A DNA stretch of 64,000 bases, from contig NW_008805063.1 in the NCBI RefSeq assembly GCF_000004825.1, positions 496,857 through 560,856 on the forward strand. Reading direction: 5' to 3'. Position numbers and translations under genes: made by a program. Under the pieces are notes generated by a model. That model was given only the letters and a program-made list of their open reading frames with translations, was not told the DNA's origin and made no database searches. This document shows positions 1-64,000 of the stretch, one piece after another. The first letter of the stretch is position 1. Each line of letters begins with the position of its first letter. This DNA comes from Heterostelium album PN500 (Eukaryota; Evosea; Eumycetozoa; Acytosteliales; Acytosteliaceae).

Positions 1-81
1 GATAAAAAATTGAAAGTAGCAGATACAATTTAATATTTACACTATTATTTTTATTACCTATCTTTTTTATTTTATTTAAAG

Positions 82-550
82 TATGGTTGATAATATTCCT
101 TATTTAACAGTGAACAAAACAAATTCACCAAATCAAATATTTCCAAATGATACACCATTTATTATAATACTGTAAGTAGTAGTCATAAGATTTAATTTAA
201 AATTATGGTACTTGTACTAATATGATGAACTTAGTAATGTTGCTGTTGGTGGAAAATGGCCTGGAACACCAGACAATACAACTGTCTTTGAGAATAACTA
301 TGGTTTAGTTGATTTTGTTAGAATTTATAAAAGAACGAATGAAACATCTACAACAACAACATCAGCAACTACATCTACAACAACTACATCGTCTACAACA
401 ACAACAACTGATAGTATTACAACTGATGGTGTTACTTCATCTACATCCACTTCAGAACCCAACAATAGTTTATCAAAATTATTCTTTATTAATAATACAT
501 TGAATATATTAATAGTATTAATATTCCTAATCTTTTCTTATTATCTATAA
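82..550 (+). CDS. Glycoside hydrolase family 16 (beta-glucanase-like) protein, C-terminal part
   Basis: Only the last two exons lie in the window, at 82..171 and 235..550, with a consensus GTAAGT intron at 172..234 that keeps the frame. The joined protein reads IILNVAVGGKWPG followed by PDNTTVF and VDFVRIYKR. This is the C-terminal signature of GH16 laminarinase/beta-1,3-glucanase folds (the N-VAVGG-WPG and VDYVRVY strands). After it come about 40 Thr/Ser-rich residues, likely an O-glycosylated stalk, and a hydrophobic tail of about 17 residues ending in SYYL. That layout suggests a surface protein held by a GPI or transmembrane anchor. The catalytic ExDxxE region would lie upstream of base 1 and cannot be checked. 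Family assignment is fairly sure; substrate and anchor type are inferred. Confidence 0.75.
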
Positions 551-608
551 TAAATAATAATAAAATACTACACTATTTATTTTATATGTTTATAAATGAG
601 AGATAAGC

Positions 609-3111
609 TCATTTATTACAAAAGTTTATATAAGATATCTCGTTCTCTATCCATTGTAATTCCGATTTATGGAAATCTTTCAACGTAGTTGGTCCTTCTT
701 CTTCTTCTTCTTCCTCTTCACCCTCTTCTTTTGATTTTAATTGTTTAATTCTATCTTGTAGGTGACTTAACAAACATTGATTGGAATCGGTCTCGTGTTG
801 TGCCAGTTGATTTTCAAAGTCTAGGAGTTCAGCAGATAGAGTTGCAATCATTTTGTTATCTATATCCATTTCCTCTTGTAGTTCCGATAGTCTCTGTTTC
901 TTTTCAACCAATTGTTGTTGTTGTTGTTTTATATCATTTAATATACTGCCTGCTTCTGAGAATTTCTTTGCTATTGATTGAAAGTGTTGGCTTTTATTAG
1001 TAGCCATCTATAGATAGTATAACAAAACAATTGTTGTCTAAACATACCATCTTTTGCAATTTGTTTTGATTGTTCGAGTTGTGGAATTGTCTCTAACATT
1101 ACATTGATCGAATTCTTTAATAGCACTATATCTTTTTGTCTTGAGAGTACTGTTGTTTGTAAACTTTCGATATTTAACTTTATAGATGATGTCTTTTTAT
1201 TAATACTATAATAAAATAGTTAGTTAGTTAGTTAAGAAAGAAAGTAAGTAAGAATGTTTGATGATTGAATATATTTACTTTTCAATAGAATTATAATGAT
1301 TAATTAAATCTTTAGAAATGATATCAATCCTTTGTTGTTGTTCCTTTATGATATCAATGGTGATGTTCACTTCATTGTTGAATTGCTTATCCTGTTTCAG
1401 TAGTTCATCTAGTTCCTTGATGATCTTGAACGATTGATGATCCACAGGATTCTTCTTTGTCTCGTACTGTTGCTTCACCGAGAGTAATTCACTCTCGAGC
1501 TTGGCGACTGCTTGATCCTGTGCTTCGAGATCCTCTTTCTTCTGTTGGATTCTACTGTCTTCCTTGTGGAACCGTTGTCGTGCCAATTGAATCTTCTCAT
1601 CGACTTGCTCCACCTGCTGGTCAATAGCGAGTTGCTCCGCTTTCTTTGCTTCGAGCTGACGGAGTAGTTCATCGATTTCCACCTGTTTCTCCTGCCGCAA
1701 CACAATCAACTGCTCTTTCTCGGTGGTGAGAGGAAGTGTTGCGCGGGCAACAAGTTCACCAAGTGACTGAATACTCTTGTCCAGCAGCTCACGATCCAGT
1801 TGGATATGACTGTGTTCGCGACTTAGCAGCTCCTCACGCACCGCTATATCGTCTTGAAGATTGACGAGTTCCGACTCGACAGCCTGTTGGTAATCATCGA
1901 CAAGCTGACGATGCATCGTTTGTAGACTGGCAATGTTGTCGGTGGCCAACGACAAGTCTTGGCGGTAGCGCGATGCCATCTCATCGAGTGACTCGCCAGC
2001 ACCGACCTCTAGCAACTGCAGTGTCTTGAGCATGTCTACCTGTTGTTTCTTCAATTGCTGTACACTCTCCTTGATCTCTAGTATTCTCTGGTCAATGGAT
2101 TGTGCACGATCAAAGTCATCATTCTCCATAGCATTATCGAGTTGTTCATTCAATTCCTTCAACTCTCCAGTATTACTCATCAAGATATCATTGATTCTAC
2201 TTCTCTCCACAAACATCTTCTTACAACTATCCTTAATTGATTCAATTGAATATTTAAACATACTTTTTTTGTTATTATATTCATTGATTATATTATTATT
2301 ACTATCTATATTATTATTATTATTATTATTATCAGATTCAATTTGTTGTTGTTCTTTTATATCATTATCCACATCTATTACATTATTATCTTCATCTTGA
2401 TTACTAATACTACTAATACTACTACTATTATTTACATTATTTACATCGATTGTTACTTGTTCTTGTTCATGTTCTTCTTGTCTTTGTTCTTTTTGTTTTT
2501 CCTCTTGTTCTTCTTGTTCTTGCTCTTGATTTCTTACTGATACATCTGTATTAGTTTGTGTTGTTGGTGTTGATGTTACTACTAAACTATCTGAAGTATA
2601 TTCATTGATAGACGATGATAATGAAGATGTTGGTGACTGTTCATATTCCAATGTCGATTGTTGTTCTATATTGCTACTACTATCATTTCTATCATTATCA
2701 TTATCATCTAATAACAATCTACCAGGTCTATTAAAGTTATTCTTTATCTTTTTAATTGATCTCTTTTTCTTTACTATATAAAATTAATTAATTTGTTAAC
2801 ATATTGAAGTGACTTTATAATAAATAGAAAGAACAATAATAAATACCATCATCATTTTCAACGACATTATCTACTTGTGAACTTGTTTGTTGATTATCAA
2901 CATTATCACTATTACTATTACTATTACTTTTATCGTTACTCTTTGGTTTGAAATTTAAAGATTGAAAAAGGTTATTTGATTGTTGTTCTTGTTGCTGTTG
3001 TTGTTTTGGTGAATTTATTGTTGTTGTTGGTGAAGCTTCTGTTGTTGTTGTTGTTGTTGGTGAATTTGGTTTCTTTTTAAAGAATAAACCTTCTAAATTA
3101 AAAGATGCCAT
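609..3111 (-). CDS. Large coiled-coil protein with a UVR-like segment, unknown function
   Basis: Four exons join in frame on the minus strand: 3111..2847, 2773..1279, 1205..1048 and 970..609, giving 759 residues. The last junction uses the acceptor CAATCAATAG at 971; the nearer CTATCTATAG acceptor would give a stop. The N-terminus (MASFNLEGLFFKKKP) is followed by Thr-, Gln-, Ser/Asn- and Glu/Gln-rich low complexity to about residue 255. Then comes a nearly continuous heptad-rich coiled coil. Residues about 295-325 (ELNEQLDNAMENDDFDRAQS) resemble a UVR motif, the short helical hairpin of UvrB/UvrC and Clp partners. The C-terminal region carries a run of eight Glu and ends INFCNK. I do not recognise an orthologue. 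It may be a cytoskeletal or vesicle scaffold, but nothing in the sequence proves this. The 3' exon could also be read as a separate short gene starting at 1007. Confidence 0.65.
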
Positions 3112-3324
3112 ACTAATAATTGTGTGTATATTGCAATATGAATAAATAAAATGTTACAAATAATTAACTTATTAAAACAAAGATTTAAAAAAAAAAATGA
3201 ATCATAATTTATTTTTATTTTTCGTTTCTTTCTGATTCTGCACCAAATCAAGATAATTCACACAATTGACTCAAAATAAATAATAATTTAAAGAATATTT
3301 ATATTTATTACAAATTACATATTA

Positions 3325-5253
<1,929 letters not shown>

Positions 5254-7035
5254 ATGATAAATAATAATAATAATAAAGACATTGGTAGTAAATATAAATA
5301 TAATAACAACAGCAACAGCAACAATAACAATCATAATAGTAGTAAAAGAAATGATATAGATTGGGATGATTTAATAGAACATTTCGATGTGCTTGGTGAT
5401 GATCAACATTGTCATCAGGCATGTCAATCGATATTGAATGTTATTCAGATATTGGATAGTGAGACAATACCTAATTTCATGGTATGTTGAAGAATGAATT
5501 ATTAGCATAAAATTGTTGCTACTATTCCCAAAAAAAAAAAAAACTAAACTAAACTAATCGAATAAAACATAGAAATATTTTCTAGATAATATTCGTATTG
5601 ACTCATTGAATTTGTTGGCCAGAAAGGAAGTCGTCAGATTGATAGGATTCCTAGTGAGTTTACATAAACTAAATGTAATAGATTATCAACGTGACATGGT
5701 AACTGTCATCTTTAAAGTGGTGTTTGATAATCTTGCTGGTACTTCTGATGTCTCTTATGAATCTATTGGTATAATGGTTAAATATCTAATAACATCGTCA
5801 TCATCATCATCATCATCCTCTTATTCTTCACCAACTTTAAATAGTAGTAATAACAATAACAAAAACAAAAACAAATAATAATAATAATAATAATAATAGC
5901 AATTTGATATTGGACTTATATATATTACCGTGTTTAAAAACATTGTTTGATAGTCAAACACAGCGATCTCAACAAACGATAGTAGCTAATATAATTGTTG
6001 CCATCATTGAGAATGTCAATGGCAGTGTGTTTAGAGCACATAGTTTTACTGTAACCGGCCATCTAATGAGATTTCTCGAGTGTCAGAGGTGTCAGTGTCA
6101 TGCACAGGTTGTACAGGCATTGGCAGCTATGATTGTCTATCACAACACTGGTGGAGCAGCAGCAGCGTCATCTAGTAGTTTCGACGACGTACTATCTTCA
6201 CTTGCCGATATTGGCTGTCGCTACTTAGCATCGCCCGACTGGCTACTGAGAAAGGCATCGTGTGAACTACTCTCGGCACTGGCAACACGCATCTCCAAGG
6301 AGAAGGTGATCGCCTACCAACAACAATGTCTCAACGCGCTCGAACAATGTAAATACGATAAGATTAAGAGTGTTAGAGATTTAGCAATTACCAATATTTC
6401 ACTTTATAAATCGATAGTAATAACAACAAATTCATCATCACCAACTAATTTATCACCAATTTTAACATCTTCATCTTCAACACCATCTTCAGCACCAACT
6501 TTATCTTCAACGACACCAACTCCAACAACACCAAACAAAATAGCATTGCATCAAAATCAATATATACCTTCACCATTAAAGAAAGCTAGTTCATTACCAA
6601 CTACACCGAATTTAAACAAACAAACAACAACAGCATCGACACCAACATCAACAACATCGATATCTACACCAAAGATATCATCATCATCATCTTCTTCTTC
6701 TTCTTCAACAACATCAACAACATTGACACCAAATATTTTTAAAGAATAATAAGATGAATAATAGTAATCATAGTAATTCATATTCACAACAACCTATAAA
6801 GTCAACAGCTTTGTTAAGTTCTACACCACCACCTTCACCATCAAAAGAAACTATCACAACTACAACCACTACAATTACAAAAGACGACACTACAGTTAAG
6901 CTTTTGAATCATTTGATGAGTTCAATGAATCTATTCATGGAGGAAACAAGAGCATCTATCAATTTGATAAATAATCGATTATCTTATTTAGAGACATCAG
7001 TATCATCATTACAACAACAGTTTTTAAATAAGTAA
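5254..7035 (+). CDS. TORTIFOLIA1/SPIRAL2-like HEAT-repeat (TOG) microtubule-associated protein, two frame breaks
   Basis: Exon 1 is 5254..5481 and exon 2 starts at 5573 after the acceptor ACATAG, joining NFM to KYFLDNIRIDSL in phase. HEAT helices follow (ARKEVVRLIGFLVSLHK, then LPCLKTLFDSQTQ), ending in the block DWLLRKASCELLSAL and ALEQCKYDKIKSVRD. This closely matches the TORTIFOLIA1-like repeat pattern (WATRKAAADAL and LESCRFDKVKPVRD). After a Ser/Thr/Pro-rich linker, a C-terminal coiled coil (LLNHLMSSMNLFMEETRAS onward, about 6898-7030) resembles the short helical tail of the same family. Proteins of this family bind and stabilise microtubules. The frame breaks twice by +1: in an AAC/AAT tract around 5850-5900, and near a T5 run at 6736-6740. 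Correcting both gives about 562 residues. No intron in consistent phase explains the first break. If the second break is real, the protein ends at 6749. Confidence 0.65.
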
Positions 7036-7186
7036 GTTTAAATATTTTATTTGTTTTTTTTTTTTGTTATTGGAAATAGTTATTAATATTATTTTTTTTT
7101 TTTTTGTTTTAAATATATATAGTAATTAAAAAAAGAAAGGGGGAGTTACATTATTATTATAAACATATATATAGGATGATGTGATT

Positions 7187-9148
7187 CTACATTGATTTCC
7201 ATGGTACTACTTCATTGTTATATGAATAGTTTTCAAATTCTTTCATTGTTCTGTCAAAGTAGTCGTCGGAAGTCGACACACCCATGTGCATGAAATCGTG
7301 GTACCAAGACTTCATACCGTGGTATGTGATGGTCTTGAGAGTGTGACCCATCATCCATTGGAAGTCTTTGTTGAGCATCATCTTTGCCCAGCCAAAGGTA
7401 CGTGTCATCAGCTTGATCATGCAGAGCATCTGGTAGAAGTGCGACCAGCACAAGTACTTTGGGAGGTTCAGACGTTTGTGTCCAAACATACAGACGGTGA
7501 TTGCCTTGTCGTAGTCCCACGACGAAGTTGGACACCAACGACCGAGTAGCTGTCCTCCACGATGATTATCCATGAATCCTACATTCAGTCCTTGCTCGTT
7601 GATGTAGTCCATGACGCCAAGCATACGATCGCGGAATTCAATCAGTCGGTAGTTGTTCTCAGCAAACTCTGTGGCGAACACCGGACACAAATGGTACTTT
7701 CCGAGGTAGGCAGGCAGTAGGATTCCAAAGTATCCAAGCGATTCGACGTACACTCGCCACGACATGATCGATGCGTTACCCAAGTGGTCGGAGTGGCTCT
7801 TGATCAAGTGATTGTTGGTTTGTGTGATGGCTCTGATGAATTTGTCGAATGCAACCTGACGAACTTTGGTGGCTTCGGAATTGCCTGCCAAACGATGCTT
7901 GGTCAGTTCGGTGAGACACTCACACTCCATTGCAATCATAACCATACCGGTCGAGTAGAACGGATCAAAGATGGCAGCGGCATCACCCAAGACAGCCCAA
8001 TTATCCTCGGAAAAGAATGTTTTCGAAGTGTGAGCTAATCTTGGCCATCTATGGAAATCAACAACCTCACCACTCTTTATAATATTATAGAGAATCTTTT
8101 GATTGTTTTCCAAAAATGACATAAATTTCTCCATTCTTCAAATTAAGCAATTTTAATATTAATATTATTATAAATATATATTGTTTTAAAATAATTATAA
8201 TTTTACTTACGAATTAAATTCACTTGGTTCATATTTATCACGATGATATGATACACCAATGGAAAAATCATGGGAACCTCTTTCAATGGGGATCATCCAA
8301 ATCCAATATCCTGGACCGAAGAAATGGTTGGTTGCATAGTACCAACTTGCAGTGACACTAGGATCGTTGAATTCAAACAGCGATTTGTCAGTGTTTTTAA
8401 CACGCAGCCAGGTCGAAGCATTCTGAAGACCAAATAGATACTTTGGATCCTTGAGAACATTGTCAGTTCTGGTACCAATGATAAAGTTACGACCACTGGC
8501 ATCGGCAATGTAGTCGGTGGTGATGGTGATACGCTCAAGTGGCTTCTGGTCTTCGAATCGATCCTCCTCAGAGAGCATCTGGATATCGATTGTTTTGATA
8601 GAGTCACCTTTACCAATGTCCACCTCCTTGACACGTCCATGATAGTAGACCACACCTTGCTTCTGAACCATCTGAATCAAGTCCTTCTCGATCTTTGATC
8701 GATTCAATTGGAATGCCTGAATATCTGGATTCTTGATGGCCCATGTCGAGTAGTAGTCAGACATGGAGTCGGTTTTCTTATTGTCCTTTGGCCAATGGAA
8801 TTGCAAAGAAAATTTCGGTGGTTGATTCTCGATCAGATAGTCTTGTAGTTCCAACTCTTTGGCAAAGAACATTCCACTGATTTCCACAGTAGATTCACCC
8901 ACCTTGTAATCTTCGGCCAAGTTATTTCTCAAAGTACTTCTTGGATCGATGATGGCAACACGCTTATCACGAAGTTCTGGAATTTTCAAGAGTAAATGAC
9001 GTGCTGCCGACAGACCAGCTATACCACCTCCAATAACTACCACATCGTAATGTTTATTTGGTGGTGCTGCTGTTGCCGACATGTTTTTGTTGGTTGCCCT
9101 GAATGAGGAACCATTCATTCCAATGGAAAAATCATCTAATGCTTCCAT
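7187..9148 (-). CDS. Flavin-dependent (tryptophan-halogenase-type) halogenase, ChlA-like
   Basis: Two exons, 9148..8211 and 8135..7187, join in phase (EFN-S-MEKF) to give 628 residues. The N-terminal Rossmann motif VVVIGGGIAGLSAA (G40-G45) binds FAD. YKVGEST (81-87) and a lysine in PPKFSLQFHW (K112) match the region that carries the catalytic lysine in PrnA/RebH-type enzymes. WIWMIP at 282-287 is the WxWxIP halogenase signature that blocks monooxygenase activity. VLGDAAAIFDPFYSTG in exon 2 is the second FAD motif. Such enzymes use reduced flavin, oxygen and chloride to chlorinate aromatic rings. In D. discoideum the flavin halogenase ChlA chlorinates the polyketide precursor of DIF-1. The gene points away from the Steely PKS that starts at 12596, with no recognised gene between them, so a role in halogenating that polyketide is a reasonable inference. 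Orthology to chlA itself was not tested. Confidence 0.88.
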
Positions 9149-12100
9149 TTTCTGAAGAATTCCAATATCTAAATATTAAAACTAATTCTTTCAAAAACCA
9201 GTTCTTTTGAGATAGGTAAAGAATATTGGAGGAAAAATAAAATGAAAAAATAATATTAATATAAAATCAAATTTATACAAATAACTAATTACAACAAGGA
9301 AATTTAAAAAAATATAATAATTGAAACTTATATCTTCAAGATCAATTAATTTAAAAGATATGAATAAGTTTAAAGATATTTTTATATATTTCCCAAATTA
9401 TCCATTGTATCCGATGAGAATTTTAAAAAAATTTGATAAAATTATAAAGATACAATGGGGTGGTTATGAATATCAAAATATGTTTGTTATTTTTGTTTTT
9501 AGTTACATCATTAATGTGATAAATTACTTTTTATGTAATTAAAGTGGGGGGTGTGTTGAGGGTATTGGGCTTAAAAAAAAATATATATTCCACTTACAAT
9601 GATGAGTAATTTATAAATAAAATTTATGTAATTGATCGAAGTATCCTTTTAATTATAAAGAGACAATAGAAAATACGTTTTTACAATAATAAATATAATT
9701 ATATATATAAATAAAATTTTATTTAAAGTTTGTAACTTTATTTGTTTAAAATAATACAAGTTGTAATGTTTGTTTGCTGTAGTCCAATACGAAATGATCC
9801 TATTTATAATGTTCTTCTGTGTCTTCCAGCTCAAATAATTATCTTTGAATTTTTATTTGAAAACGTAAAGTGTTAATTTAAACGACCACTTTTCAGAGTG
9901 GTTGATGGTTTTTTATTATCAAAAATAGATTTAGAGACAGATCTTATAAACAAGTTCAACAAAAATTCATTGATGCTCTATTGGTTGGATGGATCTATTT
10001 CTTATTACTTATATAATTTTATTTAAAAGTTGCACCAATGAGATTATGAATTTCATATTAAGGAGCAGCTGCATAAACATTTTTAAATTGATTTGTTTTG
10101 TTGTGGCTGATTCAATGACTATCCATTTCACTGATGCTTCCAATGTTTTGAGTTTTGAAGATAAATTGTACTTTTGGAAAACCACCTTTCTTGTTGTTTT
10201 TATTTTTATTTGTTAATGTAGTACATCAAGGAAACTGATAATTTAACAAGTTTGTTTAAAATTGGAAGAATTATACAAATGTTCAAAATTAAAATAGAAA
10301 AACCTCCATCTTTTTATTATTTTTAATAACAACAGTCGATTGAAATGAATCGACAATCATCAGTCCAAATTCTAAAAATATTTTTAACAGATAATATGAA
10401 GTGGTTGATTTTTAGAGTGTAAAAAAACACATATTAATTAATAAATAAAAAAAATTGTTTTTGAAAATTTGAATAGGTGTTTTTTTTGCTGCACCCAATC
10501 ATTTTTCGATTTAATTTGAAATCTGAGTGGTGATTCTGTATTAAAATCTTTTTTGTACTATGCAGAATGATATTTCATTACCTTTATTTATAAATTTATA
10601 AATAAAAATTAAATCGTTGAAAAATAAAAATCACTAGTCTGGGAATACATTCATTCATTTATTTATTTAAATAGGAAAAAAGAACTTATTTGGTTCTGTG
10701 TAGGTGCAAATGGGGTCTTGAACTATCAATGTATACTTTAACATATGAAAAGTCATTTTATTAAAGTATTTTATGCAAGGCAATGTGCAGTGTGATACAA
10801 TAAAAAAAAATAAAAAAAAGAGGTTATATAAAAAAAAATAAAAAAAAACAATGTTAATTAATTCTCAATTAATTAATGTGGACTATAATTAATAATGAGG
10901 GAAGTTAAGTTGTAGTGATTTAAAAAAAAAATTAAAAATGTGGGTGATCTTTATCAACCTTTTCTAATCCAAACTACTACTACTTTTCTTAAAATTATTC
11001 ACCTCAACTTTATTGGAAAAACAACAACTTTTTAGACTTGTAGAACGATGTGAGGAGGGTCTAAATGATTTTCAGATGTAGAAAACACCAACTATTTTTA
11101 AATCGATAAATTTCACGGTCTTGGAATCGATTCAACCTTACAGACTTTGAATTTGATTTTCAAAGATTTTTATATTCCAGAGTGTTTCATCAATTACAGA
11201 ATATCCTAAATGGACTATCCGGTCTATTAATTGATGTATCATTATGAGAAAACCTACTTTACCATAGACCCTACTTTTTAGAAATGGATCATTCTATTGG
11301 TTTACAACCACTACTGGACTTAACAACAAATGATTTTATTTGTTTTGAAATTCTATAGTGTTTGCTAAACTCTATTTATATAGAAGGTTTGAAGTTGAAT
11401 ATTATTCAAATATTATTAACTTATTAAAATTACTATACTTGTATATTCTTATTATTATTCTTTGTAGATATAATTATTGCCACCTACTCTCTTTAATTAG
11501 TTTGTCTGTCGTATTTCTAAATTATATCCTAATCAACAATCTTTCAAGTATTCTCTATTTATCACAATCTATAGATAAATACTCTAATTATATTATCAAT
11601 ACCCAATATAAAATTACTTATTCTATACCATACCTTCAAAATATAACATCATATCTTGAAATTTGTTCGATAATCTTATTGTCAAAGAATAAATTCTATT
11701 TGTATCTTCCTAGATCTTTATTATTAAAAAATATATATAATAAAAAACAAATAAAAATAACTATTCGTTTTTAAATACAAAAGTGTTGAATCATACCACA
11801 ATATAATAAATCAATAAAAACCCATGTATGTATAAACCTAAAAAAATCTAAAGATCATTTTTTTATCACAATGTATACGTATAAATTTTATTTATTTATC
11901 AACCAACCACATGTTCTCAATATATGATTATTATTTTAAAAGTGAACGATTTTTGACGATAACATATTTTCTTTGGATTCCACTGTAATATTTTAAATAT
12001 CAACTCTTAAATCGACCCATTACCACCAAAAGAAAGATAACCCTAATTAGATCCACAAGACACCCCACAATTATTCCCATATATATTTATTTATGCTTTC

Positions 12101-12595
12101 TACCATTTCAAGGAAGTTATACTTTTTCCAGTTTTCACTTATTTACCTCGTTACATCCAAAGTAATGTGTGAGAGGATTTGAGTTGGAATTTGGAAAAGT
12201 GGTTTCTATCTGTCTCTATAAATCTGATATAATTGTACATGTGTCTGTGTGTGTGAGTTATTTATAAATACAATAAAATAACAAGTTAAAAGTTACTATA
12301 TAAATATGGATTTCTATACTAGTCATATAATCTCTGATCTGTTCATTGTTTAACTTTAGAATCTCTCTATTATTAATTAAAGTTATCTTTATAAATAGAT
12401 TATTTAATACATAAATATTTTCTTGTTTATTTAACAAATAATTTTTCGTTTTCTCATTGTTGTTGTGTTTCCATATAAATATAACTTTAGAATTAATAGA
12501 ACACTCTTATTACAGCTTACCTATATTTATTAACTTGATTTTTTTTTTTTCAACAAAGAATTCATTCTTTAAAACAAAAAAAACACATTAAAAAA
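9149..12595. other. Long intergenic region between halogenase and Steely PKS
   Basis: About 3.4 kb of AT-rich DNA, with some less AT-rich patches near 9880-10320 and 10970-11340 that carry only broken frames. A 138-codon frame at 11358-11774 is very rich in Leu/Ile/Tyr/Ser and has no recognisable domain, so I do not call it. Short hairpins occur, for example GTCGATT/AATCGAC near 10335-10355. The last 300 bp upstream of the PKS hold T-rich stretches and an A-rich leader. It must contain both promoters of the divergent pair and may hold remnants of a decayed gene. Confidence 0.3.
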
Positions 12596-15500
12596 ATGTC
12601 AAGAAAAGAAGCTATCGCTATTGTTGGAGTTGGTTGTAAATTACCAGGAAGCATTTCAAACATCGATCAATTCTGGAGCGTAGTTGCCAATGGTACCGAT
12701 TGCCTTACAAAGATCCCAGCTGACCGTTGGGATGCAGATACCATTGCCTCAAAGGAATTTAAATTAAACAACAGAATTGGAGGATTTTTAGACAACATTG
12801 ACCAATTTGATCCACAATTCTTTGGAATGTCACCAAAGGAGGCAGCCCAAATAGATCCACAACAAAGACTTGTATTACAAGTAAGTAAAAAAAAACAATT
12901 TAATAATTTTTGTCAATACTTCTCTTACTAATGAATTCAATAATATAGGTTGCAATGGAGGCATTAGAAGATGCCAATATGTCATTCAAACAAATCAAAG
13001 GAACAAATGCTGGTGTTTTCATTGGATCGAGTTCGAATGATTATCAGAGAACAATGAGCATGGGTGAAATCAACCAATTCACCACCCAAGGTACCAATTC
13101 ATCGTTTTTATCCAATCGTCTATCCTACTTTTTGGATATTTCAGGTCCAAGTTTAACTGTAAACACTGCATGCTCTTCATCGTTGGTTGCAATCCATCTC
13201 GGTGCACAAAGTATTTGGAGAGATGAATGCAGAGTTGCTATTGTTGGTGGTGTCAATATCATTGCCAATCAAATCCAATCATTGGACTATGGTGAAGCTG
13301 GTCTTCTCAACACCGAAGTAAATGGTCGTTGCTACAGTTTCGACGATCGTGCCAGTGGTTACGTCAGAGCAGAGGGTGCTGGAATTTTAATCTTGAAAAA
13401 TCTTTCGGATGCCATCAAAGATCGTGATGAAATTCATTCCATTATCCTAAATACTGGAACCAATCAAGTAAGTTAAAAGAAATATAAATTATTAATATTA
13501 TTACATAATATTAATACTCAAATTTGTTTTTTTTAAATAATTCTATAGAATGGACAAACACCACAAGGTATAACTTCACCATACGCAGCATTACAAGAAT
13601 CACTTTTGAATAATTTGATGGAAGGAGCAAATGTTGTTCCAAGTGAAATCGGTTATTTTGAGTGTCATGGTACAGGAACTCAAATGGGTGATGCCAATGA
13701 AACAGAAGCCATCGGTAAGAGTATTGGTATGAAGCGTGAATCGCCACTCCCAGTTGGAAGTGTAAAGAGTAACATCGGTCATTTGGAGGGTGCCTCTGGA
13801 GTGTGTGGATTGATCAAGACCATCGCTTGTATCAAAAACAAAATGATTGCACCAATCTGTCCAGCAGGATTCGAAAAGTTGAATCCAAAGCTTGAATTTG
13901 AACAGTTGAATCTCAATGTACCAACTGCTCTTACCGAATGGAACGACGAACAACGTTTGGCAGTCGTAAATTCATTTGGTGTAGGTGGTTCCAATGCCAG
14001 TATTCTCTTGGCAAACTACCGTCATTGTCTAAAGAACTCCAGTGACTCTGTCGAATCCAACGGTTCACAAGAGGAATCTGGAATTTCACACATGGAAGTA
14101 TTCAGTGTATCCGTTAACTCCAACGATAAGGAACACTTGAAGCAACGTGTTCAAGACATGATTGACTATCTCAATGCCAATGGTGAACAGACCGTTCTCA
14201 AGGATATCTGTTACACCTCCAATGTCCGTACCAATCAATTGTCCAATCGTGTATCGTTCATGATTGAATCGGTCGAAGATCTCAAAGATAAACTTCAACA
14301 GTTCCTCAGTGTTGAAGAGGATGATCTTCCATCGACTGTCTTCATGAAGGACAGCAGCAGTGCTGAGACATTTGGAACCAAGAAGTTGGCATTTGTCTGC
14401 TCGGGTCAAGGTCAACAATGGATCTCCATGGGAAAGGAGTTGTTTGACAGTTCACCAATTTTCCGTGCTGAATTTATGAAGTGTTCCAGCTTGTTCCAAG
14501 CACTCTCTGGCTGGTCGATCATTGACAAGGTATTCGACTCGCGAAACACCGAAGCCATTCACGACACATGGTTGGCTCAACCAGCTATCTTTGCCACTCA
14601 AGTTGGTATTTGCGCTGTTTTGAAATCGGCTGGTGTTGTCCCTGCATCGGTCATTGGACATTCACTTGGTGAAGTCGTTGCCGCTTACCTCGCTGGAATC
14701 CTCTCCATCGAAGATGCCACCAAGTTGATGTGGGTACGTAGTCATCTCCAAAACAAAACAACTGGTACCGGAAAGATGTGTATTGCCGTCGTCTCAAAGG
14801 AAGACATTCTTGCTGTTGCCGAGAGATACTCTTACACCAACAAGATCTCCATTGCCGGAAACAACTCGACCAAGTGTGTCGGTATCTCAGGAAGCAGTGC
14901 ATCCATGGATGCATTCATGAATATCATGAAGAACGAGCACATTGCCTACAAACCAATTCGTATCAACGCTGGATTCCACAGCTATCTTATGGACTCTATC
15001 AAGGATGAGTTCTATTCACTGTTCCCAAAGATCGAGCATCGTGCTCCTCAAATTCCATTCTACTCAACCACCAATGGAAAGTTGATCGATGCATCCAACT
15101 ACAATTTGTTGGGAGTTGACTACTGGTGGTCAAACATCCGTGAGACCGTAATGTTCAAGGAGGCATTGGGAGAGTTGGTATCAAATGAGCAATTCGATGG
15201 ATTCGTTGAGATTTCATCGCACCCAATCATCTCATTCTTTGTCAATCATATGATCCGTGAGAGATCCACCAACCATTTCATTGTTCCAACAATGTCACGT
15301 GATTCCTCCAACTTTGACACCTTGATGACCCTGTTCTCAAAACTCAGTGTCAATGGCTATGAAATTTCATGGGATGCTATCTACCTCCCACGTCGCCACA
15401 TGGCTATCAAGTTGCCAGGTCGTCGTTGGAACATGGATTCCTACTGGGTAGAATCCACACAAGCCAAAGTCGATCGTATCGATCTCCCTAAGAGCGCTTC

Positions 15501-18500
15501 ACTCACTCGTAAGCTTGTTTCTCTCACCCCATCGTTTGAGATTCGTTTGGACAACCCAAGATTCTACTACCTCGCTGACCATCGTATCCAAAACCAAGCA
15601 ATCTTCCCATATGCCCTCTACCTCGAGGTGTTCTATGCTGCCATGAGCGAACTCAAAGATCAAATGCCAGCATCACACTTTGAATTGTACGACTTTGAGA
15701 TCAAGACAGCACTCGAGATCGACGCCAAATTCACCAATGTCGTCCAAATCAACTTCAGTTCCGACTTGACCAAGTTTGAAATCGGTAGCATCGTTGACAC
15801 CACTGTTCCAATCAAGTGGACAATCCATGCATCGGGAAAAGTTGCTCACGTCAACTCTTTCAAGGTGAAATCGACCAACAATGGAAATCCTCTAATGAAC
15901 GCAATCAACTCTGCCAACAGAATTGTCAAAGCCAAGGATTTCTACCGTAGTATCACCGCACTTGGTTACAACTACGGACCATCTTTCCAAGCACTTGTTC
16001 GTTCCGCCATTTTGGACAGCACCTCACAAGTTTCAGAACTCCAACTTCCATCCACCTCGGACCTGGAGAAGCATGTTACTTCTGACTTTGCTTTTATTCA
16101 TCCTTCTGTGATGGACGGTGTATTCCAATCTTGTTTCACACCAATCGATCATAAGAGAGAAGGTCTCTGGATCCCACAGACATTCGAAAAGATGTCAGCC
16201 AATCTAACCGCACCAATCGATATTCGTACTCCAATCTACTCGATTACAAAGATCACCAATTTCAAAGACAAGAACACCTTTGTCTGTGACATCGCTGTTA
16301 CTAAAGACAATGGTGAAGTCATCTGCAAGTTTAGCAATATGACAATGAAGTGTATTGCCAGACCAACTCAGAAGGATATAACACTCGGTGAACAACTATG
16401 GAGATACCAATGGAAAGAAGGTTCTCACGAAGGACGTGTGGATATCAACCAAATGAAATTGGATGGTCATTTCAATCATACCTTGATCTTCACTGGTGAC
16501 GAAGGATCGCCTCTCACTAAGAACTTGGTTGAATACATTAAGGAGAATTACAATTCCAGTGCCAACAATATTGTCATTGTCACCAACGGTGAAAGTCTAA
16601 CACAACGTCAATCGGAGCTTGGTCAAGTTATCACTTCGCCACTCAACAAGGATGCCAACTACTCCCCATTGTTTAACAAACTAAAGATGCTCAACCCAGG
16701 TAAATTCTGGTCGACTGTTATCCTCCCGGATTTCTTCAAAGCCAATGTCAACCAGCCAACCTGTGAATCCGTTGAAGAATCATACGCTCGTCTAATGTAT
16801 ATTCTCCAACAAGCAAGCTCCAATGACTTCTCTGGAAGAATCACCATGATTTCAAAGAGTGGACAGGTTGTAGAGTCGTCGGACCTCGTTGACTACACCC
16901 ACTACTCGTTAGTCGGTCTCTTGAGAACCTTCTCCAATGAAAACTATAATTTCTACTGTTCGATGATCGATATCGACAACTCTACTGCACCACTCGATTG
17001 GATGAGTGAGTTGTCCTGTTTCGACACCAAGGGTGAAGTTGCCTTTAGAAATGGAAAGCGTTTCACCTACGACTTGGTCAATAACCAATCACTTGGCGAT
17101 GCCATTGTCAATTCCAATGCAAAGGCAGACCGTCGTTTCCAAGTGGATATCAGTGATAACGGTGTCATTGCAGATATGAAAATCAATGAAACCAAACGTC
17201 ACCAACCTAAAGCTGGACAGGTCGAAGTCAAAGTAGATATCACATCGCTCAACTTCCGTGATATTCTAAAGACACTCGGTCGTGACTATGATCCAAACCA
17301 TCTAACAACAATCGGTGACGAGTTTGCTGGAACAATTACTGCTGTCGGTGAGGGTGTCACTCAATTCGCTGTTGGTGACCAAGTTTTCGGTGTCTTTATG
17401 GCTCGCTCCATGTGTTCCTACATCACTTGTCCAATCGATTTGGTATTCAAGATTCCAAAGGGATTGACACCAGAACAAGCCTGTACCATTCCAATTACTT
17501 TCTTGACTGCATGGTATTCAATTGTTGTCCAAGCCAACCTCAGAAAAGGTGAGTCTATCCTTATCCACTCTGCTGCAGGTGGTGTCGGACTTTCCGCTGT
17601 CCAAATTGCTCGTTACATTGGTGCTGAAATCTTTGTCACCGTTGGTACCGAAGACAAGCGTGAATACATGGAAAAGACAGTCGGTATTCCAAGCTCAAAC
17701 ATTATGAACTCTCGTAACTCCAGCTTCTACAAGGACATCATGAGCAAGACCAACCAACGTGGAGTCGACGTTGTTCTCAACTCACTCTCTGGCGAGCTCA
17801 TTGACAAGTCGATTCTCTCGCTTGCCAACTACGGTCGTTTCGTTGAAATCGGTAAGAAGGACATCTATGCCGACTCCAAGATTGGATTGCTCCCATTCAG
17901 AAACAATCTCAGCTATTTGGCTGTTGATGTCGCTCAGATGACAGTGAATAGAGTTGCTTACTTGGCAGAGATGATGAACAATACTTTGATCCCATTGTTT
18001 GAGAGCAAGGATCTTGCTCCATTGCCAACCAACACCTTCACCATTAGCCATGTTGTTCAATCGGTCCGTCATATGTCCACTGGAAATCATATTGGAAAGA
18101 ACTTGGTTAGTTGGAGTGACCTCGAAAAGGCAACAACAAACGACTTACCAATTCACTTGGACAGTGAGTCAACTTACCTCATTACTGGTACCGGTGGTTT
18201 GGCATTGGTATTTGCTCAGAAGTTGGCAAATCTCAACGCTCATCATTTGGTATTCGCTTCCAAGAACGGTGCAGATTCCGATTTGAAAAAGAGATACTTG
18301 GATATGTTAGAGGAAGTCGGTGTCAAGGTTGAGGTTAAGAAATGTGATCTCGCCGATCGCCAACAAGTCAATGACTTACTCAGCGAGTATTCTTCATCAC
18401 TCAAAGGTATTTTCCACACTGCCGGTATGCTCTCTGATCAATCGCTACAGAATCAAACATTGTCAACCTTCAACATTCCATTCCACTCGAAAGCAAACAG

Positions 18501-20718
18501 TGCTCTTCACCTTCACAACTGTTCGATGGAATTGAATTTGAAGTTGGATTACTTTGTAACTTGTGGATCGATTATCACCCCCTTCGGTAAGCCAGGACAG
18601 TCTAACTATGCCACTGCCAATCGTTTCGTTGAAGGTTTAACATTGGATCGTCAACGTCAAGGTCTAGTTGGAAGCTGTATCCATTTGGCACCAATCCCAG
18701 AGATTGGTATGTCCGCCGAAGAAAAGATTGCTCAAGGTCTGAGAAATGTTGGTCATACTCCCTATGACTCTTTGGACGCTATGTGCGATGGCATTGCTGA
18801 GAGTATCAGTGCACGTGCTCAAGACAAGGTTGTTGTCTACTGTGACATTGATGTCAATAAATGGATGGTTGCATTCCCAGGATTCCGTCTCAAGAAATCG
18901 ATCATCAAGTCATTGGATCCAAACTACACTCCACCAGTTTCGCCAGCTGCTCTCAAGGGTAACGACAGCATTGAGAATTCACTCAAGAAGATCGTCTCTG
19001 ACATTATGGAAATCAAGCTCGAAAAGATCGATGCATCCTCCAACTTCAAGGATCTTGGATTGGACTCTCTATTGGCATCGGAACTTACCAACTCGATCCA
19101 CAAGAAGTTCAGTGTGTTTGTGCCATCACTTTCGCTACTCGATCGTAAATCAACCATTAGAAGTCTAGTCGATAAGATCAGTCCAGACGCCGCCGCAGAT
19201 ACTATGCAACCACTCTCGATTAGAACCGAAGATGAAGTAGTACGCAAGACCATCGAGAAGATTGTCAATAAGCAATCGTCATCATCTTCATCAACTCTCC
19301 AGAAGAAACAACCAATCCCAATGGTTAACTTGAATGGAAACGGTCCTATCAAAGCACAACCATCCACTCTCAAAGCACAACCAATCAAAGCTGCAACAGC
19401 CAACATCGCTCCAATTCCAGAGAAGCGTCCAATTGATTTGATTCCATCACCACTTAATTTATACAAGAACAACCATTCCAATAACAATAACAATAACTCA
19501 CAATCGCCAATCGTTGTATCACCATCGCCAAGCTCCAACTCCTATGTATCGGTCACCAACTCGCCATACTTGAGCCATACATTGCCAGTGGCAGCACCAT
19601 TGATTAAACAACCCACTGGCTTGACAACTGCCGATGACTATGCCACTGCTATCTATGCCATCGAACCACTTGCAGCTCCATTCTGTACAGACCAACAGAC
19701 AGTCTACAACCACTACAAAGATCATACCACAGAGTCAACCTTTATGAGAAATGTCTACAAGAATTGCAAGATCAAAGAACGTTATATGTTTGTTGACAGT
19801 CATGACCACATGGCATTGAACGCCATGCCATCGTCCAAGAAGAACACAATGTTTGCCGATATCGTGCACGACACCGTTGTGAAGGCAGGTGAACGTATCC
19901 TCAAGAACAACAATGTCGATCGCTCACAGATCTCACATGTGATCGGTGTCACCTCGACTGGTATATTCGCACCGTCGATCGATGCCATGCTTTGTCGTGC
20001 ACTCGGCCTCGATGAAAAGGTAGGAAGAACCATGATTAACTTTATGGGTTGTGGTGCCGCCGTCATTGCTCTGAGAACGGCCGTCGCCTACGCCAACAAA
20101 CGTCCGGGAACCTACGTGCTAATGATGTGTGTAGAATCGTCCTGCACCAACATGGATCTCGATCCAAACGATCGTGGTGACATTGTATCCGGATGTATCT
20201 TCAGTGACGGATGTGCCGCTTCGCTGATTACCTGTCAGCCACGCGCCAACCTCGTCGGCAAGCTCGAGTGCATCGACGATCTCTCCTACCTGATGCCCGA
20301 CTCCAAACATGCATTGGAGATGTTCATGGGTGACAGAGGTATCGATTTGGCACTACGACCGGAACTATCGGCCTGTATCGAGAAACACATTAGATCGACT
20401 ATCGAATCGTTCCTTGCCAGCCACGGAATGGAAGTGCCAGACATGGATTTCTGGGCAATTCATCCGGGTGGTCGTCGTATCCTTGAAGCCGTTCACCAAG
20501 GTTTGAATCTCGGACCCGAGGAAATGGCAGAGTCGTACGACGTCATGAAGTGGTACGGTAACATGGTATCTTGTTCCGCAATGTACGTACTGAAGCGTAT
20601 CATCGAGAGAATCATGAATCTCAAGAATGAAAACGGTAAAGGATTGAACTACGGTATGGTAATGGCATTCAGTCCTGGTGCATCAATTGAAGCAATGCTC
20701 TTAAAGATGATTAAATAA
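12596..20718 (+). CDS. Steely-type hybrid polyketide synthase: KS-AT-DH-ER-KR-ACP-type III PKS
   Basis: Three exons in phase 0 (12596..12880, 12949..13467, 13549..20718) encode 2657 residues. KS: Cys170 in VNTACSSSL, His308 in ECHGTGT, His346 in NIGHLEGASG. AT: Ser640 in GHSLGE. DH: His946 and Asp1124 in DGVFQ; the usual HxxxGxxxxP reads HRIQNQAIFP, with Asn at the Gly. ER: GDEFAGTI and NADPH motif HSAAGGVGLSA near 1606. KR: TGTGGLA near 1815, with Ser and Tyr in GSIITPFG and QSNYATAN. ACP: Ser2108 in GLDSL. After a low-complexity linker comes a chalcone-synthase-like domain with Cys2436 (FMGCGAA), His2573 (WAIHPGG) and Asn2606 (WYGNMVSCS). The type I part builds an acyl chain on the ACP; the type III part extends and cyclises it to an acylated phenol. 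No methyltransferase domain is visible between DH and ER. With a halogenase next door it looks more like StlB (DIF pathway) than StlA, but the product is not provable from sequence. Confidence 0.95.
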
Positions 20719-21342
20719 TATTTTCAACACTAACAACAACAACTTTATATAATATAATAATAAATAATAATAATAATAATAATAATTAAATAAACTTATA
20801 GTAATTTGTTTTTTAACTTTTAAAAAAAATATAAAATACTTTACCATTCATCCATTTAAATTTCCTTTATTTTAGAATTCTATTGAATGATTATTAACTT
20901 TTACAAATATAGATTACAGATACATGCATTTATATTTTATTATTATGTAAAAATTTTGTGTGTTAATTAAATCATTGATTTTTCATAATTAATTATCTTT
21001 GTTTAGTTGATCAGTGGTGAAGTTCAAAAGAAAAATGTTATTCAAGCAAACAATGAAATTTTGTGATCATTTATTTATCTGTTGGAAACAAAATAAAAAT
21101 AAACTATTTTAATGATAATCAATATTTTTAAATTAAATATCTAAAACTTTAAAGTGTCAATCTATGAAGATACTAAAACTATGTAGATTTTAAAACAGAT
21201 TAAATTATCATTGTGCTATGCCAATGATAAACAAACTCACATATCATTGATAATGCAATACCAATATGAATCAAGCTGCTTCCATTACATCCAATTTAAT
21301 CAGATGAAGTTATTGCTAGGGAAAGGTAAAGAGTTTATGTTA
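20719..21342. other. Convergent 3' intergenic region, PKS and deacetylase
   Basis: AT-rich 3' flank between two genes that converge. AATAAATAATAA runs just after the PKS stop can serve as poly(A) signals. I see no gene, RNA or notable repeat here. Confidence 0.4.
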
Positions 21343-22914
21343 TTACAATGCTTTTTTATTTAAATTATCTTCATCGCTATCAATATTATTATTGTTATTG
21401 TTATTATTATTATTATTGCTATTAAGTAATTCAGTTTGTTTTAATTTTTCATCGATATCTAATAGATTTGAAAGTGTTATGAATGTATAGCCTTCGGATA
21501 TGAGCTTTGGTAAAATCGATTTGAGTGTATCTGCAGTGTATTCACGATCGTGTAGAATGATAACGGAACCGGGTGACACTGTGGTCGTCACATACCATGA
21601 GTTGAGTGATGTCAGCTTAATGAAAGGATCGTGTGGATATACATTACCAAGACACATAGTATATCCATATCTCGTTACGATATCCAGCATCTTTCTATTG
21701 AACCATCCACTTCCAGGTCTAAATAGTTTCTTTCTTCTTAAATTACAAATATTATTATTATTATTATTACAATCAACATTATTATTATTATCATTACTAT
21801 TATCATTATCATTACTATTGTTGATTGTATTTAAATTTGTTGTTGATGTGGTTGAAGAATCAGTTGAATCTTCTTGATTATTTTGTTGTTGTGGTTGTTG
21901 TTCTTGTTTTTCTTGTTGATGAACTTCTTCTTCTTCTCTTTGTTTTAAATCTTGTAGTTGTTGACGAAGTGATAGTCTTTCATAGTATTTTTGGTAGGTT
22001 TGGTTTATGATTTGATCAACCTGAATGAGTTGACGTTCGAATTCGTCAAGTTCCAAGTTGATCGAGGGTTCGTCACGCCACATGTGATTGCCAATTTCGT
22101 GACCTTGGTCGAGTACGCGATCCAGTACTCTCTGGTGGTAGGCGGATCGCATTGCATGCTTTCCTATGAGGAAGAACGTCGCTTTCACATTGTACTGCTC
22201 AAAGATGTCGAGAATCGCTTCGGTGTCACGCGATGGCGCGTCGTCAATGGTGAGCGCAACCAGTTTTCGCGTGCGAATCTCATTGCGATTCTCTGAGAAA
22301 AACACTACTTCGCCATTGAAATGATTGGAGAGTGCACGCACCACGAAATTCGGTTGGAAGTAAACTATTAGGAGGAATCCGATGGCGAGCGCCAGCACTC
22401 CCATGAGGAGGATTGACCACCAACTGTAACCACTACCGCCGCTATAATATATATTCATTTTCTTGTCATCGTCGTCTTTGTAGGCGTCGTTATTGTTGTT
22501 ATTGTTGTTGTTACTATCGAATCGTTCTTCGTCGACACCCGACTTTCCACCAGTCTGAATGGACGGACGTCTTCCACGTGTATATATATTGGTTGCTGTA
22601 TTATAATAACTGTTACCACTATTACTTAAACTGTTACTACTATTTATATTACTATTACTGAAAATGGATGATTGTGATGATGATGAATGTTGTTGATTAC
22701 TACTGCTATATTGGTTTTGGTGTTGGTGTTGATTATATAAATTTGAATTTCCACTACTGAAAATGGACAGTGGTGTTATTTGAGTGTTTTGAAAATGTTG
22801 ATTTTGTTGATTTTGTTGACTTTGTTGACCTTGTTGATATTGGTTTTGATTGTGGTGTTGCTGTTGCTGCAGTAAAGGTTTATAATTCATAGGATAATCA
22901 TCGATGAATATCAT
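21343..22914 (-). CDS. Membrane-anchored polysaccharide deacetylase (NodB/CE4) family protein
   Basis: A single exon encodes 523 residues. Residues 1-160 are a cytosolic Gln/Asn/Ser-rich tail. One transmembrane segment (about 165-186, WWSILLMGVLALAIGFLLIV) makes it a type II membrane protein with the enzyme outside or in the lumen. The NodB domain follows: LVALTIDDAPS (219-228, the TFDD motif with catalytic Asp), GHEIGNHMWRD (His277-x3-Asp281, metal-binding motif 2), FRPGSGWFN (motif 3) and VIILHD near the C-terminus (motif 5). A Gln/Glu/Ser/Thr/Asn-rich insertion separates motifs 2 and 3. CE4 enzymes remove N-acetyl groups from chitin-like or other amino-sugar polymers using a divalent metal. 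The exact substrate is unknown; wall or matrix polysaccharide is the natural guess. The cytosolic tail contains YKDDDDK at 145-151, the core of the FLAG epitope, by chance. Confidence 0.85.
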   Translation of the reverse strand: MIFIDDYPMNYKPLLQQQQHHNQNQYQQGQQSQQNQQNQHFQNTQITPLSIFSSGNSNLYNQHQHQNQYSSSNQQHSSSSQSSIFSNSNINSSNSLSNSGNSYYNTATNIYTRGRRPSIQTGGKSGVDEERFDSNNNNNNNNDAYKDDDDKKMNIYYSGGSGYSWWSILLMGVLALAIGFLLIVYFQPNFVVRALSNHFNGEVVFFSENRNEIRTRKLVALTIDDAPSRDTEAILDIFEQYNVKATFFLIGKHAMRSAYHQRVLDRVLDQGHEIGNHMWRDEPSINLELDEFERQLIQVDQIINQTYQKYYERLSLRQQLQDLKQREEEEVHQQEKQEQQPQQQNNQEDSTDSSTTSTTNLNTINNSNDNDNSNDNNNNVDCNNNNNNICNLRRKKLFRPGSGWFNRKMLDIVTRYGYTMCLGNVYPHDPFIKLTSLNSWYVTTTVSPGSVIILHDREYTADTLKSILPKLISEGYTFITLSNLLDIDEKLKQTELLNSNNNNNNNNNNNIDSDEDNLNKKAL

Positions 22915-23976
22915 TACTTTTTATCTAACTTTTTTGTTTTTTATTTTACTTTTGACTAATTAATAATAATAAATAACTTTTAATTTAATTGATATTATAA
23001 TAATAATTAAATGAAAATAATATTATGTTAAAAAACACATAAAATATTAATATGAATGTAATTGAATGAAGTATGAATAATAATAGAGTCGGTTCGAACA
23101 GTGCGGTGTCAAGCTCAAAAAACTTTGATAACTTATCATGTCCACACACAAAAATAAACAAAAAAATGAAAAAAAAAAATTAAAAAATTATAAAAAATCT
23201 CAGATTTAAGGTTGTGTTGTGTGTGAGTTTCAAAGGTCTTAAAAACTAATGAATGATTTGAATATGAGGTTGTTATTAATAATTATTACCTAATATATTT
23301 ACACAATATGATTTAGCAATAGTTCTTTAAAACAAACAATTAATATTTAAACAACTATTTAATATTTATCAATATTTATTTTTATTTAATTTAATGAGAA
23401 ATAAAATGAAAAAAAACCGGTTAAAATATCTTTCTTTTTAGTTTTTTTGACCGTTGAAAAAAATTTTACGAAAAAAAAAAAAAAACAATTAATTGGGTGT
23501 TGCTAAAAGCAAAAGTAACTGGTAATGTAAGTTATTGTTATGATCATTTTAGGGGTTTGCCTTTGGTATCGACAGTTACTTCATAGTTTTTCTCTTTGTT
23601 GATGAGCAATATCAAAGTTGATTTTAAACTTTTAAACTTGATAAAAAACCCTAGTTTAAAAGTGTTATATACATTATTTATAAATAATTTTGAGGAACTA
23701 AAGTTTATTATTTACTAAGTGCCATTGATAACAAATGATCTAATTAATATATTGTTTATATTTAACTTACTCATTTCATTTTTAGAGTTGCGTCGAAAAC
23801 ACAAAAAAAATCACACCAATGTCATTAGTCACAAATCAAATATTGTACTTTAAAGTGAAGATTTTATCTTGTGTTTTTTTTTTTTTCTAAAGATATGATA
23901 ATTGTTTCAAACTATTAATAAAAATCCAAAGTATCATATTATAAAACTTTTAATAAATAAAAATTAAAATAATCAC

Positions 23977-24040
23977 CTATTTCATGAGAGCTGTGATTTG
24001 AACCTCGTGAGAATGAAAAAACACAGCTCTCATGAAATAG
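23977..24040. repeat. Perfect 19-bp inverted repeat (hairpin), 26-nt loop
   Basis: CTATTTCATGAGAGCTGTG at 23977-23995 is the exact reverse complement of 24022-24040. The loop is 26 nt and includes GAACCTCGTGAG. The arms are clearly richer in G+C than the surrounding sequence and lie in a 3-kb gene-free interval. The RNA would fold into a long stem, as a small-RNA precursor does; a small transposon-like (MITE) footprint is the other option. Confidence 0.7.
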
Positions 24041-24938
24041 TTTGAAAAAAAAAACGGTTACCAAATCAAATTATTTGAAAATGATTTTTTTTTTTTTTTG
24101 GACAAAAAAATTTTTGGAGTGTAACATAAAAAAGTGATATGAAATCGATAATGAATACTCGAATACTACTTATCACAAATAATTATTGGGTACTAATAAT
24201 AACTGAATACAAAACAAAAGGAATCATCAAAGTCACCTAAAATAATACAAAATCACAAAAAATGTAAATAAAAAAAAACACAAAAATATAATATGCAAAG
24301 AAAAAAAAAATAATTTTTTTCATCGATGTCAATTGGGTTTGAAAAATTGGGTTGCCAAAAAATAAATTTTCATTATTAATTATTATTTTCTGTTGATGGT
24401 TTTTTTTTTCAAGAAAATTAATGGCGAGTGGGCAACAAACACTGAGCTATCATTATTGGCACACTCTTTCTTTTTTTATCTCATATCTCTTGTTTGTTGT
24501 TATCAATATCATTCATTGTACTATAACATAACAAAAAAAAAAAGAAACTTTTTTTTCTTTCTTAAAAAACAAAAACAAAACAAAGTAATATCAAAAGTAG
24601 TATAAGCAATAACAAAGTTATAAAGTGAGACAAAAAAAAAAAAAAGAGAGAAAAAGTAGGACCTACACCAACAACAACATATTATTATGTGGAAATAATA
24701 GCATATAATAAATTAATAGTAGTAAAAATATATATTTGACAACAAAAAAAAATATATATATAGAAATATTAATAGAGTGTTTTTGGTGTGTTATGTTTGT
24801 TCTGTTTAGTGTGTTGTGTTGTGTTTGAGTTCGTTGATCAAAGAAAGTAATAATCATCATTATCATCATCATTATTATTATCATCATCAATCAATCAATA
24901 ATATGTAGATTTATTAAATGTGTTTATTTTTAGTTGAC

Positions 24939-24964
24939 CACACACACACACTCTCTCTCTCTCA
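24939..24964. repeat. Microsatellite (CA)n(CT)n
   Basis: A short compound dinucleotide tract, CA repeats followed directly by CT repeats, about 950 bp upstream of the kinase gene. It is a low-complexity element with no evident function. Confidence 0.8.
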
Positions 24965-25910
24965 CATGCTAACACACCTACACATATTCAACTACTTTAA
25001 TAATATTACTCTATTACCACACACTTGACTGAAATAAAAATTGGATTTGGAGAGAGATAGTTTAATTTGTATACAGCATACGTTATATAATACAATAGAG
25101 AAAAAAAAATTAAGAGTTGTAGGTGTTGTAGTTAGTTAGTGTAGAGTAGAGTTGGAGCTGGAGTGGAGTGGCAATACCTTGTGACCAATCATTATTATAA
25201 TAATAAATGATTGAATGACTGTTGCAATAATTAAAATAAATAATATTTGACCAAATAAAACGAAAATATTTAATAATTGAATCAAACAATCAAAAAAAAA
25301 AAAAAAAAAAAACAAAGTAAACCAAAAATAAACACAAAATTAAAAAAAGCAAAACAAAAAAAGACCAAAAATATCACAAATCAATCAATTATTCAATCAA
25401 TCAATAAATCAGTCATAAGACAGACATAATATAAATATTCATCTATATCTTTTTAATATACTTAATTATAATACAATTAGTCAATCAGTCAGTTAATTAA
25501 GTCAAATAAATTTATAGGTTGGAAATTAAATTATAAGCTTCACAATTATAGTTGTTTATTGTCTTGTTTGTGTTTGTGTTTTTAATTTAAAGTCAAGTAC
25601 AATTAGACAGGTTTCTTATTTTCAATAACAATTTTTTAAACAATTTCAAATTTTTAAAATCAATCATTAAATAAACATCATCATATTCATTAATTTTTAT
25701 TATCATCATTTATACTAACATCGAGTTCTTACCCATCAACAGATAAATAAGGAGAAGAAACAGTAATAGTATTTATTGTAATTTTGAAAATTGTATTATT
25801 TAGTAAAAACAAACAAAACAATCAACCAACAGCAAAACAAACAGAACAGAGAATATATTTATAAAAAACAATACACAAATTTGTAATATAACAAAAAAAG
25901 TAGAAAAAGA

Positions 25911-28478
25911 ATGGGTATGGGCGATGCAGAGTCTGCTTTGGCTCTTTTAAATCAAAAGTTTCCAGTTGCCGATGTAATTGCTGGAACAAAATGTGAAAGA
26001 GCTATAAAGTTTGTATTTGGAAATTGAAATGGAATTTTTCATCCTACTAGTTTGTGTGTGAATCAGTGGTTTCTTATATAGAATTTATTTTTCAAATCTC
26101 TCTCTTTACTACTACATTTAGGTGGGAATTAACAATTGGAGATGATCTTACACCACACTGGAATCACTCGATTGTTTGTGTTTCAATCGAAAAGGTACCG
26201 TTTGCTAAGGGTAGCTGTCGTACAGCACACAAACTGAAGGATTGGTCAAAACCAAATTTAGATTTGGTCGGTAAGTTCTCCACCAACAAAAAGACGACCA
26301 GAGATTCCTATTTTACCGATGTGTTGATGCAAGCGTTCTGCGCGAAATGGGCAGAGAAATTCAACGAGCTACGACCACCCAAACCAATCACTTTTCTTCC
26401 AACCTATGTATACGAGTTAATCGATCATCCACCTCCTTACCCAGTTTGTGGTGGTGAACCATTCATCGAAGGTGAATACAAGTAAGTAACAAAAATTAAT
26501 ATCTATTTTTTCAAAAAAAAAACCTGGAGAACAATAATTAATTATCTCTTTTTTTTTTTTTGTATCTTTTAGGAAACATAATAATAACAGTGGATATGTA
26601 AATTCTGAGGCAAGAAATACACCACAGGCATTCAGTCATTTCTCATTTGAGAATTCAAATCATGAGTTGTTGATTATCGATATTCAGGGTGTCAATGATT
26701 TCTATACTGATCCGCAGATTCACACAAAGAATGGACAGGGTTTCGGTGAGGGTAACCTCGGAGAAACGGGAATTCACAAGTTTTTGCAATCGCACAAGTG
26801 CAATGCCGTCTGTGAATTCCTCAAACTCAAGCAGATCAATCAGAGCAAGAAGACACTGCTCAGAGGAACACTCCCAGTGGTGCAGCTGATGGAGTTTCAC
26901 GAGGCTATTGGAATCAATCAGCAAGGACAGCCTGCTGGCGCTGCCAACGCTGGCGGACAGCAGCCAAACAAGAGCTACGACATGGCCTACTTCCAATCGG
27001 GCAATTCAAATGTGCCTGCCAATTTAGAGGACGAAGAACGTCAGCTACAGGAGCAGCTAGAGCGAATTCGTGCACAACAAAAGGCTAAACAAGCCGCTCC
27101 AAAGAAGGAGCCATCGATGTCCAACCTCAAGTTGGCAGCTGGCAAACCAATGCCACAATCAATTCCACCTGGAAAACCACAACCTCAACAGCATCAACCT
27201 CAACAACAGCTTCATCCAAACAGCAATCAAACAACGTCAGCATCAGCGACACCAACACAAACCTCACCGAATGTTGCATCTCCACAACCAGTTTCACCTT
27301 TGGCATCACCGAAACCAGCTGCCGTTGCTGTTCCAGCTGCGAACAAACCAGCTGTAGCAGTAGCATCTTCAGCTTCACCTGTACAACAACAACAACCAGC
27401 ACAACAACCAATACAACAACCGCCAGCAGCTCGACCAGTTTCAGCAACATTACAACCTGTACAATCTACACCAACATCAGCACAATCCACCCCTGTACAA
27501 CAACCAGCACAACCACAACAACAACCATCACCTGTACAACAACCAGCAGTAAGAGCAAGTCCACCTCCACAAGCAGCAACCACCGGCGCAGCTACCACCA
27601 ATCCAGAGATCGTCCCCGACAAGTCAGCCTTTGAGAAGTGGGACTTGAAATCGATTCGCAACGTCGACACTGTACGTGGACTTCAATCCGAGTGTATCAT
27701 CGGTGTGGAATCGCGTCTGTTCACCGGATCCAATGATGGATCAATCGGTGTCTGGGACGCCGACCAACTCAAACACGTTTCCAACGTCAGAGCGCACGGC
27801 AAATCAATCCGTGCTATCGGACTCACCAAGACTGGCAACATGATAACCGGTGGTGCCGACTCGTACCTCAAGGAATGGGACCTAAACACAATGACCTGTG
27901 TCAAAGAGGTCAAAGAAGCCAACGAAGTAAACTCGCTATTTATTCAGGACAACCTGCTATTCACCGGTTGCAACGACAAGACCGTCAAGATCTGGGATAT
28001 GCGTTCCTACGAGTGTGTACAAACACTGCAAGGACACACGCGTGCCATCAAGTCGGTGTGCGCATTTGGCAACCTCTTGTTCTCGGGATCGAACGACCAA
28101 CAGATTTTCGTTTGGTCACTCCAGACCAATCGTGTACTCACCAACTTTCAGGGTCACGAGGGTTGGGTCAAGTCACTCTACGCACACAACAACACACTCT
28201 ACTCGGGTTCGCACGACGAAACCGTCAAGGTCTGGGATTTGAAGACAACGAAATGCACGGCAACACTCAAGTGTAAGGATCGTGTAGAGACCGTGTACGT
28301 CACCAACCAAGGTATTTTCGCAGGTGCCGGTGACTATCTCCAGGTGTTCGACACTGCATCCCACGAAAATCTTTCATCGACCAACACACGTTCCAGTATA
28401 CTCTGTCTCTGGAGAAAACAAAATCAATTGTTCACCGGTTCTCTTGCTTCTAACTTGAAGGTCTGGACTTGGGACTAA
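25911..28478 (+). CDS. Myosin heavy chain kinase B/C-type: alpha-kinase plus WD40 propeller
   Basis: Three exons (25911..26008, 26122..26481, 26573..28478) join in phase to give 787 residues. The alpha-kinase domain fills about residues 20-245: VPFAKGSCRTAHKL, LDLVGKFSTNK, ELLIIDIQGVND and the glycine-rich GEGNLGETGIHKFL followed by HKCN. These are hallmarks of the MHCK/eEF2-kinase family, unrelated to ordinary protein kinases. A Gln/Pro/Ala-rich linker (about 305-505) leads to a seven-blade WD40 propeller (about 508-787) with repeats ending KVWDLK, KIWDMR and KVWTWD. In Dictyostelium, MHCK-B and MHCK-C phosphorylate the myosin II tail and disassemble filaments, with the WD domain delivering the kinase to myosin. 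The architecture is secure; whether this is the mhkB or mhkC orthologue I cannot say. The short N-terminus means the kinase domain begins almost at once. Confidence 0.92.
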
Positions 28479-29612
28479 ACATCAAAAGACGAAAAAGAAT
28501 AGAAGAAAAGAAAAGAAAAGAATAGAAACAAAACAAGATAGATAGAATAGAATCAGAACAATTTAAAAAAAAACAAAAAAAAAAAAAAGAAAAAGAAAGA
28601 AAAAAAAATTCCCAAATATATATAAAATAAAATTAAATTAAATTAAACCAACCGCTTACTTATTGAATGTGATAAAGATAAGGTATTTATTTATTTATTG
28701 ATTTTGGAATATAAATCTTTTGGTCTTTGTTTTTCTTGATCTTACCAACCAACTTGATTTTAAAAATCGATCAATCATTGAAAAGGGGTCCGAAAATCAA
28801 CTCAGACTTTTCAAGAGATTTTTATTTTTGTTTTGAAAAATAAATGATTAAAACGATTAAAAAAACCAAAAACACAAAAATAACTTTTTTAATAGAGTTT
28901 ATAAATAAATTGGGAGTTGAGGACCTCATAAGTTATAAGTGGTGTAAATTTTTTATTATTTTTATTTTTACAAATATTAAATAAATAGAATATTATATAT
29001 AATATAGAAACTCAGAGTAGATAGATAAATAGATCTTGAATAAACAAAACATTTGTTTGTTTGTTTGTCCACTTAATTCGTTGTAAATTTAGTTCTCTCT
29101 CTCTGTTTGATTATCACACCCTTACTACTCATCACCACCCAAAACCTCACCATCAACACCACCCACTAATCACTTTTTCACTTATTTTTTCATTAATAAT
29201 TAAAATAAAAATCATATAATAAAATGTTTGAATAGTTTATTTATTATATAGTATTAATATTAATTGATTATATCATAAATATCTTTCTTCTACTACTTCT
29301 AATTCTACTTTTTTTTTTTTAATACATTTCTCTCTTTTCTCTTTTCTCTCTTTTTTTTTTGTACTACCTTTTTATTTTTATATTTCCAAAAATAATAATC
29401 AGCTGATAAATTATCCTCCGAACCTTAGCTTTTTTTTTCGATCCGATTAATATATATAAAACAAAAAATGATACATATAGAGCCAATAGATATAGATGAG
29501 TATGTTTCAACTGAGTAGATAATAAGACCATTTAGATTTTAGGTTGGATGCTAAAGAAAGAAAGAATGAAAAACTAACTAATTGGTAAAACAAATTTAGA
29601 CGAGCGACAAAA
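28479..29612. other. Intergenic region, kinase 3' flank and TMEM181-like promoter
   Basis: A- and AG-rich 3' flank after the kinase stop, then AT-rich DNA with T and pyrimidine runs near 29090-29360. No gene or RNA element recognised. Confidence 0.35.
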
Positions 29613-30629
29613 ATGATGTTACATCATTTCAAAAAGAAACATTTCATTATAATGTCGGTTTCGTTTCTCTCTGTCTATTTGGTGTTGCTTATAATCGGTG
29701 GTGTAGGACCACAATACTCAATAGTGAGAGATGCAAATCAACCAATGACAGTTTGTTCCGGTTCTCCCAACAACTGCACCCTAACAATCACACCAGCCAC
29801 ACCTGTCCTCACTTGGACCGACTCAATCGGAGCACTCTCCAAATCCAACAGAAATCTAGCATTATATACACAAATCAATTTATTTGATACAAATTCTTCA
29901 AGTATGAAACAATATTTAATTAGATTGATATAATTACAAATGTCATTTGTTTTTCTAATCAAACCAATCAACAACATTTTTCCTTTTCCAAAAAAAGTAT
30001 CGAGTTTAAAAATACCAATGAGAATAAAATTGGTTGGAGTAGATTCTGAAAGACAATATGATGTCAGTACGACGAATCAGACGTTTCCAACACAATGTAG
30101 TTCCAGACAGTGTCAGTCGTTTTTGGTGGTCAACGAGATTGGTGTTGATTATCCAGCGTATACAGTGACTATCGATCTGTTTGGTTTCGATAACATCACA
30201 TCGGTCGAACAGATAGACTTTACATTCCAGTATGTCAATTCATCGTATGCACTCTTTGAGATGCTCGTTCGTTTGATATTCGTAATCATCACAGTCTGTG
30301 CATTTGCAGGATTTCTCTTTAGCCTCAGGAAATTCAATTGGAGACAATGGACAACAGAACAAAGATTTATGGTTCTTATATTGCCCGCATTATTCTTTTT
30401 CAACAGTAAGATTTGTTATTATTGCAATTGTTCTTAAACAATGTATTAATCATTTTAAAACAATTTTATTGCTACACATTTAGATCCTATATTTCTTTTA
30501 GTTTTAGTAACATCAGGTGTTGGAGCATTGATGATTGACGACTTTTTCAAAACTATTTTTATTTCAGTATTGTTTTACTTTTGGTTTGTTATATTCGATG
30601 GAATTAGAAAGGTAATATAATAATCATTC

Positions 30630-30664
<35 letters not shown>

Positions 30665-31318
30665 GTTTATAAATAATTACTAATCATTTTTGATAATAGA
30701 ATGGAACAGAGTATAGTTATATAAAGTTCTATGTTCCAAAGATAGTTTTAGCAGTTTCATTTTTCTTGTCGAGTTTAGTAACGATGAGTATTTTCGAATA
30801 TAAACAAAAACATGATCCACTATCAATCAATCCTTCATATACAATGATTGTAAGTAGTAGTAGTTAATTGAAATTTAATAGTATTGGTTCCCTGTTTAAA
30901 AACTAATAACAATCAATTATTATTATTCTAGATATTCGGTGTTATTTCAGCAATTATTATGATAGTATTCTTATTTTATATAGTTTATTTAATTGCCAAA
31001 GGATGGATAACTACAAAGACACTACCTTTCATCAATATTAAGCTGAGGTTATTGCTGTTGCTCAGTGTCTTTGTCATTGCGGCACTCGGACTTGGCATTC
31101 TATTCAGTTGGATCGATTCAACCGGTCGCAATGCCATTCAATTCTTCTCATACTCTGGATTGGTCAATCTCTATATATTCGCACTGACCATTCTCTACCT
31201 GCCACATCCAAACTCTGACATGTTGTATCAAAACTTGAATAGAGACGGTGCTGAACTACCTCATCTTAGATTAGATAAAGATAAAGAAGAGGAAGAATTC
31301 AACGAAGTTTATCTATAA
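29613..31318 (+). CDS. TMEM181/Wntless-like multi-pass membrane protein
   Basis: Five exons join in phase: 29613..29901, 29998..30405, 30484..30611, 30700..30849 and 30932..31318, giving 453 residues. An N-terminal signal-anchor (VSFLSVYLVLLIIGG) precedes a lumenal/extracellular beta-rich domain with several NxT/NxS sites. Then come about seven transmembrane helices. The stretch YALFEMLVRLIFVIITVC, LRKFNWRQWTTEQRFMVLIL, IFDGIRKNGTEYSYIKFYVPK and FFSYSGLVNLYIF matches the pattern of animal TMEM181 (SLRKF...W..EQ, YHGIR, FYLPK, LSFYGLLNFY), a relative of the Wnt-sorting receptor Wntless. Function in amoebae is unknown; roles in secretory-pathway sorting or as a receptor are inferred from the fold. 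The third intron (30612..30699) carries a TA repeat. Confidence 0.75.
30633..30661. repeat. (TA)n microsatellite in an intron
   Basis: About 14 TA units inside the third intron of the TMEM181-like gene. Simple repeat, no evident function. Confidence 0.85.
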
Positions 31319-31733
31319 ACAAAACAACACAATAAAATAAAATATAATTATATTTAAATATATTTTTACTTAATTAAAAATTAATATTAATTTAAAAAAT
31401 TCAAAAATTGTAAGTAAAAAAATCAATCATCATTGCCCAACAAAACCCCAAAAAATGAAAATTAAAAGCTTGCAAGCTTGTGTTTAAAATGAAATTCAAT
31501 TAAAAATCAATTCACAAGACTGACTTACAATAATGTAATATAAATCTTGGTGTTGTTAAAAATAATAATTATTGAACACTCAAAATAATATTATCCTTTT
31601 TATTTATCATTTCATTTGGAATTGTTGTGATTTTTCATTAATTAAAAAAGTAAAAGTAGAAAGAAGAAAAGAGAGATAAAGAAAAAGAATATATTAATAT
31701 AATAAATAATCTATAATATATATCATAAAAATA
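31319..31733. other. Intergenic region with a 14-bp palindrome
   Basis: AT-rich spacer between two genes on the plus strand. The perfect palindrome AAGCTTGCAAGCTT at 31466-31479 is the only outstanding feature; it lies about 255 bp upstream of the GNB1L-like start. A purine-rich stretch at 31650-31690 precedes the start codon. Confidence 0.4.
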
Positions 31734-33076
31734 ATGAATGAATCAAGAGCTGATGATGCACCAGATCCTTATTTTGTATTGAGAGGTCATCGTACTTTTA
31801 TCAACTCTGTATGTTTTGATCAGTTGAATGATAGTTTCTTATATTCAGGGTTTGTATATTATATAATTCATATCGATCGATCATTTTAATATTAATTATA
31901 TCTTCCTTTCTCTTTTTTATTTTATTCTTTTTTAAAAATCGTTCAAAACAAACAAGTTCTGGGGATGGTGAGATTAGACTTTGGAATGTGGAGGAAAAGA
32001 GATGTTTAAAGGTGATACAACATGCACATCCAGAGGGAGGTGTGCTCTCTTTACACACCGTACCTAATCACAACACTGTAATATCACAGGGTCGTGATGG
32101 AACTATCAAAGTTTGGAACCTAGATCAAACAGGTCTGAGTCTTATCGATAAGATAGAGACTAATTCCATTTCACTCGGAAAGTGTTCACCTATTGTAGGT
32201 AATCTACAGACCTTAAAGAATGCACCATCAATAGCAACAACAACAACAACAACACCAACCTCTTCATCTACAACTACAACTACAGCACAATCAGCTGCAA
32301 CAGATCAAAATGTGCTAAACAATTCAAGTTCAATGATAAATATCAATACTACAATCAATGGATTCGAGAATCTAGTTGCTATTTCATCGGATGAGGTGCC
32401 TTCGCAGATTGAAATATGGGATTTGACACAACGTGAGATAGTAATGAGAGTCAAGGCAGATCAACTGGGCAATTCAGATCGCCACGGAATGGCTATGAGC
32501 ATCAAACTCTGGCGAGAACAGCCAGTTGGACAACTGAACCTTTGCTCTGGTTTCGAAAACGGTGGTCTCTGTCTGTGGGATCTAAGAAACGCTCAACAAA
32601 CAGCGGTAAAGTCGAAACTTCACACCGAACCGCTACTATCATTCGCTCTGAAAGACGGTAACGGTGTATCGGGATCAGGTGACAACAAAATAGTGGATTT
32701 CAAAATAAATTATGATTCCGTAAGTATAAATTTAACAAAACAAAACAAAACAAAACAAAACAAAACAAACAATATTTAAATTAACTTTCAAATAATTATT
32801 TTATTTTATTTTATTTAGGGAATATTTGAAAAAATAACAGAACATACTCTAAATAATAATGGAATATCGGATGTAAAGATTAGAGGTGATGGTAAGATCT
32901 ATGCAACTGCTGGATGGGATAGAAGAGTGAGAATCTATAACTTTAGAAAGCATACACCACTCGCCATTCTAAAGTATCATACTGAGAGTATATACTCTAT
33001 CGATTTCAGCAGGCAAAACATATTGGCATCGGCTTCTAAGGACTTGAAAATTGCACTTTGGTCCATATACAAATAG
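31734..33076 (+). CDS. GNB1L/ASA1-like WD40 protein (ASTRA/TTT-associated)
   Basis: Three exons (31734..31849, 31957..32719, 32819..33076) join in phase to 378 residues. The protein opens with [17 protein letters not shown] and runs through WD blades: [79 protein letters not shown] and [14 protein letters not shown]. The N-terminal PDPxFVLRG, the PL-A-L-H--- segment and the end in SKDxxIxLWSxY match human GNB1L and yeast Asa1. These work with the TELO2-TTI1-TTI2 co-chaperone that matures PIKK kinases (TOR, ATM, ATR). A Thr/Ser/Gln low-complexity insertion (about 32222-32330) lies in one loop. Assignment rests on order and spacing of blades; another small WD protein is possible but less likely. 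Confidence 0.72.
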
Positions 33077-34631
33077 CATCTATGCATGTGGTATTATGAT
33101 GATATATACTATTCAAATATATAATAGCGTATATCCATCTATTACTAAAGCAAGCAATATCTTGTTTATAGAGTCTGTGTTGTTGATATATATTGCACAA
33201 CGATAAGATACAACCAACCACAAGATCAAATTGACGAGATAAATTAAATTATGTACATTCAATCCAACATTATGTTATTTTTCTATTTATTTGAACTCTA
33301 TATCTTATGTGAATGATTGGTGGCCAATATTATAATGTTTATTAACCGCCCCTTTTTTTGCCCCAAAAATTTTTTTTTTTTGATTCCTTTGAATTTAATA
33401 TCTCATACATAGTAATAGGTTTAAATGATAATTATAATAGTTTTAGAATAGAGATTATAGGTTTTTTTTTAAAAAAAATAATACCACAAATTTTTATTAA
33501 CTTGGTTCAAATCAACACTCAACCTCAACTTCAACTATGAGTTAAGAATACAGAACAGATAACTTGGACATCAAACGAAAAGAAATTATCTATATATAGA
33601 ATACAAATTAAATCATAATATTTTTTTGTTAATTTATTTATAAATCTATCTAAATTTTAAATATTAAAAATGATAATTTCTTTCAGAATGGTTTATTTTA
33701 AAATTGAGAATGGAATGCTTTTAAGATAATTTATTTATATTCTGTTGTTTTCAATAAAATTAGAATTCCTTTTTTTTTTTTATTTCTTTTGGTTTGAATT
33801 TGAATTACTATTTTACAATTTATAGCAAAGAAGTAGTTAAATAATATTTTAGGATAAAAAAATTTGATTCTTCTATTTTTCCTTTGCCTATTTAGTAGGA
33901 ATTTTGTTTGGATTCAATCAACTTCATTAATCCAATAATGATTTTTTTATTCTATTAATCTGAATAGAATCCAAAAATACTAATTAAAATCCATCTTAAA
34001 GTTTGATCTGGTAGATACATATTAATACACTTTAAAAAACTTTAAATTATGTTTTTGTTTTATTATTCTATTCATGAATACTGACTTCATTATTATTCAA
34101 TTGGTGGTTACATCAAAACTGCTTCGTTAATAAATCTTCACATATTTGAAAATAAAAACCCTGAAATCTGACAGGTGTTGCTCTTCATTCTACAAAAAAC
34201 TCAATGTAATGAGATTCTTTCAAAATTAAAAAAATTTGTAAATTATTGTTTTTTTATGCGATAATTATCTTTTTTTGGCCAATCGACAAGATATTCAAAA
34301 AATTTACGAGCTGGTGTAAAAAATCGTAATCATGTCATGTGTTGGTTTTTTCTGAAACCAACCAGGATATTCCTCAACTCTCCAGTGTTGATTTTTTCTG
34401 AAAAAAATTAAAACATGATAAATAATAAATCGTAGATAATCTTGATAAAATTTTTTATAAAGCTTTTATTTTTTTTTAAATTTAGAATAGAAACTCTCAA
34501 TTGATGGACCAACACAGTATCGAGGAAATCTTGATTGTCAATCGAAAGATCATCATTTTTAATCATATCTTTTTATTTTATTTTTTTTAAAAAATACTTA
34601 TATATATAATTATTTGTAAAAATAATCAACT
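33077..34631. other. Intergenic region, no gene recognised
   Basis: About 1.5 kb of AT-rich DNA. Two similar blocks near 34338-34365 and 34385-34405 share TGTTG followed by ATTTTTTCTGAAA or GTTTTTTCTGAAA; the first can fold into a TTGGTTT/AAACCAA hairpin. Otherwise nothing supportable. Confidence 0.35.
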
Positions 34632-37600
34632 ATGAATAATAAAAATTATTTATTATTTATATTTGTAATATTATTATTACATATATTGGGACTTTCGAAT
34701 GCTCAAACATATGTACATCAAAGTATTTATACGATGGGAACCAAAGGGTGCGCCGGTACACCTATTTTGGTAAATTCTTTTAGAATTGGTCAATGCTATA
34801 AAAGAAGTGACACAAACAGTATTAAATATGTTTTGGTTTCCAGCACTGCTTTCTATATTATGGCCTATACCGATGCGGTTTGTACACAAAACCCAGTTCA
34901 AAATACAAATTTCCCAGACAACTATTGTTTTGCTGAAGCATATAAATTTCAATTGAAAAATACCTATGTTTCACCATCACCAGGATACATTTATTTTGAA
35001 AGATGGCCAACGTAGGTATCAATTATCAAATATTTTCCAAACTATGCAATCACGTCGAAAAAACAAAAAAAAAAAAAACAAAAACAACAATGTGTTTTTT
35101 GTCTTGTTTGTTTTTTTCTTTCCACAAAAAATATTAACTTTTTATTTCTCAGTAATTCTGCTTGTACTCAGGGTGTAAATAACAATAGAGGTGTATTTAA
35201 GCCAGGTATTTGTGCTTACTCAGATGGTCAAAGTGGTTTTATGATTGGTACCGCCGGTACTGCTACTACTGCAACGATTGCAACTTCCAATGAAAAAACC
35301 TGTAAGACATTGTCTTCGAGCCAGGCATACAGTTTAACATGTGCGAATAACGCTAGATACATTATGAATGCTTTCACAGCACCCGCTCTCACTATATCTT
35401 TTGGTGCAGTGAAGCTAAACTCTTACAACTCCATTACTATCCCAGTGAGTCTGACTTGGCCATCGCCAATCACTGTCAATGTCGACTACAATGAAAACGG
35501 TGGTGCATGGAAGGATGTCCCCGCTTGTGCAACATTGTCTACCGGTCAGTCATGCACTATCACCGGCATCTTACCACAGAGTACTGTCATTGTTAGAGCT
35601 CTTATCAATGGTGAACAACCTTTCGGTGGTACAAGCAGTGCTCAATCAGCAGCTTACAAGATGCCAATACGTAAGTTAGCAAACTATTTTCAAAAATATT
35701 TCATAAATTAGTATTAACATTCTTCTTTTGTTCTTAATAGTCGATACTATGAAGACAGTTACCATTGCAGCTAGAACAACCAAGACTGTAACTGTTGCTT
35801 ATACTTCGAATTCTGGTGTGAGTGGAACTACTACTTTTGTTGTAAAGTCAACTGCTGGTACTGTTGGTACATGTTCATTTACACAATGTGTTATTTCAGG
35901 ATTGAATCCAGGTCAAAGCATCACTGCAACCGTTAATGCAGTAAACCACGGTACCAATTCAAATACGATGACCGCCACTGCTACTACCTACACAGCTTTA
36001 ACCACACCATCTCTGTCAATTAAAAACACAATTAACTCGATCACCGCAACATACTCTGCGACCGGTGGTGTTCCATCGCCAGCAACAACTTTCCAAGTGC
36101 TATTGAATAATGTAGCTCAATCGTGTTCCGCTTCACCATGCACAATGTCTAACTTGGCAACACTACAAACCTACAGTGTACAGGTTAGAGCAACCAATGA
36201 CGGCACCACTCTTTCATCTGCTGTTCAAAGTGTTAAGCTATGGAATTTGATGACCACACCAACATTGACTGCAGTTGCTTATACAAGAAGAGTTGTTCTT
36301 TCCTTTGATGCAACTGGAGGTGATCCTGCTTTGACTCGTTTCAGTATTACCAATAATGGTGCTGCAGTTGCAGGTTGTCAATCTCTCCAAACCAAGACTT
36401 GTACTGTTTCTTCTTTGAATCCTGGAATATCGTATGCTTTTGTTGTCACCGCTACTAACGGTGCTACTGTTCTCTCCAAGACTCTTAATCAAGCAACCTA
36501 TCAAGATGTTGCAACTCCATCTCTAACTCTTACCAACACAATCAACTCTATCACTGCAACATATTCTGCAGTCGGTGGTATTCCATCGCCTGCAACCACC
36601 TACCAAGTATTATTGGGTGGAGTAGTTCAATCTTGCACTGCATCGCCATGCACAATGTCTGGTTTAACAACACTCCAAACCTATACTGTACAAGTAAGTG
36701 CAACCAACGACGGTATAACATCACCATCTACTTCAAAATCTGTTAAGCTATGGGACTTGATGACTGCACCAACATTGACTGCAGTTGCCTATACAAGAAG
36801 AGTTGTTCTTTCCTTCGATGCAACTGGAGGTGATCCTGCTTTGACTCGTTTCAGTATTACCAATAATGGTGCTGCAGTTGCAGGTTGTCAATCTCTCCAG
36901 ACCAAGACTTGTACTGTCTCTTCATTGAATCCAGGAGCGTCGTATACTTTCGTTGTCACTGCTACTAATGGTGCTACTGTTCTCTCCAAGACTCTTAATC
37001 AAGTAACCTATTTGGATGTCTCCGCTCCTACAATCTCAACTACATCTATCACCACTAAACATATTGCAATAACCTACGATGCTGTTAACGGTCTTCCAAG
37101 CGGTTCTTTGTTTACTGTCAACAGTGCTGGTGTTGATGTACCAGGATGTATCAATACTGCTACCAAGTCATGCACTATCACTGGATTGAATGCTGGTACT
37201 GCATACACTATCAAAGTAACTGTTACCAACGACGGTCTCTCTGTTCCAACTACTCAAACATTAACAACAGTGACCGCTGTAACAACTCCCGCTATCACTA
37301 TCTCACAAACGGGATTGTCACTCACCATTAAATACACAACACAATACGGTTATGGTGCATCAAGTTATGATGTTCTTGTGAATAATGTTGCTGTCTGTTC
37401 GGCCACTTCCGCTCTCCAATGTGTTTTCAACAATGTCGTTCTCGGAACCAAATATGACGTTCAAGTTAAAGTAACCAATGACGGTGCTTCTAAAACTGGT
37501 ACTTTATCCTATCAAACTATTGCAGATACCATGAAGACATTGAAAGTAGATTCATACACTACCAAATCAGTTACATTCAGTTATTCATCAAATAGCGGTG

Positions 37601-40600
37601 TTCAAGGAGTTACTACCTTTGAGTTTACGATCAATGGTTCACCAGTCACATGCCCTTCATTTACTCAATGCACTGTTTCAGGATTCACACCAATTTCACC
37701 AGGTTCCACACTTACCATCGTTGGTAAATCAATCAACTATGAAAATGCATCACCAACAATGACAATCACACAGAAGCTCTATGATGTAGTTGCAGCTCCA
37801 ACTCTCACCGTTACCAACACACCAACCACAATAACAGCTACTTTCTCAGCAATCGGTGGTATTCCATCGCCTGCAACTACCTACCAAGTTTTATTGAATG
37901 GAGTTGCTCAATCTTGCACTACATCACCATGTACTTTATCTGGTTTAACAACACTCCAAACCTACACTGTTCAAGTCAGCGCAACCAATGACGGTACTAC
38001 CACTCAATCACAAGTTGTCTCTGTTAAATTGTGGGATCTAATTTCAAATCCAACACTCACTGCTTCAATGCTAACTAAATCTGGTGTACTTTCATTCGGT
38101 AGCGTTGGAGGTAACCCCGATCTAACCAGATACAACATTAGCATAAATAATACTCCATTCAAAGATTGCCAATTGATCAAGGAAACTACATGTTCTCTTC
38201 CCTCGTTGAATCCAGGTACTACCTATACCTTTGTAGTGATTGCTATCAATGATGGTAAATCTCAACAAAAAGGATTGACAGCTTCAACTTACTCTGAAAT
38301 CAGTGGTGGTTCTATCACTGCATCTTCAATCACTACCAAGTTGATTACAGTCAACTTTGGTGTCACTGGAGGTGTACCTGGTTTGACAAAGTATTCAATC
38401 ACCTACAATGGAGTCAATGCACCAGACTGTATCGATATCTCAGCCACTAGCTGCACAATCAAGGATTTGACATCTGCCACTACCTACGCCATCCAAGTCA
38501 CTGCCACAAACGACCAAAAGACATTGCCATTCTCCAACTCCTTCCTCACCTACACCAAGATCAATACTCCAACTCTAACTATCATTGGTAAACCAACATC
38601 GATCTTTGCACGTTTCTTTGCCACTGGCGGTGTTCCAACACCAAGCACAACCTATCAAATTCTTTTGAATGGTGTTGTTTATCCTGGATGTTCTGGTACT
38701 GCCATTACATGTACCATTTCCGGTTTGACAACTCTCGATAACTACACTGTACAAGCTGTCGCAACCAACGATGAAACAGTCACCCAGTCTGCAGTTCAAG
38801 AGATTACTCTTTGGGATTTGATGGGCGAGCCAATCGTCACTGCTACAGCTCTAACCAAAACTATCTCGCTTGTCTACGAAGCACCGGGTGGAGATCCTCT
38901 CAAGACATCGTTTATCGTCAAGATGAATGATGTAGTTCTAACTAATTGTGTTGAATCGAAACCAGATGCCAGCGGTACATGTCTACTTACAGATCTTAAT
39001 GGTAACACTACTTATACATTCTCTGTGACAGCTTCCAATGGTACAGCCAGTCTTACTTCTACATTGGATGTAACCACCTATCCTTTGTTATCCGATCTTC
39101 AAGTTCAACTTGACCATATCAACACCAGAGAGATAGCAATTAGTTACTCTAGCAAGAATGGTCTACCAGATAATACTACCTATGATGTTCTATTGAATAA
39201 TCAACCTGTGGTTGGATGCACCCAAACTCAAGCAACTACATGTTTATTCACTGGATTGGATGACGGTGTCGATTATTCTATCACTGTCAAAGCAACAAAC
39301 GACCAATTGACTTTGGAATCTCAACATTTCTACACCACCTACATGGAAGTTTCTGAACCAATAATCACAGTTTCACAGACATCAATCGAATCATTTGAAA
39401 TCAAATACTCTACAGAACATGGCATTCCACAAGGAACAACTTACGATGTGATTGTCAATGAAACATTGGTTTGTTCAAATACCACTGAATTGACATGTAT
39501 CTATGATCAATTGGTTCTTGGATCAAATTACAACATTAAAGTTATTGTTTATAATGATGAAGTGTCAAAGAGCAATGATGTTTATCACCAGACCTATTCC
39601 AACCCAACACCAGTGGTATTGAACACATTCCCAACTGCCTCAACAATTCAAGTTTCATGGAATGCCAGTGAGAACGGTTTGCCACAATCAACTATCTACA
39701 CCACTGAAATTACCTTTAACTCTGTGGAATGGAAAACAATCTGTTTGAAATCAACCGAACTTTCATGTAATATTCATGGACTGGCATATGCAACCAAATA
39801 TACAATCAGAGTCACTGTTTCAAATTCCTTCTACGATCCTGTAGAATCCACCACTGATGCCACAACATTGTTGAACAACTTGGATGATAGTTCCTGCAAG
39901 AAGAATGAAACAGCACCAATTTGTTCAAGTCATGGTGTTTGTGACAAGGGTGAATGTCAATGTTCAGAAGGTTGGACCGGTATTTACTGTCATATCGATA
40001 ATACTAACAATAACAACAAGAATGAAACAATCACACCAGATCCAGACAAACCAGTAATCATCGTTGATAACAATGGAGTAAACTATAGATTTGAACTTCT
40101 TTCAGTGGAAGAAGTTGACCAATTATCTACTCCAATTAAAACACTCGATCTTTCAAAGGTCTCATGGTCATTGGATTTCACAAGAAATGAATCAGTCACA
40201 CATCCAACCACCGGAGAAACACTCACTGAAAAGACATTTACATATTCATCAAACAAGACAACAATTGATGGTATCGATTCACTTTCGATTTCATTCATTC
40301 AATATCAAGCTCCAAAGGACTCGTCTTCTTTGGCTGCAAAGAAATACCCAATTGCATTTGCCGGAAAAGAATATCAAATCAACATTGGATCGCTTAAATT
40401 CACTATGGTTATCAACAAGTGGCCATTCGAATCCAAACTCAACTCTCTGGTTCTCTCGACAAAGATTACCAATCCGGTTGGTGCAGTCGATGAGTGCGGT
40501 AAACTCAAGTCACCATCATCCAATGATACAGAGGTATCGTCATCCAATGGTATCACAACATTCAATATTGGTGATGGCAGTGGAAACTACGTTGTTGGTA

Positions 40601-40968
40601 ATCTCCTAAACATCCTTGTTGTCGATAGCATTCCAAGATTAGCCTCTCACAACTATGCCAAAAAGGATGGTTTCATGGTGATCAACTCACTCATTCCATA
40701 TTTTGAAAGATCTGCTGTCGTCGATCCCGATATAGGTTTGATTCTTTCGCCAAAATCCGACGCCAAGTCAGGAAAATGTGGAAATACTCAAGAAGAGAAT
40801 AGCAATTGGAAAGTTATTGTAGGATCTGTTGTCGGTGGTGCTGCTGGTGTTGCTTTGGTCGCAGCTACAATCCTTTTAATTAAAAAGAGAACTAAAGCAC
40901 AACGTTACAACGATAGAGTTGCTGAAAAGATTAGAAATGCTGGAAATTCTCGGACTAACAATTTATAA
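34632..40968 (+). CDS. ComC-like surface protein: signal peptide, Fn3-like repeats, EGF-like and supersandwich domain, TM
   Basis: Three exons (34632..35011, 35153..35670, 35741..40968) join in phase to 2041 residues. Residues 1-24 form a signal peptide ending GLSNA. A Cys-containing N-terminal domain follows. Then come many beta-sandwich repeats of about 85 residues with the fibronectin-III-like signature SLNPG-x-Y-x-F-V-V-x-A-x-N-G/D. An EGF-like module with six Cys lies at about 1684-1717 (SHGVCDKGECQCSEGWTGIYC). The next about 240 residues (YRFELLSVEEVDQL to FEIR-like strands) resemble the supersandwich domain of ComC and related dictyostelid surface proteins. One transmembrane helix at about 1990-2012 (VGSVVGGAAGVALVAATILL) and a short basic tail end the protein. 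Such proteins are thought to act in cell contact or signalling during aggregation. Repeats come as alternating pairs, two of them nearly identical. Domain calls are by eye; ligand unknown. Confidence 0.8.
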
Positions 40969-41129
40969 AAAAAATAATAATAAATAATTGCTAACTGTTT
41001 AAAAAAATAATTTTTTTTGTGTATTAAAACTAAGGATTATAATCATTCCAAAGGAAAATAAAATGAATAATTTATCTTTCGATAAAAAACAAAATGTTTT
41101 TTTTTATTATATAATAATTGAATAGTTTG

Positions 41130-44100
41130 TTACCAAGCGATCCAAGCAATTGGACCGTTAGGGAACAGTCTTACAAAAAGCTTTCTAATTTCATCCATGG
41201 CCAAAATAGCGACTGCGAATGGAATTGGTAACAACCAATATTTGATTGGGACATCACCGGTTTGGAAAAGTGTTTGAATCCATGGTACTTTGGTGACGAT
41301 GATTGCGACAATAAATGAACAAGACATTCCAACGAAGATCCAAAGATTTCTACGCTTTGGACGCAATGGATCAGCGGTAACAATAGAGAGACGACGGTTA
41401 CGGATCGAAAGAATGTTACCCCATTGGAGGATCATCAAAGCGAGGAAAGTAACACAGGTACCGGTTGGAACGTAGATGTTGTTAAAGTCATCGGCAGAGA
41501 CCTTAACATGTGGAGCAGTGAAATCGATGTCACCATAGGTGAAAGCCATATCACCCCATGACAATCCAGTGTACTCTTCGATGTAGAGGAAGAACAAGAA
41601 CATCGAGATAACCGACTGCATTGTTCCCATGAACAAATAGGATTGAATGTAGATTCTGAGAGTAATTAAATGATCTTTCTTGGCGTTTCTTGGTGGGAGT
41701 GACATCAAGTTGAACTCCTCCCTTTCCATAATCAAAGCAAGACATGGGAAGACATCAGTGAAACAACAGATAATAATCATGAGGAAGGAACTGAGTGGTG
41801 CTGGTGTACCAAAGAATGAATTGACAACGACGGGCATGATTTCAGAGTAGGAACCGGCTGGCAACAAGAATCCAATGACCTTTTGAAGATTTTGGAAGAC
41901 AAGACGACCGAGACGAATAGCATGGCTAATCGAGTCAAAGTTTCCGAGGAGAACCAAGTCGGCAGCTTCAATTGCAACGTCACTACCTGTGACGACGGCA
42001 ATACCAACATCGGCAGCTTTCAAAGCAGGAGCATCGTTAACACCGTCACCGGTGACAGCAACGACACCTCCACGTTTCTGGAGCTCAGTTACGATTTGTA
42101 ACTTTTGCTCTGGTGTGGTACGAGCAAACACTACCTCTGAGTATTTGTTGACACGATCCCATTGTTCATCATTCAACTTGGCAATTTCATTACCGTTCAA
42201 GACCAAACTGGTGATTACCGAGTTCTCGGCATCCATGTTGTCCGGACTTGGTTGATGAGCCAACTGGTAGGATGATTGGTCGAGGAGAATATCTTCATAG
42301 GTCTCTGGATCACGGTCCATTTGAGTGAAGATACCGACTTGACGAGCGATGGCACTAGCAGTCAAACCAAAATCACCGGTAATCATAAAGAATCTGGAAC
42401 CAGCTTTACGACAGGTGGCGACTGTTTCCTTGATCTCTGGTCTTGGTGGATCACAAATACCGACCATACCAATTATAGTCAAGTCTCTAACAGCATCTTC
42501 AAGCTCCTGACCAAAAGATACATGTCCAACTGGATTAACTGGTGTATATGAACGATAACATAATAAAAGTACACGTTGACCATTTCCTAAAAAAATAAAT
42601 TGTCAATAAATAATTTGAAGAGATATTTAAAAAGTTAATAATTATTTGATACATACTTGAAAGTTTCTCTTGGAGTGAACAAATTCTTTCCATTTGATCA
42701 ACATTGAGTGGAACGGTGGTTTGAGTGGAAGATGAAAGTGAAATACAACGGTGTAACAAAACATCTGGTGCACCTTTGACAAGCATGAGATGTTCATTCG
42801 ATGATGAATTGATTCTGAAGATCGATTGACTGTTGGAGCTGTCTAGGTAGGTTGGCTTGTGTAGTGTCACCATGAATTTGCTCTTGGAGTTGAATGGAAT
42901 ATCATAGATACGAGTGAACTCGGATCTGGTGTTGTTTGAGAGTGAACCGGAGAGTTTCTCACCGAATCTGAGAATGGCAGCATCGGTAGCATCACCATTG
43001 ATCTTACGTTGATCGAGTGGAAGTGCAAGTGTTGAAGCGTCGAAAGTGGCATTACAACAGAGAACGGCAGACAACTGCATTTGTTGATAGAGAATCGCTT
43101 GTCCACCTGCACAGCTATCACTCTTCAACGAGATCAACATGTCCTCTGGATTGACTTGAGTGTCAGAGAATACAACGTTGGTGACAAACATTTTGTTTTG
43201 GGTAAGAGTACCGGTCTTGTCCGAACAGATCACATTGACACAACCAAGAGTTTCAACGGTGGTCAACGACTTGGGGAGGATGTTGTTTTGTTTCATACGC
43301 TTGGCAACCAAGAGGAGAGTTAGAGCAACACAAATTGGCATACCCTCTGGGATGAAAGCGACAACACACGACATTACATTCATCAACATGGCAACGGTAT
43401 CTTGGAATTGTGGGTGTTTTCTGTGGAGGAAGACACCCCATTCAAGAGCAAACATACCGGCAAGTAGAATAGTCAATCCAACAATGATGTAAACGAAACG
43501 ATTGATTTCCTGTTGGATGATTGGAATCTTTTCGGGACGGGCATTGGTCAACTGGTTGATTTTACCCATGATAGAGTTGTTACCGGTGAGTACGACGACA
43601 CCAATACCGGATCCATTGAGGACGTGAGTACCCATGAATACGACATTCTTGGACTCGATAAAAGAGGAATCGGTACAGTTGGTGACGACATTGATTGGTT
43701 TGTTCTCACCGGTCAAGATGGAGTTGTCTACTTTCAAATCTCCTGAAGACTGGAAGACTACCATGTCAGCTGGCACTTTGTTACCCATCTTTAGGTGAAC
43801 GATATCACCAACTACCAATTGGCTGGTTGGTAATCTAGTGATCTGACCACCACGTACAACCAAACTTTCAGATGGCAACATACTCAAGATGGACTTCATA
43901 ACTCTTGAAGTTGACCAATCTTGGAAGGCAGAGAATAGTGCTTGTAAAAAGATGACAATCATCTTTAATTAACAAAGATTTAAATGAATTGTAAGTAGTA
44001 AATAAATAATATCATAACATAAAGGAAAGGAAAGAAAGATAAGATAAGATAAGATAGAAGTAGTAAAATAGATATTAATGTAAAGTAAAGAGGAATGGGA

Positions 44101-44933
44101 ATATAGGCAATACATTTAAGAGATATAAGGGTTAGTAAACTAATTTTTATAAAGCTTTCAACAAAAAGTGTGTTTTTGTTTTAATCAAATCAATTGTTCT
44201 TTCCAGTGGTTCAATTTGTTATTGATAACACATTATGGAATGAGAAAACCTACAACTAAAATTGCCAAAGCAAGATTTGTGGAAAGCCAGTTCGAAAGTT
44301 TCCAACAGACAAAGAACACAATTACACCAACCCACAAAACAGAACAAAACTGTTGAGGGATGTGAATTTAAAGTTGCAAAAAAAGAAAGGATATTAAAAA
44401 AAAAAAACAAAACATAGAATTAAAATTAAAATGTAAAGTAAAGTAGAGTTGAGATTAAATTGGGATTATAAGGATAACATATTCAAATTATATAGAATGA
44501 TTAGTATATAAATTAACGGGAACATTGATATAGATTTTTTCAAAGATAAGATAATAAACAATGTTGAATTGTTAATATTAATATCTTTATAACATACACC
44601 TCCAAAGAGATACACCATGGCCTTTTTAAAATAATTTGGACTGTGATGATCAAATTCATTGAGTCCATTGGTTTTGATACGGATAGTGGCTTCGTTTGGC
44701 GATAGACCATCTTGTAGATTAGTTTTAAAACGATCACACAACTCTGACTCGGCGAGAGTGTGGAAATCAAAATTGTAGCCCTCACGGTCGGAACCGGTCG
44801 AAGAGGCCGACTGCTTTGAGCTCTGTAGAGCTCGGTACTCTGCAGTAATATTTGGATCGGGAATAGATGCTGTGTTGTTGCCGTCGGCAAAATGGCTTTG
44901 TTGTTTCATTGGAATACTAATTTCGGAGTCCAT
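41130..44933 (-). CDS. Type II P-type cation ATPase related to Na,K-ATPase alpha (IIC-like)
   Basis: Four exons join in phase on the minus strand (44933..44598, 44349..44254, 43962..42657, 42586..41130), giving 1064 residues. The N-terminal domain has GLNEFDHHSPNYFKKAM and LFGG before helix M1. A 96-nt exon carries M1 and the start of M2. The actuator motif is SILTGENKP, M4 has AFIPEGMPICVAL, the phosphorylation site is CSDKTGTLT, nucleotide binding uses KGAPDVLL, and the hinge is TGDGVNDAPALKAADVGIA. M5-M10 align with Na,K-ATPase without gaps through M5/M6. The M4 Glu and M5 Glu are kept; of the two M6 aspartates, the first is Cys and the second is kept (IICCFTDVFP). The pump therefore hydrolyses ATP to move cations, but its ion choice may differ from Na/K. 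No beta subunit is nearby. It diverges from the Rac gene across 3 kb of spacer. Confidence 0.88.
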
Positions 44934-47900
44934 AGCTTCTTTCTTTTAAACTCAGTGCGTGGCGCAGAGGGGTAGTAGGTATTGAATAGTAGTAGAAATT
45001 TAATTTTTTAGAAAATTAAATTGCAAAAAAAAAATAAATAAAAGAGAGAGATAATAAAAAAAGAGAGATAAAAACAGAAAATATCTAGAGAGATAATAAA
45101 AGAGATAATAAATAATATATTATCTATCTCTATGTAAAAATTATATATATAAATTATATATAACTTTGTTTTTTTGTTGTTTTTATAAAATTATAAGTTA
45201 TTTTAAAAAATGATGATGATGTTTTTACACTTTGAATTTATTTACTAGTTGTTTTTTTTTTTTTTACTTTTTTTTTTATTTTTTTTTTATTATTTTATTT
45301 TGTTTGTTTATTTTTTTAGTCGGAATTTGAAACACTATCAGGCTTTTATTTTAAAATACCAGTTGTAACCAAAACAACAAAGAATTGGGGAGAGAAAATG
45401 ATGGGAATCTTGTTCTCAGTGGTTTCAACTATATAAAACGATAAAATGTACCCCACTTTCCATATCTATTGTTATTTTTGTTTTGTTTACCCCACTTTTC
45501 ACAAAGTTCACATATTTGTGTAAGCATCAACAAAGCACTATTAAAAAATAAAAATAATAAATAAAAAACCGAACAAAATGTTAAAAATAAATATGAGGGT
45601 GTGAATGAGTGAAAACGAGGGGTAAACATTCTTACTTCAAACTGTGAGATATTTTGTTGTTTTAATTAATTATTTTCTTTTTTTTTTTTTTATTTAGAGA
45701 TGTTGATTAAAGTAAGTAGTGGAGGTTTTGTGAAGAGGGGTATTGTTTTAGGTTTGGTTGGGTGGGGTGTAAGTTTTGAATTAATTAAATTCCAATCCCC
45801 TACATTTATTCGGATCTGACACTATTGATCACCTCATTCGATTGTATACATCTCTGATTTCATCATTTTTTTAAAATCACGCACACTCGTTCCCTCACTC
45901 ACAACAAAACAAACATTGTTATAACTTTTTTGTGATATGATTTATCTCTTTCTTTCTCACTCACATGTTTGTTCATATTCAAGTTATTGAATAAACAAAC
46001 ATCGTTTAACTATATTGATCAAGAAATAGATCAACCTCATATCCTATATTATCAACTAATCAGATAATTGTTGTTAAACATTATCAAATGTTAACAATAA
46101 CTACTTTAGTTTTTGTTTTTATTGAAATAACCAATGTTAATTAAAAAAAAAAAGAGGAACAAAGATATATTTAAAATATTGGTCTTTTATTGGTACAATT
46201 TGAGTTAACAATAACATTTTTTTATATGTTAGTTGTCCGGATAGTACTGGTTCTTTTCATTTGGTATACTTTTATAAAAACTACTTATTTAGCAATATAT
46301 TATAACACAAAAACATCATAATAACAAATAAATGGTAATATTAGACAAAATAAGTAAAAATATTTCATAAAGTCAGTTAATAAATTCAAAGTTTAGACCA
46401 GTCCTTACTTCTAGAAAGCTTGATTAGTACTTCAAGCAAAGTAGAGGTAGTGGCAATGTAAGTAATTAAGTAATTATGTGAAGAATATATAATGGTTAGA
46501 TTATCATAAAACCAAAACAAAATATAACCCATTATAGTATTGAACAATGGTATCGATCGATCGATGATGGATTGAATGTTTTTGGATAGATGATAATAAA
46601 TATTAGAAGCTAACTTTATAAAGTGCAGAGAGAGCTTTTGTTTGAATCGAATAGTTCATTTCAAGGCAACATTTTTGTGATCAGATGTTCTCATTCTTCG
46701 TTTTAAAAAAAAAAAAACAAAACCTTAATGCATTTTTTGGCACAAAAAAATAGTAAATGTCAATTTTATTAAAAAAAATAAAATTATTGTTTTTCATTGA
46801 ATACTCATCTGATTCAAATAAAGAAGATAATTTGATTCACCCATTTTTTTTACATTTTTATTATTTTTTTTGTATTTTGTAGTTTTTTTTTTTTTTTTTT
46901 TTTGTAATAACGCTTAAAATTTTTTTTAATTTTATTCTTTTTTTAGTTATATTTATAATCTTTTATTTATTTTTATTTAAATATCAGTAAAAATATATTT
47001 ATTTAGTAGTAATTTAATAAATAATAGATTAGAATCGTAGTTGAAATCGAGTTTTTATCAACCATTCTAAATTTTGTATAAAAAGTAAATAATCAAAACA
47101 AAACAAACCAACAATCATTCAATCAATCAATCATTCAAACAATCATCAACCAAATAATCAATTTAAATCACACAACTGTTATAAATTTAAATACTTACAA
47201 AATAAGAATAACAATATCAAAATGAAATAATGTGGAGTCTCAGACATAGAAATGAAAATAAGACAAATATGAATGAATGACTACATATTTATTACTTATA
47301 ATAAAAAATTGGTCAAGAGCTATAATTGGATTTTACCATGCAATGCGCAAAAGTGTTTTAATTTTAAAATAATCATAGAGTTGATTTCAAAGAACATTTT
47401 AATTCAACAAATATTCGCCAATTCTACTTATAATTTTTTTTTTTTTTGTTTTTTTTTTTTTTTGGGTTTTTTTTGTTTTTCTAATCTCATCACCACCTTA
47501 TCAAAAACAACAATTTTAAAAAAAAAAAAAAACCTTCATAATAAATTCAATCATTTTCACAACCACCCCCTTTTACCTTTTTTTTTTTTTTTAAATTAAA
47601 AAAATAAATAAATAATTTAATAACAATAATAAAATAGAATAATAATAATAATATTAATCAAATCAATCAAATAAACCATACTTTTTTGTTATTAGTTACT
47701 TTCTATTTTAAATTTTTGCAATTGAAAATAAAAAAAAAACAAAACAAAAAAAAAAGAAAACAGAAAAATTGGAGATTTAGAATTTGGTATGACAGACAAT
47801 AAATAATGATCAAAATAACATTAATATTATAACACTACCATCATCACATCAATATTCATTCAATACAAATCACAACAAAAAATAAAGTGAACTTAACAAA

Positions 47901-48019
47901 AACTTAACTTTTTTTTTTTTTCATTTTTAGTCATTTATCAAAAAACAACATAAAATAAAAAACTCAAACTTGTAAATATTTGCTTGGAGGAAAGATTATA
48001 AAGAAATAAACACAACATA
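44934..48019. other. Long divergent intergenic region, P-type ATPase and Rac
   Basis: Three kilobases of AT-rich DNA full of A and T homopolymers. Small islands (45360-45650, 45780-46090, 46370-46690) are less biased but show no convincing frame, tRNA or conserved hairpin. ATCGATCGATCGATGATGG at about 46553 is a short tandem tetramer. Frames at 45429-45629 and 47273-47599 are low-complexity and rejected. Confidence 0.35.
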
Positions 48020-48874
48020 ATGGCAGAAGTAAGCATGAATACAAACAATCTAAAGAAAGAGAGAGAGAGAGAGAGTGGTGCGAAAGAGAGTGAAAGAGTT
48101 TGAGATGAGTTGTGATGTTTTGTTTAGATTTAGATTTGGGAATTAGATTAACAAAAAACAACAACAACAACAATAATAATTAACATAACAAAAAAAAAAC
48201 GAAAATTATTATTATTATTATTTATTTAGGAATCAGGAGCTACTCGTGTAAAGTTGGTTGTTGTAGGAGATGGTGCGGTCGGTAAGACCTGTTTGCTCAT
48301 TTCATACGCTCGTAACGAATTCCCAGTGGAATATGTACCAACAGTATTTGAAAACTATACAGCGACCACCAAACGTGGCAACGAAGATATTAAGATTCAC
48401 TTGTGGGATACTGCCGGTCAGGAGGAGTACGACCGTCTTCGTCCACTGTCGTACCCGGGTGCCGACGTCGTGCTGCTGTGCTTCTCAACCATCAGCCAGG
48501 CTTCGTACGAATCGATCAGAGACAGATGGGCACCGGAAGTCAAACACTATATAGAGGACGTACCACGTATTCTGGTGGGTACAAAGATCGATCTGAGAGA
48601 GGCACAACACCCCGATCCCAACTCGGGCAAGTTCGAGCCGGTCACAGCCGATATGGGTCTGTCGATGGCCAAGCAGATCGGTGCCAAGCAATATTTAGAG
48701 GTATCGGCCAAGAGCCATCAGGGTCTCAACGAGATTTTTAACACTGCTATCGATTTAGTCTTGGAGTCACGAGGTATGGAGAAGAAGAGTGAGCAACCAG
48801 GTGCTGCTTCAACAGAGAAAGGAAAAGACAAACCAAAAAAGAAAGAAAAGAAATCAGGATGTATCATTTTATAA
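48020..48874 (+). CDS. Rho/Rac-family small GTPase (RacE-like)
   Basis: Exon 1 is only nine bases (48020..48028, Met-Ala-Glu) and exon 2 is 48230..48874; together 217 residues. All G boxes are intact: GDGAVGKT (P-loop), the effector loop around YVPTVFENYTA with the invariant Thr, WDTAGQEEYDRLRP (switch II), GTKIDLRE and the SAK motif. The Rho-specific insert is present after TKID (HPDPNSGKFEPVT). The tail is Lys-rich and ends in CIIL, a CaaX box whose final Leu favours geranylgeranylation, so the protein is membrane-bound. Rac proteins switch actin and cortex dynamics; in D. discoideum RacE is needed for cytokinesis. The ATRVKLVVVGDGAVGK start and FENYTA loop recall RacE more than the Rac1 group, but the exact paralogue is not established. 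Confidence 0.93.
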
Positions 48875-49694
48875 ATCAACAACAAAAAAAACAACAAGCA
48901 ACAACAACAGTCACCTCACTTTTTACAATTTACTAAAACAACAATAACAACAACAACAATAACATTACCACAATTATCACTCTTTCATCAATCAAATAAT
49001 AATAATAACAACTCCAATCCAATCCAATCCGTTCCGCTTAACTTATCAAAAATCACAAAAAAAAAATAAGCACTTTAAAAAAAAAACGAAAAAAAAAACA
49101 AAAACATTAAAAAATTTAATATTACAATTTACATGTTTTTTATTTCTTTTTCTATTTTTATCTTTAAAAACATATAAATTAATATATATAATACAATTAA
49201 GTTAGAATTGTTGCAATTTTGCAAATAATAATAATTTTTAAAAAAAAAAATAAAACTTCAAATAATAAATCATTAATCAAACAATGTATATTGTTTAATA
49301 TAATATATATTGTATATAGTCTATCTAGTAGTAATATACTGAAATAGGATACATTAATTGATTAATTATTGATATTACTAGTTTCATGTTCAAAATTAAT
49401 TCAAATTTGTGACCGTTAATTTTATTTCTAAAATTTTTTTTTTTTTTAATAAGAGTGGTGCTGGTTCGATTCTCACATGCGCTAAACAAAAATTAATTAA
49501 TGGTTGTTTATTAATTCTATTAGAGTTTAGTTTAGTTTAGTTATTTAACAATATATATATATATCATCTGATAGCTAGTTAGTTAATTAAAAATAATTAG
49601 AAACACTAAATTAATTAGATAGCTTATTTATTATTATTATTTTGTTTCCCTTAACCTTGTTTGGTTTTTTTATGTTGAAATAAATAATTAATAA
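48875..49694. other. Intergenic region with a tRNA-like fragment
   Basis: CA-rich 3' flank with many CAACAA units, then AT-rich DNA. GGTTCGATTC at about 49463-49472 matches the tRNA B-box (T-arm) consensus, but no stem pairing or A-box accompanies it, so it is at best a relic. Confidence 0.35.
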
Positions 49695-52600
49695 ATGGGT
49701 GGAAAAAAACCAGCTCAACCAAAAACAACGATCAGAAAGAGTGTTGCTGGCAGTAAGAAATCAAAGATCACCGAGTCTGATACTAGTAATAGCAGTGATC
49801 TCAGAAAGTTCTTTAGTAATATATTGGTTGCTGCAAATGATGAAAGTGATGAAGAGAAGCATATCAATGATACTCCATTCGATAAGTTCACAGTTGGCAT
49901 CGAAGATATAGAAGAGAAACTCTCTCAACAACATACTACTAAATCGTCATCAACAACAACAACGACAACATCAACAACAAAGTCACCAAAATCATCATCA
50001 TCATCTACACCAAAAGATAACAATGATAATAATAATAATAATAATAATAATAAAGACGATGTCGCTGTGGTAATAGTTCCTTCAGCCAAGAAGAGAAAGC
50101 CACAGATTAGAGCGAATCAAAATAAGGAAGAAGAGAAAGAGAAAGAGAAAGAGAAAGAGTGGTTAAAGAGAAAGAGAAAGAGAAAGAGAAAGAGAAAGAG
50201 AAAGAGAAAGAGAAAGAGAAAGAGAAAGAGAAAGAGAAAGAGGAGGAAGAAGAAGAGGGAGAAGTTCAAAGATTGCTTGATGAGTTTTTGAAGAGAGCAG
50301 TTAGAAAAGAGAAAGAAAGAGAGGAGAAGGAAAAGGAGAATAGAAAGCAAATTAGTGGTGATGGCGAAACTGAACCATCTACACCCTCAACAACAACAAC
50401 AAAAACAGTAGGATCATCTGTTGTTCTGGAAAGAGGTAGAAGAAGCACAACTAAATCATCACCTGCTTCATCACAATCATCTTCTTCCCAACTTACAATA
50501 GATCTAACGACAACACCTAAATCAAAGTTAAAGTCAAAGAGAGTTACTACTAGTACACCACCACCACCATCAACAACTACACCGACAAAATCACATTCAC
50601 AACCATCATTAACATTAACACCAACATCAGAATCATTTTCTTTATTTAGTAAGTTCTTTAAGACATCCACTCCACCAGCAGCGTCATCTTCATCGGCAAC
50701 AACGACAACGACAACAACAACTACATCAACTTCAACACCAACATTAGTAATGCCAAAGGTTGATGATACAACATCGACTAAATCAACAGATAATAAGAGA
50801 GTTCCTGGTAATTTGCTAGCGAGATTCAAACAACAACAGAAAGAGAAACAAAAAGCTAACCCTCAACCTGAGGACATCGATGTTTATGATGAAGATGATC
50901 AAGATGATGAACAACCACCAACCAAAAAGAAAAAGAAAGATTCAGACGATGACTATGAACCACCGTCTGATGTTGAAGCGGAAGCTGATGTTAAAATTGA
51001 TTTTGAAATGGGAGGTGGTGATAGAGAGGTAGAGATACTGTCGGATCAAGATGCATTAATGGAGACAGAGGATGGTATGTCGGATTACGAGGAGAGGATA
51101 CAATCAACAACCAAATCAAGGAATAAGAATAGCAGTACTGATGGTACAGAAACAGATAAACCTCGTCGTGGCAGAAGGATTGGTAAAGGAAGTCGTGGTG
51201 GAAAAGGTGCATATAAAAAGAGAAAGTCGTCAACTAAAACACCGAAAAAAGAGAAAAGCAACGATGATGGAGATGGTGGTGATGCTGATGTTAATGAAAA
51301 TGATGATAAAGAAGAAGCTGTTGTTCCAACCAAAAAACAAAAGAGAATGAACATTAATAATAATAACAACAAGGATAAGGATGATGATTACGTTGATGAC
51401 GATGATGATGATGATTACGTTGACGATGATGTTGATGCTTCACCGACCAAAGTAATAAGCACACCGGTCAAGCGTAAAAGAAACCTTAAGAATCTTATGG
51501 CTATTGAAGCGGCGCTCGATCCTAGCACTCCACAAAAGTCATTCCGTGAAAAGGTCAGAAGTTCAAACAGGCTCGGTATATTACAACGCTATTCAGTTCC
51601 GAGCTATCCATCGTCCGAAGTTGAATTGCTACCGAATCAACTACCATCCATTGAGAGGAAAACATTTACCATTATCAATAGTAAAAGGTATATATTGAAG
51701 CTAATTATTATCACCACGTTAGTACAAATCTATTAATCAACATTATAATAGTGAAATCGATAAATATTTACCAAAGGATCAAGTGTCTGTGATGTTTGGA
51801 TTCAAGGATAAGAAAGATACATTCAAAACTCTGGATCGATTGGAATCGGAGAGTGTTAGGGTTGATGCTTCACCTTCGTTGGCAATCGATTACATGTTGT
51901 ATGCCGGTGGAAATGTAAGAGCTATGGATTGGTGTCCATTACCAATCGAATCATTTAATAGTATGTACTATTCTATTCTTTCTTTCTTTCTTCATCAATA
52001 GTAATTTAACAAGCTCAAACTAAATATGATTTGATATTATTATATTATAGATAAGCAATATTTAGCAATTGGAACCAACAGTGATGTATTGTCTGAGCAT
52101 TATAGAGATGGAGTATATTCTGGATGTAATATGATACAGATTTGGCAATTTGATAGTGTACAAAATAAAGGTGGTCAAGTTGCATCATCAGTATCAACAT
52201 CTATTTCAAAAGAAAACATAACAACAACAGCAACAACAGAAGCAACAGAAACAAAGGAAGATGCAGAAATGGAGGAGTCAAAAACTAAAGAGAAAAGTCC
52301 AGTTTCCACGACGACAACGACAACAACTACAACAGCATCTTCTACATCACCAAATAAACCAAAGTTAGTTATGGGTATTGCACATAATGGTTGTTTTGTA
52401 GTAGATTTAAAATGGTTACCAAATGGATCACTCAAAGACGACAGACTTGGAATTCTGGCAGCTGCACTTGGAGATGGTACTGTAAGAGTATGGAGTGTAC
52501 CAAATCCACAGAGTCTAGCAAAGCCAAAGGACAATCACTTCACACTGATCAATATAAAGCCATTATTTGAAACTAAAGAGAAGATTCTTACCAATGAGGC

Positions 52601-53659
52601 AGACATACCAAGAGGTGTTCGATCAACTTGTCTAGATTGGTCAATTGTAGATAACCAAATATTTCTTTTAATTGGCTATTTCAATGGTAAATATAATTTA
52701 ATGAATAATATTAATATTCAAATTATTAATTAACTTTATGTTATTAGGTCAAATTATAATGTATGATATAAAGAGACACTCGACAAAGGTTTCATTACCA
52801 ATATTTGTAAGAAAAGAAAAAGAACCAGTTCAGAGTCTAGCTTTTTGTCCCTTCGATAGTGGTTATTTTTTGGTGATGCACAATACATACTTTTGTTTGT
52901 GGGATCGGAGAGATCCGTTCCAACCTGTACAGAAACACACATTCGACTATTGCTGGAAAAATACCATTTCATGGCCAAATACCATATTCCCAGTCTTTAC
53001 TTGTACACACGATGATGATTTTAGAGTTTTCGATCCTATCAGTGAAAATGCAAGTACAACAAGAATTCATCAAGGTTTTATAATGGTAAGAGGAAAAACA
53101 AACAATATCAACCAAAATCAAATAACATTGTTTTTTTTTGTCTAAACAAGAATTCTTATTTTACTATTTTATTTCTAGGCACAAGATTTATCAACCAATA
53201 TGACATTTGCAGCATCGAGTTCAAATGGATCAGTTAAGCTATTTCATATATATGGTGCAAGAAGAAAGGTTGAAAGAGTAAGTGAAAAACAATAGTTTTC
53301 ATTTGTTGAAGACGAGATTTACTAAACATCTTTTTATTTATTAATTAATTTATTTAAAATAGAGAGAATTTCATAAAGAAATTGAAAGAATGGAGTTTGA
53401 TAAAGAGAACAAAGTTTTGTATATATTACCCAATGATTTAAATGTCGCAGTTAAACCTATTCAGTTTTTATCGACAGGGCATATAATTTCCTTGTCACAG
53501 GTAAAGAAGTTCGATTCATTGGAGTTCCCAGACAGCAGGCTGTCAATCAACAAACTATCGTGGAATAAGAATAGAAACAATACAAAGGTTTTAGCTTTTG
53601 GTGGTTCATTCGGTTTGGTTAGAGTCAAGATTGGTAACTTTAATGAAATAAAGAAATAA
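49695..53659 (+). CDS. TFIIIC WD-repeat subunit (GTF3C2/Tfc6-like), one frame break
   Basis: Exons: 49695..51687, 51752..51960, 52051..52686, 52748..53085, 53179..53277 and 53363..53659. The total is 3572 nt, one short of a full set of codons, matching the single break at about 50159 in a GAGAAA repeat. With one base restored the protein would be about 1190 residues. The N-terminal half is disordered and charged, with Ser/Thr, Lys/Glu and Asp runs and AT-hook-like PRRGRRIGKGSRGGKG. The C-terminal half is a WD propeller: GNVRAMDWCPLP, YLAIGTNSD, VVDLKWLPNGS, LGILAAALGDGTVRVWSVP, STCLDWS, SLAFCPFDSGYFLV and SSNGSVKLFHI. Order and wording follow GTF3C2/TFIIIC110 and yeast Tfc6, which hold the tRNA-gene B-box complex. 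The convergent neighbour is BRF1, another Pol III factor. Assignment is likely, not proven. Confidence 0.68.
50128..50245. repeat. Coding hexamer repeat (GAGAAA)n interrupted by TGGTTA
   Basis: About 18 units of GAGAAA inside the TFIIIC-subunit gene, coding for Lys-Glu repeats in the correct frame and Lys-Arg in the shifted one. The frame break of the gene sits at the interruption around 50157-50164. Repeat slippage or a sequencing error is the natural explanation. Confidence 0.85.
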
Positions 53660-53777
53660 CAATAGCTTATTATTTAAAGACAAACAAACTATTATAGCAA
53701 ACATTTAGTTAAAAATGAATAATATATACAAATGTTGTTTATTAATTTGAATGATTAATTGTTATGTTATTAATTAA

Positions 53778-56087
53778 TTAATATTCATCGTCATCATAAT
53801 CATTATCATATTGTTGTTGACTAAGTAAACTATGAGAAAGAGAGGTAGCTGGTCTTTCTTCTTCTTCCTCTTCTTCATCGGGTTCGTCTTCTGCTGCTGC
53901 TGTTGAAAGTCTCGATCTCTTGCCGGCTCCTGGTGTAGAGCCAACACCGCTTGGTGAAAGAATCTCCTGCTTGACATTTTCTCCTGTATGAATCAAATTC
54001 TTGAATAGATTCATAATACGCTCTTGCTTTGCTTTGTTTCTAATCGATTCCTGTAATGCTTCCTCCGAAGAAGTGGCACTCTTCTTTGTTTTCTTTCTTC
54101 TAACTGGCACACCGGCTGCTTCTGCCTCTGCTATTTCCTTTTCTCTTTGTGCTTGTTTAACAATCCATTCTTTATTCATTTCCGACCAAATTACATCTTT
54201 TGCATAAATCTATTATTATTGGTTTTTTTTTTTTATTAAAATAGTTGGTCGGTTAGCTAATCAGGTTTGTTTTTAGTTAATTGGTTCTTTTGAATACACA
54301 TACAGTTTCTTTATCATCTTCAATATAAGTGTCAAGTTCTTCATCAGAGAGATCATCCAAGGTGGCAGTTGGCTCGAAAACACTTGGATCAACTTCATCG
54401 TTGATTCTTGGATATTCAACGATTTTGGTTGTAAGTGGTGGTAATGGTGCACTAAAATCCAATCTTGATTTCAAAGAAAAAGCCAATGTCGATGGTACTA
54501 TATATTATATAATTAATAAGTAATTAATAAATGATTTTGAAGTCCACCAGACTCACTCTGTTTTAAAAAGATTTACTTACAAAGCTCTAACTCATCTTTT
54601 GTCCGACACTTTTGATCCATCAAAATCTCATTGATTTCATCCTCTGTTTTTTGATCTTCTTCTTTTTCTTTATCGATTTGTTCTTGTTTAGCTTTTTCTG
54701 CTTTTGTTTTTCTCTTCTTTTTCGCTGGTGTTTCACTTGCTGCTTCTGTTTTCACTTTACTTTCACCTTCCTCTGTTTTCTTTTCGCCATCTTCTATTTT
54801 CTTTTCACCATCTTCTGCTTTCTTTTCACTTTCTTCTGATTTCTCCTCTTCCTCTTCTTCATCCTTTTCTTCTGATTTACCTCCAATCTCTTTCAATTCC
54901 TTCACTAGTTTTTCTCTCTTGAGTTTCAATAGTTCCTCTTTTCTCGCTTGTTTAGCATCTTTTTCTCTGTTCCTTGTGAATGAAGGTGGATCGCATTCAC
55001 CTTCGATCTCTACCGCTTCAAATTCAGAGATACGCATCATCGAAGCCGGAGTCTGCTTGAATTCATCAAGTCTTTTAGTGAGTGTAGTCTCACCAATCTT
55101 GACGATCTGTATGATTTCGCGAACTGTTCTAGTGAATCCATGCATCTTTGCTGCAATAAAGAGACTCGCACCACAAATACCAGAGGGACGTCTACCTGTT
55201 GCCATCCAATCACGCTTCATTCTCGCCACCAACTTGAGTGCAGTCGCAGCAACCTCTTGTGTCTTCTCTTCAAATTCCAAACTATTTGCAAATCTGTGAA
55301 TGAACAAACTGGGATCCACCAAAGGTAGTTGCAAACACAACATCTTTGAAAAAGCAATAAAAGTCTGTGCCAAAACAAATACATTAACTTGAATAGCTTC
55401 TGAGAAATCAATTAACATATCTATAAATTTGTGATAATATTATGTTCAATTAGAATGTAAGTAGGTAAGTGTATGTTAATATTAATGTTGTTATTGTTTT
55501 GTTATTGTAGTAGTAACAATACATACGTGGAGTTGATTCTCTACGACAAACAATGTATAGACAGGTAGCAGCAACATTCTGAGTTCTACGACCTTTTGTA
55601 AAGTTGTGTTCGATAGCAAGTTGATACATTCTCAATGCCATATCTATATGATGTTGTTTTAGATTGACCTGTGATGCAATCATATGAAGACGACGACGAG
55701 CATTCTCAATGGAAAGCTCTCTAGAGTCTCTACCTAGATTACGATACGATCGAGATCCTCCACCACTCTTACTAACGAACGTACCCATAACACCAGAGCT
55801 ATCACTGAATTGAATTTCAGAGACAATATTTGCTGAATCAATTACCTTTCGAAAAGCAAGTAAAGTTTGTTAGTGAGTATTATAATAATCATTCTATTCT
55901 ATATGTTTTTTGATCTATTCCTCTTCTAACTAGTCTAGTGATAGAAAAGTGACAATGAATAATAGATGTACAATAATCTGTTCATTTTGTTTTAACATAC
56001 TTTACCACATGCTACACAAACAGTAGATCCATCATTTGATGAATCAAAAGAAGTACCGCCACAATCAGGGCATACTTTCTTTGACAT
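53778..56087 (-). CDS. brf1: TFIIIB subunit BRF1 (TFIIB-related factor)
   Basis: Five exons join in phase on the minus strand: 56087..56001, 55845..55527, 55420..54581, 54497..54304 and 54209..53778, for 623 residues. A zinc ribbon opens the protein (CPDCGG and CVACGK, Cys6, 9, 24, 27). Two cyclin folds follow: LKQHHIDMALRMYQLAIEHN with RTQNVAATCLYIVCR, then VDPSLFIHRFA with GRRPSGICGASLFIAAKMHGF and IVKIGETTLTKRLDEF. After a Lys/Glu-rich linker comes the BRF1 homology region: LDDLSDEELDTYI and VIWSEMNKEWIVKQAQREKE. BRF1 with TBP and BDP1 recruits RNA polymerase III to tRNA and 5S genes. The C-terminal homology block separates it from plain TFIIB. The stop lies about 120 bp from the stop of the TFIIIC-subunit gene, with which it converges. 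Confidence 0.9.
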
Positions 56088-56548
56088 ATTGTTATGCTCT
56101 TAGTTTAAACTATCTTTAAAGGTTGAAATAATATATAAATTAAAAATAGTAATATTTGGGTATATTAATTTTTAAAAAAAAAAATTGAAAAAAATGCGCA
56201 TTTTTTGTAAAAGGTGTCTAAATTTATTATCTTATGTTATTGTAATCAATGAGTAATTTTAGATTACCAAAGACAGATATCCAATGTGATGTACAATTCA
56301 TATTCGAACAAAGGGAAGATGGTTTTTTTTTTTTTTTGTTGATTTGTTTTTTAATTTTTTGATTTGTTCTTTACTGTGGTTTCTTTGTAATCTTTCCAAT
56401 CGATTCTTTGTTCAAAATAAGAATATCTTTGATTTCTAAAAAAAATTGAACCAATCTTACCCAACGAAAGTTTTTTAAAGAAAATTTGATATATGATCAT
56501 TGTGAAAACTAACCATTGGCTTATTTTTAAGATATAATTTAATTAATA
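56088..56548. other. Divergent intergenic region, BRF1 and ankyrin-like gene
   Basis: AT-rich spacer of 460 bp that must hold the BRF1 promoter and that of the first ankyrin-like gene. T-rich runs around 56322-56370; no gene or conserved element seen. Confidence 0.35.
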
Positions 56549-57892
56549 ATGAATAATAAGATATTTAATCATGTTTTTAATAATTCAGTATTGAGAGTTT
56601 ATATATTCCAACAAGTTAGATCAATACATATCGATTTTTTAAGAGAAAGGAGTTTGAAATGGAATGAAGTTGAATGTAAACCATATCTATTGGCTGGTTA
56701 CAACTATTTCCAATTGTTAAAAGAATATTATAAACGAACAAAAGAGAATAATAAAAAGTGGTATCATAAATTGATTGCTTACCCTTTGGAATCAGATAGA
56801 ACAATCTATCATACATTGAAAACAGCAGTTCGATATGATAGATTAGAGATAATAAAGTATTTCATGGATCAATACAAATTGTATGATTTCATAGAGAAAT
56901 TGATGAACGAATCTGTTATCAATGGAAAATCAAAGATATTTCATTATTTAGATCAACTTTTAATATCGATTGGCAGGATTCATTCGTACGTGTCGAACAT
57001 GGTTAGTGCACCTCTAGGTAAAAACATAGAATTGTTACAATGGTTGACTGAAAAGATATCGAAACACAATATTGAAGATAATACAACTATATATCCTAAA
57101 ACGATGATATTGGATGCAATAGCAAATGCAGTTATCGTTGGTCGTATCGACATGATAGAATATCTCATGGCTAAATGTAACTTCACCACTATACCAGATA
57201 AGATTCGACCTTTTATTCTAGAAAATGGTATAATGAGTGGTAGCATTGAAATGGTTGAATGGATTTTAGCACATGGTGTCTGTTATAGACCGTTGGTCTT
57301 CATAAACTATATAGAGTTTTCAGCTAAATATGGACATCTTAACTTGGTTCAGTATTTCGAGAGTAACAATATCAGTCACTTTACAAGTAAAACGATTGAA
57401 AATGCAGTGAGATCAAATAATTTGCAACTGGTTGAGTGGTTACATCGCAATCATGGTGAATTATTTACAACTTTGGCAATGGATCTATCGGCAAAGATGG
57501 GTATCTCATTTGTGAAATGGTTTCACTCGAATCGAACTGAAGGATGTACTATTCAATCGATGATAAATGCCTCATTCAACCATGATTTAGAAACAGTTAA
57601 ATGGTTACGTGAGAACAGGTCAGATTCCTATAACTGCAGAATACTCAACCAAATTATCGTCAATTCAAATCGATCATCCTATGAGATCTTACAATATCTT
57701 TACGATCAAAATCTATACGTAAAATTTGATATTAATCAACAAAAGTTAGAAGACATCTGTTACAAGTGCGCGAGTAAAGATCGTTGCGAAGATATTCTTA
57801 ATTTTATGATAGATCATCAAAATCAATTATTCTCTGCATTAGATTTGAAAAAAGCATTTAGAAAAGTAGACAAAAGATTGGGATTATATTAA
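56549..57892 (+). CDS. Dictyostelid ankyrin-like repeat family protein, copy 1
   Basis: A single exon of 447 residues. It starts IFNHVFNNSVLRVYIFQQVRSIH, a short helical N-terminal motif that recalls F-box-like starts and is common at the head of dictyostelid ankyrin-like proteins. The body is built of degenerate ankyrin-type helix pairs: YDRLEIIKYFMDQY, GRIDMIEYLMAKCN, GSIEMVEWILAHG, GHLNLVQYFESNN and NNLQLVEWLHRNHG. The coding sequence is AT-rich and has no intron. This family is often expanded in tandem in social amoebae; its function is unknown, presumably protein binding. The next gene downstream is a relative on the same strand. Confidence 0.8.
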   Translation: MNNKIFNHVFNNSVLRVYIFQQVRSIHIDFLRERSLKWNEVECKPYLLAGYNYFQLLKEYYKRTKENNKKWYHKLIAYPLESDRTIYHTLKTAVRYDRLEIIKYFMDQYKLYDFIEKLMNESVINGKSKIFHYLDQLLISIGRIHSYVSNMVSAPLGKNIELLQWLTEKISKHNIEDNTTIYPKTMILDAIANAVIVGRIDMIEYLMAKCNFTTIPDKIRPFILENGIMSGSIEMVEWILAHGVCYRPLVFINYIEFSAKYGHLNLVQYFESNNISHFTSKTIENAVRSNNLQLVEWLHRNHGELFTTLAMDLSAKMGISFVKWFHSNRTEGCTIQSMINASFNHDLETVKWLRENRSDSYNCRILNQIIVNSNRSSYEILQYLYDQNLYVKFDINQQKLEDICYKCASKDRCEDILNFMIDHQNQLFSALDLKKAFRKVDKRLGLY

Positions 57893-58098
57893 TTTATAAA
57901 GATATCATTAAATTTTTTAAATAAAGTGTTTACTTCTTTTTTTTTTTTTTTTTTTGATATTAAAACTCACAACAACTTAGTTTTTCTTTGAAATTGTATT
58001 TGGAAAAAACAGAAATTTTTAATAAATAATCTTTTTCTAAAAAAAAGATGAACACAAAATCATTGTTTTAATTTTTTTCTATCCATTTAGTACATATA

Positions 58099-59460
58099 AT
58101 GTCAAACGAAATAACAACTACAACACTATTCTTTCAGTGTATAAGGAATAGCTATGTTAGGAGTACAATCATTGGCTTGATATCCGAAGTGCACAGACTA
58201 CTGGGTAAGCGAGCGAAAAAGTATTGTGAATTGACTGACAGGTGGCTCTGTGATAATGGTTACATTGAGTTGATGATTTCGATGCTGAGAAACCAGGGCA
58301 TTGTTAAATTCAATAGGAATTCCTTGCAGTCGTTCTGCTTCAAGAATAAGAAGCTCTCGAATCTCCTCCAACTGATCGAACTTTCACCGGAAACATTCGC
58401 AACTAATCGAATCAGTTTGATGGATTGTTGCTCTGTCTCTGGCTCACTGGAGGTCATCAAATACATTCAAGAGCAAATGGATCAACAGAAAACAATGCCA
58501 ACGCCACCGGTAGAACCCTCTATCAAATGGGGATTGCCAAGTCGGATTTGCTTCGATGTCGCCGCTGGCAGTGGAAATCTCGAGTTGGTGAAATACCTAC
58601 TGGAGAAACAGAACCAACTCTACTCGTATCCCGATGCGGTTTTGCGTGCCATATCGTTGGGTCACACAGAAATTGTAAAGTATTTGCGTGAGAATACTGA
58701 AGTGGAGTGCAGTCCTGACAGCCACATCGAAGCAGCCATTGCAAGTGGCAACTACGAGACTTTCCTGTTTCTTGCGGAAACCGGCGACTATATGCTCTAC
58801 AAAGAAACAATGGACTGCGCCATTCGCCACTCCAACGAAAAGGTAGTTGAATATCTCTATTACAATCACTTTGAGAGTGCAACGGTCAATGAGTACACCT
58901 TTGAGAATGCTTGTCTCGTTGGCTACATGCCGGTAATCCGATTCCTCTATGAATCTTACACGCTGTCGCCGGATCACCCATACATCGACGCGCTCTGCAA
59001 GAAACCATCACTGGAGGTTCTGGAATATCTCGATTCCATAGAATTCAATCAAGGCACAACACGAGATTCCTTTATCAATGTCATTAGCCATGGCAGAGTG
59101 GAAATGGTGAGATGGATGCTTAAGAATCACCGGGAGTTCAATGATGAATCGATGCTAAGAGATACCGTTGACAATCCGGTGATATTCGAAATTCTGCTCG
59201 CCGACCTGGAGCAGCGTGACGACATTACATTGGATCACACTCATCTCATGAATCACTCGATCAAATGCGATGCATTCGGCACCACTATGTTACTGTCGAC
59301 TCGATTCCAACTACCGATTCGGCCACTCATTGAAACACTCTTGGAGAGTAGTGAAATCTCATTGAGAGGTATTTTCATGTTTTTCCGAAACGCCAATGAT
59401 ATCGATGGCAAACCAATCATTAATACTGAGCGATTCCTCGAACAGATCTCACGACTATGA
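58099..59460 (+). CDS. Dictyostelid ankyrin-like repeat family protein, copy 2
   Basis: A single exon of 453 residues, 206 bp after copy 1. The start FFQCIRNSYVRSTIIGLISEVHRLL is a diverged version of the same N-terminal motif. Ankyrin-like units follow: GSLEVIKYIQEQMD, GNLELVKYLLEKQN, GHTEIVKYLREN, SNEKVVEYLYYNH and GRVEMVRWMLKNH. Base use differs sharply from copy 1: it is clearly richer in G+C and in C-ending codons. The two genes are therefore old relatives or came together by separate routes, rather than by a recent tandem duplication. Function unknown. Confidence 0.8.
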   Translation: MSNEITTTTLFFQCIRNSYVRSTIIGLISEVHRLLGKRAKKYCELTDRWLCDNGYIELMISMLRNQGIVKFNRNSLQSFCFKNKKLSNLLQLIELSPETFATNRISLMDCCSVSGSLEVIKYIQEQMDQQKTMPTPPVEPSIKWGLPSRICFDVAAGSGNLELVKYLLEKQNQLYSYPDAVLRAISLGHTEIVKYLRENTEVECSPDSHIEAAIASGNYETFLFLAETGDYMLYKETMDCAIRHSNEKVVEYLYYNHFESATVNEYTFENACLVGYMPVIRFLYESYTLSPDHPYIDALCKKPSLEVLEYLDSIEFNQGTTRDSFINVISHGRVEMVRWMLKNHREFNDESMLRDTVDNPVIFEILLADLEQRDDITLDHTHLMNHSIKCDAFGTTMLLSTRFQLPIRPLIETLLESSEISLRGIFMFFRNANDIDGKPIINTERFLEQISRL

Positions 59461-59718
59461 TTCGATCCTCTCGTTGGTACAAAGATATGAAGAAATAAAT
59501 AAATTAAAATAACTTTTTTTTTTTTTCATTAATACAAGCCTTAATTTTTTTGTTTTGTTTTGTTTTTTTTTTTTTTTTTTTTGATCAATTTCACCAGATT
59601 TGGATATGAAATACCACACACCACTAAGTTGTTTGTTCTAAATTTGACAGATTTATAATTATTTTATTTATTTATTCTATTTTAGATAATCTGCAAATAT
59701 ATTATATTTAAAGAAGAT

Positions 59719-61708
59719 ATGAATTATGATGACGATGAAGAAGGTGAAATATCAATAAATGATATAGAAAAGGAAAAAGAACTTGAAAGAGAAAGAATAA
59801 GAGATGAAGAATATAATAATAATGATATGTTAGATGAAGACAATAATAATAGCAATAGTAGTATTGTTTATTCAAATAATAGTTTAGACTATATAGATGG
59901 TTCTATATTCGATAAAGAGATACATGTTGACGATCATAAGAAAATCAGATTACTAAACAATGAGATATTAGAGTTGAAAATACGATTACAACAACTCGAG
60001 CAATCGTTAAAACGTAATAAACTATCGGACTATCAACAATTACCTTTGTTTGCTTTGAATGCATCATTATTAGATGAGTAAGTTTTTGTAATAAAGATAT
60101 ATATATTTATCAATGTTTGATAACTACTACCTAATAGATTTAATAGACGAAACTAACCTATTTCTTTTTAATATATTACAAAGTAAAAAGAGAGATGAAC
60201 TAGAGAAATATATATTTCAATATTATAAGATGTATGGTGCTGTCACCAACAACCATAAATATCATAATAGAAACATGGTTTATCATTACAGTCAGAATTT
60301 CTTTGTACAACGTGATGGCATTCCAGAGTTGGCGACAATGAAAACATCGATACCATACAACTTTGAGAAGATACCATCTTATACCTGTGATAAACAAAAT
60401 CTACAAGAGAATTTAGAAAATGAAAAGTATGCAAAGATCTTACCATACTATCATATCATATTAGATTATCATATCAAAAAGTTATTAGAATCTAACAACT
60501 TTCTTCTTACTTTGTAGGAGTGATAAAAAGAAATTTGAAGGTACATGCTTTAATTGTTCACAAGGAGGTCATTCCTTAGCAGACTGTCCATTTGTAAGTA
60601 GTAATTAACTAGAGTTAGTTAACTAGAATAAGACCAGATTGATATTAATATACTGATTATTTATAAATCATTTAGTATAAAGATTTTAGAAGAATTAATC
60701 GTAATCGTAGAGAATTTTTTGATAGTAAACCTGTTATGTATGTATTAATCAATTGCAGATATCTTTATAATCTTTATTGTTATTAATACTCAATTAATTA
60801 TAATATTATATAGGAATCGTTATTATGTATCAGAGAAAGGTGATACAGAACAACAACTTAATAATAGCAGTAACAATAGTGTAAATAGTAAAAATGATAA
60901 TAAACAAGATAAAAATGAAGACTATGATCCAAGTTCAACAGCAACAACAACAACAGCAACAATAACAAAACAAACAAATGTCGCAACAGATACAGTTGAA
61001 GATGAAGAAGGTGTAATAGATATGGATGATAGTGATAATAATAATAATGATAACAATGATAATAATGAGAGTAATAGTAGTAGTAGTGGAAGTAAAGAAA
61101 AGAGTGTATCTACATTTGATATAATTAAAAAGAATACATCTTCAAAGAGCAATGTTTCAGATGGTACAACTCAAGACAAACGAATAGAGGAGAACAACGA
61201 TTTCATAAAGTTACCGGATGCCGATGATGATGAACCGTATGATATTAACAACTATGATTCAATGTATAATGGAGGTGGTGGTGGTGGTGGTCAACAAGAG
61301 AATATCCTATTGAATCAACAACATCAACAGAAAGTAGCACAATCCATACAGACATTCATTAATGCACATCAACAGAGAAACAATCAATATCAACAACATC
61401 AGCAGCAACATCAACAACAGCAATATTATCAGCAATATGCTAATTATTATGCTCAGATACAACAGCAACAACAACAGCAACAGTATTATCAAAAATCACC
61501 ATATTATTATCCGCCACCAATGTATCATCAACAGCCGCAACAGCAACAACTCCCTCAATATCATAATATATATCCGTATGCAAGTGGAATGGACCAATAC
61601 AATGGTGCCTATCATCAAAATAATAATCAATATCAACAACAAACATCTTCATCATCGACGTCAGATGCAGTAGATATGGAAGTTGCAGAAGATGGTCAAC
61701 TTCATTAA
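59719..61708 (+). CDS. ZCCHC8-like zinc-knuckle/PSP-domain protein (NEXT complex-like)
   Basis: My model has five exons in phase: 59719..60077, 60184..60426, 60518..60593, 60676..60737 and 60814..61708, giving 544 residues. The N-terminal part is acidic and coiled-coil (IRLLNNEILELKIRLQQLEQ). A CCHC knuckle, CFNCSQGGHSLADC, is followed at once by a PSP-type segment (YKDFRRINRNRREFFDSKP and MNRYYVSEK). This order is typical of ZCCHC8, the scaffold of the nuclear exosome targeting complex with MTR4 and RBM7, and also occurs in SF3B2-type PSP proteins. The C-terminal half is Asn/Asp- and Gln/Tyr-rich low complexity and likely disordered. Exon 2 is 243 nt, so skipping it also keeps the frame; its status needs transcript data. 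The role in RNA surveillance is inferred. Confidence 0.65.
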
Positions 61709-62063
61709 AGTTAATGTTAACATTCTTTCTACATGAAAGATTTATTATTACTATTATTTAAACACTAATTAATAATCAGTAGTGATTACTAATTGACTAT
61801 TATTATTATTCGTAAAATGATCGATCGCTATGATTAATATTATAATTATAATTGATTTTAGTTTTTCGTTGGTTGTTTGGTAAGTTAGTTTGAGGGTGTT
61901 GTTTGGTTGTTTAATTGATTATTTTGATTGACTAATTGACTGATTGATTATCTGTAAGGAATCATCGCATCATCGTCATCATCAATCATCATCAATATAA
62001 CAATATCGATTCTAATGTCAATGTTATATTTTCACTATAATCAAATCTAAAAATATATTAATT
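61709..62063. other. Convergent intergenic region
   Basis: AT-rich 3' flank shared by two converging genes, with CATCATCGTCATCATCA-type trinucleotide repeats near 61968-61990. No gene seen. Confidence 0.35.
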
Positions 62064-62778
62064 TCAAGAGATTGTTAGTAACTTTCTTGATCTTAGATTA
62101 AGATTAAGATTGATTGTTGGCTTAAGATCATACCCATAAATAAAGTTTTCGCCATAGTAGATGACGTCATAGTCGGGGATCACCAATTGGTTCGACTCCT
62201 CAACAAAAGTAGCATTATAAACATTGGTTAATTCAATCGGTCTTGAATCATCAGTCGATAAACTGAATACCACTGCTTTGATTGTGTTTTTAAGATTGTT
62301 TACAATAGTTCCATCAAAGATACCGTCGTTTGCTGAATAATAAAAGTCTACCTTTCCATTAATATAACCTGTGAAAAATGAATACACAAATTATGTTAAT
62401 AACAATCAATCAATCAAATAATTTATTAATATATATATGTATAATTTACTTACCTGTTGGTATACAAGAAGAAGATTCTTCAATTGATAAACAAAAGTAT
62501 CCATTCTTGCAATATCCACATGGATTTAAATTATTGCTACCACTGTTATCATTATGATCTCTATTATTATTGTTTTCGTTGTCGTTGTTATTATTATCAT
62601 TGTCAATTTTCGAATAATAAAGTTTATTATTTAATCTATCGTAGTGTGGTTGAAGTCTATGTTGAACTTGTATTGGTTGTGAAAAGGTGAGGGAGATCGA
62701 CAAGGAAATCACTGCCAACATGAAAAACAGTGATGCCGTTTTGATGCGAAGGAAATAAACAAATGATGCCGCTGACAT
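62064..62778 (-). CDS. Small secreted Cys-containing protein, unknown function
   Basis: Two exons (62778..62454 and 62368..62064) join in phase (IPTG-YINGKVDFYY) to 209 residues. I chose the Met at 62778 because it places a hydrophobic signal segment (TASLFFMLAVISLSISLTFS) near the start; an upstream in-frame Met at 62889 would bury it. After an Asp/Asn low-complexity stretch comes a small Cys-rich motif, NPCGYCKNGYFCLSIEESSSC, then a beta-rich domain (YSANDGIFDGTIVNNL, VVFSLSTDDS, VYNATFVEESNQLVIPDYD). The end is Leu/Asn-rich. I do not recognise the family. It is probably secreted or surface-bound. Confidence 0.6.
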
Positions 62779-63629
62779 TTCAATGTGTGTGTGTGAACTC
62801 TTCAAACTACTAATACAATAAAAAGTTGCAACCTTTTTGCTATTTTCTAACTTTTGATGATATAATTGATGATCTGTAATAAAATTCAAAAGAGAAGTTT
62901 TTTTTATTTTTTTTTGTCGAAATTATCGAAAAAGCAAAAGAACTTTACTTGGTTTGTTCGCAGATGAGCAAAAAAAAAGAATTTTTTTTTTTTTTTTTAG
63001 TATTGTGTAGTGGAATCATGGGCAAAAGCTTCAGAATACTTTCTATCGAATGCCAATCAAATTATTTACATTTCTTTTTTTTTTTGGTGTCATCTTGAAG
63101 ATCTTTAGCTCTTTAAAGACTAAAACAATAATAAAATACTTGGGATTTTTTGGAGATTCTTCTGGTTAGCTAGTTATTTGGTGATTGTATTGACAAATAT
63201 CATAAAATGAATTCTAATATTGACAAAGAATTGGGATCTTAATGAAATAGTTTAGATCAATCTCTTGTTAAAGATACATTTATAAATAATAAATGCATTA
63301 AATATCAAATTTGGTGCTTGTTCTGAATTCAATTATGATGAGTAAGTGGCATACAAATACAAGATTGATAGTAAATAGGTTTTTTAAATCAATTATCGTT
63401 GAAAGTACATATAGTCACTATTAATTAATTCAACTTCAAAACTCTTTGTGTATTTCCAGTTAATTAATTTTGAAAAGACTTTATAATATTTATTGTTCGT
63501 TTCACATTATGTGAAGTGTTTGTAGGTGTCTCTTCTACAAAAGAAGAATGGAACTTATTAAAATAAAAAATACAAAATTTAATTTAGTTTATAATTAAAA
63601 ATTTACAAACAAGAATCGTACACAACACA
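62779..63629. other. Intergenic region upstream of tRNA-Ala
   Basis: AT-rich spacer between the secreted-protein gene and the tRNA. T- and A-runs near 62898-62998 and 63074-63084; no coding frame or repeat of note. Confidence 0.35.
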
Positions 63630-63702
63630 GGGCTTGTAGCTCAGATGGTAGAGCGCTCGCTTAGCATGCGAGAGGTAAAGGGATCGATACCCTTCTAGTC
63701 CA
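63630..63702 (+). tRNA. tRNA-Ala (anticodon AGC)
   Basis: The 73-nt sequence folds as a full cloverleaf: acceptor GGGCTTG with CTAGTCC (one T-T mismatch and a G-T pair), D arm with the A-box TAGCTCAGATGG, anticodon stem CTCGC/GCGAG with loop TTAGCAT and anticodon AGC at 63663-63665, and T arm AAGGG/CCCTT. The T loop is ATCGATA, the A54 variant often seen in eukaryotic tRNA-Ala, so the B-box reads GGATCGATACC. There is no intron and no encoded CCA. Sequences of a non-LTR retrotransposon begin within a few tens of bases downstream. Confidence 0.96.
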
Positions 63703-63719
63703 TAAAATATTTAAAATTA

Positions 63720-64000
63720 CTAATCCTAGATGCGCGCAGTTTGTTATTTTACCAGTTGGCAATCTCAAACATGATCTGAGAGAGCGTTGGGAATTCTATG
63801 CAGATCTATCACCTCGCCATATCTCAATCTATGCTACACTCTGTGGTACCAATTGGCAGTTCATCTCAAACATCTGGACAACATGATCAGATCTGCTCAA
63901 CCATAACACTGGTCGACGACTGTTTAAAAATCTGCATGTGGAATGTTAAAGGTGCTGCGCTTTCCACCTCTGCAGCTGATCTCAAGTCTCACCTAGATCG
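63720..64000 (+). mobile_element. Non-LTR retrotransposon (TRE-like), 5' truncated, runs off the window
   Basis: Base composition changes abruptly after the tRNA to about 45-50% G+C. One frame (63740-63886) reads FVILPVGNLKHDLRERW onward and ends NIWTT then TGA, a plausible end of ORF1. A second, overlapping frame (possible start 63798 or 63831) stays open to base 64000 and contains LKICMWNVKGAALSTSAADL, which fits the first strand of an APE-type endonuclease (xxxWNVxG), the N-terminus of ORF2 in L1-like elements. Dictyostelid TRE elements have this ORF1/ORF2 layout and insert at fixed distances from tRNA genes. Little room remains for ORF1, so the copy looks 5' truncated. The exact left edge is not clear; family membership is inferred. 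Confidence 0.65.

Follow-up and report, generated by a model that had tools for sequence, protein, structure and literature searches.

The locus examined here raises the question of whether a flavin halogenase gene and a Steely polyketide synthase (PKS) gene of Heterostelium album (Polysphondylium pallidum) PN500 form the counterpart of the stlB-chlA pair of Dictyostelium discoideum and, if so, how the pair is regulated, what it makes and where it came from. We analyzed a window of 64,000 nucleotides (C2:496857-560856; 33.8% GC) from the genome of 32,926,113 bases in 39 contigs. The halogenase gene (minus strand) and the Steely gene (plus strand) lie back to back in the window and are transcribed divergently from a 3447-bp spacer. 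An earlier note on this DNA had pointed out that the same two enzyme types make and chlorinate the DIF-1 skeleton in D. discoideum. Orthology to StlB and ChlA proved to be the best reading of the two genes, and the locus is very probably the stlB-chlA pair of P. pallidum.

In D. discoideum, stlB and chlA are reported to be adjacent and to have a common promoter region, with dmtA not adjacent to the pair (PMC9489281). The main idea of the earlier note is thus already in print for that species and is not new; what is new here is that the two genes are paired in a species distant from D. discoideum and apparently of group 2. Absence of the linkage from sister species, which the note had named as evidence against its idea, does not hold for D. 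discoideum. The stlB promoter fragment described for that species is 2831 bp long and includes 30 bp of chlA coding sequence (PMC9489281); from this PCR fragment, we infer a head-to-head order with a spacer of about 2.8 kb, compared with 3447 bp in the window. Among the texts covered by a limited literature survey, we found no published statement on stlB-chlA adjacency in P. pallidum.

The halogenase was modeled as two minus-strand exons, exon 1 at 8211..9148 and exon 2, the C-terminal half, at 7187..8135, which are joined across a GT-AG intron into 628 amino acids in a single frame; for both genes of the pair, the exon borders are predictions from GT-AG sites and open frames. Flavin halogenases of the ChlA type carry an FAD-binding GxGxxG motif, a WxWxIP motif and an active-site lysine motif. 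All three were present in exon 1, as GGGIAG, WIWMIP and KVGES starting at residues 40, 282 and 82, respectively, and a GDAA motif was present in exon 2. The Pfam family PF04820 scored 33.9 bits on exon 1 (cut-off 21), with no single stretch passing alone, and exon 2 by itself matched no Pfam family. The best PDB match of the protein was the halogenase PltA, aligned to residues 32-382 across both exons (E 1.3e-11). These results agree with the minus-strand flavin halogenase with GGGIAG and WIWMIP motifs described in the earlier note. Protein searches of the genome with each exon returned only the exon itself, from which the window gene is predicted to be the genome's single ChlA. This single-copy claim rests on the searches with the two exons, because the PF04820 family search of the genome missed the window halogenase. 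A PF04820 place at C2:485057 was considered as a second halogenase and rejected, its best match being FAD_binding_3; by eye, it looks like a geranylgeranyl reductase. A single ChlA is reported as conserved across Dictyostelia (PMC7259674).

The Steely gene was modeled as three plus-strand exons (12596..12880, 12949..13467 and 13549..20718) encoding 2657 amino acids in the order KS-AT-DH-ER-KR-ACP-CHS. The start of the KS lies in exon 1, its active-site TACSSS motif at residue 168 in exon 2, and the rest of the KS, with all the following domains, in exon 3. Across exons 1-3, the KS start aligned with the KS of another Steely gene, on contig C4, at 40% identity. Pfam was run on the open reading frame (ORF) from 13618, which is most of exon 3 only, and identified the end of the KS, the acyltransferase (AT; 14392..15357), dehydratase (DH; 15526..16368), enoyl reductase (ER; 17212..18099) and ketoreductase (KR; 18169..18696) domains, the acyl carrier protein (ACP; 18982..19173), and both halves of a type III PKS (chalcone-synthase) domain (19678..20712), all on the plus strand. 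No methyltransferase domain was found in this part at E 0.001. The plus-strand Steely hybrid PKS of the earlier note was therefore borne out, with type I and chalcone-synthase domains; its ORF from 13618 is only most of exon 3, and the modeled gene begins at 12596. Judged by the consensus motifs of PKS domains, active-site motifs were present for the KS, AT (GHSLGE), KR, ACP (LDSL) and chalcone synthase (Cys, His and Asn motifs). The glycine of the usual DH motif HxxxG was absent, the window DH reading HRIQN (HxxxN) versus HKVKG in the C4 gene, and the second DH motif, DGVFQ, was present. A type I part of KS-AT-DH-ER-KR-ACP with a C-terminal type III PKS is the StlB architecture, and the same list, KS-AT-DH-ER-KR-ACP-PKSIII, is given for Dd- and As-StlB in a figure legend (PMC4058090).

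A search of the genome with PF02797 returned three places, the window, C4:573036 and C39:131457. The last was rejected as a third Steely because it is an FAE1-type elongase, so two Steely genes were found in the genome, in the window and on C4, both hybrids of type I and type III PKS. The C4 Steely carries a methyltransferase domain, which the window gene lacks in the part scanned, and the two chalcone-synthase domains are 27% identical. Against D. discoideum Steely1 (StlA; PDB 2h84), the C4 domain scored 504 bits and the window domain 132 bits, Steely1 being eighth in the PDB list of the latter. By its score and its methyltransferase domain, the C4 gene is identified, at the level of sequence, as StlA. 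With StlA so placed, the window gene is assigned to the StlB type by elimination, by its domain order and by its neighbour.

The top PDB match of the window chalcone-synthase domain was 4b0n (185 bits), named polyketide synthase III and presumably brown-algal. Better scores against seven PDB sequences than against Steely1 are expected for StlB, because the two steely genes of one species are described as only distantly related (PMC3188802), and would also be expected for a third kind of Steely. On this ranking, the window gene could be orthologous to StlA or represent an independent Steely of a third kind, in which case the pair would form a new pathway and not the DIF-1/CDF one. We consider this highly improbable, since a clear StlA lies elsewhere in the genome, the third PF02797 place proved to be an elongase and left no further Steely among the places found, and the window gene, showing no methyltransferase domain in the part scanned, adjoins the only halogenase found. 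The assignment to the StlB type stands beside the conservation of StlB across Dictyostelia reported by a study that built trees of these proteins (PMC7259674). No halogenase match was found in C4:572501-590000, a stretch that takes in StlA and the region upstream of it but no more than about 0.5 kb beyond its downstream end. Upstream of StlA on C4, frames at L027:1165-3437 resemble, by eye, an Argonaute/Piwi protein.

The spacer between the two genes (9149..12595; 3447 bp, 23% GC) is a putative shared promoter region. The earlier note had described 3.4 kb without a recognisable gene, and indeed the longest ATG ORF of the spacer has 75 amino acids, and no Rfam match reached the gathering score in 9000-12700; the sole tRNA of the window is at 63630. 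Using a consensus that we take to be the G-box of GBF, we counted 5 merged G-box-like sites in the spacer versus 1.5 expected (p 0.019; 1000 Markov simulations). This enrichment was rejected as an argument for co-regulation, as one of eight other compared stretches, with roughly chosen borders, was denser. Motif density in the spacer is slightly raised and not distinctive, and the spacer sequence supports co-regulation weakly.

The position and the published expression of the two genes bear on the same point. P. pallidum is credited with 11,694 genes (PMC7259674, Table 1), and a simple estimate from this count, one halogenase and two Steely genes gives a probability of about 9e-5 for head-to-head adjacency by chance. 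In Acytostelium subglobosum, another group 2 species, As-stlB and As-chlA, orthologues of the window genes, are reported to rescue D. discoideum mutants and to have very similar expression profiles (PMC4058090); that paper makes no statement on their adjacency. The genes could be StlB and ChlA and yet lie close together without shared regulation, as the length of the spacer and its undistinctive motif content would allow. We regard this as quite unlikely in view of the small chance of such adjacency, the same adjacency in D. discoideum (PMC9489281), and the similar expression of stlB and chlA reported for both D. discoideum (PMC9489281) and A. subglobosum (PMC4058090). By analogy with these species, shared regulation of stlB and chlA is likely, and the co-regulation that the earlier note had read from the linkage is supported by the D. 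discoideum pair, published as adjacent and as sharing a promoter region (PMC9489281).

In the proposed pathway, the type I half of StlB would build a reduced short acyl chain, for which hexanoyl has been proposed in D. discoideum. The C-terminal chalcone-synthase domain would add malonyl units and cyclise the chain into an acylphloroglucinol, the ring of which ChlA would then chlorinate. Opposite transcription from one spacer would place both genes under common developmental control, and the likely product would be a dM-DIF-1-like compound, a CDF-type chlorinated dibenzofuran, or both. For the window species, we infer substrate, product and co-expression from D. discoideum and A. subglobosum.

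We then considered O-methyltransferases. The family PF00891 has at least 27 places in the genome, a family-level count in which dmtA is not singled out. None of these places lies in the window, nor did an O-methyltransferase appear among the 19 of 46 window ORFs of at least 100 amino acids on which Pfam was run, as the earlier note had said of the window. The note had also proposed a check of the flanks for a dmtA-like methyltransferase; the nearest PF00891 place found on the contig was C2:620882, about 103 kb from the Steely gene. The pair thus shares an intervening region and has no PF00891 place in the window, which corresponds to the D. discoideum arrangement with dmtA elsewhere. On another contig, PF00891 places occur at four positions in a stretch of about 8 kb (G000:C27:137442-145062), which is probably a small O-methyltransferase gene cluster. 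Neighbours named by Pfam among the 19 scanned ORFs were ubiquitin, polysaccharide deacetylase, WD40, P-type ATPase, TFIIB-repeat and ankyrin proteins, and others. Judged by these neighbours, the gene cluster suggested earlier looks limited to a conserved pair of two genes.

Because reports of DIF-1 synthesis are confined to group 4 and probably P. violaceum (PMC7259674), a chlorinated acylphloroglucinol or dibenzofuran is the more likely product of the window pair than DIF-1. All four groups are reported to have orthologues of StlB, ChlA and DmtA (PMC7259674), and on that basis the pair might make DIF-1 itself in the window species. This is unlikely given the reported distribution of DIF-1, the reported failure of a group 2 dmtA, that of A. 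subglobosum, to complement (PMC4058090), and the lack of a PF00891 place near the pair, yet D. discoideum dmtA is likewise not adjacent (PMC9489281).

The gene chlA is reported to have been acquired from prokaryotes (PMC4931340). A search with exact peptide patterns, a method that detects only close relatives, covered 84,980 prokaryote species genomes and returned one relative of the window halogenase, in a Verrucomicrobiales metagenome-assembled genome (L032). This bacterial flavin halogenase (L032:7977-9827) was 38% identical to the window protein across 598 aligned positions, almost the full length, and differs from it in adjoining two further halogenase-like genes, the three lying side by side (L032:7977-13834). 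When it was used as the query, matches at E 1e-40 occurred in 5 of 386 genomes from the same order, and 3 of the 5 held close relatives (55-100% identity), a set that includes the genome of L032 itself and one copy split into three pieces. Of 288 genomes sampled from the phylum, one, its own, matched at E 1e-60, and viral contigs gave no match. In a 14-row tree, in which some genes were represented by partly duplicate rows and the split copy was left out, the window halogenase joined L032 and L037 with support 89/98, and long branches were flagged. Since the rows are few and long branches were flagged, Verrucomicrobiota is only a tentative candidate for the donor group.

In each of the 3 genomes with close relatives of the halogenase, a type III PKS place also exceeded the cut-off, always on a different contig from the halogenase. 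The assemblies are fragmented, and this means a real distance only for L032, which lies at least some 68 kb inside both ends of a 221-kb contig; in the other two genomes, the genes may still be close. Because the bacterial type III PKS places lie on other contigs, the halogenase/chalcone synthase pairing was probably made in amoebae. Bacterial origin of the pair as a unit was rejected, as no linked type III PKS was seen beside the bacterial halogenase relatives (3 genomes in fragmented assemblies). Against the window chalcone-synthase domain, the type III PKS of these bacteria scored 139, 128, 102 and 69 bits, with no match at one further place, and StlA scored 102 bits across its intron. Among plasmids, a tblastn search with the protein of exon 3 gave matches in 3199 records, of which none reached 80% coverage, and the best 3 of the 3199 all matched the type I part of that protein.

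Groups 1-2 and 3-4 form the two main branches of the dictyostelids. P. pallidum has been placed in group 2 (PMC10559540), and two branches of two groups each are described (PMC5113120). Because the pair is found in group 2 and in D. discoideum, its distribution, on that division of the branches, suggests that it dates back to the ancestor shared by all living dictyostelids, barring two separate origins. The known D. discoideum arrangement in so distant a species suggests that selection has long kept polyketide synthesis and chlorination under joint control. We give an even chance to a fuller scenario in which a halogenase from a Verrucomicrobiota-like bacterium was joined to StlB inside amoebae, and the head-to-head pair has been kept since the dictyostelid ancestor, before DIF-1 signalling and the basal disc; the ancestral selected product would have been a defensive chlorinated acylphloroglucinol or dibenzofuran, and DIF-1 a later use in group 4. 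P. pallidum PN500 is reported to be transformable, with knock-outs possible, as done for dgcA (PMC10559540), and whether chlorinated polyketides ancestrally served as a signal or as an antibiotic is testable in this species.

Two other ORFs of the window were noted. A polyubiquitin-type ORF with three ubiquitin stretches (Pfam) lies at 3792-4508, on the halogenase side of the pair. At 35749-40968, a 1739-amino-acid ORF with fibronectin type III, EGF and ComC supersandwich domains probably encodes a cell-surface protein.
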